Part shown: positions 1-64,000 of the stretch, in pieces | How the letters are laid out: each line of letters opens with the position of its first letter | How positions within the stretch are numbered: position 1 is the stretch's first letter | Assembly (NCBI GenBank): GCA_029262235.1 | Contig: JAJCZU010000004.1 | Span: forward strand, 806,001 to 870,000 | Direction: 5' to 3' | DNA length: 64,000 nucleotides | Origin: Candidatus Eiseniibacteriota bacterium | Lineage (GTDB): Bacteria; Orphanbacterota; Orphanbacteria; Orphanbacterales; Orphanbacteraceae | The notes under the pieces: model-generated | What the model saw: the letters and a program-made list of their open reading frames with translations, nothing else | Databases searched by the model: none | What the model was told of the DNA's origin: nothing | Translations under genes and position numbers: made by a program

Positions 1-26
1 ACCGAACGTGTGCGATTCGTCTTCAT
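1..26 (-). CDS. Possible start of a further operon gene, cut by the window edge
   Basis: An ATG on the minus strand lies 6 bases past the stop of the deacetylase gene at 33-1922 and stays open to the window edge (first residues MKTNRTRS). The tight spacing would fit one more gene of the exopolysaccharide operon. No clear Shine-Dalgarno is visible and only eight codons can be read, so this is a weak call without a functional assignment. Confidence 0.2.
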
Positions 27-32
27 GGCCGC

Positions 33-1922
33 TCAGTGAAAGTCGACGAGGAACGATCGGCTCTCGAACGGGCGCAGTTCCTCCACGTTCAGTACGAGCG
101 CGTCATTCTCACGCTCATACGTGTAGCTCGGCGCGTTGAACCCGATGACAGACGGCGTCACCGTGATCTTGCCGGGCGAGCGCGGGAGATACGTGCGCAG
201 GTTGATCGCGGGAATCGGCTTGTCGTATTCGCTCGAAACATAGAGCCCGAGGCGATTCGGTCCGAGCACTTCGGTCCGGAAGCGCACGCCGTCACGCGCC
301 TCCCACCAGTTCGCCACGTCTCCTCCGGTCGCGATCCACACTCTCTTCGAGCGCATGTAATTCACGAGCTTCGGGATCACGTCTTCCACGCCCTGCTTCG
401 TCAGCAGATGTGTGTGAAACGACAGAAAATAGATCGTACCCATGCGGTAGTGCGCGAGGAACGACGTCTTGTACGCTTCGATTACGGCGCGCGGGTCCTT
501 GAGATCCTGCGTAACGAGGAGTTCGTAGTCGTCGACGCCGACGCGCGGAATTTCGACGATGCGATTCGACTTCGAGCGCTTCCATGCCGTGCCGCCGCGC
601 GCGATGGTGTGAATCGCGGGCACGGCAGAGGACGCCTCGAATCCGCCCACCATATAACGGTAGCCGGCGTGGGCAAGCGCGCGAATCGTCTCTTCGTCAT
701 ACTTTTCCTCGGGCGGCCGAAACCCCACGCACGCCTGCCCCGTGATCTCCTCGAGATCGGCTTTCGTACGCGTGATGCGCGCGAGCTGCTTTTCATACTG
801 CACGCCGCCGAGCGGTGAGTGGTCGTCCGAATGCGACCCGATTTCGCCGACGGCCGCAAGCCGCGTGGTAAGGGCCTCGTGATCGCGGGCGAGATCGGAC
901 ACGCAGAAAAACGTTACGGGAACGTCGAGTTCGGTGAAAATGCGCTGCGTTTCTTCGGACGCCTGATAGAACGATTCGGTGTCCTGCGCGAAGATGACGG
1001 CCGAGCGCCGGCCCTCGGGCCACGTGTCGATCGCAGCCACCGGGCGCCGGGCGACCCAGTCGACCGCGTTCGTTGCGAGCCGCGCCGGAACGTTAGCGGT
1101 TTGTTCTTTCGTATGAAACGCCGTGAGGGGCATGCCGAACCAGACGAAACGGCCGTCGCCCGCGCTTGTGTGGAGCGCGAACGAGTAAGGCCCGCGGTCG
1201 GCTTCCGGCTCCAGGTCGACGAACTGACGCGCGCGGTCTGTGTAATAGCCGTCCGCCCAGTCGACGTTGTATGCGGCGAGTGCGAGTTTCCCGTCGAGCG
1301 CGCCGAGGATCGTTCCCTCCGGAATGCCGGCGGTTACGGGGGAGTGTCCGGAGGTCGAAACGAACCACGGCTTGACGCCGTCCGGAAGCGACGGAGAATC
1401 CGTGATCCTGCCGTTCGAGAAGCGTTCGATCATTTCGTAGCCGACCCACTCGCCCTTCTCGTCGCGCGCGCCCGTGTACCAGCTCGCGACTACGCCGCCG
1501 CCTGCCGCGAGATACTCGTCGATCCGTTCGCGCTCGAGCGCCGTGAGAGATATCGCGGCGGGCAGAACGAGCGCGTCGAAGCCCGCGCTCCGCGAAGCCG
1601 TCCATGACTCCAGCTCGCTGTCGGAAATCTTGACGACCGACGCGCCGGCGTCGGCAAGCCACTGCGCCCAGACTTCGGCCAGCGATTCGCCCATCGGCAG
1701 ATCCGTCTTCGCGAGATAGTCACGAGAATGCTTCGAGTCGAGCACGGCAACGCGCGCCGGATCCTCGTCGAGAAATCCCTGCCCGTCCATTGTGAAATAG
1801 CCGAACACGTTGCGCAGCAGCAGCAGATAGATCAGCACGCCGGAAGCGATCACGATCACGGCGAACAGAAGCATGTAGGCTTTCAGAAGCCATGGGGAAG
1901 AAATGCGCCCGGGCAATCCCAT
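33..1922 (-). CDS. Membrane-anchored polysaccharide deacetylase (PgaB-like role)
   Basis: Probably removes N-acetyl groups from a nascent exopolysaccharide in the periplasm. Residues 12-37 form one membrane anchor. Residues about 55-295 resemble a class I glutamine-amidotransferase/ThuA-like fold of unknown role. Residues about 305-470 are a NodB homology domain: Asp314, metal-binding His364 and His368 (SHSDDH) and the RPP motif at 402-404. Motif 1 reads QDT rather than the usual DD pair, so one position of the catalytic motif is atypical. The ATG directly follows the stop of the upstream small membrane gene. It is the last complete gene of a five-gene operon with a synthase and a TPR porin, which supports a PgaB-like job, although the domain arrangement differs from E. 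coli PgaB. Confidence 0.85.
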   Translation of the reverse strand: MGLPGRISSPWLLKAYMLLFAVIVIASGVLIYLLLLRNVFGYFTMDGQGFLDEDPARVAVLDSKHSRDYLAKTDLPMGESLAEVWAQWLADAGASVVKISDSELESWTASRSAGFDALVLPAAISLTALERERIDEYLAAGGGVVASWYTGARDEKGEWVGYEMIERFSNGRITDSPSLPDGVKPWFVSTSGHSPVTAGIPEGTILGALDGKLALAAYNVDWADGYYTDRARQFVDLEPEADRGPYSFALHTSAGDGRFVWFGMPLTAFHTKEQTANVPARLATNAVDWVARRPVAAIDTWPEGRRSAVIFAQDTESFYQASEETQRIFTELDVPVTFFCVSDLARDHEALTTRLAAVGEIGSHSDDHSPLGGVQYEKQLARITRTKADLEEITGQACVGFRPPEEKYDEETIRALAHAGYRYMVGGFEASSAVPAIHTIARGGTAWKRSKSNRIVEIPRVGVDDYELLVTQDLKDPRAVIEAYKTSFLAHYRMGTIYFLSFHTHLLTKQGVEDVIPKLVNYMRSKRVWIATGGDVANWWEARDGVRFRTEVLGPNRLGLYVSSEYDKPIPAINLRTYLPRSPGKITVTPSVIGFNAPSYTYERENDALVLNVEELRPFESRSFLVDFH

Positions 1923-2189
1923 CTACGCGTCCCCTTCGCGATCATGTGACGCGCCGTGATCGTGCGACACGCCCTGCGCGCGCGGCCCGCTGGGAGCGCG
2001 CGAGCCGCCTTGATCCGAGGATCCGTCATGCACGTACTTCACGAAGAAGCGGCGCTCCATCGTCTTCATTGCGGGCGCCGGCGCCTTCGCCTCGCGCATC
2101 TTGTACACGAGAAACGAGCCGGCCGCCATGATGATGGTCACGATCGTGGCGATCAGAATGATCGTGGAAAGCAGCGGGATCAGATTCAT
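1923..2189 (-). CDS. Small single-span membrane protein, PgaD-like position
   Basis: 88 residues: one hydrophobic helix (about 4-30), a short basic segment, then a polar tail rich in Ala/Pro, Ser, His and Asp. The ATG has GGAGG about five bases upstream. It sits between the GT2 synthase and the deacetylase, the place where pga-type operons often carry a small accessory membrane protein that stabilises the synthase (PgaD). No sequence similarity to PgaD was recognised, and PgaD has two spans where this has one, so the role is inferred from position only. Confidence 0.6.
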   Translation of the reverse strand: MNLIPLLSTIILIATIVTIIMAAGSFLVYKMREAKAPAPAMKTMERRFFVKYVHDGSSDQGGSRAPSGPRAQGVSHDHGASHDREGDA

Positions 2190-2201
2190 GCGAGCCTCCG
2201 A

Positions 2202-3524
2202 TCAGATCCGTCCGAGACGGTCCAGTTTGCCCCAGCCCATTTCGAGCCCGAGCGTCTCTTCGACGAGTCCGTACACTTTGTAGAAGTCGATGACGAGAAT
2301 GAAAAAGACGCGATACAAAACCGCGTAGCCGACAAGGCCGAGGTCCTCGTTCTCCATGACCATGCAGTGCATGGCGGCGGCGATGTCGAGCAGCGTGAGC
2401 TGCACCCACCAGAGAACGAGCAGATACGAAAGGCCGTGCACCGCGCCGATGTAGATCAGGAAGAAGTTCGCGGCGATGTTCATGACCGGCCAGAGAATGC
2501 CTTCGAATGCCATGTAGGCGGCCGTGAACGGGACCGTGAAGTCGCCCTTTTCGACGCGCGTGAAGATCTTCCTGTGCTTCTTGATCGACTGCAGAATGCC
2601 GCGCGTCCATCGATACCGCTGCTTCACGAGATCGAGCAGCGCTTCGGGCGCTTCGGTCCACGCGATCGATCCCGGTTCGTACGTGATGTGCCAGCCCTGC
2701 TTGAGGATCTTGAGCGTCAGGTCGCAGTCTTCGGCGAACGTGTCCGAATCGTAGAGTCCGACATCGACCACCACGTCGCGGCGAAAGAGGCCGAGCGGGC
2801 CCGGTACGATGTTGACCGATCGAAAATACGCCTGCGCCTTGCGGACGAGGTTCAGTCCCTGAATGTATTCGAGCGCCTGCAGTTTCGCGTAGAGGTTGTC
2901 GCGGTTCGACACTTTGACATTGCCGGCGACTGCGGCAATGCGTGTGTCGCGAAAGTGGCGGGCGGCGAGCCGGATCGCGTCGGGTTCGAGTTTCGAATCG
3001 GAGTCGATGCACGCGATGATCTGCCCCTCGGCGCGCATGATCCCGTAGTTCAGGGCCTCGGCCTTCCCCTGGTTCGGCTTCGTGAACACGCGGACGCGGC
3101 GGTGCCCGTAGTCGCCTTCCCACACTTTCGCGCGCGCATACGTGTCGTCGGTCGAGCCGTCGTCGATCACGATCACTTCGTAGTTCGGGTAGTTCTGTTC
3201 GAGCAGCGAACCGAGCGAGGCGTCGATCATGATCCCTTCATTGTAGGCGGGCACCATGATCGAAACGAACGGCGTGTGCGGTTCGTCAGAAATCTGACTG
3301 TCTTCGATCTGCTGCAGATAGGAAAACCAGAGAAGGCAGAAGTAGCGCAGCACGAGCGTCCCGAGAAATCCGAGAAAAAGTACGACCACGGATTGGACGA
3401 GCGCGTTCGGGATCGGAATTCTGGACTTTACGACCGAAAGGTAGATCCCGAACGAACCGCCGACGAGCAGCACGGACGAGGCGATGAAGACCGACACGTA
3501 CTTCTGAAACTTGCCGCGCGTCAT
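2202..3524 (-). CDS. Processive family 2 glycosyltransferase (PgaC/IcaA-like)
   Basis: Inner-membrane synthase that should polymerise a beta-linked polysaccharide from nucleotide sugar. The chosen ATG at 3524 overlaps the upstream TPR-porin stop by four bases (ATGA) and gives 440 residues; an in-frame extension upstream reads as basic shadow sequence and is dropped. Two N-terminal spans (about 10-30 and 43-65) precede the GT-A domain: Asp121-Asp122, DSD at 174-176, EDCD at 265-268 (TED-like) and QRYRW at 302-306 (QxxRW). Further spans follow at about 325-420. There is no PilZ domain, so unlike BcsA it cannot bind cyclic-di-GMP that way. The operon encodes a deacetylase, so a poly-N-acetylglucosamine-like product is likely but unproven. 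Confidence 0.9.
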   Translation of the reverse strand: MTRGKFQKYVSVFIASSVLLVGGSFGIYLSVVKSRIPIPNALVQSVVVLFLGFLGTLVLRYFCLLWFSYLQQIEDSQISDEPHTPFVSIMVPAYNEGIMIDASLGSLLEQNYPNYEVIVIDDGSTDDTYARAKVWEGDYGHRRVRVFTKPNQGKAEALNYGIMRAEGQIIACIDSDSKLEPDAIRLAARHFRDTRIAAVAGNVKVSNRDNLYAKLQALEYIQGLNLVRKAQAYFRSVNIVPGPLGLFRRDVVVDVGLYDSDTFAEDCDLTLKILKQGWHITYEPGSIAWTEAPEALLDLVKQRYRWTRGILQSIKKHRKIFTRVEKGDFTVPFTAAYMAFEGILWPVMNIAANFFLIYIGAVHGLSYLLVLWWVQLTLLDIAAAMHCMVMENEDLGLVGYAVLYRVFFILVIDFYKVYGLVEETLGLEMGWGKLDRLGRI

Positions 3525-5413
3525 GAGCCGTGTCCCAGGGTGAGGCCCGCGCGCCAGGATGTGAGTTCGTAGGAGCCGCCCGCGCGAAACACGCGCGAGT
3601 GAAAGAAGCCCGTGCCGAGCGCGACGCGGTTCGACAGCATGTACGAGAAGCTTGCGGTCACGTCGGCGGCGGTGCCCGTCTCTACTTCGGTGGAGCGGCC
3701 GAGAAGCGCTTCGCACTCGAGCGACATGCTTTCGCGCCAGAGCGAAACGTGCACGCCGCCCTTATGGCTGCGATGCTCGGCGGGACTCCAGTAGAGGTCG
3801 GACTCGCCTGTGTACGAGAGATACGTTCCGCGATACTCGACCGCGACGCGCGGAGAATCGCGGAGCGCCCAGGAGAGCTTCCAGGCGGCGTCGAAACTTT
3901 CGTTCTCGTCAGACAGCGTTGTGCGGCGAAGCGAAGAGCCCGCGCGGAGCGGACCGTCCGGCATCCATTGCATGGCCGCGCGATACGCGGTGCCGTGCAG
4001 CGGGGCGTCGCCTACCGCGCGAACCGAGAGCGCCCGTTCGGGCATGTCGAAGCGTTCGGCTGCGGCATCGAATCGCCAGCGAATGCCGCGCAAGTACTCG
4101 ACACGCGCTTCTTCTTCGTGCGTGGTGCCCGCTCCCTCGTATGCGTTCAAGCGCACGGTGCCATGCAGCGAAACCCCGTCGCGCCAGAGCCAGCTGCCGT
4201 TTGCCCCGATCCGGTCGACCGCGACCGATTCGTCGTTCTGGTTCATGAGAAGGCGTTCGTAACGGCCGCTCGCGCTCCATGCTTCGTCGAACTTCTGCCC
4301 CAGATCCAGGGCGAGGGACGACGAACGAAACGACTCTGAGTCCTGCGTGTGCCGGTACTCGGGCGTCGATGCGAGAGGACGGTCGCGTTCGCCTGCGTTC
4401 CAGTCGAATCCGTTCTGCAATGTCGAACGCCGGGCCCAGTCGCGGCGCCCTTCCCACTGATAGAGGTCCGCGATCCGTTTCGCCGGGCGCGCGTCTCCCG
4501 GCGAGCGGCGCTGCACCGCGCGGTACCGGTCGAACGCCGCGCGATTCCTGCCCTGCGAAACGAGAATGTCCGCATAGGCGAGTTCGGCCGAGTCGAGTGC
4601 GGCGGTATTCGCGCGGTCTTCTGCGTCACGTGGCCGGCCCGTGACGCGCGCCTGATTCGCGACCCGCGCCTCTTCCGCGTCACGCGCCTCGTGCCATTGC
4701 GCGCGACGCTTTGACGTCTCGGTGGAAACCCACGCGCGCGTGCCTCGCTCTGCCTCTTTCCGTGCCTCGTGCAGGCGGCCATCGGCGTCCGCCACGCCTG
4801 CGGCGAGCAGTGAGTCGGTGAACCGGCGCGCGTCATAGTAGCGTTCGGCGCTGACAAGGGCTTCGGCATAGTGCGCCTGCGCCAGTGCGGCCGCGCGATC
4901 TGTGTCCGCGAGCTCATCGTTTTGAGCCGCCGCGAGCGAGCGCTTCGCGAGCAGCACGCCGTACTGAGGATTCGCGCGAAGCTCGCGCATGCCTTCTATC
5001 GCCCGCGTTTCGTTTTCGTCCATGGCGAGCGCGGCGTGGTAACTGCGTTCGGCGGCTTCGACATCGCCTGTCCACCGTTGAAGGTCGCCCGCCGCGCCGA
5101 GGGCCGCGGCCGAATGCGCGTTGCGTTCTTCGAGAAGTGTGATCCCTGCTGCCGGCTCTCCGCTCCAGCCGAGAACCAGCGCCCATTCAATGACGGCGGT
5201 TTCATCGGATCGGCCCGCGCTCTTCAGTGTTTCGAGGTAGCTCTCGTAAAGCCGGGTCGACTCGTCGTAGCGCCCGTCCCACGAGCAGGCGCGGGCGTCC
5301 TGCAGAATCGCGGCGGCATCAGAGGGCGCCGGGTCAGCCGAGGGCGGCATCATCGGAAACAGGAAGAAAAGCGCAGCGTGATACGAGACCAGCAGCGTGA
5401 TGGGGCCCATCAC
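3521..5413 (-). CDS. TPR and outer-membrane beta-barrel export protein (PgaA/YaiO-like)
   Basis: 630 residues. A hydrophobic N-terminus leads into Ala-rich helical repeats with TPR character (about 35-340). Residues about 355-630 show alternating polar/hydrophobic strands with many Trp, Tyr and Arg residues, as in a YaiO-type beta-barrel. This TPR-plus-porin layout is that of PgaA and BcsC, which pass the polymer through periplasm and outer membrane. The start overlaps the stop of the BcsE-like gene by four bases and its stop overlaps the synthase start by four bases, so production of regulator, exporter and synthase is probably coupled. The repeats are divergent and I could not count them reliably. 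Confidence 0.78.
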   Translation of the reverse strand: MMGPITLLVSYHAALFFLFPMMPPSADPAPSDAAAILQDARACSWDGRYDESTRLYESYLETLKSAGRSDETAVIEWALVLGWSGEPAAGITLLEERNAHSAAALGAAGDLQRWTGDVEAAERSYHAALAMDENETRAIEGMRELRANPQYGVLLAKRSLAAAQNDELADTDRAAALAQAHYAEALVSAERYYDARRFTDSLLAAGVADADGRLHEARKEAERGTRAWVSTETSKRRAQWHEARDAEEARVANQARVTGRPRDAEDRANTAALDSAELAYADILVSQGRNRAAFDRYRAVQRRSPGDARPAKRIADLYQWEGRRDWARRSTLQNGFDWNAGERDRPLASTPEYRHTQDSESFRSSSLALDLGQKFDEAWSASGRYERLLMNQNDESVAVDRIGANGSWLWRDGVSLHGTVRLNAYEGAGTTHEEEARVEYLRGIRWRFDAAAERFDMPERALSVRAVGDAPLHGTAYRAAMQWMPDGPLRAGSSLRRTTLSDENESFDAAWKLSWALRDSPRVAVEYRGTYLSYTGESDLYWSPAEHRSHKGGVHVSLWRESMSLECEALLGRSTEVETGTAADVTASFSYMLSNRVALGTGFFHSRVFRAGGSYELTSWRAGLTLGHGS

Positions 5414-7044
5414 GACTCGACCATGGCCTTGGGGTCGACGGACGAAGGAGGCGAGGAGAAGGAATTGCGGAAGGCGTCGGTCAGCGAATAGAGAATCGCG
5501 TTCGTGTCGTCTCGGCCCTGAATGAGGGCCGTGGCCCAGTGGTGTGTTACGTCGGGGTTGCCCTTGAAGTGATCGATCAGATTCGTGTGAAGCCGCTCGC
5601 GAAACGCCTGAAATCCTGCTTCGTCCGATCCGACGAGTACGATCGCGACATCGCAGCCGGAGATTCCGATCACGAGATCGTCGTTTCGGCAGCAGCGCAG
5701 CACGACTTCCGCCGCTTCCTTCGGCGCTCTGTTCGTGAGCGGATCCTCGCCATCGGGATTCTGAAAACGCGAGAGATAGGCGATCGAGGCGAGTCCCGTT
5801 TCGCGCACGAGCGCGATGAGTTCCGAGAAGCGGTCGGTCACGCGCGGCGTGAACAGGAACTCGTCGGTCTCTGTGTTGTACTCGAGCAGCTCTTCGCCGC
5901 GTTCCGCGTCCCCCATGCTTTCGGCGAAGCGCTCCGCGAAACTCTGTTCGGCCACTCCCGAGTGTACTTCGAGATTCGTGGACGGGCCGCGACGGATCAG
6001 GTTCATCACGCGATAGCGAAACTCGTCACCGTGCAGCGGGCGTGCCACGATGTCGTCGCCACCCGAGCGAAAGCAGCGAATGCGGTCGAGCGCGCGCATG
6101 CGACGCCCGCCTACAAACAGCACCGGCGTGCGGATTCCGCTTTCGCGCATCCGCGCGCACACTTCGAACGGGGCGCTCGTTCCGTCGGCCAGTTCGATGA
6201 TCGCGAGGTCGTGCGGGTCGGTGATTCCCTTCGCCACCGCCTGCATCGGTGACTCGACCGACGTAATTTCGTAGGCATCGCCGAGCGCGGTTTCGATCTC
6301 CTCGCCCTCGGGCGAGCGAAACACCATGATGCGTCCCCCGTCCGGGATGATCGCATCGGCGTCTGCCTCGGCTCCGTTCTCATTGCCGATCCCGCCACCC
6401 TTAAGCAACGTGAACGGAATCGCCTTGCGGGGGAGCGACGCGCCGCGATACTTGCGAATGCGCAGCACGCTTCCCGGGCCCGTTGCATCTTCGATATGGA
6501 AGAGCCCGAAACAGAAGCGTTCCAGCACGCGCCATGCCGGCGTGCGCGGAATCTCCGTCGCCTCTTCTGAAAGCAGAACCGTGGCCGGCATGTCGTCGAA
6601 TCCGTTCAGCAGTGCGCTGTAGAAGCCGGGGTTGTCCGTTACAGGGTAACGCGACTGCAGCAGCGACGAAAACGCCTCCACGACGACTCGCGTGCGCGAC
6701 TCCGCCAGGGTTGCGATTTCGTCCACGATGCTCTTCGCATCCCCCGTGTTCACGACGAGATCCGAGAACGACGCCGAAGGCGCAATCACGACGAGCTGAT
6801 CGTCGCGCAGAAATTCCGACAGGTCGACATCGAGCGCCTGCGCGGCGATAAACAGGTCGCGCGGACGTCCCCCCGAGATCCAGAGGCAACGCTCGCCGCG
6901 ACGCAGTCCTTCCAATAGAAAGATCAGCGACAGCTCGAGTTTCTCCGAACCGATATTGCCCGTCAGCAAATACGTACGTGTCGGCATCAGCCCGCCCGTG
7001 ATCTGGTCGAGCTGGGGGAACCCCGTAGGGATTCTTTGCTGCAT
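5410..7044 (-). CDS. BcsE-like cyclic-di-GMP receptor: degenerate RecA-like, REC-like and GGDEF-like domains
   Basis: First gene of the exopolysaccharide operon, 544 residues. Residues 1-205 have a KaiC/RecA-like shape, but the Walker A is broken (GNIGSEKL, 29-36: no Ser/Thr after the Lys) and the Walker B region has Glu instead of Asp (VVVEAF). Residues 238-352 resemble a receiver domain with the phospho-acceptor replaced (AIIELADG) and the conserved Lys replaced by Arg (DDIVARPL). Residues 400-530 resemble a GGDEF domain whose active site is lost (SGCDV, 462-466), while an RxxD inhibitory-site motif is kept (RNDD, 453-456) exactly five residues upstream. The same order of three degenerate domains is known for BcsE, a cyclic-di-GMP sensor of cellulose synthesis. 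SD is GGAGG about ten bases before the ATG. Confidence 0.72.
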   Translation of the reverse strand: MQQRIPTGFPQLDQITGGLMPTRTYLLTGNIGSEKLELSLIFLLEGLRRGERCLWISGGRPRDLFIAAQALDVDLSEFLRDDQLVVIAPSASFSDLVVNTGDAKSIVDEIATLAESRTRVVVEAFSSLLQSRYPVTDNPGFYSALLNGFDDMPATVLLSEEATEIPRTPAWRVLERFCFGLFHIEDATGPGSVLRIRKYRGASLPRKAIPFTLLKGGGIGNENGAEADADAIIPDGGRIMVFRSPEGEEIETALGDAYEITSVESPMQAVAKGITDPHDLAIIELADGTSAPFEVCARMRESGIRTPVLFVGGRRMRALDRIRCFRSGGDDIVARPLHGDEFRYRVMNLIRRGPSTNLEVHSGVAEQSFAERFAESMGDAERGEELLEYNTETDEFLFTPRVTDRFSELIALVRETGLASIAYLSRFQNPDGEDPLTNRAPKEAAEVVLRCCRNDDLVIGISGCDVAIVLVGSDEAGFQAFRERLHTNLIDHFKGNPDVTHHWATALIQGRDDTNAILYSLTDAFRNSFSSPPSSVDPKAMVES

Positions 7045-7339
7045 TGAATATAATCCTCCGCCTTCTCTATCGAGGATCGGCAGACCTGCGCAGAATCATT
7101 CATGTTCCGCGCGGGAAAACGTTTTCGTTGGGAAATGATGCGAATTTTGTCGAAGGGGGCCAGCCCGGCGTAAGCGCGAAGAAAGCGCGCGTTTGGGTCA
7201 GGCGGGTGCAGGGAGGGTTCGTCTCGCCCGCCCGTTCCCGTGTGTTCCCAACCCCAGCGCCCGTTCACGCTGGACAGTAACGCGCCTCTGTAGGATGATC
7301 GGATCTACAACGAATCACACCCCCTTACAAGTAAACGAC

Positions 7340-8410
7340 ATGACACTTCAGCAGCGCATCCGAGCATCTTCGATCTTCCGTATTCCGTTAGCCGTGACAT
7401 TCCCGTTCGCATTCCCGTTCGCACTCATGTTCGCGCTACTGGTTGCGCTTGTGATTGCTCCGCCGCGCGCGACTGCCGAACCCGTTGCCCGCGGCATGAC
7501 TGTCTCCTGTCAGACGTGGGGGTGGGAGTGGGGGAGCGACGAAATGGTCGCGACGATGGCCGATCTCAAGGCGATGGGATGCAACTGGATCGCGATTCAT
7601 CCGTACGCCGGGATTCGGGGCGACGGCGAAGTCGTTTCCCGCATGGTCGAACGCGGCGAAACGCCCGACTGGCTGACGCGCCCGATCGAAGAAGCCCATC
7701 GTCTCGGCCTCAAGATGATGATCAAACCGCATATCGCATACTGGGGCGGGCCGTTCTCGTGGCGCGGCGAGATCACGTTCGAAACCGACGAAGAGTGGGA
7801 TCGGTTCTTCACGACTTACACCGCGTGGATCGTCGAAGTTGCGCGCATCTGCCAGGACGCCGACGCTTTCGTTGTCGGCACAGAACTCGACCTCACGCTC
7901 GGTCACGAAGAGCAGTGGAAGCAGATCATCGCTGACGTACGCGCCGTAACCGACGCGCCCCTGACATACGCTGCCAACTGGACCGACTACGAACGCGTGA
8001 CTTTCTGGCCGCAGCTCGACGTGATCGGAATCCAGTCGTACTTTCCGCTCGCCGACACTCTCGGCCTCCGCGAAGAGGCGAGCCTCGACTCCGCGTGGGC
8101 CTCGCTCGGCGACAGATTGCGCGCTTTCGCCGAACCCCTCGACAAACGCGTGCTGCTCACCGAGCTCGGCTACAACCGTTCGTCGAGCGCCGCATGGAAA
8201 CCGTGGGAGTATCGGTCAGGTGGCGATGATGCCGAAGAAATCCAGCGCCGCTGCATGAACGCCGCGCTCCGCGCGCTCGAAGGGAACGATCTCTTCGTCG
8301 GCGCGTTTCTATGGAAATGGTTTCCCGGTGAACAGCAGGGGAGGCGCGGCAACTTCCTTCTCTCGACGCCCACAATGCGGGGTGTGATTTCTTCGAACTG
8401 GGGGAAGTAG
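7340..8410 (+). CDS. Secreted or membrane-anchored GH113-like glycoside hydrolase
   Basis: 356 residues from the ATG at 7340; an in-frame upstream extension looks non-coding. Residues about 15-45 are strongly hydrophobic (signal peptide or anchor) and are followed by a TIM barrel. Likely catalytic acids are Glu182 (VVGTELDL) and Glu275 (LLTELGYN) at the ends of strands 4 and 7, as in GH113 beta-mannanases and the wider clan GH-A. A Trp-rich active-site wall (GWEW at 61-64, FLWKW near the end) fits sugar binding. It diverges from the exopolysaccharide operon, so a polymer-cleaving role in matrix turnover is possible, but the substrate cannot be read from the sequence. Confidence 0.8.
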   Translation: MTLQQRIRASSIFRIPLAVTFPFAFPFALMFALLVALVIAPPRATAEPVARGMTVSCQTWGWEWGSDEMVATMADLKAMGCNWIAIHPYAGIRGDGEVVSRMVERGETPDWLTRPIEEAHRLGLKMMIKPHIAYWGGPFSWRGEITFETDEEWDRFFTTYTAWIVEVARICQDADAFVVGTELDLTLGHEEQWKQIIADVRAVTDAPLTYAANWTDYERVTFWPQLDVIGIQSYFPLADTLGLREEASLDSAWASLGDRLRAFAEPLDKRVLLTELGYNRSSSAAWKPWEYRSGGDDAEEIQRRCMNAALRALEGNDLFVGAFLWKWFPGEQQGRRGNFLLSTPTMRGVISSNWGK

Positions 8411-8438
8411 GCGAAGCGGGTTGGTCGGGTGGCGGGAT

Positions 8439-8650
8439 AATCCTCCTCGCCCTCGCCCTGTCGTGCCGCGGTATCAAGTCAGGTAAACGAGATCATCGTT
8501 GCCCGGCCCTCCAATGGGGCTCGGGTCTGCGGGGGATCATCTCGCCACCCGCCAGCACGACTTCGCTTGGTGAGGGCGGACGGAAAAGAGGGGGGAGGCG
8601 GGTGTGCGCTCGAAACAATCCTTCTCGCCTTCGCCCTGTTGTGCCGCGGT
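8439..8650. repeat. Repeat cluster, left of the beta-helix gene
   Basis: This gene-free stretch holds a 34-base direct repeat (8439-8472 and 8617-8650, four mismatches; both contain CTCGCC, TCGCCCTG and GTGCCGCGGT). Between the copies, a 35-base element at 8502-8536 recurs inverted at 10929-10963 with one mismatch. A third, inverted copy of the CTCGCCCTCGCCCTGTCG unit lies at 11001-11029. The copies bracket the secreted beta-helix gene. No transposase is present; they look like a small dispersed non-coding repeat family. Confidence 0.75.
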
Positions 8651-8702
8651 GCATTGCTCTTCGCCCGCTCGACATGGCCGACTGGCCGCGAAGCACGGGC
8701 TT

Positions 8703-10739
8703 CTATCGCAGCAGGATCAGTTTCAAGCCAGTGTTCGTGTTCGCCGAAATCAGTGAGATGAAGTAGGTCCCGGCGGCGACGGCCAGCCCTTCGTCGTTGT
8801 TGCCGTCCCACTCGATGATGCGAGCTCCTTCACTCCCCCGCAATGTTCTCACGAGTCGACCACTGATATCGAACACGCGGAGTTCCGCGGGAAGTAGGAG
8901 ATCGTGCGAAGGGGTGAGCAGGATATGTGCTCCGGTTCGTGTGGGGTTGGGGCCGAGCAACTGGAGCGGGCGTACGGTGAAGTCGGCGTGATCGATAACG
9001 TTTGTCGGTGTTTCGCACCCTGCTCCCCGTGCGCCGATGAGGCCGCAACCAGGGGCTGATAGGAGTGGGGAGGTGTCTTCCAGCGTGTAGTCATTCGTTG
9101 TCGTATCGCAGAAAAGGGGATCTACATGGAGATTTCCACTGGAGTCACCGATACCGGCGACGCAGCCGACCCAGTCGCCACCTGTATTGTCGAACAAGTT
9201 CGTGCACGTGACGCTCACGTTAGCCGGGTCCTGACACGAAATCGCCGGACCTGGATTCGTATTGAACGCGAGGATCGAGCGGTCGATGTCGAAATCGACA
9301 TTCTCAAGATGCAAGCTCGCTTCTGTCGTCGCTGTGTTCTGGACGCAGGATACGTTGCTCAGCGTGATCGCTTTGATCATGCTTTCTCGGTTGGACAACT
9401 CTCTCCCTGCGATACCGAGCGCCCTGCCGGCCGAATCGTCGAATCGTCCGGGGCTGCTCAATTGGCCACTGAAGATCACGCTTCCGTGCGCCGCCGTATT
9501 GCCGGCGATCACGGTAGTGTCGATGGTGATGTCTGAGCCGGCCGTAGCAATCGCGCCGCCATCTCCGGGTGTATCGTTCCCGAGAATGGTCGTATGAGTG
9601 ATGTGGAAGGGGGAGCCGAAAGCATAGAGACCTCCGCCTCCGTTCACAGCATTGTTCCCCACGAGTTTGGATCTGGTCACTTGTACATCCAGTGCGAACC
9701 ATCCACCGAGAGCCCCGCCCCTGAGAGCGGAGTTCCCCTGGAGGGTGGAGTTCCGAATCGTGACGTTCGAAGCATCAGCGAGTAGCCCGCCGCCGGTAGC
9801 GCCCGATTCATTCGACTCGAACAGGCACGAGTCGAAGGTCGCGTCGGCTTCCATTACCAACACCGCCCCACCACCACCCAGAGACCACAACTCACTACCT
9901 GTCACAATGTTGCATGACATCGTGCAGGACACGACCGAAACCTCGGTGAGCCAGAGGTACAGGCCGCCGCCGTTTCCTGCCTGATTCGAATCGATTCGGG
10001 AAGCTGTGAACGACGGATTCCCGCCAAGGGTTCCTTCCGTTTGATACCACCCCCCACCAAGCCCCGTCGCCATGTTTCCCGTGACCTTGCAGAACGACAC
10101 GGTCAGATCAGTTTGTGAGTATCCTCCCGCACCGTTCGCTGCCTGATTCGCGCACACCGTGGACTGCGTCACCGTCACCTCGCCATACCGGCAGTAGATT
10201 CCGCCTCCGCGGTCCTGGGCAGCATTGCTGTCCACCACGCACGAAGTGATTCGAGGTCCCGGATTGGCGCTGCCCCAGATGGCTACACCACCTCCGTCGA
10301 TGGCGGCGTTTGATCGAATCACACTATCCATGATTCGAAGGTCGGCATTAACTGCGAATATGCCTCCGCCTGAAGTGTCGGGGGCAACCAGTGCAGTTCC
10401 GCCCGTGATCGTCAGATTCTTGACGAGTGTAGTTGTATCCGTATTCGAACAATCCAGCACGCGGCCAAGTTGCTGAGCGTCGATCACGACGGAATCGGGT
10501 GCCGCGCCTTCGCCGAGCAACACAATCCCTGACTTCATGACAATCGAATGTTCGAAGTGGGTTCCTACTCCAACGAGAACCGTGTCTCCGGCCGCTGCCG
10601 AATCGATCCCCGCCTGGATCGTGGAAACGTCACCCGAACCGTTCGACTCAACGGTCCAGACAGCTGCGCTCGCCCGGTTTACTACCAGCAGTAACCCCGC
10701 AAGGAGAATGCAGAGATAGGGCATGCGGAACGAGAACAC
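8703..10739 (-). CDS. Secreted right-handed parallel beta-helix protein with sorting domain
   Basis: 678 residues. N-terminal signal peptide (hydrophobic to about residue 24, ending ASA), then a ladder of beta-helix turns rich in Asn, Gly, Thr and Ser with repeated GGG motifs and SNAA/NQAA-type turns, as in pectate-lyase-like or Pmp repeat proteins. Residues about 590-678 are a FlgD-like/type-A sorting-style beta-sandwich (FDISGRLVRTL, then WDGNNDEG and GTYF) ending KLILLR. Probably exported and held at the cell surface. No catalytic residues were recognised, so binding or an enzymatic role is open. GTG at 10739 has GGAG nine bases upstream; an ATG at 10724 is the alternative start. Confidence 0.82.
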   Translation of the reverse strand: MFSFRMPYLCILLAGLLLVVNRASAAVWTVESNGSGDVSTIQAGIDSAAAGDTVLVGVGTHFEHSIVMKSGIVLLGEGAAPDSVVIDAQQLGRVLDCSNTDTTTLVKNLTITGGTALVAPDTSGGGIFAVNADLRIMDSVIRSNAAIDGGGVAIWGSANPGPRITSCVVDSNAAQDRGGGIYCRYGEVTVTQSTVCANQAANGAGGYSQTDLTVSFCKVTGNMATGLGGGWYQTEGTLGGNPSFTASRIDSNQAGNGGGLYLWLTEVSVVSCTMSCNIVTGSELWSLGGGGAVLVMEADATFDSCLFESNESGATGGGLLADASNVTIRNSTLQGNSALRGGALGGWFALDVQVTRSKLVGNNAVNGGGGLYAFGSPFHITHTTILGNDTPGDGGAIATAGSDITIDTTVIAGNTAAHGSVIFSGQLSSPGRFDDSAGRALGIAGRELSNRESMIKAITLSNVSCVQNTATTEASLHLENVDFDIDRSILAFNTNPGPAISCQDPANVSVTCTNLFDNTGGDWVGCVAGIGDSSGNLHVDPLFCDTTTNDYTLEDTSPLLSAPGCGLIGARGAGCETPTNVIDHADFTVRPLQLLGPNPTRTGAHILLTPSHDLLLPAELRVFDISGRLVRTLRGSEGARIIEWDGNNDEGLAVAAGTYFISLISANTNTGLKLILLR

Positions 10740-10928
10740 AGAAACCGACTCCGTTCGATGATTGAGAGCTCATTGATTGTAGCATATCGCATCAGGCGCG
10801 CTTCTTATGGGACGGGAGCGAGACGATCCGTTTGTTTGGGCGACAGAACGAAGGGACTGTTCCCCGCCATCCCCCCTCCGGATTCCTCACGCCCCAAAGC
10901 GTGATCGGAGGGGCGGGCGGTGAGACAT

Positions 10929-11029
10929 TCCCCCGCAGTCCCGAGCCCCATTGGAGGGCCGGGGGTTCGGCGATCAGGCTTCATGTCTCATGTGAGCAGG
11001 CCCGACAGGGCGAGGGCGAGGAGGAATGT
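10929..11029. repeat. Inverted copies of the 8.4-8.7 kb repeats
   Basis: The intergenic stretch 10740-11030 carries a 35-base inverted match (10929-10963) to 8502-8536 and an inverted CTCGCCCTCGCCCTG unit (11001-11029) matching 8439-8472. Just left of it, 10874-10912 contains a short imperfect hairpin around GGCGTGAGG. Nothing else coding is seen here. Confidence 0.7.
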
Positions 11030-11030
11030 C

Positions 11031-12128
11031 TCACCGCCCCCGCCTCTTGCGATTCCGCAAGAAATCTACCAGCACAAAATCACCCACCTGATCCGCCGAG
11101 CTGAAGAACGCCCGCCCGCGGTTCTTCTCCGTGAGTTCCGCGATGAACTGCTCGAGGTACGGATCCTGCGCGACCATGAACGTCGTGATCACGATCCCCT
11201 TGCGCCTGCAGACGACGGCTTCGTCGAGCGTGCGGTTCACGATCATCTCGTCGAGTCCGAAGGTGTTGCGATACGTTCCCTGGCCCGGTATCTGAATCAC
11301 GGTCGGCTTGCCGTCGGTGATCATGAAGATCTGCTTGTTGGGATTCTTGCGCCGCTCGAGAAGTTTGCGCGCGAGCTGCAGTCCGGCTTTCGTGTTCGTG
11401 TGGTACGGGCCGACGGCCGTGAACGGCAGGTCCTTGATGGGCACGGGGCGCGCGTCGTCGCCGAAGAGCACGATGTCGAGCGTGTCTTTGCGGTACCGCG
11501 TCATGATGAGTTCGGTGAGCGCGAGCGCAACCTGCTTGGCGGGCGTGAAGCGATCTTCGCCGTAGAGAATCATGCTGTGGGAGATGTCGAGCAGCAGCAC
11601 GGTGGCGCAGGAGGTCGCGAACTCGGAATCGTGCACGACGAGATCACGCTCTTCGAGCGGAACGTCGGTGTTCCCTTCGCGCCGTACGGCGTTCCACATC
11701 GACGCGTTGAAGTCGATCGCTTCGATGTCGTCGCCGAACTGAAAGTCGCGCCGCTCGGGAAGCGCCTCGTTCGTGTTGCCGCCGCCGTACGGCGTCATGT
11801 GCGCGCCCTGCCCGCCCGACTGCAGATTCTGGAAGATGCGTTCGAGCGATGATTGGCGAAGCCCCTGCACGCCCTTGTCGGTGAGCTGCATTTTACCCAG
11901 TTCGGTGCTCACGATTTCGCGATCGTTCAGCTGCTTCTGGAACGCGTCGAGGTCGACGCTTTCGTCGAGGTAGCCGCGCTGCTGCAGCTGGCGCATCATT
12001 TCCATGGCGCGCTCGGGATCGCCGTTCGACTTGAGCAGCAGAAAATTGAACAGGTCGAGCAGCTGCTTGAAATGGCTGAGCTTCTTTAAGAGCTCGGGAT
12101 CCCAGGAGCCGTAACGAAAGCCGAACAT
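11031..12128 (-). CDS. VWA-domain protein paired with an AAA ATPase
   Basis: 365 residues, cytoplasmic, no signal peptide. The N-terminal half (1-150) is helical and charged and resembles the non-VWA part of chelatase-type VWA partners. The VWA domain begins near residue 168 with the MIDAS motif DISHSM and continues with the Thr of the NTKAG loop and a late TDGKP strand. Such proteins act with MoxR/BchI-type AAA ATPases in metal insertion or remodelling of target complexes. Its start is ten bases after the stop of the AAA gene, so the two form a pair. The target is not identifiable from the neighbourhood. Confidence 0.85.
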   Translation of the reverse strand: MFGFRYGSWDPELLKKLSHFKQLLDLFNFLLLKSNGDPERAMEMMRQLQQRGYLDESVDLDAFQKQLNDREIVSTELGKMQLTDKGVQGLRQSSLERIFQNLQSGGQGAHMTPYGGGNTNEALPERRDFQFGDDIEAIDFNASMWNAVRREGNTDVPLEERDLVVHDSEFATSCATVLLLDISHSMILYGEDRFTPAKQVALALTELIMTRYRKDTLDIVLFGDDARPVPIKDLPFTAVGPYHTNTKAGLQLARKLLERRKNPNKQIFMITDGKPTVIQIPGQGTYRNTFGLDEMIVNRTLDEAVVCRRKGIVITTFMVAQDPYLEQFIAELTEKNRGRAFFSSADQVGDFVLVDFLRNRKRRGR

Positions 12129-12138
12129 AACGCGCCCC

Positions 12139-13599
12139 CTAAAGGTCGCGCATCATGCGGCTCAGCATGTCGCCGTAGCGCACGGCGCCGCCGATTCCCT
12201 CGCGCGAGAGAATCGAATGCTGGTGCATCGCCTCGAGCACGAACTCCTGCGCGGCAAGGCGCACTTCGGGCGTTTCGGGCTCGAGATAGTTGTCGACGAG
12301 TTCGTTCAGGCCGTCGATGCTCGAGAACTGCGCGGCGAGTTCGCCAGAAAACGGCAGATCCGAGACGTCGATCGTGTTCCCGGCGTTGAACCACGCCGCC
12401 ACGCGCCCGTAGAGCGGCTCGGATGCGTCCGGGTGGGCCTTGTCTTCGTGCACGGACGGAAAGTACTCCTGAAAGATCGATTTCACGGCCTTGCCAATCA
12501 GGCGTTCCGCCACGATGTTCGGCCCTTCCTGCTCCCCTTCGTACACGAGTTCGAGCTTGCCCGTGATCGCGGGCAGCACGGCATAGAGATCGCTGAGCCG
12601 CGCGGTCGGGCTCGGATCGCCGTTCGCGACCATGCGCCGTTCCACGCTGCTCGTCAAAAGCTCCAGTGCCGCGATCGCGAGTCGCGCGCTGACGCCCGAA
12701 GTCTGGTCGACGTGTTCGCTGAGGCGCGCCTGCACCGCGATCTCTTCAATCGTTTCGCGCAGAAAATCGGGCACGGTGACGGCCACGCTGCGATCGGTCG
12801 ACGCTTCCTGGTCCGTGATCATCATCGCGTCCTCGAGGCTCTCGGGATAATGCGTGATGATCTGGCTCGCGATGCGGTCCTTGAGCGGCGTTATGATGTT
12901 CCCGCGGTTCGTGTAGTCCTCGGGATTCGCCGTGAACAGAAAGATCATGTCGACCGCGAGGCGAATCGGAAAGCCGCGTATCTGCAGATCACGTTCTTCG
13001 AGAAGATTCAAAAGGCCGACCTGAATGCGCGGCTGAAGATCGGGGATCTCGTTCAGACAGAAGAGGCCGCGGTTCGTGCGCGGCACGATGCCGTAATGAA
13101 TCACGCGTTCGTCAGAGAGATCGAGCCGTTCGCGCGACGCCCGGATCGGGTCGATGTCGCCGATAAGATCAGCCATGCTGACGTCGGGTGTCGCGAGCTT
13201 TTCCTGATAGCGCGCGGAGCGGTGCAGCCAGGCGACGGGCGTGTCGTCGCCCGCTTCTTTCACGAGCGTGCGCGCGAAGTGCGAGGCGGGGCGAAGCGGA
13301 TCATCGTTCAGGGGGGCGCCGTCGACAACGGGCGTCCATTCGTCGAGGAACGCCGAGATCGCGCGACAGACTCTCGTCTTCGCCTGGCCGCGCAGGCCGA
13401 GCAGAAGGAGGTCGTGGCGCGAAAGAAGCGCGTTCACGATCGCGGGAATCACCGAGTCGTCGTAACCGACGATGCCGGGAAAAAGCGTGCGCTTTTCGCG
13501 GATCGCGTCGAGCAGGTTCGCGCGCACTTCGTCGCGGATGCTCCGGGATTCGTAGCCGCTCGCCTTGAGCGCGCCGAGGGTGCCTGGCTTTTGCTGCAT
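12139..13599 (-). CDS. Magnesium-chelatase subunit I-type AAA ATPase
   Basis: 486 residues from the ATG at 13599, preceded by AGGAAG; an in-frame extension to 13683 lacks support. The P-loop reads GLRGQAKTR (Ala in place of the last Gly), followed by the Walker B-like FCLNEIPDL and arginine-finger-rich helices. The LNEIPDL form and the long insert with an ITPLKDR segment fit the BchI/ChlI branch rather than classical MoxR. It should energise the VWA protein encoded ten bases downstream. No cobalamin or bacteriochlorophyll genes are near, so the client is more likely another protein than a tetrapyrrole chelatase. Confidence 0.87.
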   Translation of the reverse strand: MQQKPGTLGALKASGYESRSIRDEVRANLLDAIREKRTLFPGIVGYDDSVIPAIVNALLSRHDLLLLGLRGQAKTRVCRAISAFLDEWTPVVDGAPLNDDPLRPASHFARTLVKEAGDDTPVAWLHRSARYQEKLATPDVSMADLIGDIDPIRASRERLDLSDERVIHYGIVPRTNRGLFCLNEIPDLQPRIQVGLLNLLEERDLQIRGFPIRLAVDMIFLFTANPEDYTNRGNIITPLKDRIASQIITHYPESLEDAMMITDQEASTDRSVAVTVPDFLRETIEEIAVQARLSEHVDQTSGVSARLAIAALELLTSSVERRMVANGDPSPTARLSDLYAVLPAITGKLELVYEGEQEGPNIVAERLIGKAVKSIFQEYFPSVHEDKAHPDASEPLYGRVAAWFNAGNTIDVSDLPFSGELAAQFSSIDGLNELVDNYLEPETPEVRLAAQEFVLEAMHQHSILSREGIGGAVRYGDMLSRMMRDL

Positions 13600-13719
13600 G
13601 AGCTTCCTTTTGTCGGGAACAGGGGGGAGGGGCTCGATCCATTCGAGTTCGTATATAATAGTAAGGGCTGCCCGGGGGATCAAGGCGGCGCCGGTGATTG
13701 GACCGAAGCGGGGAACGAT

Positions 13720-13748
13720 TTGACGTGGCTCCCGATTCTCCGTATCCT
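13720..13748 (+). promoter_or_regulatory. Sigma70-type promoter of the Moco operon
   Basis: TTGACG (13720-13725) and TATCCT (13743-13748) are separated by exactly 17 bases. Initiation near 13755 would place the putative riboswitch right at the 5' end of the transcript. Confidence 0.6.
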
Positions 13749-13771
13749 GAATCTATAACGATTCTGTGAGC

Positions 13772-13873
13772 AACGCTCCGACCGACGATCGCCTAACGTG
13801 ATGAACCATGGCGGCTTCGGCGACAGGGTCCCTCTGGAAACGGGCGGGCCTCCCGTGTTTGGAAAGGAGCGAT
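13772..13873 (+). ncRNA. Putative molybdenum cofactor (Moco) riboswitch
   Basis: A closing stem CGCTCC (13774-13779) pairs with GGAGCG (13866-13871). Inside it lies the stretch CTCTGGAAACGGGCGGGCCT (13832-13851), continuing into TCCCGTGTTTGG, where CGGG (841-844) pairs with CCCG (852-855). From memory this resembles the conserved core of the Moco RNA motif. It sits in the leader of moeA, the usual location for this motif. A small hairpin around GCGGCTTCGGC is also internal. It would sense Moco (or the tungsten form) and adjust expression of the operon. I have not aligned it to the covariance model. Confidence 0.7.
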
Positions 13874-13917
13874 GCGGAACCGGCTGATCAACGCGATCGG
13901 TCCGGCTGTTTCGCGTT

Positions 13918-13954
13918 CGCCTTTTCCTGGCTCACACCCCTCGGGGAAAAGGCG
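13918..13954 (+). promoter_or_regulatory. Hairpin sequestering the moeA ribosome binding site
   Basis: CGCCTTTTCC (13918-13927) is a perfect ten-base reverse complement of GGAAAAGGCG (13945-13954), with a 17-base loop. The 3' arm contains the only Shine-Dalgarno-like purine run and ends five bases before the moeA ATG at 13960. No U-run follows, so it looks like a translational rather than a transcriptional switch, placed just downstream of the riboswitch as its likely expression platform. Confidence 0.65.
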
Positions 13955-13959
13955 ATGCC

Positions 13960-15255
13960 ATGCTTTCCTTCGAAGATGCCATCAAAAGTACTTTGCAAGC
14001 CGTGCAGGCTGTCGAAACCGAAGCGATGCCGCTTCTGGGCGCCCAGGGACGCGTGCTGCGCGCGCCGGTGACCGCCGATCGCGATCTGCCGCCGTTCGAC
14101 CGGAGCGAGCGTGACGGTTTTGCCGTGCGCGCCGAAGACTGCGCGAATGGAAAAGCGACCCTGCCCGTTCACGCGCGCACGATTTACGCGGGCGACGAGC
14201 CGGGCGCCGCGATCGAACCGGGGACGGCCATCCGCATCATGACGGGGGCCCCGCTTCCCGAAGGCGCGAACGTGGCGGTTCCGGTCGAGAAGACGATCGA
14301 GACGGGCGCGGGTGAGGCGGGCGAGGTGGCCGGCGCGGATGCCGGCGTTCGCCCGCGGGTGGTCATCGACTATCCCGCGATCAAGCCCGGGCTTCATGTG
14401 CATCCGCGCGGCTCCGATGCGCGCGCCGGCGCACTGCTGCTCGATACGGGCACCGTGCTCGGCCCGTCCGAAATCGCCGCGGCGGCCTCGGTGGGCGCCG
14501 GTACCGTGACAGTTTCCCGCCGCATTCGCGTCTCCGCGCTTTCTACAGGCGACGAACTCGTAGCGATCGAGGACGCGCCCGGCCCCGCGGCCATTCGTGA
14601 CTGCAACGGGCCCGTGATTCTCGCGATGGCGTCCGCGCATCCGTGGATTCACGCGATCGGGTCGTATCGCGCGCCCGACGATCGTGGCGTGTTGCGCGAA
14701 ACCATCGCGCGCGCGCTCGAGAGCGCCGACGTGCTCGTACTTTCCGGCGGCGTGAGCATGGGAACGAAGGACTTCGTGCCCGGCGTGCTGGCGGAGCTCG
14801 GCGTAGAACAGATCTTTCACAAGACCGCCATTCGCCCCGGGAAGCCGCTCTGGCTCGGCGCCGCGCCGAACGGGGCGCACGTTTTCGGCCTCCCGGGAAA
14901 TCCGGTCGCCGTGCAGGTCACGTTTCGCGAAATCGTAATGCCGGCGCTTCGCAAACTGGCGGGCATGGCGCGCACGAGCGGCCCCGAATATGTGCTCCCT
15001 CTGGCGATACCCGTTTCGAAATCGATTCCGTTCCGTCAGTTCGTCCCCGCCCGCGTCGTGCCGGGCAATCCGGCGGGCGAACCGCACAAATCGCCGCTTT
15101 GCTCGTGCTCGCACGCGCTGCCGCTCGACCATCGCGGGTCGGGCGACTTCGTTTCCGCCGCGCGCGCCGAGGGCGTGATCGTGCTGCCCGAAGGGCCGCA
15201 CGAGTTCAGGGCGGGCGACCCGGTCATGTTTCACCCCTGGGGACCATCATGCTAG
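13960..15255 (+). CDS. moeA: Molybdopterin molybdotransferase
   Basis: Inserts molybdate into adenylylated molybdopterin, the last step of basic Moco synthesis. 431 residues, slightly longer than the usual 400-410. Visible family features: the PPFDRSERDGFAVRAED segment near residue 45, IRIMTGAPLPEGAN, STGDELV (near 190), LSGGVSMGTKDF and the KPLWLG...FGLPGNPVA block. The ATG lies directly after the SD-sequestering hairpin, so translation should respond to the leader RNA. The stop overlaps the moaA start by seven bases. First gene of a coupled Moco operon; moaB, moaD and moaE are not in this window. Confidence 0.95.
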   Translation: MLSFEDAIKSTLQAVQAVETEAMPLLGAQGRVLRAPVTADRDLPPFDRSERDGFAVRAEDCANGKATLPVHARTIYAGDEPGAAIEPGTAIRIMTGAPLPEGANVAVPVEKTIETGAGEAGEVAGADAGVRPRVVIDYPAIKPGLHVHPRGSDARAGALLLDTGTVLGPSEIAAAASVGAGTVTVSRRIRVSALSTGDELVAIEDAPGPAAIRDCNGPVILAMASAHPWIHAIGSYRAPDDRGVLRETIARALESADVLVLSGGVSMGTKDFVPGVLAELGVEQIFHKTAIRPGKPLWLGAAPNGAHVFGLPGNPVAVQVTFREIVMPALRKLAGMARTSGPEYVLPLAIPVSKSIPFRQFVPARVVPGNPAGEPHKSPLCSCSHALPLDHRGSGDFVSAARAEGVIVLPEGPHEFRAGDPVMFHPWGPSC

Positions 15256-16223
15256 TCGACAAACACGGCCGTCTCGCGGATCGCCTTCGCATCGGGCTCA
15301 CGGATCGTTGCGACCTGCGCTGCACCTACTGCATGCCGCTTCACGGCAATGTGTTCGCCCCGAAATCGGATCTCCTGACGAACGAAGAAATCGTGCGCGT
15401 GGCCCGCTTTCTCGTAAAGCGCACCGGTCTCACGCGGATTCGGCTGACGGGCGGCGAACCGCTGCTGCACCCGGGGCTCGAAGAACTCGTGCGCGATCTC
15501 GCGACGCTCGATATCGAAGATCTCGCCCTTACGACGAACGCGCAGCTGCTCGCGGATCACGCGGAGGGTCTTGCGCGGGCGGGGCTGCGCCGCGTGAACA
15601 TCTCGCTCGACACGCTGCAGCCCGCGCGGTTTGATGCGATGGCGCGCGTCGGGAAACTGGAGCGCACGCTCGAGGGGATCGACGCCGCGATCGAAGCCGG
15701 TCTCGGCCCCGTGAAGCTGAACTGTGTCGTGATGCGCGGCGACAATGACGACGAAGTGGGCGATCTCGTACGCTATGCTCTCGATCGCGACCTCGAACTC
15801 CGCTTCCTGGAGCTCATGTCGATCGGTGAAGCGGCCGCGTTTCATTCTGAGAAGTACGTGACGAGCGAAGACACGAGGGCGCGGCTCGCGCGCGAATTCA
15901 CGATTGAAGAGCGGCCGTTCGAAGCAGGCGAAACGGCGCACGTGTTCGGCATTCGAAACGGCACGCGCAGAGGGAGCGTCGGTTTCATTTCGCCCGTCAG
16001 CAAGCCGTTCTGCACCTCGTGCCGCAGGCTTCGGCTGTCGGGGACGGGCGTGCTGCGCGGTTGTCTCATGAACGCCGCGGGCCCGGACGTGCGGGCGATT
16101 ATTCGATCGGGCGACGCCGACTGGGAAGAACAGCTCGCGCGCACGGTGCTGACCGCGATCAATCAGAAGCCGTGGCTCAGTACGATGGAAACGCAGGTCG
16201 CGATGCACAGGCTGGGCGGCTGA
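15249..16223 (+). CDS. moaA: GTP 3',8-cyclase (radical SAM)
   Basis: Converts GTP to 3',8-cyclo-H2GTP, the first committed step of Moco synthesis, using SAM and two iron-sulfur clusters. 324 residues. The N-terminal radical-SAM cluster is C21, C25 and C28 (CDLRCTYC); the C-terminal cluster is C255, C258 and C272 (CxxC, 13 residues, C). The chain ends in the Gly-Gly typical of functional MoaA. ATG at 15249 overlaps the end of moeA by seven bases. A larger in-frame upstream extension overlaps moeA and is rejected. Confidence 0.96.
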   Translation: MLVDKHGRLADRLRIGLTDRCDLRCTYCMPLHGNVFAPKSDLLTNEEIVRVARFLVKRTGLTRIRLTGGEPLLHPGLEELVRDLATLDIEDLALTTNAQLLADHAEGLARAGLRRVNISLDTLQPARFDAMARVGKLERTLEGIDAAIEAGLGPVKLNCVVMRGDNDDEVGDLVRYALDRDLELRFLELMSIGEAAAFHSEKYVTSEDTRARLAREFTIEERPFEAGETAHVFGIRNGTRRGSVGFISPVSKPFCTSCRRLRLSGTGVLRGCLMNAAGPDVRAIIRSGDADWEEQLARTVLTAINQKPWLSTMETQVAMHRLGG

Positions 16224-16297
16224 CGAACGGCAGGGCCGGGCATCGCCGCGCCGGCAACCAGAAGACAGCATACGCAGAACGGGATGGAGGCTGCGCT

Positions 16298-16774
16298 TTG
16301 GAAGAGAAACGACTGTCGCACATCGGGGATGATGAACGGGCGCGCATGGTCGACGTGTCGCCGAAGTCCGAAACCGTGCGTATGGCGCGGGCCGAAGCGA
16401 TCGTGCGCGTCGGCGCGGAAGTCGCCGCGCTCCTTCGCTCGACGGGTTCCGTGGCGAAGGGGAACGTCATCGAGACGGCGCGTATCGCCGGGATCATGGC
16501 GGCGAAGAGAACGGCCGAACTCGTGCCGATGTGCCATCCGCTGATGCTCGATCATATTGCGATCGACGGCAATCTCGACGGCGACCGCCTGACCATGCAG
16601 TGCGAAGTGCGATGCACCGGACGCACCGGCGTCGAGATGGAAGCGATGCTCGGCGCGTCCGTCGCCGCGCTCACGGTGTACGACATGTGCAAGTCGGCGT
16701 CGAAGGGAATCGAAATCGAAGGCGTTCGTCTTCTCAATAAAGAAGGCGGCAAGAGCGGGAAGTGGGAACGATGA
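16298..16774 (+). CDS. moaC: Cyclic pyranopterin monophosphate synthase
   Basis: Acts after MoaA to rearrange 3',8-cyclo-H2GTP into cPMP. 158 residues, the family's normal length. Family motifs: MVDVSPK (18-23 region), MCHPL (79-83), GVEMEAMLG and VYDMCKS with the catalytic Asp and Lys (129, 132). The start is TTG at 16298: GGATGGAGG lies seven bases upstream, and the next in-frame ATG would remove the first 22 residues. The stop overlaps the MOSC gene start (ATGA). Confidence 0.95.
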   Translation: MEEKRLSHIGDDERARMVDVSPKSETVRMARAEAIVRVGAEVAALLRSTGSVAKGNVIETARIAGIMAAKRTAELVPMCHPLMLDHIAIDGNLDGDRLTMQCEVRCTGRTGVEMEAMLGASVAALTVYDMCKSASKGIEIEGVRLLNKEGGKSGKWER

Positions 16775-17220
16775 GTAACGCACGCGGAACGGTGCTCGCC
16801 GTCCAGATTTCGCCCGGCGGCATTCCGAAGATGCCGGTCGAAGAGGCGGTCGTCGGTCGCATGGGAATCGAGGGCGACGGACGCGATCACGCGAAGCACT
16901 GGAAAGAGGAGCGCGCGATCTCGATTCAGGATCTCGAGCTCATCGAACAGATCCGGGGCGACGGTTACGATGTGGCCCCCGGCGTTATGGGCGAGAATCT
17001 AACGGTGAAAGACCTGCACGTACAGACGCTGATCCCCGGCACCAAGCTTCACTTTTCGGGCGGGCTCGTGCTCGAACTGACCGGTCCGCGCAAACCGTGT
17101 TTCGTGCTCGACACGATCGACGAGAAGCTGAAAGATGACGTGATCAATCGAATCGGATACATGGCACGCGTGGTGCAGGAACATACGATCCGTCCTGGCG
17201 AAACGGTGTGGGCGGAGTGA
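16771..17220 (+). CDS. MOSC-domain protein
   Basis: 149 residues, single MOSC domain. MOSC proteins are sulfur-carrier or Moco-binding modules related to the C-terminus of Moco sulfurase and to YiiM/YuaD. The conserved Cys is visible in GPRKPCF (near residue 109), and the GIEGDGRDH and GENLTV stretches match the family. It is coupled to moaC by an ATGA overlap and followed by mobA, so a role in Moco handling or maturation is likely. The exact reaction is not known for stand-alone members of this type. Confidence 0.9.
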   Translation: MSNARGTVLAVQISPGGIPKMPVEEAVVGRMGIEGDGRDHAKHWKEERAISIQDLELIEQIRGDGYDVAPGVMGENLTVKDLHVQTLIPGTKLHFSGGLVLELTGPRKPCFVLDTIDEKLKDDVINRIGYMARVVQEHTIRPGETVWAE

Positions 17221-17282
17221 CACGAGATCGGGCCGGCCGTGCGGATCAAGAGGGCGAATCCGGTCGCAGAACAGAACGCTCG

Positions 17283-17861
17283 ATGCCCGTTCCCGCTTAC
17301 CCGCATACGGCGGCGCTTCTCGTCGGCGGAAAGAGCACGCGCATGGGGCAGGCGAAAGTCGGCCTCCGGTTCGAAGACGGCAGCACGCTCGGCGAACGGA
17401 TCGTCGCCACACTGCAGGCGATGACGCGTGAAGTCGTTCTCGTCGGCACATGCGAAGATCTTCCCGCGCCGCTTCGTGCACTTCCCGCGATTCCCGATCT
17501 GCGCACCGGCGAAGGTCCGCTCGCAGGATGGGAGGCGCTACTCGCTTCGGGCCGCGACAGCGAATACCTGGTGCTCTCGTGCGACCAGCCCGTTCTCGAT
17601 GCCGCACCGCTGGTTCCGCTTCTCGCCGTACCCTCCGCGCCCGCATTTCTTCTCGTGAACGAACCGATGCCCGCGCGCCTCAGCGCCGCGCTTCTGCCGC
17701 AGGTGAGCGCCGCGCTCGACAAGGGCAACCGCTCGCTGCGCGATCTCATGGTCACGATTCCCTCTGCGCACTTCGCCCAGTTCCCGTCCGGCGCACGGCC
17801 CATTCCGAATCTGAACACGCCCGCAGACTGGGCGGCGTTTCAGAAAACGTTGGCGCGATGA
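17283..17861 (+). CDS. mobA: Molybdenum cofactor guanylyltransferase
   Basis: Attaches GMP to molybdopterin to make the MGD form used by DMSO-reductase-family enzymes. 192 residues from the ATG at 17283; a GTG at 17208 overlapping the MOSC gene would add an unlikely polar leader. The nucleotide-binding signature reads LVGGKSTRMGQAK, where the family usually has Asp before the Lys; here it is Ala. TGEGPLAGWEALL and SCDQPVL (usual form SCDxP) are also present. There is no SD before 17283, so translation may depend on coupling. The stop overlaps the next start by four bases. Confidence 0.88.
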   Translation: MPVPAYPHTAALLVGGKSTRMGQAKVGLRFEDGSTLGERIVATLQAMTREVVLVGTCEDLPAPLRALPAIPDLRTGEGPLAGWEALLASGRDSEYLVLSCDQPVLDAAPLVPLLAVPSAPAFLLVNEPMPARLSAALLPQVSAALDKGNRSLRDLMVTIPSAHFAQFPSGARPIPNLNTPADWAAFQKTLAR

Positions 17862-19291
17862 CGAACGCGAACGACCGCCAGAAGCTCAGTGATCTCTTTC
17901 GTGAGCACACCGGCGCCGCCCCGGAAGACGTAACCTCGCTCCGGGGCGACGGGTCGGACCGCCGGCTCTATCGGCTGGCCGGCCCCGTTTCGATGATCGG
18001 CGTCGCGCACGAGAACAGGCGCGAAAACGACTCGTTCGTTGCGCTCAGCCGCCATTTCCGCGACCGGTCGCTCCCCGTGCCCGCGATTTACGTTTATGAC
18101 GCGGACGCGCACATCTATCTCGAAGAGGACCTCGGCGACACCACACTTGCAGACTGGCTCGCCCGCGCGAAGGGCGCCGACGACGAGCGCCGGAAACTGA
18201 TCGACAGCGTTGTCGCCTGGCTTCCGCGCTTTCAGATCGAAGGGTCGGAAGGGCTCACGGACGACGTCTTCTCGTCGCACGCTCGCTTTCTGCCCAAAAC
18301 GGCCGAAGCGGACCTCGACTACTTTCGCGACTCGTTTCTCGGGCTGCTCTATGACGGCGAATGGGACGCGGCGAAGCTCGATCGCGACTGCCGGGAACTC
18401 GTCCGGCTTCTTGCCGACTCGGACTCCGATTTCTTCCTGTATCGCGACTTCCAGGCCCGCAACATGATGGTGCGGAACGGCGCGCTCTCGTTCATCGACT
18501 ATCAGTCGGGGCGCCGCGGTCCGCTCGCGTACGATCTCGCCTCGTTCCTCTATTCTTCGACGACGCATTTTTCGACGCGCGAGCGAAACGAGCGTATCGA
18601 TCTCTATGTGCGCGAAGCGAGCCACCTCACGAAATTCGACGAAACCCGTTTTCGCGAAAGCTTTCCCCTGGTTGCCCTCATCCGCAATCTGCAGACGCTC
18701 GGCGCGTACGGGAACCTCGGAGTGCGCAAAGGGAAGGCGCTTTTCCTGCGGAACGTGCCCGCGAAGGTGAACACGATCGTCGGACTCTTCCGTGAGGCCG
18801 GTCTTCGTGATACGTTTCCGGCGATCTACGACATTCTGGCGCGGATCGGGCGCTCGCCGCGCAAGGCGCTGAAGGGGATGCACATGACTGACGAGATGCT
18901 CGTCGAAATCCACAGTTTCTCGTATCACAAATCCGGCATCCCGCGCGACGAGCGGGGGCACGGAGGCGGGTTCGTGTTCGACTGCCGCTTTCTGCCGAAC
19001 CCGGGGCGTGAGGAAGGCTACGACACGCTCGACGGACGCGATACGGAAGTGCGCGTCTATCTCGAGAAGCGAAGCGAGGTCGAGGCGTTCTGGGTGCATG
19101 TGCGCAGCATCGTCGAAGAAGCGGTGCGCGCGTACGAGAAGCGCGGCTTCCAGTCGCTCTCGATCGCGTTCGGCTGCACGGGCGGGCAGCATCGCAGCGT
19201 CTACTTCGCCGAGCGCCTGTTCGCCCATCTCTCGCGCGAGGGAAAGATGTGTCGCCTGCGCCATGACGATCTGCAGGAGGACGCGGATTGA
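17858..19291 (+). CDS. Sugar kinase (APH/AmgK-like) fused to a RapZ C-terminal domain
   Basis: 477 residues. The first part (1 to about 335) is an aminoglycoside-phosphotransferase-fold kinase: RGDGSDRRLYR near the start, catalytic loop YRDFQARN (Asp and Asn kept, His replaced by Tyr) and a metal-binding IDYQ motif. AmgK kinases of this group phosphorylate MurNAc/GlcNAc at C1. From about residue 346 comes a RapZ-like C-terminal domain with IHSFSYHKSGIP, FDCRFLPNP and GCTGGQHRSVYFAE, the amino-sugar-sensing part of RapZ in enterobacteria. It is coupled to mobA upstream and to a MurU-like nucleotidyltransferase downstream (TTGA overlap). It probably links cell-wall sugar recycling to sensing. 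Confidence 0.85.
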   Translation: MTNANDRQKLSDLFREHTGAAPEDVTSLRGDGSDRRLYRLAGPVSMIGVAHENRRENDSFVALSRHFRDRSLPVPAIYVYDADAHIYLEEDLGDTTLADWLARAKGADDERRKLIDSVVAWLPRFQIEGSEGLTDDVFSSHARFLPKTAEADLDYFRDSFLGLLYDGEWDAAKLDRDCRELVRLLADSDSDFFLYRDFQARNMMVRNGALSFIDYQSGRRGPLAYDLASFLYSSTTHFSTRERNERIDLYVREASHLTKFDETRFRESFPLVALIRNLQTLGAYGNLGVRKGKALFLRNVPAKVNTIVGLFREAGLRDTFPAIYDILARIGRSPRKALKGMHMTDEMLVEIHSFSYHKSGIPRDERGHGGGFVFDCRFLPNPGREEGYDTLDGRDTEVRVYLEKRSEVEAFWVHVRSIVEEAVRAYEKRGFQSLSIAFGCTGGQHRSVYFAERLFAHLSREGKMCRLRHDDLQEDAD

Positions 19292-20076
19292 CCGGCATGG
19301 TCCTCGCTGCCGGCCTCGGAAAGCGCCTGCGCCCCGTTACCATCCGTACGCCGAAAGCGCTGATTCCGGTGCGCGGGAAGCCGTTACTCCAGTGGGCGCT
19401 CGACAAGCTCGGGCGCGTCGGTGCCGACCCCATCTACGTCAACGTGCATCATCATGCGCCGTTCGTGCGGACGTTTCTTTCCCAGATTGAAACGGCGGAA
19501 GAGATTCGCGTGGTCGAAGAGGATCCGGTTCTCGAAACGGGGGGCGGCATTCGTAATGTCGCGCGAATGATGGAAACGGATGCGGCGGGCGGAAAGACTG
19601 CAGGTGGCTCCCGCGCCGGGAGCGACACCTCGGGCACGCGCGACTCCCTGCTGATTCACAACGCCGACGTCCTCTCGTCGCTCCCGCTCGATCGTTTTCA
19701 GGATGCGTTCGAATCCGGAAAGTACGACGCGTATCTTGCCGTGCAGACGCGCAAGACGAGCCGGCCGATCGCGATCGATTCCGAGGGATTGCTTTCCGGG
19801 CGTTTCGGTGAAGAGCCGGTCCGGCCGGCCGATTCTCTGACGCCCGTCGGCTACAGCGGGATTCTGGCGATCACGCACGCCACGGCGCTGGCGCTCCCGG
19901 GCGAAGGATCGTTTCCCTTGATCGACTCTCTGCTCGCACTCATTCAGGAGGGCGCGCGCGTAGGAACGTATCCGATGGACGGCGCGTACTGGACCGACGT
20001 CGGCACGATGAAACGCTGGACGCAGGTCGAGCACGATCTCGCGAACGGCGTCATCGCACCGGAAGCGCTTGCGTGA
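19288..20076 (+). CDS. Sugar-1-phosphate nucleotidyltransferase (MurU-like)
   Basis: 262 residues, GT-A nucleotidyltransferase: AAGLGKRLRP, then the TPKALIPVRGKPLL activating loop and HNADVL at the metal site. In the AmgK-MurU salvage route this enzyme makes UDP-MurNAc from MurNAc-1-phosphate. The adjacent kinase makes that assignment likely, though a generic hexose-1-phosphate uridylyl- or guanylyltransferase is possible. The chosen start is TTG at 19288, with CAGGAGG seven bases upstream and overlapping the kinase stop; an ATG at 19297 is poorly spaced. A Gly/Ala/Ser-rich insert near residue 95-115 is unusual. Confidence 0.85.
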   Translation: MTGMVLAAGLGKRLRPVTIRTPKALIPVRGKPLLQWALDKLGRVGADPIYVNVHHHAPFVRTFLSQIETAEEIRVVEEDPVLETGGGIRNVARMMETDAAGGKTAGGSRAGSDTSGTRDSLLIHNADVLSSLPLDRFQDAFESGKYDAYLAVQTRKTSRPIAIDSEGLLSGRFGEEPVRPADSLTPVGYSGILAITHATALALPGEGSFPLIDSLLALIQEGARVGTYPMDGAYWTDVGTMKRWTQVEHDLANGVIAPEALA

Positions 20077-20136
20077 TCGTGTAGCGATCAGAATCCGCCT
20101 CACCGGCATCTCGCCGAATGCGCCTCGCCCGCCCCG

Positions 20137-20964
20137 CTACTTCTTCGCGATCAGATACGCAATCCACGCCACCGCGTCGTCGCCCTTCTTCACCGGGCGG
20201 AAGACGCCGTTCCCGTCGCCGTCCTTGTCGGTGCCTTCCCAGAAGACGGTCACTTCGCTGTAGCCCGTTTCGTAAAGCAGGTCTTTCACTTCGACGAGAT
20301 TCCAGAGCCGCCAGTCGTACGTGAACGCTTTCTTCATCTTGCTTCCGTCGGGGAACTTGAAGTGGATGTAGCAGCGATAGTCGCCGGTGACCGGGTCGTA
20401 GTAGTCCTGATCCCAGACGTACGTGAAATCGTCGTATTCCCACTCTTCGAGCTGCGGGATCATGGCTTCGGGGCCACCGTAAATGTCGAGGTAGAGAAAC
20501 CCGTCGTCGTTCAACGTTTCGTGAACGGCGCGGAAGTATTCTGCGAGCGTCTCTCTCTTCTTGAACGCGAAGTACGAGAAATTGTTGGCGCAGATGATGT
20601 CGAACTTTTCGTTACCCGGATGCAGCACGTCCCCTTCCATCAGCTTGACGCGCAGGGCGGCTTCGCCGAGCGGGGGGAGATGCTGCTGACGTCCCCATGC
20701 GAGCGGAACGGGGTCGAGGTCGATGCCGAGCGCGCGATTCTCGGGCGACGTTCGTACGAAACTGCACGCGACCGCGCCGGTGCCGCAGAAGTCCTCACGC
20801 AGAGTGCGCGGTTCCTTGTTGAACATCTTGTTGTACGTTCTGCGGACGAACTTCACTTCCGAGTCGGGATCCTGCACGGACTTGATATAGAGGTCGTACC
20901 GATCCGCATTTTTCGAAGCTTTGATCTTTGAAGTCTTGTGCTTCGCAGCCTTGATCTTTCCCAT
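20137..20964 (-). CDS. Class I SAM-dependent methyltransferase
   Basis: 275 residues from the ATG at 20964; the in-frame extension to 21096 reads as intergenic. A Lys-rich start (about 20 residues) is followed by a Rossmann methyltransferase with REDFCGTGAVACSF as motif I (DFCGTG), GIDLDP as the acidic loop and FDIICANNFSYF as motif IV. The substrate cannot be told. It is convergent with the MurU-like gene (60-base gap) and divergent from the redox operon. Confidence 0.85.
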   Translation of the reverse strand: MGKIKAAKHKTSKIKASKNADRYDLYIKSVQDPDSEVKFVRRTYNKMFNKEPRTLREDFCGTGAVACSFVRTSPENRALGIDLDPVPLAWGRQQHLPPLGEAALRVKLMEGDVLHPGNEKFDIICANNFSYFAFKKRETLAEYFRAVHETLNDDGFLYLDIYGGPEAMIPQLEEWEYDDFTYVWDQDYYDPVTGDYRCYIHFKFPDGSKMKKAFTYDWRLWNLVEVKDLLYETGYSEVTVFWEGTDKDGDGNGVFRPVKKGDDAVAWIAYLIAKK

Positions 20965-21269
20965 CACGAGTCCCCTCACGAATCGAAGGTTGCATGGCCC
21001 GGCGGGCGCCGGCTGGTGAATGAACGGAGAATAGGACAGGACCGTTTTCGGGGGCAACAGGGAAAAGTCTTGGTGGGAGCAGAAAAACGGATACAATGTC
21101 GAGAGAAACTACCCGGCAGGAACGCAGCGATCCATCCGTAAAGTTCCGGGGGCGGGGTTCGGTTTTCGCGTATAGGACGAATGACCCCCTCGGGCGACTA
21201 TAAATGTGAACCGGAAGGGCAACGGCCCTGCAGATGGGCAAGGGCCCTACATTCGCGAATGGAGGAGAC
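20965..21269. other. Divergent intergenic region upstream of the redox operon
   Basis: 305 bases with no gene. TATAAA occurs near 21200 on the plus strand, without a convincing -35 box. Two short GGGC...GCCC palindromes (about 21218-21233 and 21237-21248) lie in the presumed leader before the barrel gene. No other structure was recognised. Confidence 0.4.
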
Positions 21270-22385
21270 ATGTCTCGCAATAGACTCCAGGTCGGGTTAG
21301 GCCTCCTGGCACTCGGATTCGGAGCGGCTCTTCTCCCCTTGTCCGCCCTGGCGCAGGACACCGAGGAGATGGGCTTCGACGAAGTGGAAGAACCGGCGCC
21401 GGCTGCGCATGCAAGCTGGACCGAGAACATTCATATCTCAGGTCGTTTCGATCTGAACCTCGAGAAGTTCAGCCCCGGCGGCGATCCGGGCGGGACCGAA
21501 CAGTTCCGCAACTATCATCACTTCCTGTTCGTGAAGGCTTCTCCTTATAAGGACATCAGCTTCTCGGCCGAGGTGCTCGACCAGTCGTACTACGAAATTC
21601 AATACACGCTCAGCCCGCGCGCCTCGCTCAAGGCGGGCAAGATCTGGGTGCCGTTCGGTCTGACCCCGTTCCATCACTTCTACGGCGGCGTGCAGGGAGA
21701 CCCGTTCACGGGCAAGCTCGTGCCGAACGTCTGGGCGGAACTGGGCTTTTCGATCGACTACCGCATTCTCCAGGGTGAGGGCGGCAGCTGGAACCTGCAC
21801 GGCGATACATACGCCATCCGGGGCTTCGACGGAGCGCCCGGCACGATTCTCGATCTCTCTTCGGGCGGAAGCGACGACGTGTTCGCCTACGGACAGCGGC
21901 TCACGCTGAGCATGCTTTCCTCAAAGGTCGTCGTGGCCGGCTCGGGGCTCTGGAACGAGTGGGGCCCCGAAGACAAAGAGGCGGTCGTGCTCTGGGGCGG
22001 CGATCTCACGGTCGGCTACGGGCTGATCGACGTCGCGTTCCTGCGTGACCTTTCGTTTCGCGGAGCGTTTGCGCGCGCCGAGATCAGAGACCCGGCGATC
22101 AACGATCTCCGGTTCGACGAAGACAGCGACTGGTACTGGAAATACGGCGATTTCGCCGAACTCTCGTACGGTCACTGGCGCCCGGGCGTCACGCTCAAGG
22201 CGCGCTTCGGCACGTACGTCGACTTCGGCGACATCATCACGCAGGAGGACATGCATTCGTTCAATCTCGCGGCGGTCCGCCAGGTCGGCCCGCTCAGCCT
22301 GGTTGCTCACTATTTCTGGGTGTTCGAAGAAGCGAACGAGATCGACAACGACTTCGTGCGTCTCTCGACCATCCTCGCGTTTTAG
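21270..22385 (+). CDS. Outer-membrane beta-barrel protein of the redox operon
   Basis: 371 residues. Signal peptide (1-24, ending ALA-QD), an acidic/Ala-Pro linker, then about 320 residues of alternating amphipathic strands with aromatic girdles, ending in LAF (terminal Phe, as expected for a BAM substrate). No catalytic motif. GGAGGAG lies a few bases upstream of the ATG. As first gene before a flavoprotein and cytochrome lipoproteins, it may be the porin part of an electron conduit or a small-solute porin. It is shorter than the 18-26-strand MtrB barrels. Confidence 0.75.
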   Translation: MSRNRLQVGLGLLALGFGAALLPLSALAQDTEEMGFDEVEEPAPAAHASWTENIHISGRFDLNLEKFSPGGDPGGTEQFRNYHHFLFVKASPYKDISFSAEVLDQSYYEIQYTLSPRASLKAGKIWVPFGLTPFHHFYGGVQGDPFTGKLVPNVWAELGFSIDYRILQGEGGSWNLHGDTYAIRGFDGAPGTILDLSSGGSDDVFAYGQRLTLSMLSSKVVVAGSGLWNEWGPEDKEAVVLWGGDLTVGYGLIDVAFLRDLSFRGAFARAEIRDPAINDLRFDEDSDWYWKYGDFAELSYGHWRPGVTLKARFGTYVDFGDIITQEDMHSFNLAAVRQVGPLSLVAHYFWVFEEANEIDNDFVRLSTILAF

Positions 22386-22394
22386 GAGGCTCTG

Positions 22395-23018
22395 ATGCCG
22401 GTTCCAGTCAATCTGGTGGGAACAGGGTGGGGAACTCGTCTGAACGAGCTTTCCCTCACGATCAGGATCCTCTTTACGGCGACCCTGATGACGATGGGCA
22501 CGGCCTATCTATTCGCGGTCACGAACGTGGCGCTCTCGGTCGGGCTGACCCCGGCCAAGGTCATCGAGCACTACTGGGGCACGCCCGCGACCCGCGCTTC
22601 CATGGAGGCCGACAAGGGCGAAGCGGTCGCTGCCGAGGAAGAGGAGATGAGCTTCGACGATCTCGAAATGGACGAAGCGGCGTCCGGACCGGTCGTAGCG
22701 ATCCCGTCGTTCTCGAGCCTCGTGGCCGAAGGGCATTTTCACCTGTTCGGCTACTCGATGATCTTCTTCATCTGCGGTTTCATCGTCTCGTTTGCCGAGG
22801 CGAATCCCATATTCAAGCGCGTGCTCGTTCTTGCGCCGTTCGTCGGTTCCGTGTTCGACGTCTGGAGCATTTTCCTGACGCGCTTCATCGGTCCCTGGTT
22901 TTCCTGGATGGTCATGATGTCGGGCGCTCTGATGGCCTCATCGTTTCTGATCATCTTTGTCATCTCGATCAAGCAAATGTGGTTCACGAAGAGCCCGAAA
23001 GCAAAGGTAGCGGCATGA
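22395..23018 (+). CDS. Four-span membrane protein of the redox operon
   Basis: 207 residues. One N-terminal span (about 24-47), a large acidic loop (70-97, EEEEMSFDDLEMDE) and three C-terminal spans (about 116-134, 141-161, 168-192). His59, His114 and His116 near membrane edges could bind heme or metal, but this is speculative. The acidic MSFDDLE stretch resembles the EEMGFDEVEE segment at the start of the barrel protein encoded just upstream. The stop overlaps the start of the FMN-binding protein (ATGA). Related sequences may exist beside FMN-binding proteins elsewhere; the family was not recognised by name. Confidence 0.7.
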   Translation: MPVPVNLVGTGWGTRLNELSLTIRILFTATLMTMGTAYLFAVTNVALSVGLTPAKVIEHYWGTPATRASMEADKGEAVAAEEEEMSFDDLEMDEAASGPVVAIPSFSSLVAEGHFHLFGYSMIFFICGFIVSFAEANPIFKRVLVLAPFVGSVFDVWSIFLTRFIGPWFSWMVMMSGALMASSFLIIFVISIKQMWFTKSPKAKVAA

Positions 23019-23626
23019 ATTACGGAAGATTTGGAAAGTTCCTGGTGCTTTGTGCGCTCCCCTTCGTACTCGTCGGCTTTTTTGCCCTGGTGGGTTTTCC
23101 GCAGCAGAGCTATGCGCAGTTTGCGGATGTCGTAACAGTCAAGGCGGCGCTGAAAGAGGCGCTTCAGGCCAACGGAGCGAAGTCACTCGTCAAGCGTGAG
23201 GTCGTGCCGACAGCCGAGCAGGCCGCGGAGATGGCGAAACTGTACGGAATCGAAGCCGGCAAGAAATACACGATGTACACAGGGCTCACGGCTGAGAAGA
23301 AGCCGGTGGGCACGGTCGTGATCGTCGATGTGGCGGGCTATGAAGGGCCGCTTCAGATGATCATCTGCATCGAGCCCGATTCTGCCTCCGTTTACGACCT
23401 CGGCTTCACGATGTTCGCGGAAGAACGTGGCAAGCCCGCGAAGGAAGCCGGGTATCTCAAGCAGTATATCGGCGCCGACGTTTCCTGGAAGTACGCGCTC
23501 GGAAAGGACGTCGACGGCATTACGGGGGCGACCGGGACTTCGACGGCGGTTGCCGCCGCGGTCAAGATCGGCACCAGCGTTTATGACTATTTCGTGACGC
23601 GCGGAAATGGAGTCGTCGAGCCATGA
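23015..23626 (+). CDS. Covalent FMN-binding periplasmic protein
   Basis: 203 residues. An N-terminal membrane helix or signal (8-34) is followed by an FMN_bind domain as in RnfG/NqrC. The attachment motif is DGITGATGT (167-175), fitting the [ST]GATx[ST] consensus; Thr175 is the likely phosphoester site. An electron carrier between the membrane and the cytochromes is the natural reading. It is coupled at both ends (ATGA with the membrane protein and ATGA with the monoheme lipoprotein). An ApbE-type flavin transferase would be needed and is not in this window. Confidence 0.85.
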   Translation: MNYGRFGKFLVLCALPFVLVGFFALVGFPQQSYAQFADVVTVKAALKEALQANGAKSLVKREVVPTAEQAAEMAKLYGIEAGKKYTMYTGLTAEKKPVGTVVIVDVAGYEGPLQMIICIEPDSASVYDLGFTMFAEERGKPAKEAGYLKQYIGADVSWKYALGKDVDGITGATGTSTAVAAAVKIGTSVYDYFVTRGNGVVEP

Positions 23627-24036
23627 TCAAGACGATGAGGAACCCGGTTAGAGGGCCTGCCACGCTGATCGCGTGTCTGCTGCTCTTCACGGGGTGCGGC
23701 ACGTTTCATCCCCTCGAGAGGGGTGGGGAGGCCGACGGTCTGCCGACCGCGCCCGGGCTGAGCGAAGACGTGAGTTTTGCGAGCAACGTGAAGCCGATTC
23801 TTTCGCAGTGCGCGGTCTGTCATGGGAGCGGCGCGGGCGGATGGACCTACGGCGGCGGCGCGACCGCCTACGTCGAAGCGCGCACCGTTGTCGATCCCGG
23901 CGATCCTGCCGCGAGCCTGTTGCTCGCGAAGGCGTCGGGAGCAGTGAGCCACGGAGGCGGCGCGCCGCTTCCTTCAACCGGAACTAAATACGCGACCGTT
24001 CTTACGTGGATCGAAGACGGAGCACTCGATAATTAG
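23623..24036 (+). CDS. Monoheme cytochrome c lipoprotein
   Basis: 137 residues. Lipobox LLLFTGC with acylated Cys25, then a linker and a single CAVCH heme site at 63-67. The context (FASNVKPILSQCAVCHG, GDPAASLL, then a C-terminal WIEDGA) matches planctomycete-type cytochrome c domains. It is overlapped by the FMN protein gene and followed 19 bases later by the hexaheme lipoprotein, so both probably work in the same periplasmic chain. Confidence 0.87.
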   Translation: MIKTMRNPVRGPATLIACLLLFTGCGTFHPLERGGEADGLPTAPGLSEDVSFASNVKPILSQCAVCHGSGAGGWTYGGGATAYVEARTVVDPGDPAASLLLAKASGAVSHGGGAPLPSTGTKYATVLTWIEDGALDN

Positions 24037-24055
24037 TCGCAAAGGGAGGCGAGCG

Positions 24056-25129
24056 ATGTTTGTTTCAAAGAGAAGTCTGACCCTGGCGCTGACTCTGGGA
24101 ATCTTCGCCATGGTGATGACGGCGTGTGAGAGAACCAAGATTACGCGGATCGTCGAGGAAGCTCCGGTGGGCGGCGAGTCGAACTGCTTCGAGTGTCACA
24201 GCGACGCGGCGACGTTCATCGTGGCTGCGGAACAGCAGTGGATGAACTCGGTGCACGCGAGCAGCCTGAATATCGATCGGGGAGCCAGCGCGTCGTGTGC
24301 GGGCTGTCACATCAGCGAAGGTTTCGTGCAGCGCGCAAGCGGCCTCGAAGTGACCGGCGAAGATAATGCGACGCCGATTCACTGCTTTACGTGTCACGCG
24401 CCGCATACGGAAGGCGATTTTTCGCTCCGGTGGACAGAGCCCGTGACGCTGCAGAACGGTGTAACGGCCGATATCGGGGCCGGCAACCTGTGCGCACAGT
24501 GTCACCAGGCACGCCGCGACGTGAACTCGTATGTCGGCACGATCGGCACCGAGACCGTCTCGATCACAAGCACGCACTGGGGGCCGCATCACGGCAACCA
24601 GGCCGACATGTTCATCGGTTCGAACGGCTACGAATATGCTGGCTACACGTATCGTGGAGCGTCGCATCTATCCGCGGCGACCAACGGCTGCGTGAACTGC
24701 CACTTCGACGCCACGAGCAACAGCGTGGTCGGCGGGCACTCCTTTAACATGGCCTACACGCTGCGTGACGAAGGCGGAGCCGGCAGTGAAATCCTGAACA
24801 CGGCTGCCTGTGAAGCGTGTCACTCGGATGTGGACGACTTCGACATCAACGACATGCAGACGAACGTGAACGCGCTGATCGCGGAACTCGAAGAGCTGCT
24901 CGAAGACGCGGGTCTCTGGACGAACGGTCATCCGAACGCGGGCGTCACGACTTCGGTCGATTCGGCGGGCGCGGTCTGGAATCTGCTGATGGCGGAAGAA
25001 GACAGAAGCCACGGCGTTCACAATGCGAAATACACGGTCGATCTGCTGCAGTCTTCGATCGACTTCATGAAGGGCGAGCTGAAAGGCTCGGACAAGAACG
25101 CGGTCTACCAGCGTCACGCGATGCGGTAG
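24056..25129 (+). CDS. Hexaheme c-type cytochrome lipoprotein
   Basis: 357 residues, lipobox ending MTAC (Cys24). Six CxxCH sites at about 44, 81, 110, 146, 212 and 252. Extra His residues (HVH-type and THWGPHHGNQ around 174-181) can serve as distal ligands. The last 100 residues are helical and heme-free. The HWGPHHG...QADMF stretch is common in multiheme cytochromes of metal- and nitrogen-oxide-reducing bacteria. It may donate electrons to a terminal acceptor or pass them through the outer membrane. GGGAGG lies seven bases before the ATG; it is the last gene of the redox operon. Confidence 0.9.
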   Translation: MFVSKRSLTLALTLGIFAMVMTACERTKITRIVEEAPVGGESNCFECHSDAATFIVAAEQQWMNSVHASSLNIDRGASASCAGCHISEGFVQRASGLEVTGEDNATPIHCFTCHAPHTEGDFSLRWTEPVTLQNGVTADIGAGNLCAQCHQARRDVNSYVGTIGTETVSITSTHWGPHHGNQADMFIGSNGYEYAGYTYRGASHLSAATNGCVNCHFDATSNSVVGGHSFNMAYTLRDEGGAGSEILNTAACEACHSDVDDFDINDMQTNVNALIAELEELLEDAGLWTNGHPNAGVTTSVDSAGAVWNLLMAEEDRSHGVHNAKYTVDLLQSSIDFMKGELKGSDKNAVYQRHAMR

Positions 25130-25148
25130 GGTTAGCGGCGGGACGCGC

Positions 25149-26489
25149 TCAGGCGTCTCGAGAATCGTACTCTGATTTCACGAGGGAGCGGGAAGGTCGA
25201 AACTTCCCGCTCTTCTCGTTTGGCAGCCGGTCCACCAGCTCGATCCGGAACGACACGCCCGGTCCGAACACTTCTTCCGCGCTCTTCTCGATCCGGCGCA
25301 GGTGCGCCCCGCTCGGCTTCTCCCACGCAATCGCCCGCAGTACGATGCGGTCCGTCGCTTCCTGCGTCATCTGGTACTGGCGCATCCACGGATCTTCAGA
25401 CAGCATCGGCACGGTCAGTTCGTACGGATGCACCACGCGCCCGCCCGGCAGCGTGAAATAGTCGATCATGCGCCCCGTGACCCGGCGGATCGTGCGGTAC
25501 GGCGCGCCGCAGGCACAGCGATCTTCCCCCTGCACCACGATGTCGTCGAGCCTGTATCGCAGGAACGGCATCGTGAACGAGTGAAGGGCCGTGCCGACCG
25601 CCTCGCCCTGCTCCCCCGGAGAAGCCGGCGCGCCGTCTTCGCGCAGCACTTCCAGAATCATGTTGTCGTCAATCACATGCATGTCGCCCGTGGCGGGACA
25701 CTCGGCCGCGATCATGTTGAACTCGTGGCTGCCGTACGTCTGGCGAACGGGGGCCGCGAACCCTTCTGCAATCTGCTTTTTCATGAGCGTGGTCGCGACT
25801 TCGCCGCCGACCGAAACGAGGCGCACGGGAGGCGGAGGCGTTCCGGTCTCGATCAAGTGCTGCGCCACACGCGCGAGCGTCGAGGGAAAACCACCGATGA
25901 CGTCGGCGCGCGCGGCATGAATCTGCTCTAGAAGATCTTCCGCTTCACGCAGCGTATTGATGCGGTGAGTTCGGTAGCGCCGGAGTGCGTGCCGGGCTGA
26001 ACGCCACGTTCCCGCCGGCCCTTCCTGCTGCTCGGAAAAGAGGCCGATGACCACGAGGTTGTCGCCCGCCCGCATGCCGTGACGCCGCAGCTGGCGCGTG
26101 CGAAAAAGCGCGAGCAGGGTCTCTTCGCCCGGAGCGCGCCGAATCGTGAGCGGCTCGCCTGTCGAGCCGCTCGTTCTGTGTGAAATCAGGCCGTTCAACG
26201 AAGTGCCCGGCGGAACGAGGTCACCGGCGGCGCGCCCGGCGAGATCGGCACGCGTAACAAGCGGCAGCCGGTGCAGGTCGGCGGCACCGCGCACGTCGCG
26301 CACGTCGAGGCCGGCGCGGGCGAAATGTTCACGATAGAAGGGAATATGCCGAGCGGCGTGTTGCACGAGGGCGCGGAGTCTTCGGTCCCGAAACGCGTCG
26401 ATCTTCTCACGGGTCTTGAGACCGCCCGCGAGAAGATCGACGGTGGATCGCAGCGTTTCGGTTCGGGGCAGCAGTGCGCGCAGGCTCAT
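25149..26489 (-). CDS. PaaK/CapK-like adenylate-forming enzyme
   Basis: 446 residues, ANL-superfamily. Features: HIPFYREHF (as in phenylacetate-CoA ligases), the phosphate loop HRTSGSTGEP near residue 108, and a late ...RYRLDD...C-G-C-APY segment typical of PaaK/CapK. CapK-type relatives occur in polysaccharide clusters; PaaK activates phenylacetate. No paa genes are near, so the substrate is open. It is convergent with the cytochrome operon, with only 19 bases between the stops. Confidence 0.85.
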   Translation of the reverse strand: MSLRALLPRTETLRSTVDLLAGGLKTREKIDAFRDRRLRALVQHAARHIPFYREHFARAGLDVRDVRGAADLHRLPLVTRADLAGRAAGDLVPPGTSLNGLISHRTSGSTGEPLTIRRAPGEETLLALFRTRQLRRHGMRAGDNLVVIGLFSEQQEGPAGTWRSARHALRRYRTHRINTLREAEDLLEQIHAARADVIGGFPSTLARVAQHLIETGTPPPPVRLVSVGGEVATTLMKKQIAEGFAAPVRQTYGSHEFNMIAAECPATGDMHVIDDNMILEVLREDGAPASPGEQGEAVGTALHSFTMPFLRYRLDDIVVQGEDRCACGAPYRTIRRVTGRMIDYFTLPGGRVVHPYELTVPMLSEDPWMRQYQMTQEATDRIVLRAIAWEKPSGAHLRRIEKSAEEVFGPGVSFRIELVDRLPNEKSGKFRPSRSLVKSEYDSRDA

Positions 26490-26512
26490 GCCCCGATTGT
26501 AGCGAATCCGCG

Positions 26513-27904
26513 CTAGCGGATCAGATGCAGTTTCCGGGTTTCGGCGGTCGCCCCGTCATACTCGAGGCGATAGAGATAGACCCCGCTGGCGGCATCGCGC
26601 CCCGCATTGTCGCGCCCGTCCCAGATCGTCGTATGCGTTCCCGCGCCTTCCGTGCCGGACACGAGCTGGCGCACCACGCGGCCCGACTGGCTGTAGATCG
26701 CGAGATTGACCGCGCCGGTCGCGGGGAGCGAGTAGCGAATGCTGGTCGTGGGATTAAACGGGTTCGGCACGTTCGGCAGCAGCTGCGCCTGCGTGGTCGA
26801 AAGCGGCGCACCGTCGGCAACGGAAGTCGCCGTCTGCAGCCGGATCAGGTAGAGCCCCGTCTGCCGGTCGCTCACGATGATCGTGCCCGACGGGAGATAC
26901 GGATAGACCCCCCAGGCGCCGTCGTACACACCAGCCCCCGGCTGCGGGTGCGTATCCCAGAAGCCGAGTTCCACTTCGTTGTCGCGATCGCTGAAGTCGA
27001 CCACGCGAAGACCGTTGCCGTAGTACGCGATATACGCCGTGTCGCCCACCGTATGCACGTTATGGGCCGACGTCTCGAATCCGCCCACTTTGTAGCGCGA
27101 CGTCTGATAGATGTTCTGGTAGTCGGTGACGTTCCAGCAGCGAACCGCTCCGTTCGGCTGCTCGTCGGCCGTCACGAACGAGTCATGGCCCTTGAGCGGC
27201 GCGATGTGATGGCTCGACCTCCCGTAGTTGAACGTCGCGAGGTTCACGATGCTCGCCGGATTCGACGTATCGAGAATGCGAAACTCCTGCGCGTTGATGC
27301 ACGCGACGTACGCCGTATCGTTCTCGACCCAGAGATCGTGAATGTACTGCGTGTTCCACGTCCCCACCTGAACCGGAGCGATCGGATTGCTGAGGTCCAC
27401 CATGCGAAACCCCTGGTTCGCGTTCGTGCCGCAGAGATACGCCATTGAAGAGGTGGTGTCGATGTAGATGTTGTGCGCGGTGGAGAAGTTGCTGCCGAGC
27501 CAGTTCGTGACCACGAACGGCGCTTCGGGATCCGACATGTCGATGATCTGCATCCCGTGGCCGGTGCCTTCGCTCACGACGTAGGCGTAATGGCCCAGCG
27601 TCTTCACGTCGTGCCACCCCGACCCGACGAGTCCCGGGAGGAACGATACGAACGCCGGGTTCAGCGGATCCGTCACGTTATAGAAGATCGTTCCCGTGTT
27701 GTACGTCACGAGCGCGTATTCGTTTCCGTTCGGCGCCACGTATCCCCAGCAGTCCTGATACCCGTTCGGGTTCGACGGGTAGTCGTTCACGTTGGCGAGA
27801 AGGACCGTATTGCAGTGCACGGAATCCTCCGCGGCGAACGCGGTTCCGCAAAGCAGGGTGCAGAGCAGCGTGCAGAGCACGCCGACGATCATACCAGGAC
27901 GCAT
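26513..27904 (-). CDS. Choice-of-anchor-B family secreted protein 1
   Basis: 463 residues from the ATG at 27904 (AAGGAG eight bases upstream; an earlier ATG lacks SD). Signal peptide to about residue 24, then LVIVD-type beta-propeller repeats (recurring ...DVSNPxxP..., e.g. NVTDPLNPAFV, DLSNPIAPVQV, DTSNPASIVNL) and a C-terminal FlgD-like/type-A sorting domain (FNPTTSIRYSLP, SGRVVRQL, GVYLYRLE) ending RKLHLIR. Function unknown; such proteins sit at the cell surface. First of three tandem paralogues. Confidence 0.87.
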   Translation of the reverse strand: MRPGMIVGVLCTLLCTLLCGTAFAAEDSVHCNTVLLANVNDYPSNPNGYQDCWGYVAPNGNEYALVTYNTGTIFYNVTDPLNPAFVSFLPGLVGSGWHDVKTLGHYAYVVSEGTGHGMQIIDMSDPEAPFVVTNWLGSNFSTAHNIYIDTTSSMAYLCGTNANQGFRMVDLSNPIAPVQVGTWNTQYIHDLWVENDTAYVACINAQEFRILDTSNPASIVNLATFNYGRSSHHIAPLKGHDSFVTADEQPNGAVRCWNVTDYQNIYQTSRYKVGGFETSAHNVHTVGDTAYIAYYGNGLRVVDFSDRDNEVELGFWDTHPQPGAGVYDGAWGVYPYLPSGTIIVSDRQTGLYLIRLQTATSVADGAPLSTTQAQLLPNVPNPFNPTTSIRYSLPATGAVNLAIYSQSGRVVRQLVSGTEGAGTHTTIWDGRDNAGRDAASGVYLYRLEYDGATAETRKLHLIR

Positions 27905-27945
27905 GCGATTGTCTCCTTTGTTCAAACTCCGATCCGCCGGGCGGA

Positions 27946-29307
27946 TCAGCGGATCAGATTCAGTTTTCGTGTACGAATTTCATTGCCGGCGTGCAGCGAA
28001 TAAAAGTACGTGCCGCTCGCGACTTCGCGCCCGTTCGCGTCCGTGCCGTCCCAGACGGCCGTGTGCTCGCCGGATGATTCATGCCCCTGCGCGAGCTGGC
28101 GCACGAGGCGGCCCGACAGATCGAAGACGGCCAGATCGACGAACGCCGGCTCTTCGAGCGCGAAGCGAATGCGCGTCGTGGGGTTGAACGGATTCGGTTC
28201 GTTCGGCATCAGCCTCGTCTGAAACGCGACAGGAAGGTCGCCCGACTCGACGCCCGTCGCCGTCGCCGGATCCCAGCGCACGAGGAACAACCCCTTCTGC
28301 ATGTCCGAAAGCACGATCGTACCCGACGAAAGGAACGGGTAAACGCCCCAGTTGCCGGTGTACGTACCCGGGACATCGCCGAGCGGCGACGTGTCGTACC
28401 ACGCGGTCAGAAACGAGTTCGGCGGGTCGGTCATGTCGATGATCCGCAGACCCTCCGTGTAGTAGGACACGTAGCAGATGCTGTCTTTCATGATCGCGTT
28501 GTGCGCGGAGGTGAGGCCGGCCTTCTTGTACTGGTCGACCTGCACGATGTTCTGGAAGTCGGAGATGTCCCAGACGCGCACCGGGCCCCGCACGGCTTCG
28601 TCGCTCGTGACCAGGTAGTCGTGGTTCGGGTGAACCCAGGCGTTGTGATTCGCCGCGCTCGCGTACGTATGCGTGGCGAGCACGGAAACGCTCGCCGGAT
28701 TCGAGACATCGAGAATGTGAAAGCCGCCGAAACTGATCGTGGACGCGTACGCGGTGTCATTCTCGACGTAGAGATCGTGCACGTAGTGTGTGCCCCATGC
28801 GCCGAGGAACGACGGGCTCGTCGGCGTCGAGATATCGAGAATGACCATGCCCGACCCTGTGCCGACGGCGTAGAGCCGCGCGGCCGCCACGTCGACGAAG
28901 AGATTGTGCGAGTTCCCCACCGTGGCGTTGTACGTCGCGACGAGAACCGGATTGTCCGGGCTTGAAACGTCGATGATCTGAATCCCGCCGCCCCCCTCGG
29001 TGCCGACGTAGATGTAATCCTGATACGACTTGATGTCGCGCCAGCCGTTATTGGGGCCGTTGATGAACTTGACCAGAACCGGATTGGCGGGGTCGGTCAC
29101 GCGATAGAATGAAGTGCCCGTAAAATGGCCGATGACAGCGTATTCATCGCCGTTCTTCTCGTAGCCCCATACGTCGGAGTAGCTCTCGGCGTAATCCATC
29201 GTGACGGAAAGCAGTGTCACGTCGCAGACCAGGCTGTCCGAGGCCTGCGTGGCGGCGGGCAGTGTAAGCATCACAGCGAACATCGTCGCGATAACCAGGG
29301 GTTTCAT
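27946..29307 (-). CDS. Choice-of-anchor-B family secreted protein 2
   Basis: 453 residues with a signal peptide (1-22), LVIVD propeller blades (RVTDPANPVLV, DVSSPDNPVLV, DISTPTSPSFL, DVSNPASVSVL) and a sorting-type C-terminal domain (FNPTTRIRFALE, SGRLVRQLAQG, GTYFYSL) ending RKLNLIR. It is 41 bases upstream of paralogue 1 and may be cotranscribed. A perfect TATAAT -10 box lies about 72 bases upstream of the start. Confidence 0.87.
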   Translation of the reverse strand: MKPLVIATMFAVMLTLPAATQASDSLVCDVTLLSVTMDYAESYSDVWGYEKNGDEYAVIGHFTGTSFYRVTDPANPVLVKFINGPNNGWRDIKSYQDYIYVGTEGGGGIQIIDVSSPDNPVLVATYNATVGNSHNLFVDVAAARLYAVGTGSGMVILDISTPTSPSFLGAWGTHYVHDLYVENDTAYASTISFGGFHILDVSNPASVSVLATHTYASAANHNAWVHPNHDYLVTSDEAVRGPVRVWDISDFQNIVQVDQYKKAGLTSAHNAIMKDSICYVSYYTEGLRIIDMTDPPNSFLTAWYDTSPLGDVPGTYTGNWGVYPFLSSGTIVLSDMQKGLFLVRWDPATATGVESGDLPVAFQTRLMPNEPNPFNPTTRIRFALEEPAFVDLAVFDLSGRLVRQLAQGHESSGEHTAVWDGTDANGREVASGTYFYSLHAGNEIRTRKLNLIR

Positions 29308-29378
29308 AGATCCTCCAGGTAGAAATTCATTCCGTTTCGGGATTCGTTCGGCGGGGAGTGCGGGATGCGTACCTCACT

Positions 29379-29384
29379 ATTATA
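29379..29384 (-). promoter_or_regulatory. Candidate -10 box for the choice-of-anchor-B pair
   Basis: A perfect TATAAT on the minus strand, about 72 bases before the start at 29307. No good -35 box is seen at 16-18 bases spacing, so this is only a candidate. Confidence 0.35.
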
Positions 29385-29460
29385 GCAAGGAACTCCTCTA
29401 CCTGAGCTAGACGTGTTGAAATCTCGAATGGACGCAAAAAACTGTGCTCCTGCGATAGAA

Positions 29461-29488
29461 AGCCCCGATTCCATGCGGAACCGGGGCT
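29461..29488 (-). terminator. Hairpin terminator after choice-of-anchor-B protein 3
   Basis: AGCCCCG pairs with CGGGGCT and TTCC with GGAA across a short loop (perfect outer seven-base stem), read on the minus strand and followed by TTTCT. It lies about 37 bases after the stop at 29525. The U-run is short, so efficiency is uncertain. Confidence 0.55.
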
Positions 29489-29524
29489 CTGGTCGAAAAA
29501 AGAGAGCGAGAGCCGCCGGCGAAT

Positions 29525-31912
29525 CTAGCGAATCAGGACCATCTTGCGTTCCTGCTTCGTCTTGCCCGACGTCAGCTTGTAGAAATAAATGCCGCTCGCG
29601 ACTTCGTGATCCGAGTCGCTCCGGCCGTTCCACGTGACCGTGTGCGAACCTTCGTCCATGCGGCCCTGCTCGAGCGTGCGTACGCGGCGCCCGGCGAGGT
29701 CGAATACGGCGAGTTCCACGTCGCCCGCGGTCGGCAGGCTGAAACGAATGCTCGTTGTCGGGTTGAACGGGTTCGGGCTGTTCTGCTCGAGCACGATGCG
29801 CGTCGGCGCCGCATCGTCGCCCGTCGCGACGTCGGTCGACACCGTCACGTCGCCGCGGATGCCGAAGTCGTCGATGCCGGCTTCCACGATCGAGCCGGCG
29901 CCGTCATCGCGCGCCACGAAGCGCATCTTGATGCCGTTCGACGGCGCGACGAAGTCCGCGATCAGGAAACGGATCTCTTTCCATGAGTAGTCGCTTGCGA
30001 GCGTGTTTTCGACTTCGGTCCAGGTCTGGCCGCTGTCGTTCGAGATCGAAACGACCCACGGGTCGGTGCTCGGCGCGCCGCCCGCATCGTTCACGAACCA
30101 GCGGTAGTAGATGATTTCGGGATTTGTGAGCCCCGTGACATCGTAGACACCCGTATAGAGCGAGGTCTTGCCGCCGTCGACGTCGTTGTCGCCCAGTCCG
30201 CCGTTGACGGGTGTCTGTCCCGTGATATAGCACTGGGCGTTCGTTTCCGAGTGATCGTCTTCCGGCTGCGCCGCCGTACCGCGCGGGTTCACCTTTTCCC
30301 ATATGCCGGTCGTGGCGTTGTCGGTGGCCTCGTCGTCCACCGTGAACGGCGCCGGGTCGCCCATGTCGAGCGCCAGGAACCACGCGTTCAGGCTGAAGTC
30401 GAGCGTTTCGGGAACGCCGGCCGTCACGTTGACCTGCACGGTGTCCGGATCGAAACCGAACGCCGTAACCGCAACGGTCCACGTTCCGCCGGGGACGGCC
30501 GTGAGCGCGTAGTCGCCGGCCGCGTCGGTCAGATCTTCACGCGGCTGTCCGATAATCTCCACCTTCGCGCTGGCGATGGCCGTGTCCGGGCCGGCCGATG
30601 TCACGGTGCCCGAGATCGTCGAGGTCGGCGCCGGAACGAGCACGAAGTCCTGCGTTACGGTCGAACCGGAAACGATGGCGACGGACGCGGTATCCGAAAG
30701 GAAACCGAAGCCGCGCGCGATGACGGATTTTACGCCTGTACCGGCCTGCACGGCGTAGTTGCCGCCGGCGTCGGTCGAGTCGTTCAAGCCTTCGCCGTCG
30801 AGAATGACGCGGCCCGGGACCGGGGCGCCCGACGTGTCGGTGACCGTGCCGGCGATTTCGCCCGCGCCCGGTTCAACGCGCCAGAGATAAAGGCCCGTTG
30901 CGAAGTCGCTGCCGATGATCGTGCCGGACGGAAGGAACGGATACGCGCCCCAGAGTCCGTCGTAGAGGCCGCCGCCCGCCCACGTGTCCCAGTATCCGAT
31001 TTCGGTCGGGGCGAGCGGGTTCGTGAAGTCGACGACGCGCAGGCCTTCCGTATAGTACGAAGCGTACATCGTGTCGTTCTTGACGAAGACGTTGTGCACC
31101 GAGATGCCGGCGCCGGTTCCTACGCGGTAATCGGAAACCTGCGAGATGCTCGCGAGGTTCGAAATGTCCCACGTGCGAACCCACCCGCTGGCCTGCTCGT
31201 CCGCGGAAAGCATGTAACCCGGCGTGTTGTCGAGAAGCCAGGTCGCGTGGCTCGACTGCCCGTACGACTGCGTGGCGAGATTGACAACGCTCGCGGGATT
31301 CGAAACGTCGAGAATGCGGAATTCGTTATTGCTGATGCAGCCGGCGTACGCCGTGTCGTTCCGGACGTACACATCGTGAATGTAGCGCGTTTCCCACGAA
31401 CCGATTTCCGTCGGATTCACGGGATCGGTGCCGATGTCGAGAATGCGCATCCCGCCCGTCGCCAGGTTCGACCCCACGATGTACGCGCGGTCGGTCGCTT
31501 CTTCGATGTAGATGTTGTGCGCCGTGCTGAACCCGATGTACGTGTTCACGAGGGTCGGGTTGTCGGGGTCGGAGAGGTCCACGATCTGCAGTCCGCCCCC
31601 GGCACCTTCCGTAACGATGTAGCAGTAGGTGCCGTTCGTCTTCATGTCGCGCCACGTCGACCCGACACCGGAAATGTCGCCGACGAGCACCGGGTTGTTC
31701 GGATCGGTCACGCGATAGAAGAGCGTGCCCGTGTTGTAGCCGATGATGGCGTACTCTTCGCCGCCCGCGGCGTACCCCCAGCAGTCATTGTATGCGGGCT
31801 TGCCCTCATCGGCGTTCGCGAGCAGGATGACGTTCGAATAGTTCTGAGCGAGCGCGCTGCCCGCCGATGCAAGGAACAGGGCGCAAACCGCCGCTGGTAT
31901 CAATCGCTTCAC
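29525..31912 (-). CDS. Choice-of-anchor-B family secreted protein 3, with carboxypeptidase-regulatory-like domains
   Basis: 795 residues. GTG at 31912 is preceded by GGAGGG at six bases; an upstream in-frame GTG lacks this. Signal peptide (1-21, ALA), an LVIVD propeller (to about 340), then two carboxypeptidase-regulatory-like Ig domains (AGTVTDTSGAPVPG and SGTVTSAGPDTAIASA), a jelly-roll-like segment with Asp/Asn-rich strands (about 530-700) and a FlgD-like sorting domain ending RKMVLIR. The extra modules suggest a longer surface stalk than in the two paralogues. Ligand unknown. Confidence 0.87.
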   Translation of the reverse strand: MKRLIPAAVCALFLASAGSALAQNYSNVILLANADEGKPAYNDCWGYAAGGEEYAIIGYNTGTLFYRVTDPNNPVLVGDISGVGSTWRDMKTNGTYCYIVTEGAGGGLQIVDLSDPDNPTLVNTYIGFSTAHNIYIEEATDRAYIVGSNLATGGMRILDIGTDPVNPTEIGSWETRYIHDVYVRNDTAYAGCISNNEFRILDVSNPASVVNLATQSYGQSSHATWLLDNTPGYMLSADEQASGWVRTWDISNLASISQVSDYRVGTGAGISVHNVFVKNDTMYASYYTEGLRVVDFTNPLAPTEIGYWDTWAGGGLYDGLWGAYPFLPSGTIIGSDFATGLYLWRVEPGAGEIAGTVTDTSGAPVPGRVILDGEGLNDSTDAGGNYAVQAGTGVKSVIARGFGFLSDTASVAIVSGSTVTQDFVLVPAPTSTISGTVTSAGPDTAIASAKVEIIGQPREDLTDAAGDYALTAVPGGTWTVAVTAFGFDPDTVQVNVTAGVPETLDFSLNAWFLALDMGDPAPFTVDDEATDNATTGIWEKVNPRGTAAQPEDDHSETNAQCYITGQTPVNGGLGDNDVDGGKTSLYTGVYDVTGLTNPEIIYYRWFVNDAGGAPSTDPWVVSISNDSGQTWTEVENTLASDYSWKEIRFLIADFVAPSNGIKMRFVARDDGAGSIVEAGIDDFGIRGDVTVSTDVATGDDAAPTRIVLEQNSPNPFNPTTSIRFSLPTAGDVELAVFDLAGRRVRTLEQGRMDEGSHTVTWNGRSDSDHEVASGIYFYKLTSGKTKQERKMVLIR

Positions 31913-32027
31913 GTGGTACCCTCCAAAACAGGTCACAGGACGTTGTTGTATTTTTCTAACCGGGAGATGGGCCGTGGGAGTTGCGGCTGTGCAACAGATT
32001 GTAACACAAGCGTTTGGTGTCGCCTAG

Positions 32028-34016
32028 ATGGAATCTTCCAGGCAAACTCATGATGGCGTCAGAAAGGGCGGATTCGGGGCCCTGGCGCTCGTTTCCTTCG
32101 CTCTGGCCCTGCTCGTACGAATCGTCTATCTCGTTCAAATTCAAGGGACTCCGGCGACGGAGCTGCTTCTGATCGATGCCGAGACCTATCACCGCTTCGC
32201 CGGAATGATTCTCGCGGGGACCTTCCGGGGCGAAGAAGTCTACTCGATGAATCTCCTCTACCCGTACTTTCTGGCCGGAATCTACGCTCTAGCCGGGCTG
32301 AAACCCGTCGCCGCGCTCGGCGCTCAGGTGCTGCTCGGCGCCGCCACCGTTTCCGTGCTCGCCGTGGCATCCGCGCGCACATGGGGAACGGCCGTCGGCT
32401 GGGTGGCGGGCGTGATTGCGGCGCTCTACGCGCCGGACGTCTTCTATGCCGGCGCGCTGCTCACGCCTGTTGTCATTCAGCTCACGCTTGCGCTCACTCT
32501 GCTCTTCACGCTGCGCGCGCTCGATCGCCCGACGCGCGCGAACCTGCTGCTCACCGGACTCTTCGTCGCGCTCGCGGCGCTCGGGCGCGGGAACGCGGTG
32601 CTTTATCTCGTGTTTCTCCCCGTGCTGTTCGCGTGGCGGTTCGGCCTGCGCGGTGCGCGCCATGCGATCCTGCCCGCACTCGTGGTCGTGCTGGCGCTCG
32701 GCGGCGTCACGCTCCGCAACTGGCTCGTCGAAGGGGAGCTCGTGCCCGTTTCGGCGAACTACGCGGCGTTCTACATCGGCCATCATGAGCAGGCGAACGG
32801 GCTCTACACGCTGCCGCCGTTTCTCGCGAGCGCGAGTTTCGAAAGCGAAGTCTGGGGCACACGCGACGCGGTCGCGGAAAAGCTCGGGCGCCCGGTGACG
32901 CTCGGCGAGAGCGCCGCCTACCTGTTCGACGAGGGACTCCGTTTCGCGCGCGAGAATCCGCGTGCGGACCTGGCGCTGCTGGCGCGCAAGTTCTTCTACT
33001 TCTGGAACCGGATCGAGAGCCCCACGAATCTGAACTTCTATTTCGCGAGCGACTATGCCGGCATTCTGCGGGTGCTTCCGTTTCACATGGGGCTCATCGC
33101 GCCGCTTGCACTCGCCGGCCTGTTTCTGACGCCGCTACGCGCGCGGCACGGCCCGTTTCTCGCGATGGGACTCGTTCCGCTCGTCACGTGCCTGCTCTTT
33201 TTCGTTTCGGCGGAATATCGCCTGCCGGTCGCGCTTTTCACGATTCCGTTCGGCGCGGTCGCCCTGGTAACCGCCGGCTCGCTCGTGCGCGGTGCCCGTG
33301 TTGCGCGCGCCCGCATCGGCATGGCGCTCGTCGTTTTCGCCCTGTCCGCGTGGTTCACGAACCGGACCGATCGTCTTCTCGAGGCGCAGACCTGGAAGCG
33401 GGTCGATTACCTGAACTTCGGTACTCTCTATCTGAATCGCGGGAACCTTGACGAGGCGGAAGAAATGTTTCATCGCTCGCTCGCGATCGACCCGCAGTTT
33501 GCGCCGGCGTACGAGTCGCTCTCGCATCTGGCCCGGCAGCGCGGCAACGACCAGGAAGCGGCGCGCTGGATCACCAAGGCGCGCGAATTCGGCGCCGCCG
33601 GGCAGTACGACCGTGGCCGCGCTCAGTACGACGACATCACCGAGGCCTTGATCGCGGCGGCGGCGATTTACAACGAGGGGCGGTTCGAGGACGCGCTCGT
33701 CGAGTTCCAGAAGCTGCGCACGTGGGCGATGGCGACCGAGCGCGCGGATCTCGTCTCGACGATCAGCAACAACGTCGGGCTCTGTCTTTACAAGCTGGGG
33801 CGCTACGCGAACGCCGAAGATGAATTCAGAATGATTATGGATCGCGACCCTTACTATAAGAAGGCTCACTATAATATGGGGCGCGTCTTCGAGGCTACGG
33901 ATCGCAGGAGTGCCGCGATGGCGGCTTACGGGGCGGCTCTGGCGCTCGATCCCGGATACACGATGGCGGAGGAAGCGCTCGGGCGACTGCGCGCGGAAGA
34001 AGTGGAAAAGCAGTGA
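32028..34016 (+). CDS. GT39-like membrane glycosyltransferase with C-terminal TPRs
   Basis: 662 residues. The first 430 contain about 11 membrane spans with the GT-C layout of dolichyl-/undecaprenyl-phosphate mannosyltransferases: an acidic first loop (LLLIDAETYHRFA, near 45) is the expected catalytic position, and a second loop NFYFASDYAG follows at about 330. From about 455 on come TPR repeats (YLNFGTLYLNRGNLDEAEEMF and later blocks). Such hybrids are usually annotated as ArnT-family or tetratricopeptide proteins and probably transfer sugar from a lipid carrier outside the membrane. No SD precedes the ATG. Confidence 0.8.
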   Translation: MESSRQTHDGVRKGGFGALALVSFALALLVRIVYLVQIQGTPATELLLIDAETYHRFAGMILAGTFRGEEVYSMNLLYPYFLAGIYALAGLKPVAALGAQVLLGAATVSVLAVASARTWGTAVGWVAGVIAALYAPDVFYAGALLTPVVIQLTLALTLLFTLRALDRPTRANLLLTGLFVALAALGRGNAVLYLVFLPVLFAWRFGLRGARHAILPALVVVLALGGVTLRNWLVEGELVPVSANYAAFYIGHHEQANGLYTLPPFLASASFESEVWGTRDAVAEKLGRPVTLGESAAYLFDEGLRFARENPRADLALLARKFFYFWNRIESPTNLNFYFASDYAGILRVLPFHMGLIAPLALAGLFLTPLRARHGPFLAMGLVPLVTCLLFFVSAEYRLPVALFTIPFGAVALVTAGSLVRGARVARARIGMALVVFALSAWFTNRTDRLLEAQTWKRVDYLNFGTLYLNRGNLDEAEEMFHRSLAIDPQFAPAYESLSHLARQRGNDQEAARWITKAREFGAAGQYDRGRAQYDDITEALIAAAAIYNEGRFEDALVEFQKLRTWAMATERADLVSTISNNVGLCLYKLGRYANAEDEFRMIMDRDPYYKKAHYNMGRVFEATDRRSAAMAAYGAALALDPGYTMAEEALGRLRAEEVEKQ

Positions 34017-34029
34017 GCGGCGGAATGGC

Positions 34030-35109
34030 CTAGGGCGCCTGCTCCGGCGCGTTTCTGGCGTCCGGCGTCTCCTTCAGATAGAGATCGCGCTGCGGGAACG
34101 GGATTTCGATCCCCTCTTTCTGGAATGCCTTGAAGATCGCGCAGTGCAGCTGATGGACCGTAACGCCTTTGTCCACCGGATGGTTGATCCATCCGAGCAG
34201 TTCGAAATCGAGGCTCGAATCTCCGAACGCGCGGAAACGAACGCGTGCTTCGGGCTGTTTCGCGAGCTTCTCCTCGGCGTTGGCCACGCGCATCAGGATA
34301 TCCTGCACCTTGTCGATGTCCGAGCTGTACGAAACCCCGACCGGTACGCGGATCCGCGTCTTCACGTGCCGTCCGCCCGCTTCGTTGCTGATCTTCGAGC
34401 TTCCCATGACCGCGTTCGGGATCGTGACCTCGACATCGTCGCGCGTCAGGATGCGTGTGCTCCTGAGGCCGATGTCCGTCACCTGGCCGCGTTCCCCCGT
34501 GTCCAGCAGGATGTAGTCGCCGATCTTGTACGGCGCGTCGGCGATGATGAAAATGCCTGAGAAGATATTCGACAGGGAATCGCGCGCCGCAAACCCGATC
34601 GCGATCCCGAGAATCCCGGCCGACGCGAGCCACGCCGTGATATCCACGTTCCATGCGACAAGGATCATGTAGCTCGACGCCGCGATGATCAGCATCATGT
34701 TCAGGTTTTCGAAGAGAGGCAGTGTACGGAGCTGGACGAGTCCGGTCTGGTGCCCGCGGTTCGCGAGGAATCGCAGGATCACGCGCGACATGCGCGCCAG
34801 CGCGAATCCCCAGATCAGGACGGAAATCGTAAACGCAATCGTACGAACGGTTTCGATCGCGCTGTCCTGCATGCCCAGCGGCTCAAGGGCATAGCTGACC
34901 CCGAACAGGATGCACGACCAGAAGACCGGCCCCTGCACGATGGCCCCGATCTGGTCGTCGAGGTCCGTGTCGGTGTGGGCCGCCAGCGCGCAGACACGCT
35001 TGATGATCCAGGCCGAAAGGAACGCCGCGACGACCGAAAGCCCGATGATGGCTCCCGAGCGAATCCAGATGTTCGGAATGTAGTCTGCCAGTAGTTCGTT
35101 CAGTCCCAT
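34030..35109 (-). CDS. MscS-family mechanosensitive channel
   Basis: 359 residues. Spans near 17-40, 55-75, 88-110 and the pore helix near 130-165, followed by the MscS beta-domain: GFAARDSLSNIFSGIFI, PYKIGDYI, GQVTDIGLRSTRI and TIPNAVMG are family hallmarks. C-terminal alpha/beta part to about 345. Releases solutes during hypo-osmotic shock. Monocistronic and convergent with the GT39-like gene. Confidence 0.93.
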   Translation of the reverse strand: MGLNELLADYIPNIWIRSGAIIGLSVVAAFLSAWIIKRVCALAAHTDTDLDDQIGAIVQGPVFWSCILFGVSYALEPLGMQDSAIETVRTIAFTISVLIWGFALARMSRVILRFLANRGHQTGLVQLRTLPLFENLNMMLIIAASSYMILVAWNVDITAWLASAGILGIAIGFAARDSLSNIFSGIFIIADAPYKIGDYILLDTGERGQVTDIGLRSTRILTRDDVEVTIPNAVMGSSKISNEAGGRHVKTRIRVPVGVSYSSDIDKVQDILMRVANAEEKLAKQPEARVRFRAFGDSSLDFELLGWINHPVDKGVTVHQLHCAIFKAFQKEGIEIPFPQRDLYLKETPDARNAPEQAP

Positions 35110-35295
35110 AGCGGATTAACGTACAGGATCGTCCGTGCTGATGCAAACCGGTCGGTGCGCCGGAGGGCGCGCCCGTCAACGCGCGTCGAACGAAGTGCGT
35201 ACGGTGCGGGAACCCTGATGCGCGTGACATTCCGAGCCACCGGCAGTATTCTGAGGGCGGGAATCCACCCACCCTATAATTCTGGAGGATAATCG

Positions 35296-35679
35296 ATGAG
35301 AAGTGCCGGGAAGATTCTGGGAATTTTTTTGATCATTGCGTTCATGGCGTGTCCGCTGGCGAATGCTTCGGAAACGCAGGTGCTCAACAGTCAGGAACTT
35401 ACTCTGAAGATGGTCGAGCGCGAAGCCGATGACGACGCCCTGCGTGCCGGCATCCGTACGCTGCTCGAGCGACCCGAGGTCAGCGAAGCCGCTTCGCTGC
35501 TCGGTCATGATGCGAATCGCCTGGCCGACCGTGTCGAAACCCTCGAAGGGGAAGCGCTGACGGATGCGGCCGCTCGCGCCGCCGCCGTGCAGGATGCGCT
35601 CGTCGGAAGCGACAGCGTCATCATTATCAGTTCGACGACGTTGATTATCATTCTGCTGCTTATTCTGATTCTTGCGTAG
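35296..35679 (+). CDS. PA2779-like small protein, partner of the C39 peptidase
   Basis: 127 residues: signal peptide (about 1-24), a conserved central stretch of paired helices (SQELTLKMVEREADDDALRA, then LERPEVSEAASLLGHD) and a hydrophobic C-terminal helix (VIIISSTTLIIILLLILILA). This matches the small PA2779-type proteins encoded next to PA2778-type C39 peptidases. It may be the substrate or partner of the protease-exporter encoded next, whose TTG start overlaps its end by eight bases. GGAGG lies seven bases before the ATG. Confidence 0.75.
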   Translation: MRSAGKILGIFLIIAFMACPLANASETQVLNSQELTLKMVEREADDDALRAGIRTLLERPEVSEAASLLGHDANRLADRVETLEGEALTDAAARAAAVQDALVGSDSVIIISSTTLIIILLLILILA

Positions 35680-37873
35680 GCACCGGATCTCCGGTCAGGC
35701 CGGCTCACCGGCGGAAGTCGAACCTTTCGCCGGTGAGCGTCTTCCTTCCGTCCGCCGCCGCCCCTGTTTTTTCCTCTGCGGTATCCTGGTCTCCCTGCTG
35801 ACGCTGCTTCTGCCGGGGCCGACCCGCGCGTTCGGCGCGGCCGATCGCGCCGCGGTTCACGACGTCCCGTATTTCGCCCAGACTCCGCGCCTCTGTGGTG
35901 GAGCGGCGGCGGCGATGCTGCTTCGTTACCACGGGGACCGCGCCGCCCGTCCGCTCGGCTTCACTTACCTGCTCGATGCCAGTCGTCGCGGGATTGCGAC
36001 GACGGCTCTCGCGGACGGTGTCCGCAGTCGCTCGTTCGTCGTCGATGCCGGTGACGGCCGCACGATGCGCCAGTTGCAGGAACGGCTGCGTACGCGACCG
36101 GTCGTCGTTCTCGTCGCCGCGGGCGGAAAGGATCAGTATCACTATGTAGTCGTACTCGGGGTTCGGGACGATCACGTGATCGTGCACGACCCTGCCGTCG
36201 GGCCCGGGCTGTCGCTCGCCGGGGATGAGTTCCGCGCGCGATGGGAGAAAGCGCGACACTGGATGCTCGATGTCCGGCCCGCGGCGGCGGAGAGTACGCA
36301 AACCACGGAAACCACGGAAACGGCGCACCCCCGATCCCCGGAGACCCCGCAAGCCCCGCAAGCCCCGCGAACCCCGCGAACTACCGATCGCACGCTTCAA
36401 CCCGACGATCAGAAGACGCCTGCGCCCGATTCCTGCGAGATCGAAGCGGTACGCGCGGTCGCACTCGCCCGCGCCGGACATCTCGATGCTGCCGGGGATC
36501 TGCTGAGCGCCCTTGCGGATCGCGGCTGTGCCGGGGCGTGGCGCGAACTCGCTTCGGTAAGGATTCTGGCTGACCGGTACGAAGATGCCGTTGCCGCCGC
36601 TGAGAATGCGGTCGCCGTCCGTGCGGACGACGATCACGCCCGGGACGTTCTCGGAACGGCGCACTACCTGCGCGGAGACACGCCCGCCGCGCTCCGCGCC
36701 TGGAATCGGATGGGGCGACCGCTCGTGTACTCGTTTTCTGTGAGCGGGGGCAGCCCCCGCACGCGCCGCACGGTTCACACGGGCACGCCCATCGCCCGCG
36801 ACTCGATGTTGACGGCGTCCTCGCTCCGTCATGCGGTCCGCCGGGCGCGGGCGCTTCCGTCCGTTGAAACCGCTTCGGTCCGCATCTCCGCCGCCGCGCC
36901 GGGGGAGGTTCACGTGCGGGCCGTGATCGTCGAGCGGGCGCCCGCCCGTTCGGAGTTGTTGCGAACGGCGCTGCGTGCAACGGCGGACCGGGAAGTGCGG
37001 CTCGTGTTCCCGAGCGGTCTCGGGCGTGCCGATGTCTGGGAAGCGCGTGCCCGCTGGTGGGCGCGTGCGCCGAGTTTCGAACTGTTTCTTCATGTGCCGG
37101 ACGCCCCGAAGCGCGGGTGGGTTCTTGAAGCGGGGGGAGGACGGGATCGCCAGTGGTACCGCACGGCGGGCGCGGGCGTCGTCGAAGAGCGGACCCGGAC
37201 CGCCGGTATCGCGGCTTCGTCCTGGATCGCGTCCGATCATCATCTGCAAGTGGGGCTTCGTCATTTCGAAAGTGAATCGCGCGCGCGCGGCGGCAGGCGT
37301 TCCCGCGATTTCGTTTCCGTCGAACTCGGATGGCGGGCATCGGCGCTGCACGACCGGCTCCGGTTCGGCGCCCGAGTCGCGCCCTGGTTCGTACCGGGTG
37401 ACGGCCGTACGCTTGTCCGCGCTTCGCTGTCCGGTTCGTTTCGGCTCGAAAAGTCGCGGCGGGCCGATCTTGCGATCCGGGCCGGCGGCGACTGGGTCGA
37501 CGCGAACTCTCCCCGCTACCTGTGGACGGGCGCGGGTACCGGGCTCGGAAGACCCCACCTGTTTCGCGCGCACCCCCTGATCGAGGACGGCACGCTCGAT
37601 GGGCGCGCGTTCGGGCGTTCGCTGTTGTTCGCCGGGCTCGAGGCGACGTTCTGGCGATCGTTCCCGGGGTTTCCGGTCGGGGTGGCGACGTTCGCGGACG
37701 GCGTCTCGTCCGCCTCCGAACCCGGCGCGGCCCCGTTTCGATGGGATGCCGGGGCCGGCGGGCGCATCGCCGTTCCCGGGACGACCGCGGTTCTCGCAGT
37801 CGACTGGGCGCGCGGGCTGAACGACGGCCAGGAAGCCGTCTCGGCCCGTCTTTATTCGATCTCACAATTCTAG
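35672..37873 (+). CDS. C39 peptidase-TPR-POTRA-like-Omp85-like fusion
   Basis: 733 residues as read from TTG at 35672 (start uncertain; no ATG before the catalytic part). Hydrophobic segment 33-48; C39 cysteine-peptidase domain about 65-200 with Cys75 (RLCGGAA), His157 (HYVVVLGV) and Asp173 (HDPAVG); Pro/Thr linker 208-250; TPR-like helices 255-345; a POTRA-like module 350-424 (SGGSPRTRRTV, ARALPSVE, VIVERAP); and a barrel-like C-terminus (430-733) whose end (GVATFADG, AGGRIAVPG, ...YSISQF) resembles Omp85/BamA. PA2778-type proteins normally stop after the TPRs. Coupled to the PA2779-like gene. The POTRA/barrel assignment is my reading, not a search result. Confidence 0.72.
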   Translation: MRRHRISGQAGSPAEVEPFAGERLPSVRRRPCFFLCGILVSLLTLLLPGPTRAFGAADRAAVHDVPYFAQTPRLCGGAAAAMLLRYHGDRAARPLGFTYLLDASRRGIATTALADGVRSRSFVVDAGDGRTMRQLQERLRTRPVVVLVAAGGKDQYHYVVVLGVRDDHVIVHDPAVGPGLSLAGDEFRARWEKARHWMLDVRPAAAESTQTTETTETAHPRSPETPQAPQAPRTPRTTDRTLQPDDQKTPAPDSCEIEAVRAVALARAGHLDAAGDLLSALADRGCAGAWRELASVRILADRYEDAVAAAENAVAVRADDDHARDVLGTAHYLRGDTPAALRAWNRMGRPLVYSFSVSGGSPRTRRTVHTGTPIARDSMLTASSLRHAVRRARALPSVETASVRISAAAPGEVHVRAVIVERAPARSELLRTALRATADREVRLVFPSGLGRADVWEARARWWARAPSFELFLHVPDAPKRGWVLEAGGGRDRQWYRTAGAGVVEERTRTAGIAASSWIASDHHLQVGLRHFESESRARGGRRSRDFVSVELGWRASALHDRLRFGARVAPWFVPGDGRTLVRASLSGSFRLEKSRRADLAIRAGGDWVDANSPRYLWTGAGTGLGRPHLFRAHPLIEDGTLDGRAFGRSLLFAGLEATFWRSFPGFPVGVATFADGVSSASEPGAAPFRWDAGAGGRIAVPGTTAVLAVDWARGLNDGQEAVSARLYSISQF
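36344..36379 (+). repeat. Nine-base tandem repeat in the fusion linker
   Basis: Four consecutive nine-base units (ACCCCGCAA, GCCCCGCAA, GCCCCGCGA, ACCCCGCGA) encode the TPQAPQAPRTPR linker between the C39 and TPR parts. It is a likely site of slippage-driven length change. Confidence 0.75.
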
Positions 37874-37971
37874 ACAAACCGGCCCCGAATCGAATATCTT
37901 CTACCCTACTCGAATCCAGGGTTCAACCATTCAGTGATCGGTTACTGATGATTACAAAAAGGAGCCTCCTT

Positions 37972-39084
37972 ATGAATTGGAAGCATTGGTGCGTAGCAGT
38001 CGCATGCGCCGGTTTTATGGCCGTCGGATGCGGCGACGACAATCCCTCGGATCCCGGCGATGGTGACGGTGGCGGGGGCAGCAACACCCCGACCACGACC
38101 CCGCCGCGGGAATGGCAGGGTACGTGGGCCGGAACAACGACCACGATCGATATCGAAGTTGCCAAGGGATCGGCTGTTGCCGACACGACCGTGGATACGG
38201 ATACTCTCACGATTTGTGACAAGGGGATCACGGGCGGCGAAGTGCCCTTCGGCTGTGTCTGGTTCATTGGCGAGGACAGCATCGACGTCGACTGCGACAC
38301 GATGATCGTATTCGTCGATAACGGCGATACGTGCACGTTTGACGCCAGCATCGTGGCAACGGGCAAGCGCACGGGGACGAGCTTCTCGATCTCGGGGCGC
38401 CAGACGACGATGGGAACGGGCCAGTGTGGTGAGGACACCAACGAAGATGTGCTGCTTACGGCTACGTATACGCGCATCAATTCGACGGTGCCGGAATGCG
38501 GCGACGACATTCCCGAAGACACGACCGAGGTGGATACCACGGACACGGGCGGCGGCAATACCGGCGACTTCGTCGGTACCGGCGAATACGAAACGCGCGT
38601 GCGCGTCTGGTTCTGCGGTGCCGGCAGCCCGGTCTCCGATACACGCGACACGTCGAGCATCTGCCCGGGTGACAGCGCGAGCGATTTCGACGACGACTTC
38701 GAACAGAACGGCATCGAATGCGATATCGACATCGGTGAGAGCACGATCAGCGTGACCTGCAGCGGCGAGATCAACGACGTCGAGACCGGCTGCACGATTA
38801 CGACGAGTAACTCTTACAACGGCACATTCGATGATGACTCGTACGACATGACCGGAGGCGGTACGATCTCGGCGTCGGGAAGCGGCGAGTTCTGCGACCT
38901 GATCCCCGATCAGTGTTTCGAGTTCGAAGTCAACGGACGTCGACTCTCTACGACGCCATCGGACTGCCCCGACGCCAAAGTTTCGCCCGAAGCGGCGACC
39001 GGACTCGATCCGGAAGTCATTGCGGCGATCGTGAAATCGAAGGTGGAAGCGGCCCTGCGGAGTGCGGCAGACCAAAGCCGTTAA
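37972..39084 (+). CDS. Secreted lipoprotein, Asp/Thr-rich
   Basis: 370 residues. GGAG lies seven bases before the ATG. Lipobox FMAVGC, then a Gly/Asp/Pro linker (GDDNPSDPGDGDGGGG). The mature part has two similar beta-rich segments (about 40-170 and 195-325) with paired Cys residues and many Thr/Asp; a C-terminal segment follows. No known domain recognised; acidic loops suggest calcium binding, which is only a guess. The N-terminus resembles the truncated lipoprotein gene at 63299. Confidence 0.82.
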   Translation: MNWKHWCVAVACAGFMAVGCGDDNPSDPGDGDGGGGSNTPTTTPPREWQGTWAGTTTTIDIEVAKGSAVADTTVDTDTLTICDKGITGGEVPFGCVWFIGEDSIDVDCDTMIVFVDNGDTCTFDASIVATGKRTGTSFSISGRQTTMGTGQCGEDTNEDVLLTATYTRINSTVPECGDDIPEDTTEVDTTDTGGGNTGDFVGTGEYETRVRVWFCGAGSPVSDTRDTSSICPGDSASDFDDDFEQNGIECDIDIGESTISVTCSGEINDVETGCTITTSNSYNGTFDDDSYDMTGGGTISASGSGEFCDLIPDQCFEFEVNGRRLSTTPSDCPDAKVSPEAATGLDPEVIAAIVKSKVEAALRSAADQSR

Positions 39085-39216
39085 AGTAGAATAGCTTAGC
39101 GGGGAGATACGGCCCCTGTTTCGGATGAGGTTTTCTCGCAAATTCATCCTTGACAGGGGCTTTCCCGCGCGTAATACTGCGCACGGTTTCTAAAGCTGGC
39201 AAGTTGTAGTTTGTTC

Positions 39217-39245
39217 TTGACTTGTAATTTTTGGCTCGCCATATT
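39217..39245 (+). promoter_or_regulatory. Sigma70-type promoter of the 172-residue outer-membrane protein
   Basis: TTGACT (39217-39222) and CATATT (39240-39245) are separated by 17 bases. Transcription near 39252 would leave a 44-base leader with AAGGAGGG about 11 bases before the ATG at 39296. Confidence 0.6.
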
Positions 39246-39295
39246 GGCGACCGGCAGGTGACTTTCTGTCAAACCAGAAGGAGGGTTGCTCAGAA

Positions 39296-39814
39296 ATGCG
39301 TAAGTTTTTTGTGATTGCAGCGGCGACGGCGCTCATGGCTAGCTCCGCGATGGCACTCGAACCCGGTCAGTACGGTCTCGGGTTCACCAGTTCCGACGCT
39401 CCGGTCGGCGGCTACTACCAGGCGACTGACGTGCTCGGTATTACGGCCGGACTCGGTCTCGAGAGCTTCGACATGGGGAATACGAACTTCTACCTCGAAA
39501 TCGGTCTCCCGATTGCCATGCATCATGGTGATCGCAGCTGGTTCGGGATTCGCCCCGGTATCATGTTCGCGAGTTTCTCGCCCGACGACAGCAGCAGCAA
39601 GACGAACTTCCATCGTGGACTCGATGACGGTACGGCTCTGCAGTTCCAGGCGTGGCTCTACTACATGTGGATGGCGACGGACAACGTAGGAATCAATTTC
39701 TACCACGGCCTCAACATCAACACGATCAGCCCCGAAGAAGGCGACAGCGTCACCGACTTCACGACCGTGGGCGCAAATGCCACGGGCGCGGGCGTCTACT
39801 ACTTCTTCGAGTAG
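39296..39814 (+). CDS. Small outer-membrane-like secreted protein
   Basis: 172 residues with a clear signal peptide (1-21, AMA-LEPG) and a mature part of alternating amphipathic strands ending in FFE. The mass fits an eight-stranded barrel of the OmpX/OmpW size class, but no family was recognised. It has its own promoter and a strong terminator, so it is a monocistronic, probably abundant gene. Confidence 0.82.
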   Translation: MRKFFVIAAATALMASSAMALEPGQYGLGFTSSDAPVGGYYQATDVLGITAGLGLESFDMGNTNFYLEIGLPIAMHHGDRSWFGIRPGIMFASFSPDDSSSKTNFHRGLDDGTALQFQAWLYYMWMATDNVGINFYHGLNINTISPEEGDSVTDFTTVGANATGAGVYYFFE

Positions 39815-39847
39815 TCGATACCGACCGTTTTGATTGTTTGATTGGGA

Positions 39848-39880
39848 AGCCCCCTGCACGAAAGTGCGGGGGGTTTTTCT
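39848..39880 (+). terminator. Rho-independent terminator after the 172-residue gene
   Basis: CCCCCTGCAC pairs with GTGCGGGGGG around a GAAA tetraloop, followed by TTTTTCT. Strong intrinsic terminator about 35 bases after the stop. Confidence 0.9.
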
Positions 39881-39954
39881 GTTGGGGGGAGGAGTTGGAG
39901 GGGAGGAAGCGGGCGGAAGGAGACTTCGCTTCTCGCCTGTCTGAGCCAGTCTGC

Positions 39955-40506
39955 CTATTGATCCAGCCAGGCGATGAAGTCTTCAAGTTCCAGGATGAGA
40001 GATTCTGAGAGTACTCGCCGTAGGGTCTGACTGCCTTTACGCCACCGCCATATGTAACAAGTCTCGGCGATCAGGATTTCAACCGGCGGCTCTCCATCTG
40101 CGATGAGAATCCGGTATCTCGGTCTGAACAGGCATCGATTCTTGAAATATACGGTGTCTGCGGCAGCGGCCGTGAGAATGTCGGAGAAGTACTCTTTGGC
40201 CAGGGGGCCCAGTTCCGTACTCCAGGCGACGTCGTACCGATCGGCCGCTTCAAATCCATATCCACCGAATTCGTTCGGGTCGTTCCAGGCCAATGACTCG
40301 AACAGAACCCTGCCGGAAAGCCCTCGTTCCGCTTCAGACAGCCATTGCAGCGTCCGTTGGTGGCGGAGTGAGTCGCTGTGACGCTCCATCAGGTCTTGAT
40401 AATCGCGGATCTTCAATTCGGGCGGCTGTGCGATAGCATGACCCATCAACAGGAGGAGAAGCAGGGAGGTGGCAAGCAGTCGAACATCCGAATTCCAACG
40501 GTTCAT
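39955..40506 (-). CDS. Hypothetical secreted protein
   Basis: 183 residues with a signal peptide (about 1-26, AIA-QPP). The mature part is mixed alpha/beta with a central ...YKNRCLF...YRILIADG...CYIWRW segment. No known family recognised. It is convergent with the preceding gene and follows the PutP-type symporter gene by only 13 bases on the same strand, so it may be cotranscribed. Confidence 0.65.
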   Translation of the reverse strand: MNRWNSDVRLLATSLLLLLLMGHAIAQPPELKIRDYQDLMERHSDSLRHQRTLQWLSEAERGLSGRVLFESLAWNDPNEFGGYGFEAADRYDVAWSTELGPLAKEYFSDILTAAAADTVYFKNRCLFRPRYRILIADGEPPVEILIAETCYIWRWRKGSQTLRRVLSESLILELEDFIAWLDQ

Positions 40507-40519
40507 GCCGCAACTGTAC

Positions 40520-41965
40520 TCATGTCTTCTTCGGCTGTGTCAGCAGGCTGACAAGAACCGTGGCGGCGAGGGCGATGACGAATGTCGAGAACTTGAGGTC
40601 GATCATCGCGTTCAGGGCGTCGTTGCTGTTCCAGTAGATGTTCGAGATCGTGCCTCCGAGCATCCCGGCCAGCGCTCCCTGGCATGTGATCCGCTTCCAG
40701 TAGATCGAAAGGAGCAGTGGCGGCCCGAACGACGAACCGAGGCCGGCCCAGGCGTACGAGACCATGTCGTAGATGAGATCCTGGCTTCGAAACGCGAAGA
40801 AGAGTGAGACGCCGGCGATGGCGAGCGTTGCCACGCGACTGATGAGCAGCAGCTTGCGCGGGGCGGCGTCGCGGTTGCCGAGCAGGCGCACGTAGATGTC
40901 TTCGACTACGGCCGATGTGGCGACGAGAAGCTGGGAGTCTGCGGTCGACATCATGGCCGCCACGGCGCCGGCGATGAAGATGCCGGCGAGCCAGCCGGGA
41001 AGCAGCACTTTGGCGACAAGGGGCATGACGGTTTCGGGGTCGGCGAGGTCGGGCCCGAGGATGCCGATGCCGACCATGCCGATCAGGGGCGCGGACCAGT
41101 ACGCGACGAGCACCCACGAAATGGCGACGACCGAACCCTTCTTGAGTTCACGCGGACTGCGCGCTGCCATATAGCGCGTCAATAGATGAGGCTGTCCGAG
41201 ATAGCCGAAACCCCACGCAAGCGACCCGAGCATGACACCGAATACGAACGACGCCCCCACTTTCCCCCCCGTCATCGTCGTGAGTTCCGGCCCCTTTGCG
41301 ACGAGAGAGGCCGTAAACGCCTCGAAACCGCCGAGATGCGCGATTCCGAGTATGGGCAGCAGGACCGCCACGAATGCCATCAGGAGCCCTTGAATGACGT
41401 CTGTCCAGACCACGGCCAGCAGTCCGCCCATCAACGTATAGAACGAGACGACAACAGCCCCGAGCAGCAGGCCGTATTTCAGTTCCAGGCCGAACGTAGC
41501 GGCCAGAATCTTACCACCGCCAATAAACTGAGCAGCGACGTACGCCGTGTAGAAGACGAGAATGATCGCGGTCGAAACCGTGCGCAGCAGCTTCGTCTTG
41601 TCTTTGAAACGCATCTCGAAATAGTCGGGGATCGTAAGAGCGCCGAGTCTTTCCGTCATCCTCCGGAGCGGGATCGCGATGAAAAGCCACGAGGCGATGA
41701 TTCCCGATGCGCTCCCGATCACGGTCCAGTACTCGGTGAAGCCGACCGCGTACGCAGCGCCCGGAAGCCCGAGCAGAAACCACGAGCTCTCGCCTGAGGC
41801 CCGTTCGGAAATCGCCGTCGCGAATCCCCCGATCTTGCGGCCGGCAAGCAGAAAATCGTCCAGCTTTTTCATGAGCCGGCTCGCGACGATACCGAGCACG
41901 AGCACGATGACAAGGTAGAAGATCAGTCCGAACACGAGGGAGGTGTCGACGCTCGTTTCGTTCAT
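40520..41965 (-). CDS. Sodium/solute symporter, PutP-like
   Basis: 481 residues from the ATG at 41965 (overlapping the small upstream gene), about 13 membrane spans. SSS-family features: the GGKIGGF-like segment (LAGRKIGGFATAISERASGESSWFLLGLPG), GFGYLGQPH and AAMMSTADSQLLV, matching the proline permease PutP. Imports a solute, likely proline, with sodium. It lacks nearby put genes, so the substrate is inferred from similarity alone. Confidence 0.88.
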   Translation of the reverse strand: MNETSVDTSLVFGLIFYLVIVLVLGIVASRLMKKLDDFLLAGRKIGGFATAISERASGESSWFLLGLPGAAYAVGFTEYWTVIGSASGIIASWLFIAIPLRRMTERLGALTIPDYFEMRFKDKTKLLRTVSTAIILVFYTAYVAAQFIGGGKILAATFGLELKYGLLLGAVVVSFYTLMGGLLAVVWTDVIQGLLMAFVAVLLPILGIAHLGGFEAFTASLVAKGPELTTMTGGKVGASFVFGVMLGSLAWGFGYLGQPHLLTRYMAARSPRELKKGSVVAISWVLVAYWSAPLIGMVGIGILGPDLADPETVMPLVAKVLLPGWLAGIFIAGAVAAMMSTADSQLLVATSAVVEDIYVRLLGNRDAAPRKLLLISRVATLAIAGVSLFFAFRSQDLIYDMVSYAWAGLGSSFGPPLLLSIYWKRITCQGALAGMLGGTISNIYWNSNDALNAMIDLKFSTFVIALAATVLVSLLTQPKKT

Positions 41966-42066
41966 TCGTCGTCCCCGTCGTCGTACGGCCTGCGCGCGTG
42001 AATCACGAGCAGAACCACGACTGCGAGCCACGAACCGATTACGATGACGAGAGTCGAAAGCGGCAT
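41962..42066 (-). CDS. 34-residue single-span protein coupled to the symporter
   Basis: ATG at 42066, stop overlapping the symporter start by four bases (ATGA). The chain begins MPLSTLVIVIGSWLAVVVLL and ends IHARRPYDDGDDE: one transmembrane helix with a short basic then acidic cytosolic tail. TAGGAT seven bases upstream can serve as SD. Several SSS symporters have small accessory membrane proteins (YjcH-ActP, YhdT-PanF), so a similar role is proposed. Too short for standard gene callers. Confidence 0.7.
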   Translation of the reverse strand: MPLSTLVIVIGSWLAVVVLLVIHARRPYDDGDDE

Positions 42067-42127
42067 GGTCCGATCCTAGGCGTGTGGAATGGGAGTGTCA
42101 ACCGCGGGGGAGTGTGGGGTGAGGAGT

Positions 42128-42217
<90 letters not shown>

Positions 42218-42236
42218 CTCCTCACACACTTGCGCG

Positions 42237-42304
42237 AAGGGAAGGAAGGGAAGGAGGGGAAGGAAGAGGAAGGAAGAGGAAGGAAGGAAGAGGGGAAGGA
42301 AGAC
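42237..42304 (+). repeat. GGAA-rich purine tract
   Basis: About 68 bases of almost only A and G with repeated GGAA, GGAAGA and GGGAAGGA units. With the poly-G tract it fills most of the gene-free stretch 42067-42481 upstream of the exchanger gene. Confidence 0.85.
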
Positions 42305-42481
42305 GGGCTCTCCTTCCTCTCTTCATGTCTTCGAGCGCGAGGTCGATGCCGGACGAAACGCGAGACAAGCCTCGGCGAGAAGGAGATTCCGTGGAAAACT
42401 CTCCAGGAGACGAGAGCTGGTGAACGTGGAAGAATAGACTGAGAAGCATTGTGGACACGTCCGCGCAGGTGAGGACACACG

Positions 42482-43456
42482 TTGGAATGGATGACTCTCA
42501 TAATCTCGCTTGGTGTGGTCACCCTTGGCGCGGAAGCTCTCGTTCGTGGGGCTTCGTTTCTCGCGCTGCGCATGGGCGTGTCGCCACTCTTCGTCGGTTT
42601 GACCATTGTCGGGTTCGGGACGTCGAGTCCTGAGCTTGCTGCCAGTGTTACCGCGACTCTGGCGGGTTCCACGGATGTGAGTGTTGGCAACGCCATCGGT
42701 TCCAACATTTTCAACGTCGGGGTAATCGTCGGTATCACCGCGCTGATTCATCCGATACGGGCTCAGATTCGTGCAGTGCGTCGCGACTTACTCGTCGCGA
42801 TTCTCGCAGCGGCCGCCCCCTGGTTGGGCCTTGCGTTCGGCGGTACCCTGCCGAGAGTTGCGGGTGTGCTGCTGGTGTCATCGCTCGTCACGTATCTGCT
42901 GTTTGCTTACCGGTCGAGTCGGCGTGCGCGCCTCGAAGACGTCGAACTTGCCAAAGACGAACTTCTGGACACAGTCGCAGTTCCGCACCTTCGTTTGCTG
43001 GACCGAACGTGGGTCAATGTACTTCTGGTCGCCGGGGGACTGGCTCTTCTTGTTGCGGGGTCGAGGGTATTCGTCACGGCCGCGTTGACGTTGGCCAGGG
43101 CAGCCGGCATGTCCGAGCTGTTGATTGGCCTGACGATTGTCTCGGTGGGGACGTCTCTGCCGGAACTTGTGACCTCCGTCGTCGCCGCCGCGCGCCGCAA
43201 TGCGGATATGGCCGTGGGCAACATCATTGGCTCGAACATCTTTAACATGCTCGGAGTGCTCGGGATATCGGCTGTGATTCGTCCACAAGCGCTGAGCACG
43301 CAGGTTCTCGCCCTCGATGTGCCGGTCATGATGTTGGGAATCCTTGCTCTCGTTCCCATGATTCGGTCTGGAGGACAAATCTCACGCATAGAAGGCATCC
43401 TGTTGCTGCTCGGCTATGGCGGGTACGTGGCAATCCTACTGCTCCGCCAACCATGA
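42482..43456 (+). CDS. CaCA-family sodium/calcium exchanger
   Basis: 324 residues, two inverted halves with about 10 spans. Alpha repeats: GFGTSSPEL with VGNAIGSNIFN in the first half and SVGTSLPEL with VGNIIGSNIFN in the second. A typical bacterial cation/calcium antiporter of YrbG type. The start is taken as TTG at 42482 because GAGG is seven bases upstream; the ATG at 42491 is too far from it. The gene stands alone between repeat tracts. Confidence 0.92.
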   Translation: MEWMTLIISLGVVTLGAEALVRGASFLALRMGVSPLFVGLTIVGFGTSSPELAASVTATLAGSTDVSVGNAIGSNIFNVGVIVGITALIHPIRAQIRAVRRDLLVAILAAAAPWLGLAFGGTLPRVAGVLLVSSLVTYLLFAYRSSRRARLEDVELAKDELLDTVAVPHLRLLDRTWVNVLLVAGGLALLVAGSRVFVTAALTLARAAGMSELLIGLTIVSVGTSLPELVTSVVAAARRNADMAVGNIIGSNIFNMLGVLGISAVIRPQALSTQVLALDVPVMMLGILALVPMIRSGGQISRIEGILLLLGYGGYVAILLLRQP

Positions 43457-43535
43457 TTAGGCGCCGCGAACAGGGCTCGTCGGAAGCGTCCAGCGCGCGC
43501 TTCAAGTAGTTCTCGCGACTGATGGCGGAGGCGAG

Positions 43536-43596
43536 CTTCTCTTCTCTTCTCTTCTCTTCTCTTCTCCTTTCCTCTCTTTTTCCCCTTTCTTTCCGC
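43536..43596 (+). repeat. CTTCT tandem repeat and pyrimidine tract
   Basis: Six exact CTTCT units (43536-43565) run into CCTTTCCTCTC...CCCTTTCTTTCC. On the minus strand this is a purine tract, the mirror-type counterpart of the one at 42237-42304 on the other side of the exchanger gene. The rest of 43457-43872 holds only a GAAGCCGG/CCGGCTTC inverted repeat (43645-43674). Confidence 0.9.
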
Positions 43597-43872
43597 CCCC
43601 AAAAGGAAGTGTCGGCACGGAGAGTGAAGGGGGGCGTGTGCGACGAAGCCGGTCCCATTGAGCCGGCCGGCTTCGGCGCACCGACAGATCCCGTCTCCCG
43701 GCAACAGAAGTGAGCAACCATTTCACCCGCCATCAGAAACCATCAAAGGCGGCCGGCCAGGACCGGCAAGGAGCACATGCCCCCCTCACTCTCCGAGGCT
43801 GCACTTTCATTGACACCCTCACCCCTATCTCGTACTCTGCCCGTGTCTTACACCACCGACCGGGGAGGGCGG

Positions 43873-45432
43873 ATGTCGCAGTCGCGCGGCGAATGGAAAT
43901 CGAAACTCGGCTTCATTCTCGCCGCGTCGGGGTCGGCGATCGGCCTCGGCAACATCGTCTTCTTCAGCGCCAACGCGTACCGTTTCGGCGCGGGCGCCTT
44001 CTACGTCCCGTATCTCATCGCACTCTTCGCACTCGGCATTCCGATCATGATTCTGGAACTCGGGGTGGGGCATCGCGCCCGCAAGGCATTCCCCGAGGCG
44101 CTGCACGACATCGCGGGCGTCAAAGGGGAGTGGGTCGGCTGGTTCGGGCTTCTGAATGCGGCGGTCATCACGATGTACTACATCACGATCCTGGGCTGGG
44201 TCTTCGGCATGTGGATCGGGGCATTCGGGTCACTCTGGGAACCGAAATCGGTGCCGGCATTCGGCCTCGAGTCGGGAACGCTCTCGAACTCGATGTCGTA
44301 CTTCTTCGATATGATTTCGAAGTACGACGCGATCGGCTACGTGATCCTGGTCTGGTTCCTGAACGGGCTGATCGTATGGTGGGGGACGAAGTCGATCGAG
44401 CGGGCCGTGAAGATCTTCGTGCCGCTCATGTGGCTCTTCATGATCGTGCTGATCCTGCGCGGACTCACGCTGCCGCACGGAACGAACGGTCTTCTGCTGC
44501 TGTTCACGCCTGACTTCGAGGTCATGAAGAGCCCGCTGGTCTGGCAGGGCGCGTTCTCGCAGATCTTCTTCACGCTCTCGCTCGGGTTCGGCATCATGGC
44601 GACGTACGCGTCCTATCTGCCGAAGAAGTCCGACCAGACATCGAACGCGCTCACGATCTCGTTCCTGAACTGTTCGTTCGAATTCATCGCGGGGCTCGCG
44701 ATCTTCTCGCTGCTGTTCTGTTTCGCCGTGGTCCCGAGCGCGTCCACGCTCAGCATGACGTTTTTCGTGATTCCCGAAGGGATCGGTTCGTTCCCCGTGG
44801 GCGTCAAACTGTTCGGCATTCTGTTCTACACGCTGCTGCTGACGGCGGGGCTCACGTCATCGGTTTCGCTCGTCGAAGGCATCGGCGCGGGCGTCATCGA
44901 CAAATTCGGCATCGGCCGCCGGCCGGTCGTTTTCACGATCTGCGTAATCGGGGCTATCGGTTCGATCGCCTTCGCCCTCCCCAAGGTGATCGATCCCGGC
45001 CTTGCCAACGACGGCACGCTCGGCCTCACGCTGCTCGACCTGTTCGACCACTGGGCCTTCAGTTACGGGCTCCTGATCTGCGGATTCCTGGAATGCGTCC
45101 TGGTGGGCTGGGTGCTCGGGGCGGACAAGCTGCGCGCCTGGGTGAACGAGACGGCGGCGATCAAGCTGCCCCCGTTCTTCGACGTCATGATCAAGTGGGT
45201 GATCCCGATCACGATTCTGGTAATCATTATCGCCTCGATCCGGGGCGAATACGCAGCGGGCGGCGTGTACGGCTTCAACTATGTGGTCGGCGAAAGCAGG
45301 AACCTTCACATTTTCGTGCTGGCGACCTGGATCGTGTTCACGGTGTTCGGCGCGATGATCCTGACCGGCGCCGGAGGGTTCCGGCCGAAGAAGAAGACGA
45401 GCAAGCTGCTCGACGCGGAGGACACGAAATGA
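43873..45432 (+). CDS. Neurotransmitter:sodium symporter family transporter
   Basis: 519 residues from the ATG at 43873 (GGGAGGG just upstream; an in-frame GTG/ATG extension is dropped). Twelve or so spans; the LeuT-type start is clear: LGFILAASGSAIGLGNIV...FGAGAFYVPYLI. The usual NxWRFPY motif is modified to NIVFF...YRFGAG. It probably imports amino acids or similar solutes with sodium. Coupled through ATGA to a small periplasmic-facing protein. Confidence 0.92.
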   Translation: MSQSRGEWKSKLGFILAASGSAIGLGNIVFFSANAYRFGAGAFYVPYLIALFALGIPIMILELGVGHRARKAFPEALHDIAGVKGEWVGWFGLLNAAVITMYYITILGWVFGMWIGAFGSLWEPKSVPAFGLESGTLSNSMSYFFDMISKYDAIGYVILVWFLNGLIVWWGTKSIERAVKIFVPLMWLFMIVLILRGLTLPHGTNGLLLLFTPDFEVMKSPLVWQGAFSQIFFTLSLGFGIMATYASYLPKKSDQTSNALTISFLNCSFEFIAGLAIFSLLFCFAVVPSASTLSMTFFVIPEGIGSFPVGVKLFGILFYTLLLTAGLTSSVSLVEGIGAGVIDKFGIGRRPVVFTICVIGAIGSIAFALPKVIDPGLANDGTLGLTLLDLFDHWAFSYGLLICGFLECVLVGWVLGADKLRAWVNETAAIKLPPFFDVMIKWVIPITILVIIIASIRGEYAAGGVYGFNYVVGESRNLHIFVLATWIVFTVFGAMILTGAGGFRPKKKTSKLLDAEDTK

Positions 45433-45914
45433 GCGCCCGTCAGGCATCATGCGGCGGGCGTGCGACCGGAACTGGCGCCGCCATTGCGGGCACGATCGCC
45501 GTCGCTCTGCTGGTCGCGTGCGGGGTCGCCGGGCCGGCGGCGGCGGACGTTACGATGACGGTCGCCGAGGAATTCCCGCTCAGGAACGCGCCGGTCACGA
45601 TCACGGTGGACGGACGCGACCCGGGCACGAGCTACGATCTGCATGTGACCTACCGCCCGAACAGCGAGACTGCGAAAGAGGAAAAGATCGGCACGATCGC
45701 CGCGGGCGCCGCGTCGGGCTCGATTCAGTGGACGCCTCAGGACGCGGGCATCACTTCGGTCCGGGTCATGAGCGGTGAGGAGCAGCTGGCCTCGAAGAAC
45801 ATCGCGGTCCGCTTCGACAAAGCCCCGATTTCCGGGATCCTGGTGTTTCTCGGGGCCGGATTTCTGCTCTTCGGCGGCGCCACCACCGCCATGCGCCGGG
45901 CTCTCGGCGGCTGA
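45429..45914 (+). CDS. Small Ig-like membrane protein coupled to the NSS transporter
   Basis: 161 residues. A hydrophobic signal/anchor (about 13-35, ending AAA-D), a beta-rich Ig-like middle (PVTITVDGRDPG, SIQWTPQDAG) and a C-terminal membrane helix (SGILVFLGAGFLLFGGATTA) followed by RR. The ATG overlaps the transporter stop. It may be an accessory that sits beside the transporter, but no family was recognised. Confidence 0.75.
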   Translation: MSARQASCGGRATGTGAAIAGTIAVALLVACGVAGPAAADVTMTVAEEFPLRNAPVTITVDGRDPGTSYDLHVTYRPNSETAKEEKIGTIAAGAASGSIQWTPQDAGITSVRVMSGEEQLASKNIAVRFDKAPISGILVFLGAGFLLFGGATTAMRRALGG

Positions 45915-45923
45915 TCCCGTGGG

Positions 45924-45952
45924 TTGCCTCTCCCGTCCGGGCGGCCTATACT
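45924..45952 (+). promoter_or_regulatory. Sigma70-type promoter of the ferredoxin gene
   Basis: TTGCCT (45924-45929) and TATACT (45947-45952) with a 17-base spacer, 43 bases before the ferredoxin ATG, which has AAGGAG at about eight bases. Confidence 0.65.
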
Positions 45953-45995
45953 ATGAACCGAGTCACGTGAATACCGACGGGTAAGGAGTACATTC

Positions 45996-46301
45996 ATGAC
46001 CTATGTCGTTACCGATAACTGCAAATCATGTCGCTTTACCGACTGTGTAGCGGTCTGTCCTGTCGACTGCTTCAAAGCGGATGCGGACATGCTCTACATC
46101 GATCCGGAAGAGTGCATCGACTGCGGGGCGTGCGTGCCGGAATGTCCGGTCGAAGCGATTTACGCGGAAGAGGATCTGCCGGCCGAGAAGGAAGAGTGGA
46201 TCGCCATCAACGCGGAAAAATCCCCCGACCTTCCGACGATTTCCGAAACGGAAGATCCGTTGCCGACTGCGGAAGAGCGAAAGAAAGAACTCGGGTTCTA
46301 G
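45996..46301 (+). CDS. fdxA: 7Fe-8S ferredoxin
   Basis: 101 residues, FdxA type. C9, C17 and C50 fit the 3Fe-4S cluster and C21, C40, C43 and C46 the 4Fe-4S cluster, with free C12 and C25 as in Azotobacter ferredoxin I. A C-terminal acidic tail runs to KKELGF. Low-potential electron carrier. Own promoter; convergent with the GlgC-type pair. Confidence 0.95.
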   Translation: MTYVVTDNCKSCRFTDCVAVCPVDCFKADADMLYIDPEECIDCGACVPECPVEAIYAEEDLPAEKEEWIAINAEKSPDLPTISETEDPLPTAEERKKELGF

Positions 46302-46328
46302 ACGGGTTTTTGAAATCGAAATGTTCGG

Positions 46329-47591
46329 TCAGGAGTTTCTGCGGATCGTGCTTCCGGGCGGAATGCGTGAGGCCTCGAAGTCAGATTCCGTTGCGTGCGG
46401 TTCGACGATCGTGTTTCGTCCGAGGTCCGCGCCGGCCGGGATACGCGCTCCCTTTCCGATGACGGTCAAACCGGTATACAGATGATCGGGCGATGCTTCG
46501 TTTGCATGGGAAGCGTCGCCCGTTCCTATTTGTGCGCCTTCGCCGATCACGCCGTCCTTGTCCACGATCACGTCACGCAGCACGGCGCCGCGCCCCACGC
46601 GCACATTGTGCATGAGCACGCTCCCCTGCACGTCCGCGCCTTCCGCGATCTGCACGCCGGGCGAAAGAATCGAACGCTGCACGCGCCCTGCGATGTGGCA
46701 GCCCGGACTCACGACGCACGTTTTCGCGTCGGCCCCGCGCGCGGCAAGTGAAGGCGGGCGATCGCCCACGCGCCCGTCCAGTTCATGATTCGTGCGGACG
46801 CGCCAGTTCCGGATGTCGAGCCCCGACGCGGGGTCGAGCATGTCCATGTTCGCGGCCCAGTACGCCTGCAGCGTCCCGACGTCGCGCCAGTAGCCTTCGA
46901 ACGGATACGCGAATACTTCGTCGTTCGCGAGCGCGGCCGGAATGATGTTCTTGCCGAAGTCGTGTTCTGCGGTCGCGCGGAGCGCGCCCTTCAAATACTT
47001 TGCGTCAAAACAATAAATGCCGAGCGAGGCGAGGTTGCTCTTCGGCTCCGTGGGCTTTTCTTCCCAGTCGACGATGCGACCCAGGTCGTCCGTTGAAGCG
47101 ATGCCGAAGTGCCTCGTGTCTTCCCACGGCACGCGCATCATCGCGATCGTGAGATCCGCCTGCGCTTCTTTGTGGAACTCGATCATCGGGCCGTAATCCA
47201 TGTGATAAATGTGGTCGCCCGACAGAATCATGATGCGGTCGGGATCGACGAATTCGATGTAGTCGAGGTTCTGGCGAATGGCGTCGGCGGTGCCGCGATA
47301 CCAGTCGGACTCGGCGTAGCCTGTTCGTGGCGGCAGAATTTTCGCGCCGCGCCTGCGCCCGTAGAGATCCCACGCTTCCCCCCCGCCCACGTGCTCGTTC
47401 AGCGAGAGCGGCTTGTACTGCGTAAGGACGGCCACGCGGTCGATGCCCGAGTTCATGACGTTCGACATCGCGAAGTCGATGATCCGGTAGAGCCCGCCGA
47501 ACGGGACGGCCGGTTTCGCGCGCGCGTTCGCGAGAATGTTGAGGCGCGTGCCGCCGCCGCCCGCGAGAAGCAGGACAAGGGTCTTTTTCAT
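46329..47591 (-). CDS. glgC: Glucose-1-phosphate adenylyltransferase
   Basis: 420 residues. ATG at 47591 overlaps the stop of the upstream paralogue (ATGA); a longer in-frame reading through that gene is rejected. Catalytic features: LLAGGGGTRLNILANARAKP with the regulatory/catalytic loop, DWYRGTADAIRQN, ILSGDHIYHMDY, GYWRDVGT, and a left-handed beta-helix C-terminus (about 290-420). Makes ADP-glucose for glycogen. Both glycine-loop residues and the Asp of GDH are intact, so it is the catalytic partner of the pair. Confidence 0.93.
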   Translation of the reverse strand: MKKTLVLLLAGGGGTRLNILANARAKPAVPFGGLYRIIDFAMSNVMNSGIDRVAVLTQYKPLSLNEHVGGGEAWDLYGRRRGAKILPPRTGYAESDWYRGTADAIRQNLDYIEFVDPDRIMILSGDHIYHMDYGPMIEFHKEAQADLTIAMMRVPWEDTRHFGIASTDDLGRIVDWEEKPTEPKSNLASLGIYCFDAKYLKGALRATAEHDFGKNIIPAALANDEVFAYPFEGYWRDVGTLQAYWAANMDMLDPASGLDIRNWRVRTNHELDGRVGDRPPSLAARGADAKTCVVSPGCHIAGRVQRSILSPGVQIAEGADVQGSVLMHNVRVGRGAVLRDVIVDKDGVIGEGAQIGTGDASHANEASPDHLYTGLTVIGKGARIPAGADLGRNTIVEPHATESDFEASRIPPGSTIRRNS

Positions 47592-48865
47592 GTGACCAGC
47601 ACTCCCGCGGGATACGAAGATTCGGTGAACTGTTCCTCGTCGAGAAACGGGGGCACGATGCAGTTCTTGCCCATCGCGACCGTGCCGGGAATGCGCGTGG
47701 CTTTCCCGATCAGCGTGATGCCGGAGCGGAGAAGGTCGGGGTGCACGCTGTTCGCGCGCGTGTCGTTGCCGATGCCGATGCGGGCGCCGGGGCCGATCGA
47801 CACTTTTTCGTCGGCGATCACCTTCGTCACCTCGGCGCCGGCCGCAACGTGCGCGTCGGGGAACAGGATCGAGTCGCGGACGACCGCACCCGCTTCGACC
47901 ACAACACCGGGGAACAGAATCGATCGCTCCACCGTCCCCGCGATGTGGCAGCCGAACGTGAAGCGCGAATCGGTGACGTGCGATTCGCTCGTGAGGATCG
48001 CGGGCGACCGTTCGCGCAGCCGCTTGTCGTCGAGGTTCGTGCGCAGCCGCCACTTCTCGAAGCCGAGCTTGCCGTCGCCGTCGAGGAAGTCCATGTTCGC
48101 GCGCCAGTACTCGTCGATCGTGCGGCTGTAGGCCCAGTATCCCCTGTGCCGCCAGCCGAACACCTTGAACCGCGGGATGAGTGCCGGAAGCACGTCGCGC
48201 CCGAATTCGAACGTACCGGTCGGCGGAGCGAAGTTCCGCAGAATCTCGCTCAGCACGCTGCGCTTGAAGAGATAAATCGTCATCGACGCCCATTTGTAGA
48301 GCGGGCGGCTCGGCTTTTCCACATAGTCGACGAGAGGGCCGCCCGGCTCGGAGTCGTCGCCCTCGATATCGCCGAGGCCGAATCGCCCCGCGCCTTCCGC
48401 GGGGACCGGCACGAACGCGGCCGTGACGTCGGCGTCGTTCTCTTCGTGGAAGCGCACGAGTTCCTGGTAATCCATGTTGTAGATGTGGTCGCCCGAGAGG
48501 ATCAGCACGTGCTCGTGCGGGTATTCTTCGAGGAATTCGCGGTTCTGGGCGACGGCGTCGGCCGTGCCGCGATACCAGTCGGTGTGCGAGCTCCCCTGCT
48601 GGGGCGGGAGCAGCGAGACGCCCCGCTCGCGACCGGCGAAGTCCCAGGACGTGCCGACACCCACGTGATTGATCAGCGACGTGGAGCGGTATTGCGACAG
48701 TATCCCGACGCGCTCGATGCCGGAGTTCATGAGGTTGCTGAGGGGGAAGTCGATCACGCGGTACATGCCGCCGAAAAAGACGGCCGATTTCGGCCTGTGG
48801 AGGGTGAGCACGCTGAGTTCGTCGACTCGGCCGCCCGCCAATATGAGGGAAACGACTTTGTGCAT
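47588..48865 (-). CDS. GlgC/GlgD-like paralogue with divergent phosphate loop
   Basis: 425 residues. ATG at 48865 chosen over an upstream in-frame start lacking SD. The nucleotide loop reads AGGRVDELSVLTLHRPKSAV instead of the GGxGxRL pattern, whereas DWYRGTADAVAQN, ILSGDHIYNMDY and the C-terminal beta-helix are kept. It may be the regulatory subunit of a hetero-oligomer with the GlgC encoded next, as GlgD is in Firmicutes, or a nucleotidyltransferase with other specificity. It is first in a two-gene operon. Confidence 0.85.
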   Translation of the reverse strand: MHKVVSLILAGGRVDELSVLTLHRPKSAVFFGGMYRVIDFPLSNLMNSGIERVGILSQYRSTSLINHVGVGTSWDFAGRERGVSLLPPQQGSSHTDWYRGTADAVAQNREFLEEYPHEHVLILSGDHIYNMDYQELVRFHEENDADVTAAFVPVPAEGAGRFGLGDIEGDDSEPGGPLVDYVEKPSRPLYKWASMTIYLFKRSVLSEILRNFAPPTGTFEFGRDVLPALIPRFKVFGWRHRGYWAYSRTIDEYWRANMDFLDGDGKLGFEKWRLRTNLDDKRLRERSPAILTSESHVTDSRFTFGCHIAGTVERSILFPGVVVEAGAVVRDSILFPDAHVAAGAEVTKVIADEKVSIGPGARIGIGNDTRANSVHPDLLRSGITLIGKATRIPGTVAMGKNCIVPPFLDEEQFTESSYPAGVLVT

Positions 48866-48978
48866 GGTTCCGTTTCTCGTTCTGGCCTCTCGAGATTCCG
48901 ATAGTAACACGTTTCGCCCGTTTGACACCCCTGCGCGCGGGTGAGAAAATGGAGCTTCCCTTTACCGGAGAAACCAAC

Positions 48979-50271
48979 TTGATCGGCATTCGCAGCGAAG
49001 ACAAAAGCAAGTGGGAGAGGCGCGTTCCCATCACGCCATCGACCGTCCGCAAACTGATCGCCGACGGCATCGAAGTGCGGATCCAGCCGTCGAAGCGGCG
49101 CGTGGTCCCCGACGACGAGTACCGCGACGCCGGGGCCACGGTCACCGACGACCTTTCCCCGTGTTCGATCGTGTTCGGCGTGAAGGAGATGCCGGGCGAC
49201 TTCTTTCAGAAGGGGCAGGCGTATGTCTTCTTCTCGCACACGATCAAAGGCCAGCCTTACAACATGGGCATGCTGCGCGCGCTGCGGGCCGCCGGTTCCC
49301 ATCTCATCGACTACGAGCGCATCGTCGACGACAAGGGACGGCGCCTTGTGCTGTTCGGGCGTTTTGCCGGGCTTGCCGGCATGGTCGACGCGCTTCACTT
49401 CTATGGCAAGCGCCTGGCGCACGAAGGAACCGACACGCCTCTTCTCACGATGAAGCCGTGCCACGAGTACGATGACCTGGACGAAGCGAAGGCCGCCGTG
49501 ACTGCCGTCCGCGACGCGATTCAGGCGGGCGGCTGGCCGCGCGAAGCCGGGCCGCTCGTTACAGGGTTTGCCGGCTACGGAAATGTGTCGCGCGGGGCGC
49601 AGGAGATCTTCGACCTGCTCGAGCCGCAGGAGATCATGCCTTCGGCGCTCGCGACCGCCACGTTCACGTCTTCGATCGTAAAAGTCGTGTTTGCAGAAAG
49701 CGACATGGTGCGCCGGATCGACTCCGCGCACCCGTTCGCGCTTCAGGACTATTACGATCATCCCGAAAAATATCGATCGCGGTTCGCGGATTACGTGCCG
49801 CACATCGACCTGCTCGTGAACGCGATTTACTGGGAAGAACGATACCCCCGGCTCATCACGAAGGAAGAGCTCGCGAAGAAGTGGGGGCGGACGAAACGCC
49901 CGCGCTTCGTGGCCGATATCAGCTGCGACGTGAACGGGGCTGTCGAGTTTCTCGAAAAGACCACCGATCCCGGAACGCCCACGTTCGTATACGAGCCGGC
50001 CACCGGGCGCGTGATTGACGGCGTCGAAGGGGACGGCCCCGTGATGCTCGCCGTCGACATTCTGCCGTGCGAACTCCCGCGCGAAAGTTCGCGTGCGTTC
50101 AGCGAACTGCTCGAGCCGTTTCTCCGCGCGATGGACAAGGCCGATTTCTCGAAGCCGCCGGACGAAATCGGACTTCCCGATCCCATTCGCGTCGCGCTCA
50201 TCGTGAAAGACGGACGCTTCACGCCCGAGTACCGCTTCATGCGTCCGTTTCTCGAAACCGAAGGATCGTAA
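48979..50271 (+). CDS. Lysine-ketoglutarate reductase-like protein
   Basis: About 430 residues. TTG at 48979 has GGAG eight bases upstream and gives the family-like start IGIRSEDKSKWERRVPITP; an ATG at 48949 is the alternative. The sequence matches the LKR half of eukaryotic AASS and its bacterial stand-alone form: ...KEMP...YVFFSHTIKGQPYNM... and VTGFAGYGNVSRGAQEI with a Rossmann-type glycine loop. It would condense lysine and 2-oxoglutarate to saccharopine. TAATG overlap with the dehydrogenase gene. Confidence 0.87.
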   Translation: MIGIRSEDKSKWERRVPITPSTVRKLIADGIEVRIQPSKRRVVPDDEYRDAGATVTDDLSPCSIVFGVKEMPGDFFQKGQAYVFFSHTIKGQPYNMGMLRALRAAGSHLIDYERIVDDKGRRLVLFGRFAGLAGMVDALHFYGKRLAHEGTDTPLLTMKPCHEYDDLDEAKAAVTAVRDAIQAGGWPREAGPLVTGFAGYGNVSRGAQEIFDLLEPQEIMPSALATATFTSSIVKVVFAESDMVRRIDSAHPFALQDYYDHPEKYRSRFADYVPHIDLLVNAIYWEERYPRLITKEELAKKWGRTKRPRFVADISCDVNGAVEFLEKTTDPGTPTFVYEPATGRVIDGVEGDGPVMLAVDILPCELPRESSRAFSELLEPFLRAMDKADFSKPPDEIGLPDPIRVALIVKDGRFTPEYRFMRPFLETEGS

Positions 50272-51638
50272 TGCAGAAACGTATACTCGTGGTCGGTTCC
50301 GGCCGCGTGGCAGGTCCCCTCATCGACTATCTGCTCGTGCGCGGGCACATCGTGACGATCGCCACGCTCGAGGCCGAGCGCGCCATCGAACTCGTGGCCG
50401 GCCGCCCGAACGGCACCGTCGTCCATCTCGATCTCGAGGACGAGGCCGGACTCGCGAAGCTCATGCAGGGTCAGGACGGCGCCGTCAGTCTCGCGCCGTT
50501 TCCTTTTCATATCAATGTTGCGCGCGCGTGTCTGGCCGCCGGCGTGCACCTCGTCACGACCTCGTACGTCAGCGACGAAATGGCCGCGCTTCACGATGAG
50601 GCCACCGCGAAGGACCTGCTCTTTCTGAACGAATGCGGCCTCGACCCCGGCCTCGATCACATGTCCGCGATGGAGCTGTTCCGCGCCGTGAAAGACGCCG
50701 GCGCCGAAGTCGTTTCGTACAAATCACATTGCGGCGGTATTCCCGCGCCCGAAGCGAACGACAATCCGTTCGGCTACAAGTTTTCGTGGAGCCCGAAGGG
50801 TGTGCTCGTGGCCGCGAAGTCGTCCGCGCGCTACTGCGAGGACGGCAAGGAGATCGTGCGAAGCGAAGACGAAGTGCATCGCCACACCTGGACGATCGAC
50901 GTCGACGGCATCGGCACGCTCGAAGCGTATCCCAATCGTGATTCGATGAAGTATGAAGAATTGTACGGGCTCGGTCACGTACCTACGATCATTCGCGCCA
51001 CGCTTCGTTACGACGGCTGGTCACGCACTGTGGCCGCGCTCCGCACGCTCGGCCTGCTCGACGAAGAGCCCGTGCTCGGCGAAGGGGAGACATGGGCGGA
51101 ACTCACGGCGCGCAAGGCCGGGGGCGGCGGCGCGGGCGAGGGCGCAGCGCAGGAAGAGGGCGCTGGTGCGGCGGGAACGGATGAAGTGCGCAACAGAGCT
51201 GCGAAATTCCTCGCCATCCCCGCGGACGATACCGTGCTCGACCGTCTCGCCTGGCTCGGCCTCTTCGGGCGCGATGTCGCCGGCGACACCGGCAAGCCTC
51301 CGATCGACGCGCTCGTCAATCGCATGATCGAACGCATGGCGTATACCGACGACGAACCCGACATGGTCGTTCTGCAGGACGAAGTGATCGCGAAGTTCCC
51401 CGACGGCCATCGCGAGCGCTTTCTCTCGACCCTGATCTGCAAGGGCGAGCCCGGCGGCGAGTCAGCCATGGCGCGCACAGTCGGCCTCCCGGCCGCCGTC
51501 GCCACGAGCATGATCGTCGAGGGCAAGATCGTCGAACGCGGCGTCCGCATTCCGATCGAGGCCGAGATCTACGAGCCGATCCTCACCGCACTCGACCACG
51601 CCGGCATCCGATTCGAAGAAAAACGCGAAAAGATTTAG
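50271..51638 (+). CDS. Saccharopine dehydrogenase (glutamate-forming)-like protein
   Basis: 455 residues. Rossmann start RILVVGSGRVAGPLIDYL, then APFPFHINVARACL, NECGLDPGLDHMSAM and SHCGGIPAPEANDNPFGYKFSWSP, all typical of the SDH half of AASS. An Ala/Gly/Glu-rich insert (about 285-303) looks like an added linker. With the upstream LKR it should run lysine degradation to 2-aminoadipate semialdehyde and glutamate. The ATG overlaps the LKR stop by one base; AAGGAT is seven bases upstream. Confidence 0.92.
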   Translation: MQKRILVVGSGRVAGPLIDYLLVRGHIVTIATLEAERAIELVAGRPNGTVVHLDLEDEAGLAKLMQGQDGAVSLAPFPFHINVARACLAAGVHLVTTSYVSDEMAALHDEATAKDLLFLNECGLDPGLDHMSAMELFRAVKDAGAEVVSYKSHCGGIPAPEANDNPFGYKFSWSPKGVLVAAKSSARYCEDGKEIVRSEDEVHRHTWTIDVDGIGTLEAYPNRDSMKYEELYGLGHVPTIIRATLRYDGWSRTVAALRTLGLLDEEPVLGEGETWAELTARKAGGGGAGEGAAQEEGAGAAGTDEVRNRAAKFLAIPADDTVLDRLAWLGLFGRDVAGDTGKPPIDALVNRMIERMAYTDDEPDMVVLQDEVIAKFPDGHRERFLSTLICKGEPGGESAMARTVGLPAAVATSMIVEGKIVERGVRIPIEAEIYEPILTALDHAGIRFEEKREKI

Positions 51639-51697
51639 ACGCGAATGAGTGGAAACGCTGCGGGCCGGATTCCCTTCGCCCCTCGACCTGGCCAGAC

Positions 51698-51720
51698 TGG
51701 CCACCACGGAGGCCTCGGGG
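51698..51720 (+). repeat. Inverted repeat, left copy
   Basis: A 23-base sequence beginning TGGCCACCACGG occurs here and, exactly inverted, at 55720-55742. Similarity continues imperfectly for about 15 bases on each side. The pair brackets three genes of accessory character. Confidence 0.85.
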
Positions 51721-51911
51721 TTCAGGGAGCCGGCCCTCAGCGCTTCCTCTCTCCCGTGTCATTGTGAGTGTGGGGGAGTGTGGCGGCGGAAGAGAAAAGA
51801 CGGTTCGCGGCTGACCCCATTCGAGCGTGTACGAAATGAAGAACCGAGCGATCGGAGTGGGAAGCGAGGCGGTTCTCGATAAGTAACCCGCTTGAGTCCT
51901 GCCGGAGTGTC

Positions 51912-51941
51912 GAGACCTCGCAGTGATGCGGGGTCTCTTGT
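51912..51941 (+). terminator. Terminator hairpin, copy 1
   Basis: GAGACCTCGCA pairs with TGCGGGGTCTC (one G-T wobble) around GTGA, followed by TTGTTTT. Same module as 52678-52703. It is 270 bases after the saccharopine dehydrogenase gene. Confidence 0.8.
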
Positions 51942-52334
51942 TTTGTGCTGAGCTGAATCGAGGCGGAATGAGGGGCACATGCTGACTGGCCAGTTTTCGA
52001 CCGCCATTTCGGCGGTCAGAAAATAGCCAGCGTTGATTTCTTGTACTGATCAAGACAAGCTCAGGCTGACCGCGTTGCCTCTCGCGTGGTAACGAGTTCG
52101 AGTCCTGCCTTGGGAGCGAAGTGGAGAGACCCGAGGTTGCCCGAAAACTCGATCGAATCTGAGACGGCGAAATTTACGGGCGCGCGGGCAGAATCTTCGG
52201 ATAGACTCCACCGGCCAGGTTCAAAGGCATCGTCCTCAATGAAAAGCCTGTAACACAAGTGCGGAGGTCCCAAGGCACCAAGACTCTCGGCCGCTCATCG
52301 ATTCATTACCAACCATTTGATGAAGGGGATGACA

Positions 52335-52640
52335 ATGCGATTCATGATGACCGCACGCTTTCCACTCGAGCCTTTCAACTCACTCGTTCGCGACGGATCT
52401 GCAGGCAAGATCCTCGGCAGTATCGTGGAGGACCTGAAACCGGAGGCGATTTACTTTGTTGAGAACGACGGTTGCCGGTGTGCGGTCATGATCATAGACA
52501 TGCCCACGCCGTCCGACCTTCCGCGCCACTCCGAACCTTTCTTTCTCAAGTTCAATGCAAGTTGCGAGTTCCGGATCGCGATGACGCCCGAGGATCTCGG
52601 GCGCGCCAGCCTGGAAGATCTTGGAAAGAAATGGGGGTAA
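52335..52640 (+). CDS. Small conserved hypothetical protein
   Basis: 101 residues from the ATG at 52335 (AAGGGG six bases upstream). Pattern MRFMMTARFPLEPFN...KILGSIVEDLKPEAIYF...CAVMIIDMPTPSDL...EPFFLKFNASCEFRIAMTPEDL: an alpha/beta sandwich like ferredoxin-type EthD/YciI dimers. I recall similar proteins of unknown function, but no name. Short, cytoplasmic, followed by a strong terminator. Confidence 0.78.
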   Translation: MRFMMTARFPLEPFNSLVRDGSAGKILGSIVEDLKPEAIYFVENDGCRCAVMIIDMPTPSDLPRHSEPFFLKFNASCEFRIAMTPEDLGRASLEDLGKKWG

Positions 52641-52676
52641 CCTGCCCGCTTTCGCTTGCTCTGTGAACTGAAGTGG

Positions 52677-52708
52677 AGAGACCTCGCAGTGATGCGGGGT
52701 CTCTTTCT
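52677..52708 (+). terminator. Terminator hairpin, copy 2
   Basis: The same GAGACCTCGCA-GTGA-TGCGGGGTCTC hairpin (52678-52703) with one extra A-T pair, followed by TTTCTC, 37 bases after the small gene. Confidence 0.85.
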
Positions 52709-52745
52709 CGTGGGGGCCTGGCGTACGGTTCCTTCCTCGCTGTGC

Positions 52746-53753
52746 TTACGGTGCGGACTGCGCGAGTTCTTCCGCCCGGGCCCGCAGTTCCCTCGCAAAC
52801 CCCATGGCGCGCGTTGCCTTGAGGTCCCGTCGGGAGAGGGTCCGATAGAATACATACTTCTGCGCACCTGGAATCGTGGAGTCGTACATGATCGTCAGGA
52901 AACGTTCCTGGTCTTCAGGCTCGATGCCGGCTTTGCCCCAGGCATCGATCGCGAGCGCGATGGCTTCATATTCTTCCGAATCGGGAAGAAGCACACGCGA
53001 TCCCTCGGTTCTCCAGTACGTGGCTCCGCAATACAGATGGCCGGGTTCGATGGCAGGCACAAACGGGTCCGGAGGTTCGGCTCTCATGGTGCCGTCTCTG
53101 CAGAAGAGAACTTCGCTCCCCCAGGCACCCGCCAGTCGACCGCCGACTGAGCCGCCATCCTCGTAGGTGTAGAACTCGGCCAGAACCCATGGGTACTTGA
53201 GGCCGATCTGCTTCGCTACGAATCGGCGCGCGTCCCTGTCGACTCCCGCGGGGGCACGATCACCCAGTGAAGGGTTGCACCACAACAAAGCGTCCGGGAC
53301 GAGCGTAACGCTGACAGTGGCGATCGTGAGTCCGATCAGGAAGAGACGAAACTCTTTGCTCATGACAACGCGCGGAATGCCCGCAAGAAAGTCCGCGACG
53401 GCCATCAGCACGAGAAGGCACGAGGCCGTGAGAAGAGCGAATCCCGCCGCGTGAGTACGCGCTGCCATTGTGCGCGGATCCCAGAAAGTGAGCAACACGA
53501 GCGCAAACAGAATTGTAGCGGTTGCGTGCGGAAGTGCGGTCAGGTAGCTGAACCTGCTGCGAGCGCTGAAGTAGATTCCGAGCAGGGCGACGAGTGGCAT
53601 GCTCCAGACCGCGATACGAATTGCAATCGGCATCGACGCGAACAGGTCGGCGCTCATTCCGAGCGGAGTCTCGCCGATCGAATTCGAATACCAGGGCAGA
53701 AATGATGAGATGAGCATGGCGGCGAGGGAGAAAATTGTCAGGCGTCGCTTCAT
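52746..53753 (-). CDS. Hypothetical integral membrane protein
   Basis: 335 residues. Five hydrophobic segments (about 5-22, 42-65, 72-92, 103-125, 135-155), then a soluble C-terminal half with WCNPSLGDRAP, Asp/Glu-rich turns and three Cys. No family recognised. It lies in a repeat-bounded block with the serine hydrolase gene, transcribed away from it. Confidence 0.7.
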   Translation of the reverse strand: MKRRLTIFSLAAMLISSFLPWYSNSIGETPLGMSADLFASMPIAIRIAVWSMPLVALLGIYFSARSRFSYLTALPHATATILFALVLLTFWDPRTMAARTHAAGFALLTASCLLVLMAVADFLAGIPRVVMSKEFRLFLIGLTIATVSVTLVPDALLWCNPSLGDRAPAGVDRDARRFVAKQIGLKYPWVLAEFYTYEDGGSVGGRLAGAWGSEVLFCRDGTMRAEPPDPFVPAIEPGHLYCGATYWRTEGSRVLLPDSEEYEAIALAIDAWGKAGIEPEDQERFLTIMYDSTIPGAQKYVFYRTLSRRDLKATRAMGFARELRARAEELAQSAP

Positions 53754-53987
53754 ACGGAATCTTCCTTCGGAAGGACTCCAGTCACTCTCCTCTCAGAGCG
53801 CGCGAGTGTCAAGACGCGGCGTAAAGGGGGGGCAACACTGGCGAAACTGACCGGCGCCGCGGTGGCCCCTGACCCGATCCGCCGAAACCGACTCCTCGGT
53901 TTGCGCGTACGGTAGAGTACGCTGTCCCCGGGATCCTTCCCGTACGATGCGTTACCGTTTCTGTCACACTCCGATCGGAGAGAGCTG

Positions 53988-55604
53988 ATGACTCCACGAC
54001 CCCGTTTCCTCCGCGTGATAGCGGGCATTGCGCTCATCACTGCAGTCGCGGTGCTGCTGGGTTTTTTCGCGATGCGGTCACGGCGCTCCGTTCCCGAGTC
54101 TACGCCTGCGCTCGTTGGATTCTGTGCGAACACTGCGAATGAGACCGTTGCATTGCCGGTGCGGGACACGGAACTGCTGGGAGTGATCGAGCGCGTAAGA
54201 AGCGAATTCTCCGATCAGAGCGGCATGTCCTTCGTGCTCTTCGACCGTGACGGTATTCTGTTCGAGCACTATGCGGGGAGTGTGCAGTCGGCGTCCGGCA
54301 TAGCCGTCGATGCGGAAACGGCGTTCTATATCGCTTCCAGTACGAAGAGTCTGATCGCCACGACCGTCCTGATGCTATGTGAGCGCGGCACGCTGGCCCT
54401 CGATGTCCCCCTCGATCGCTACTTGCCTGCACTTCATTTCAAGCACCCGTTGCTTTCCGAGAAGAAGATGACGCTGCGGCATCTCCTTTGTCATGACACG
54501 GGAATCAGCAGCAAGGCGCTTGAGATTCGAACCAGCATGTCGGGAGAGTGGGACACGCAAACCCTCGTCGATCTATTCGGGGAGGCGGGCTACACCTTCA
54601 CCCGCCCGCAGTACAGCAATCTCAACTATATTCTTGCAGGGCTCGTGCTGGAGCAGGTGACCGGGGAGACATGGCAGTCACTGTTGAAAAAGAACCTGTT
54701 CGCGCCCCTCGGCATGAACCGCTCTTTCTCGAAATGGAAATCACCGAGCGAGAATATTGCCGCTCCGCATATGCTGGGCGCGGATCGCGCTCTCTATGCA
54801 GTCCCGTCCCGGCACAATCTTCTCCAGTCGAACACACTGTTTCCCTCCGGCGGCGTGATCGCATCGGCCCGTGATCTCTCTCGCTACGTTCGTCTGTTTC
54901 TGAACTGCGGCGAGGTTGGCGGCAAGCGCCTTCTTTCGATCGACGCGCTTCGCGAAGCGATCACGCCGCAGGCAAGGAACAGTGGCGGAGGATTGCACGA
55001 ATACTTCGGCTTCGGGCTCGGCTGGGAACTTGCCCTGCACGACAGCCTGACGCTCATCACACACGGCGGCAGTAACAGGGTGGGGGCAAGGGCTTATATG
55101 GCATTCAGCCCCGAACTCGGGGTGGGACTCGTCATTCTCTCGAACGAAAACGTCGTAACGCCCTATGTGCAAGGTGCACTTGCGCAGTACGTTTGGGATC
55201 GACTGCGAAGCGCGGATACCGCGACGGCGAAACTCGACGAGAATCTGGAGCGCTGGAAAGAGAAAGTGGAGGCTCGGATGGCCGGGCGGCTCGAGGCTCA
55301 TATGTCGTTCGTGTTTGATTACCCCGACGAGCCTGAGCATCGAACGCCCCTGCACGCGTTTGCGGGAACATACCGCGATCACGCCTATGGAACGGTGGTC
55401 GTATCAACCACGCCGGACAGCCTCATGGTCGAGTACGGCAATCTCGTGAGCGCCAGGACGAAACGAATCACGAACGAGTCGTTCGTCACCGACTTCGGGA
55501 TTCAATCGGAGCCGATTGACTTCAAAATGAGTGGAGACAATGTCGTGCGCATGAAGTTCCCGTCAATCGGGATCGGTTTTGAAAAGGTGGAAGCGGGAAA
55601 GTAG
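53988..55604 (+). CDS. Serine hydrolase, class C beta-lactamase/penicillin-binding-protein fold
   Basis: 538 residues. N-terminal membrane helix (about 9-28), then a beta-lactamase-type domain: Ser117-x-x-Lys120 (SSTK), Tyr209-Ser-Asn211 and His359-Gly-Gly (KTG position). A C-terminal extra domain (about 440-538) is lipocalin-like or DUF-type. Probably a periplasmic peptidase or esterase; a role in antibiotic breakdown is not indicated. GGAGAG six bases upstream of the ATG. Confidence 0.88.
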   Translation: MTPRPRFLRVIAGIALITAVAVLLGFFAMRSRRSVPESTPALVGFCANTANETVALPVRDTELLGVIERVRSEFSDQSGMSFVLFDRDGILFEHYAGSVQSASGIAVDAETAFYIASSTKSLIATTVLMLCERGTLALDVPLDRYLPALHFKHPLLSEKKMTLRHLLCHDTGISSKALEIRTSMSGEWDTQTLVDLFGEAGYTFTRPQYSNLNYILAGLVLEQVTGETWQSLLKKNLFAPLGMNRSFSKWKSPSENIAAPHMLGADRALYAVPSRHNLLQSNTLFPSGGVIASARDLSRYVRLFLNCGEVGGKRLLSIDALREAITPQARNSGGGLHEYFGFGLGWELALHDSLTLITHGGSNRVGARAYMAFSPELGVGLVILSNENVVTPYVQGALAQYVWDRLRSADTATAKLDENLERWKEKVEARMAGRLEAHMSFVFDYPDEPEHRTPLHAFAGTYRDHAYGTVVVSTTPDSLMVEYGNLVSARTKRITNESFVTDFGIQSEPIDFKMSGDNVVRMKFPSIGIGFEKVEAGK

Positions 55605-55719
55605 AGAGAACAGGCAAAGCGTCAGTGGTGTGATTCTGCCGCGTGCCAGCCCAGGTGGTTTTCTTCTCGCCCTCACCCCAGGTCACGTGAAAGCCTGCGC
55701 GCAAGGCCGATTCCCGTAG

Positions 55720-55742
55720 CCCCGAGGCCTCCGTGGTGGCCA
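55720..55742 (-). repeat. Inverted repeat, right copy
   Basis: Exact reverse complement of 51698-51720. In the gap 55605-55802 the sequence also carries CTTCTCGCCCTCACCCC (55664-55680), similar to the repeat units at 8439 and 11001. Confidence 0.85.
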
Positions 55743-55802
55743 TTGGGCCAGGCCCTGGGCCGGAGGGAATCCGGTCTTGCGCGCAGGCTGTTGCGCGACT
55801 CC

Positions 55803-56678
55803 CTAATTCCTGTTCGGAAAGATCTCGGCCGCTTCGCGCACGGAGTCGTAGTCCTCTTTCTCCGCGTCGACCAGATAGTCCACCTGATACAGGTCGCCGA
55901 GAACTTTGCGGCCGATTTCGCTGTCGCCCATCTCGAGCAGGGCGCGTACGACGCTGCTCGACACCTTCGGATTCGCGGCGATGTACTTTTTGGAACCGGT
56001 AATCGTGTCGCCCGGGATCGCCTTCGTGTAGAAGATCGGGGTCAGTTTGGCGCGGTCGGACTCGGGCAGGTACTGGGTCCAGGCGCCGCGCGTCCCCTTC
56101 GTATTATTGGCGAAGCAGGCGCCGCCGTCGACGGTGCCGTCGAGTACGGCTTTCACGAGTTCGTCGTAGCCGCCCAGAAACAGGTTCTCGCTGAAGAAGC
56201 GATCGGAGTCGATGCCGGCCACTTCGAGCCCGGCTTTCGTGAAGATGTATCCCGCGGTGCTGCTCGGATAGGTCCAGCCCATCTTCTTGCCTTCGAGGTC
56301 GTGCACGGAATCGAGTGAGCGATCTTTCCGCACGACGATCGCGCCCCAGTAGAACGGGTTCGTACCGCGCACGGATTTGAGGAGCACGCGCGCGTTCCCT
56401 TTTTTCTCGGCGCGCACGAACGAAAGCGGGGACATCCACGCGAACTGCAGTTCGTCGTTCGTGATCGACTCGACGAGCGTTTCATAGTCGACGGAGACGA
56501 GCGGTTCGACCTGGTGGCCGGTCTCTTCCGAAAGGTAGTTGCAGAACTCGGTCGCAAGGATCGTGAGCTGCTCGCGGTTATGCGAAGGGTAGAAACCGAA
56601 AATGATCTTCTCGGCCGATACGGCAAGGGGGGTGAGTCCCAGCAGTAGAACGAAAGCGATGAATGCGCGAATTCTCAT
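55803..56678 (-). CDS. PhnD-like phosphonate/phosphite-type substrate-binding protein
   Basis: 291 residues. Signal peptide (1-22, VSA-EK), then FGFYPSHNREQL...AWMSPLSFV...GRVT-type periplasmic binding fold; GKKMGWTYPSSTAGYIF and DGGACFANNTKG line the ligand site in PhnD/PtxB proteins. Normally binds phosphonate, phosphite or similar anions for an ABC importer, but no permease or ATPase gene is adjacent. It could serve a remote transporter or a sensor. Confidence 0.87.
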   Translation of the reverse strand: MRIRAFIAFVLLLGLTPLAVSAEKIIFGFYPSHNREQLTILATEFCNYLSEETGHQVEPLVSVDYETLVESITNDELQFAWMSPLSFVRAEKKGNARVLLKSVRGTNPFYWGAIVVRKDRSLDSVHDLEGKKMGWTYPSSTAGYIFTKAGLEVAGIDSDRFFSENLFLGGYDELVKAVLDGTVDGGACFANNTKGTRGAWTQYLPESDRAKLTPIFYTKAIPGDTITGSKKYIAANPKVSSSVVRALLEMGDSEIGRKVLGDLYQVDYLVDAEKEDYDSVREAAEIFPNRN

Positions 56679-56714
56679 GACGACCTCCTTGTTGCCGGGA
56701 TCATACCAGATCCG

Positions 56715-58775
56715 TCAGCGGACGAGATGCATCTTCCTGGTTTCGATCGTTTCCCCGGCCAGCATGCGGTAAAAGTATACACCGCTCGCGACATCTTCTC
56801 CGCGATCGGAGACGCCGTCCCACGGTACGAGGTGACTCCCCGACGCGACCTGCTCGGCGTCGAGAAGCGTGCGCACGAGACGCCCGGCCGGGTCGTGAAT
56901 CGTGATCGATACGCGCGCGGGCGCACGCAGATGGAACGGGATCGCGGTCAGCGGATTGAACGGGTTCGGGCGGTTGCTTTCGAGCGACGCGGGCACAGTC
57001 GGCGCGCCGTCCGCGACTCCGGTCGGAACGAACGCGGCTTCGTCGAGCAGCCAGTTGAGCGGATCGAACTCGACGGATGTCGGCTCGAACGAAACGGTAA
57101 CCGGGAATGACTGCGTGGCCGCGTTCATCCAGACGGTCACAGTCGTGTCGGTGCCCGCGCCCACGATCTTGAAGTCGACGGGCATTTCATACACCGCGGG
57201 CCCGACCGCCTGCGACTGCACGATCCCGAGCGATACGTCCCAGTTCGGACCGCTCGGCGTCGATTCCCACGTCCAGTCGATCACCGGGTGCCCGCCCTGA
57301 TAAATCCATTCGTTGAAGAACCACGCAAGCGACGAGCCGTATTCCGTTTCGCAAGCGGCCTGGAAATCGCCGGTCACGGCGCTCGAGAATGCGTGTGTGG
57401 TCAAGTACCCGTTCATCGCCGCGAAGAACGCCGTGTCGCCCATCACCTTGCGCAGCATGTGCAGCACTACGCCGCCCTTTTCGTAAACGACGGTCCCCCA
57501 TTTGAAAGTGGGGTCGTAAATCGGGTACGTCAGCGAGCCGGCGTTCCCGAGGTACGGGGCCATCAGCTGGTTCGTCACGTAATTGCGGTACCCCGCGGCC
57601 CCGCTCTGCGATTCGACAAACAGCGCTTCGCCGTAAGTCGCGAACCCTTCGCTGAGCCACACTTCGCGCCAGTCGTCATACGTTACGAGATCGCCGAACC
57701 ACTGATGCATGAGTTCGTGCGCGAGAATGTCGTCGTTCGCCGTCGTCCCGCTCATGAGCGCGGTCGAATGCGAAACACACGTCTGGTGTTCCATGTCGCC
57801 GATGGGCGTCGTGACGTACGAGAACTTGTCGTACGGGTACGGCCCGAAGAGCGACTCGAAATGCGCCATCATCGCCGGCACGTTCGCGAACGTTCCCGCC
57901 GCCTGCGGAACGAGATCGTTATGCACGTAGTACGTGATGAGCGGGTTCGCGGTATCGGGAATCGCCGTGTACTTCGCGACCGAAATCGACATCAGATACG
58001 TCGCGATCTGATGCGTTTCCTGCCAGTGATGGGTTTTCCGGCCGGTCGAGTCGGTCGTCACGCTGATCAGAGCGCCGTTCGATACGGCGGTTTTCGGTCC
58101 GTTCGTTTCGACATAGATATCGCACGTGGCTTTGTCGCAGGGAGCATCGACTCCCGGGAACCAGTAGCGTCCCATCGATGGCGGATTCGCGTTCAGCCCG
58201 ACGCCCATGCTGAAGTCCGTGACCGGGAACGGGAAGAACCAGAACCCGCCGAACCCGCCGCTCTCCGTATCGGGCGTGCCCGAGTAGACGATTTCGATTG
58301 CGAACGTGCCGCCCGTGTCGTACGTCGTGTCGAGGTCGATCGTCATGACGTCGCCGATCTGGGCGAACGTGAGCGCGTTTCCGGCCCGCGAGACGGAACT
58401 CGCGACGAGATCGCGTAGGTCGAGCTGCACGCCCGTGAGCCCGTCGATCGAGCTTTCGATCGTGAGGATCGCGGTCCCTTCGAGCGTGGACGTGGAGCGC
58501 ACCGGATTCAGGTGCAGTTCGTAATGCTGCACGTCGAACGAGTCGGGGCAAACGGTGGGGGCCGAGAGCGCCTCGGGGAGATCGCCGCCGCCGCGCATTT
58601 CGATCACGCGCGCCGGGATCCGGATGACGTCGCCGCTTTCGCCGACACGGAAGCGCTCCGAGGGGCGGATCACGTCGGCTTGGGCGTCCGCGGGCGCCCC
58701 CATGGACACGAGCAGGAGCGCGAGAATCGCGAACAGGGCGAAAGGTGCGTGGTGCGGGCGGTTCGTTCGTTTCAT
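56715..58775 (-). CDS. Secreted M1-family metallopeptidase with sorting domain
   Basis: 686 residues from the ATG at 58775. Signal peptide (about 1-31, ADA). M1 catalytic domain: HEXXH at 353-357 (HELMHQW), the third ligand Glu in SEGFATY 18 residues later, and PIGDMEHQT in the place of the GAMEN motif, where the usual Asn is His; this may change substrate use. C-terminal Fn3/beta sandwich and FlgD-like sorting domain (FNPLTAIPFHL, AGRLVRTLL) ending RKMHLVR. Likely a surface or released aminopeptidase. TATAAT lies 47 bases upstream (58822-58827, minus). Confidence 0.9.
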   Translation of the reverse strand: MKRTNRPHHAPFALFAILALLLVSMGAPADAQADVIRPSERFRVGESGDVIRIPARVIEMRGGGDLPEALSAPTVCPDSFDVQHYELHLNPVRSTSTLEGTAILTIESSIDGLTGVQLDLRDLVASSVSRAGNALTFAQIGDVMTIDLDTTYDTGGTFAIEIVYSGTPDTESGGFGGFWFFPFPVTDFSMGVGLNANPPSMGRYWFPGVDAPCDKATCDIYVETNGPKTAVSNGALISVTTDSTGRKTHHWQETHQIATYLMSISVAKYTAIPDTANPLITYYVHNDLVPQAAGTFANVPAMMAHFESLFGPYPYDKFSYVTTPIGDMEHQTCVSHSTALMSGTTANDDILAHELMHQWFGDLVTYDDWREVWLSEGFATYGEALFVESQSGAAGYRNYVTNQLMAPYLGNAGSLTYPIYDPTFKWGTVVYEKGGVVLHMLRKVMGDTAFFAAMNGYLTTHAFSSAVTGDFQAACETEYGSSLAWFFNEWIYQGGHPVIDWTWESTPSGPNWDVSLGIVQSQAVGPAVYEMPVDFKIVGAGTDTTVTVWMNAATQSFPVTVSFEPTSVEFDPLNWLLDEAAFVPTGVADGAPTVPASLESNRPNPFNPLTAIPFHLRAPARVSITIHDPAGRLVRTLLDAEQVASGSHLVPWDGVSDRGEDVASGVYFYRMLAGETIETRKMHLVR

Positions 58776-58905
58776 GGGCCTCTCTCGGTGGTCGGGACAT
58801 GGGAATCGGGCATTTCGTATCATTATAGCAGACGGACCGGAGCCCACCGGCAGACTGACCAAAGCGCTTGCATGGATCGGGCCTCTGGCCTACGATTGGC
58901 CCGTT

Positions 58906-60744
58906 ATGCACCAGCCCCTTTTTCAGAAAATGGATACGAAGTCGCCACAGGGTCGCCTCCCGAAACGGCACGAAGCCGACCCGAAAAATACCTGGCGGCT
59001 GGAAGATATCTTCGCCTCCACCGACGACTGGAACGCCAGTTTCGATCGCGTGCAGAAGCTGATCGACGAAGTCTCGTCGTACAAGGGCCGCCTGGCCGAA
59101 TCCCCCGAAACGCTCTATTCGTGTCTGCAGGCGAGTGACGATCTCGGCCGCATCTTCGATTCCCTCTATGTATACGCGCACCTCTGGCGCGACCAGGACA
59201 CGAGCAAGCCCGAGGCGCAGGCGCTCGCCGACAAGATCACGATCCTTGCCACGAAAGTGCGGAAGGCCGAGTCGTTTCTGTCGCCCGAAATCCTGAGCCT
59301 GGGCGCGAAGAAGATCGACCGGTATCTCGCCGGACACGAAGGCCTCGTGCTCTACCGCATGTTCCTCGACAACATTCTGCGCACGGCCGCCCACACACTG
59401 ACGCCGTCGGAGGAAGAGCTGCTCGCGAGCGCCGCCAACGTGTCGCAGGGCCCGCGCAATATCTTCAATATGTTGAACAACGCCGATATGAAGTTCCCCG
59501 AGATCAAAGATGAGAAGGGGAACATGGTCGAAGTGACCAAGGGGCGGTACGCGCAGTTCATGGAATCGCGCGATCGGCGCGTCCGCAAAGACGCTTACGA
59601 TGCGCTGCTCGGCACGTACGGCCGGTACCAGAACACGCTCGCAGCGACGCTCAGCGCCAACGTGAACCGCGACATTTTCTACGCGCGCGCCCGCAGGTAC
59701 GACAGTTGTCTCGAGGGCGCGCTCGACGCGTACAACATTCCGGTCGGCGTCTACGACAACGTGGTGCGAGTCGTGAGCGAAAACCTCGAGCCGCTGCACC
59801 GCTACATGACGCTTCGGAAGAAGATGCTCGGGCTCGACGAACTGCGACCGTACGATCTCTTCGTGCCGATCTTCCCCGACGTCGACGAAAAGATGAAGTA
59901 CGAAGAGTGCGTCGAAACGATCGTGCGCGGCCTCGCCCCGATGGGCGAAGAGTACACGGGCCTGCTTCGCAAGGGGTTCGACTCGGGCTGGGTTGACGTC
60001 TACGAGAACGAAGGGAAGCGGAGCGGCGCGTATTCGTGGGGCGCCTACGGCACCCATCCCTACATTCTGCTGAATTTCCAGGGGCGTCTCGACGACATGT
60101 TCACGATCGCTCACGAAATGGGCCACGCCCTGCACACGTACTTCACGTACTCCACGCAGCCCTATGTCTACGGCAACTATTCGATTTTCACGGCCGAGGT
60201 CGCTTCCACGACGAACGAAGCGATTCTGATGGACCATCTGCTGAAGAACACGAACGACCCGAAGCGCAAGCTGTTCCTGCTGAATCACTATCTCGATCAG
60301 ATCCGGAGCACGGTGTATACGCAGGTTCTGTTCGCGGAGTTCGAGAAGGCGACGCACGAGCGCGTCGAGTCGGGGCAGCCGCTCACGTCTGATGAAATGG
60401 GCACGCTGTTCGAAGGGCTCTACAAGAAGTACAACGGGCCGGAAGTGATCGCGGACCCGTCGACCCGGATCTACTGGTCGCGCGTGCCGCATTTCTACAG
60501 CGCGTTCTACGTGTATCAGTACGCTACGGGGTACTCTGCCGCCACGATGCTCTCGCAGCAGATTCTGCGCGGGGAAGAGGGCGCGCTCGAACGCTACGTG
60601 AACTTCCTGCGCTCGGGAAGCTCCCAGTATCCCATCGACCTGCTGCAGGGCGCCGGCGTCGATATGCTGAGCCCTACGCCGATCGAAGAAACGGTGGCGC
60701 TCTTCGCCCGCCTGCTTGACGAAGTGGAAGACCTCATCGGCTGA
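58906..60744 (+). CDS. pepF: Oligoendopeptidase F
   Basis: 612 residues, M3B family, cytoplasmic. HEXXH at 403-407 (IAHEMGHALH); the third zinc ligand Glu lies in STTNEA about 25 residues later. N-terminal helical lid (about 20-200) matches PepF; length is standard. Cleaves peptides of about 7-17 residues for amino-acid recycling. The start at 58906 could instead be the ATG at 58930. Divergent from the M1 gene. Confidence 0.94.
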   Translation: MHQPLFQKMDTKSPQGRLPKRHEADPKNTWRLEDIFASTDDWNASFDRVQKLIDEVSSYKGRLAESPETLYSCLQASDDLGRIFDSLYVYAHLWRDQDTSKPEAQALADKITILATKVRKAESFLSPEILSLGAKKIDRYLAGHEGLVLYRMFLDNILRTAAHTLTPSEEELLASAANVSQGPRNIFNMLNNADMKFPEIKDEKGNMVEVTKGRYAQFMESRDRRVRKDAYDALLGTYGRYQNTLAATLSANVNRDIFYARARRYDSCLEGALDAYNIPVGVYDNVVRVVSENLEPLHRYMTLRKKMLGLDELRPYDLFVPIFPDVDEKMKYEECVETIVRGLAPMGEEYTGLLRKGFDSGWVDVYENEGKRSGAYSWGAYGTHPYILLNFQGRLDDMFTIAHEMGHALHTYFTYSTQPYVYGNYSIFTAEVASTTNEAILMDHLLKNTNDPKRKLFLLNHYLDQIRSTVYTQVLFAEFEKATHERVESGQPLTSDEMGTLFEGLYKKYNGPEVIADPSTRIYWSRVPHFYSAFYVYQYATGYSAATMLSQQILRGEEGALERYVNFLRSGSSQYPIDLLQGAGVDMLSPTPIEETVALFARLLDEVEDLIG

Positions 60745-60817
60745 TCCGGTCGGCGGCTCCCAGCTATCACCTGCCAGGCCGGCCTTTTCTATTCACCGCA
60801 ATCGAAAACAAGCGCAC

Positions 60818-60853
60818 AAAAAAAGAGGGAAGCGATGAATCGCCTCCCCCTTT
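60818..60853 (-). terminator. Terminator downstream of the 61608 gene
   Basis: Read on the minus strand: GGGAGGCGAT pairs with ATCGCTTCCC (one mismatch) across a two-base loop (60827-60848), followed by CTTTTTTT. The plus-strand reading ends CCTTTTC, so it may also stop transcripts of pepF. Confidence 0.8.
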
Positions 60854-60888
60854 TCATTTCTGCTCGAGTGCGCCGTTCGGCGCGCATG

Positions 60889-61608
60889 CTAGCGGAAGAG
60901 CTGTTTGATGTCGCCCCAGCTTGCATTCTCCGTTGCCGTCGTGACGCCGTAGACGAGCTGCGCAACCGCGCCGCTGCTCGAGAACGTCACGCGAATGCAG
61001 GCGACTCCGCCGTTACCGGAAAGGTCGATGTCCTGCTTCGAGTTGTCCCCCGCGTCGGCGGCGTTCACGACCACGTTCAGCGTGTCGCCGTCCAGCGCGA
61101 CGCTGGCCGTTTCGTTATCGATGTCGATCAGCGTGATGCTGGTCGGATCGACCGGCGAGTCGAACAGGAAGTCGATGACGCTGCCGCCCGCTTCGTCGTC
61201 CGGGTCGTCGTAGATGTCGTTATTATCGGCGTCGACGTTGTTTTCCTGCACGATCAGCAGGTTGTTGTGCGCGACGTCGTTCGGATACGGAGCGCCGATT
61301 TCACCGCCCACGCCGACGCCCGGTCCCGCGAAGTCCTGATTCGGCGTTCCGAGGTCGAGATCGTGGCTCGGCGGGTTATTCGAATCGAAGATGATGACCG
61401 AGTGCGGTCCGCCGCCGTTGTTCGAGCCGAACACCGTGATCCCGGGGAAATACGTGCCCGGTGCCGATCCGCCCTGCGGCAGTGCGCCGGCGATTACGGT
61501 GCCCGCGACCGGTCCCGCGAAATCCTGTGTGACGGCCTGTGCCCCGCCGGCGGTGATGCCGACCAGAGCGATAGCCATCGCGTACTGCATGCAATAGCGA
61601 GCTTTCAT
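60889..61608 (-). CDS. Secreted protein of unknown function
   Basis: 239 residues from the ATG at 61608. Signal peptide (1-25, AQA). The mature part is beta-rich and acidic with Asp/Asn-rich loops (DADNNDIYDDPDDEAGG) resembling PEP-CTERM-type or carbohydrate-binding jelly rolls, ending WGDIKQLFR. No C-terminal anchor is visible. Preceded by a consensus promoter, so probably well expressed. Confidence 0.8.
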   Translation of the reverse strand: MKARYCMQYAMAIALVGITAGGAQAVTQDFAGPVAGTVIAGALPQGGSAPGTYFPGITVFGSNNGGGPHSVIIFDSNNPPSHDLDLGTPNQDFAGPGVGVGGEIGAPYPNDVAHNNLLIVQENNVDADNNDIYDDPDDEAGGSVIDFLFDSPVDPTSITLIDIDNETASVALDGDTLNVVVNAADAGDNSKQDIDLSGNGGVACIRVTFSSSGAVAQLVYGVTTATENASWGDIKQLFR

Positions 61609-61680
61609 TCGTGTAAGTCTCCCCTGTGCCTTGCAAGGCATTAGATAAATCCGTCAATATTCCAGGCAGGAATTGACCGG

Positions 61681-61709
61681 ATTCTAGCAGGAAAGACGCC
61701 ATTTGTCAA
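61681..61709 (-). promoter_or_regulatory. Consensus sigma70 promoter for the secreted protein
   Basis: On the minus strand: TTGACA (61709-61704), 17 bases, TAGAAT (61686-61681). The near-perfect boxes and spacing suggest strong constitutive transcription; the leader would be about 65 bases. Confidence 0.75.
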
Positions 61710-61773
61710 CAGGTTACAGAAGCCTGTAGGGATGGCCTTACGGGCTTTCAGAAGCCGTAAAGAGGGTGACAGG

Positions 61774-62799
61774 CTATGCCGTGCCGTAACGGGCCTTCAT
61801 ATCCGCGAGACCTGTTTTCGGCACCTTGTCGGCCTGGCCCGCCTGCCCGAACGCGATCATGCGCTCCTTGACGAGCTCCGCCATGGCTTCCCGCGCCGGC
61901 CCGAGATAGTAGCGCGGATCGAATTCGCCGAGCTTCTGGCTCAGCACCCGGCGCACCGCGCCCGTCATGGCCAGGCGGTTGTCGGTGTCGACGTTGATCT
62001 TGCGCACGCCGTGGCGGATCCCTTCCTGGATCTCCTTCACGGGGACGCCCCACGTAGGTTTCATTTCGCCGCCGAACTCGTTGATGATGTCGATCAGATG
62101 CTTCGGCACCGAGCTCGATCCGTGCATGACGATGTGCGTGTTCGGAAGGCGTTCGTGGATCTCGCGGATGATGTCCATGCGCAGCACTTCGCCGGTGGGT
62201 TCGCGCGTAAACTTGTACGCGCCGTGGCTCGTCCCGATCGCGACGGCAAGCGCATCGCAGCCTGTTTTCGCAACGAAGTCTTCGGCCTGTTCGGGATCGG
62301 TCAGATGCTGCAGCGCTTCATCGCCGGAGAGTCCCGCGCCGTGTCCGTCTTCGATGCCGCCGAGGCAGCCGAGTTCGCCTTCGACCGTAACGCCGGCCGC
62401 GTGCGCTTTTTCGACGACCTTGCGCGTCACGTCCACATTGTACTCGTAGGTCGCGGGCGACTTGCCGTCTTCCATCAGCGAGCCGTCCATCATGACCGAC
62501 GTGAAGCCCTGCGCGATCGCGCTGTAGCACGTTGCGGGGCTGTTGCCGTGATCCTGATGCATCGCGATCGGAATCCCGGGGTTCAGTTCGACCGCCGCCA
62601 GCATCAGATGGCGCAGATAATTGTCGTTGCTGTAGCTGCGCGCGCCGCGGCTCGCCTGCACGATCACGGGCGAGTTCGTCTCCGTCGCGGCGATCATGAT
62701 CGCCTGAATCTGTTCCATATTGTTGACGTTGAAAGCGCCGACGCCGTATCCGTTCTCCGCTGCGTGATCGAGGAGCACACGCATGGGTACCAAAGGCAT
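61774..62799 (-). CDS. fba: Class II fructose-bisphosphate aldolase
   Basis: 341 residues from the ATG at 62799 (GGAGG about eight bases upstream). Zinc-dependent aldolase: NVNNMEQ, MHQDHG, VEGELG, GTSHGAY and HGSSSVP, matching the Calvin-cycle/CbbA-like subtype. Cleaves fructose-1,6-bisphosphate in glycolysis or makes it in gluconeogenesis. Monocistronic, divergent from the Smr gene. Confidence 0.96.
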
Positions 62800-62882
62800 T
62801 CCAGAATCCTCCATTGTTGGGTTCCTTGCATCGTAACCGTATTGCTTTATTGTAGCAGAGCACAGGAAACGGGAGGTAAGGG

Positions 62883-63302
62883 ATGTCCGCAACTCCGGGC
62901 GAAGGCTGGGGCGCCTTCTGGAAGAGACTGTTCGGCATCGGCGGGGCGGCGCCCGAACCGGGGCGCGCGGGGGGGACCGACCCCGAGGACGAGTACGCGC
63001 CCGACCCGGACTTCGAGCCCTACGTCGTAACCGACGAGCTCGACCTGCACGGCTTCTACCCCGAGCAGGTGCCGGAAGTGGTTGACGAATTCATTCGGAA
63101 TGCCGTTCGATTGAAAATCGAAGAAGTGCGCATCGCCCACGGCAAAGGGCGTAGCGTCATGAAGCGTGAAGTATGGAAAGTGCTCGAGGCGAGCCCGCTC
63201 GTGCGTGAGTTTCGCGAGGCGCCCCCGCAGCGGGGCGGCTGGGGCGCGACGCTGGCGTGGCTCGACAGCAGTGACAGCAGTGAACAAGGAGAAGAATCGT
63301 GA
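62883..63302 (+). CDS. Smr-domain protein
   Basis: 139 residues. A disordered Gly/Pro/Asp-rich N-terminus (1-45), then an Smr domain: [30 protein letters not shown]. Smr domains of MutS2 and stand-alone proteins are DNA or RNA endonucleases (nicking) acting in repair or ribosome rescue. The DxH and HGxG motifs are intact. A GGAGGTAAGGG run precedes the ATG. The stop overlaps the GTG of the following lipoprotein gene (GTGA). Confidence 0.9.
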
Positions 63303-64000
63303 ACTGGTTTCGCAATCAAGGTTTTTTCAGTCTCGTGCTCATCGCTTCCCTCGCTCTCTGGGGATGTGGCGATGACGATAACCCGTCGAATCCCGGAGAC
63401 GGCGGCGGCAGCAGTGAAACGGCGCCCGAACTTCCCTCGACGGCGTCCTTCACGTTCGACGCGTCGGATGTCGCATTCTTCGACACGTCGGCAAAAACGG
63501 CCACGAACTTCCACTGGTTCAATGCCGCCACCCGCGTCGCGATCGTATGGGGCATCTCCTCGCTTTCGGTCGCCATTCCCGCGGTGCTCTTCGCCGGCGT
63601 CGTAAACGCCGACCCGGAGCCCACGCGCCAGAACGACGGTACGTGGGTCTGGGCGCACACGACGTCGAACGGCGGACTCCAGTCTCAGGTGATCGGTGAC
63701 CCGGGCGAGGGCTTCGTAAACTGGACCTTCCAGACCATCGCGAATCCGACTTCCGAGAGTGCCGAGACGAGAATGTGGTTTTACGGTACGACATCGAACG
63801 GGGGAGAGTCGGCAACCTGGACATTCATCGCAGCCGACAGGGAAGGCGCGCCGACCGTTGCCCGGGTCGACTACGAAGAAACGGCGAACGGCAGGACCCT
63901 GAGTTTCACGGATCTCTATAATGAGCCGGGCGCGGACGAAACGCTCGGCGACGCGCTCACGTTCACGGTCGACGGCGACGCGCGTTCGATCGATTTCGTG
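63299..64000 (+). CDS. Lipoprotein, truncated by the window edge
   Basis: Starts at GTG (63299), overlapping the Smr stop, and is open for 234 codons to the window end. N-terminus [20 protein letters not shown] then WGC (acylated Cys), followed by GDDDNPSNPGDGGGSS, a linker closely resembling that of the lipoprotein at 37972 (GDDNPSDPGDG). The mature part is beta-rich with Trp and Thr. Function unknown. Confidence 0.8.
   Translation, partial: MNWFRNQGFFSLVLIASLALWGCGDDDNPSNPGDGGGSSETAPELPSTASFTFDASDVAFFDTSAKTATNFHWFNAATRVAIVWGISSLSVAIPAVLFAGVVNADPEPTRQNDGTWVWAHTTSNGGLQSQVIGDPGEGFVNWTFQTIANPTSESAETRMWFYGTTSNGGESATWTFIAADREGAPTVARVDYEETANGRTLSFTDLYNEPGADETLGDALTFTVDGDARSIDFV

Follow-up and report, generated by a model that had tools for sequence, protein, structure and literature searches.

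Can a single polypeptide both cut a substrate and pass the product to the outer membrane? This question is raised by two adjacent genes on the forward (+) strand of the window, that is, the whole 64,000-nucleotide stretch of DNA that was analysed. The upstream gene (35296..35679) encodes a small protein of 127 aa with a signal peptide, a helical middle and a hydrophobic C-terminal tail, for which the best NCBIfam model is PA2779_fam (NF033919; 1.8e-6, 28.1 bits, under the curated cut-off of 40 bits). The downstream gene (35672..37873, TTG start) encodes a 733 aa fusion of a C39 peptidase, TPR, a POTRA domain and an Omp85-type barrel, and its start overlaps the stop of the PA2779-like gene by 8 bases, an arrangement that fits translational coupling. 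No Rfam match was found near the gene pair. Elsewhere in the window, positions 29525-31936 (- strand) encode a large secreted protein in which, by eye, LVIVD-type-like propeller repeats and a C-terminal FlgD/T9SS-like sorting-type domain can be read, and a low-complexity, strongly G-rich/C-rich stretch at 42076-42442 carries overlapping open reading frames on both strands that are probably spurious.

At the N-terminus of the fused protein, a signal-peptide-like segment of the Sec type, RRRPCFFLCGILVSLLTLLLPGPTRAFGA (35750..35836, +), which was read from the sequence and has equivalents at the N-termini of relatives, precedes the C39 peptidase domain (residues 64-205; 35861..36286, +). This domain is recognized by Pfam Peptidase_C39 (38.3 bits, 1.4e-9; cut-off 22), and the best NCBIfam model for the fused protein is C39_PA2778_fam (NF033920, an equivalog model; 1.7e-12, 47.3 bits, under the curated cut-off of 150 bits). 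In the alignment, none of the 14 intact fused proteins (all of the 15 identified except that from G006, which is split by contig ends) departs from the active-site Gln, Cys, His and Asp (Q70, C75, H157 and D173). The TPR region that follows (residues about 255-345; 36434..36706, +) gives weak Pfam matches in the window protein and contains a Cys pair (C255 and C286) that is kept in 13 of the 14 intact proteins and would suit an oxidising compartment. Taken alone, the window protein shows no Pfam match past residue about 345 and no Pfam match to a patatin domain; as a single-sequence query against genome contigs, it produced the C39 match only.

The rest of the chain is identified through profiles of its relatives. 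Pfam Omp85 is matched by the C-terminal part of 9 of the 15 fused proteins (best 2.7e-5), and the only other Pfam family matched by the C-terminal parts of the relatives is POTRA, found in one relative, at the same place and below the cut-off. A PDB search in which the query profile was built from the 15 C-terminal parts retrieved mostly Omp85 proteins (best E-value 2.6e-5): TamA, BamA, the TLR1789 POTRA and outer membrane proteins whose POTRA and barrel pieces appear in order. Over the Pfam cut-off, at least 11 further members of the Omp85 family (L018-L028), a high number, are encoded by the window genome (G000) itself. As an own-genome reference, 11 Omp85 proteins were collected with PF01103 and the six best were used in hhalign. 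The 14-protein profile aligned with this reference from the POTRA through the end of the chain (98.9%, 359 columns, E-value 3e-17), as did the POTRA alone (92%, 5e-7) and the barrel alone (97%, 3e-11), all of these E-values being those of single comparisons; the reversed-sequence controls gave nothing (0.4-0.85). When the C-terminal profile was run blind against 395 genomes in the phylum of G029, it matched two proteins only, both BamA-like, with several POTRAs, VRGY, a terminal Phe and an OmpH/Skp-like gene downstream; considered as further fusions, these two matches were rejected as BamA. Given that this blind scan found BamA only, and together with the Pfam, PDB and hhalign matches, residues 350-733 can be assigned to a POTRA domain (residues about 350-424; 36719..36943, +) and an Omp85-type barrel (residues about 425-733; 36944..37870, +), with a single POTRA between the TPR and the barrel. 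AlphaFold2 run on the single sequence of residues 346-733 reached a pLDDT of 33, too low for use, and only in the POTRA part can the expected order strand-helix-strand-strand be made out, with low confidence.

We consider the domain anatomy of the fused protein to be as good as certain at the sequence level. The sequence-only reading had proposed the same single chain with a POTRA-like module and a barrel-like C-terminus, and both parts of that proposal are borne out. Its appeal to the C-terminal Phe as a barrel feature does not extend to the family, in which only the window copy ends in Phe. The L6 motif of the barrel is altered: Arg is kept in all fused proteins, and in place of the (V/L)RG(F/Y) of Omp85, 13 of the 15 have LRAH or FRAH and the other 2 LRGH or LRGR (Arg-Ala-His, R632-H634, in the window protein; 37565..37573, +), both RAH and RGH being found in the unfused relatives.

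The suggestion that the same fusion and gene pair might be sought in other genomes proved productive. In the genome samples searched, the fused architecture recurs in 15 proteins from 14 genomes of three phyla, all of them paired with a PA2779-like gene. The window genome has a second pair (contig C3, 539883-541910; 132 aa and 706 aa), the large protein of which shares 32% identity with the window protein over residues 49-725. Fused genes were detected in 5 of 80 genomes in the phylum of G031 (G031, G153, G168, G169 and G104) and in 7 of 297 genomes in the phylum of G308 (G604, G706, G692, G730, G636, G746 and G477). In the tree of C39 domains, a branch supported at 99/98 sets all the fused proteins apart; the C3 copy clusters with proteins from another phylum and the window copy is divergent, such that the two copies are not nearest relatives. 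Matches are absent from same-genus and most same-family genomes, so that gain of the fused genes by transfer is possible; no relatives were found on viral contigs.

In 11 genomes from the phylum of G308, the same parts occur unfused, as a C39 gene followed directly by a separate gene for a TPR-POTRA-barrel protein; G682, in which the parts lie in two overlapping frames, was left out of this count. A PA2779-like gene adjoins the split system in 8 of the 11 genomes. The C-terminal parts of the fused and unfused proteins are homologous (390 columns, E-value 2.6e-18), which, along with the adjacency of the split genes, indicates that the peptidase and the barrel belong to one system, fused or not. 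Other phyla, for example, that of G029, have the C39/PA2779 pair without a barrel. Two tandem PA2779-like genes lie ahead of the C39 gene in G710, which has a split system (L100, 6874-7868), and two are likewise found in G437, which has the barrel-less C39/TPR type (L037, 2460-3482).

The PA2779-like partner, likewise anticipated in the sequence-only reading, is the most constant feature of these loci. It directly adjoins the fused gene in 15 of 15 cases, on the upstream side in most and on the downstream side in G604 and G706. No further neighbour is shared by most fused loci, and the window genome has exactly two PA2779-like genes, one next to each fused gene. The family shares a layout of a helical middle, GG and then 22-26 strongly hydrophobic residues with the pattern TIVISxTTxIII. 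The window partner was aligned with 7 relatives, each adjoining a fused gene; its tail consists of the 22 residues DSVIIISSTTLIIILLLILILA (35611..35676, +), preceded by Gly-Ser (residues 104-105; 35605..35610, +) as the candidate C39 cleavage site. GG stands directly before the tail in 14 of the 15 partners, the window partner with its GS being the other one; P4, the fourth residue ahead of the cut, is hydrophobic in 14 of 15, as is usual at known C39 sites. In the unfused systems, the corresponding site of the partner is mostly AG. C39 peptidases commonly cut at GG and sometimes at GA (PMC5557850). An enzyme with its dedicated substrate is the simplest reading of the gene pair.

We tentatively propose that the two genes form an outer-membrane processing machine, a scenario that we place slightly short of an even chance. 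Given the Omp85 fold, the barrel would reside in the outer membrane, with everything N-terminal of it facing the periplasm. The PA2779-like protein would be exported by Sec, its hydrophobic tail keeping it in the inner membrane; the periplasmic C39 domain would cut it after GG/GS, just ahead of the tail; the TPR and POTRA would hand a product to the barrel, the freed helical part being a more likely candidate than the tail; and the barrel would insert this product into the outer membrane or move it across. The partner is likely to be cut at GG/GS, and transport by the barrel is possible. The earlier idea that one protein cuts a leader and exports the product is compatible with all of the observations; as for the site, an N-terminal leader had been envisaged, and the position of GG before the hydrophobic tail points instead to cleavage close to the partner's C-terminus.

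The two-gene machine is supported by the fused architecture with an active site intact in 14 of 14 proteins, by the partner present at every locus, one per enzyme in the window genome and with no other conserved neighbour, by the GG with hydrophobic P4 in nearly all partners (14 of 15 with GG), and by the 11 genomes in which peptidase and barrel are adjacent separate genes. A precedent is the Fap system of Pseudomonas, in which the periplasmic C39 peptidase FapD, with its active-site Cys required, acts in secretion via FapF, a barrel of the outer membrane (PMC5557850). Against it stand the GS of the window partner, the mostly AG sites of the unfused systems, the altered L6 (mostly RAH) and the case of PlpD, an Omp85 enzyme fusion whose enzyme part stays in the periplasm, with no translocation of it found (PMC11116518), so that transport cannot be assumed for the C39-Omp85 fusion. 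PlpD, a periplasm-facing homodimer of patatin-POTRA-barrel chains without passenger export (PMC11116518), is also the model for the main rival, in which the barrel and POTRA hold, and perhaps dimerise or gate, a periplasmic C39 peptidase with the PA2779-like protein as its substrate and nothing is transported. The altered L6 motif of most fused proteins is in line with such an anchored protease, but the unfused systems keep a dedicated TPR-POTRA-barrel protein, and a pure anchor would be useless to a separate peptidase unless the two were complexed; we regard this explanation as rather unlikely.

The role of the partner could also be different. Being small and helical, with a single hydrophobic segment, and present in one copy per enzyme at loci with no other conserved neighbour, it might be an inner-membrane tether or regulator of the C39-Omp85 protein, the true substrates being encoded elsewhere in the genome. 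The conserved GG and hydrophobic P4 directly before the tail, however, make up a typical C39 site, and this assignment strikes us as distinctly improbable. It is harder still to envisage type Vd-like secretion, whereby the barrel would display the C39-TPR part on the cell surface to act on foreign or surface proteins: the order of enzyme, POTRA and barrel is that of PlpD, for which surface secretion was first proposed (cited in PMC4104836), but that mode is contradicted for PlpD itself (PMC11116518) and would leave the constant partner without a role, which makes it very improbable. The probability that two genes were joined by a sequencing error, or that the barrel is not of the Omp85 type, appears negligible: the architecture recurs in 15 proteins with C39 domains in one clade, including the second pair in the window genome, and the Omp85 homology runs along the entire C-terminal part. 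An assembly join was rejected on the same grounds, and a plain barrel without a POTRA was rejected by the hhalign result for the POTRA alone together with the Pfam matches.

Among known systems, BamA and TamA have a POTRA and barrel homologous to those of the fused protein, which differs from them in its one POTRA, altered L6 and N-terminal peptidase and TPR; BamA has several POTRA domains, typically five. The GG before a hydrophobic C-terminal tail in the partners resembles GlyGly-CTERM proteins, a resemblance only, the protease in that system being the rhomboid rhombosortase and the tail ending in basic residues. PA2778/PA2779 pairs (NF033920/NF033919) likewise combine a C39 peptidase with TPR and a small protein that has a signal peptide and a hydrophobic C-terminus, but the known PA2778 type stops after the TPR, without POTRA or barrel, and the window proteins score under both NCBIfam cut-offs. 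A literature search turned up no paper describing what PA2778/PA2779 do; the fusion links this uncharacterised type of pair physically to the outer membrane. In PlpD and the other patatin-Omp85 (type Vd) proteins, a single chain likewise combines an enzyme with one POTRA and an Omp85 barrel, the enzyme being a patatin lipase without TPR rather than a C39 peptidase with TPR, and PlpD is not known to have a PA2779-like partner.

The Omp85/TpsB superfamily is defined by the Omp85 barrel domain, and among the ten bacterial Omp85 subfamilies surveyed by Heinz and Lithgow, the N-terminal parts are POTRA, WD40, metallo, patatin, lipoprotein or none, with C39 in none (PMC4104836). Our literature search found no paper linking C39 with Omp85, in agreement with the initial impression that no system of this form had been described. 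The C39-TPR-POTRA-barrel chain is a new architecture within known superfamilies and adds a protease-bearing subfamily to Omp85. Whether it also represents a novel outer-membrane system for secretion or insertion is more doubtful, although we consider it a realistic possibility; in such a system, with fused two-gene and split three-gene forms, a periplasmic C39 peptidase built into an Omp85 translocator would cut a dedicated small protein, tail-anchored, at its C-terminal GG and bring it to the cell surface. The closest functional parallel is Fap, where a periplasmic C39 peptidase (FapD) likewise works with an outer-membrane barrel (FapF), as separate proteins, with a trimeric autotransporter-like rather than Omp85 barrel and with amyloid subunits as substrates. 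The target of the peptidase is unclear even in Fap (PMC5557850), and the fusion offers a simple system in which to ask how C39 peptidases of the periplasm cooperate with outer-membrane barrels, a question that becomes directly testable given that one two-gene unit contains both the enzyme and a single candidate substrate.
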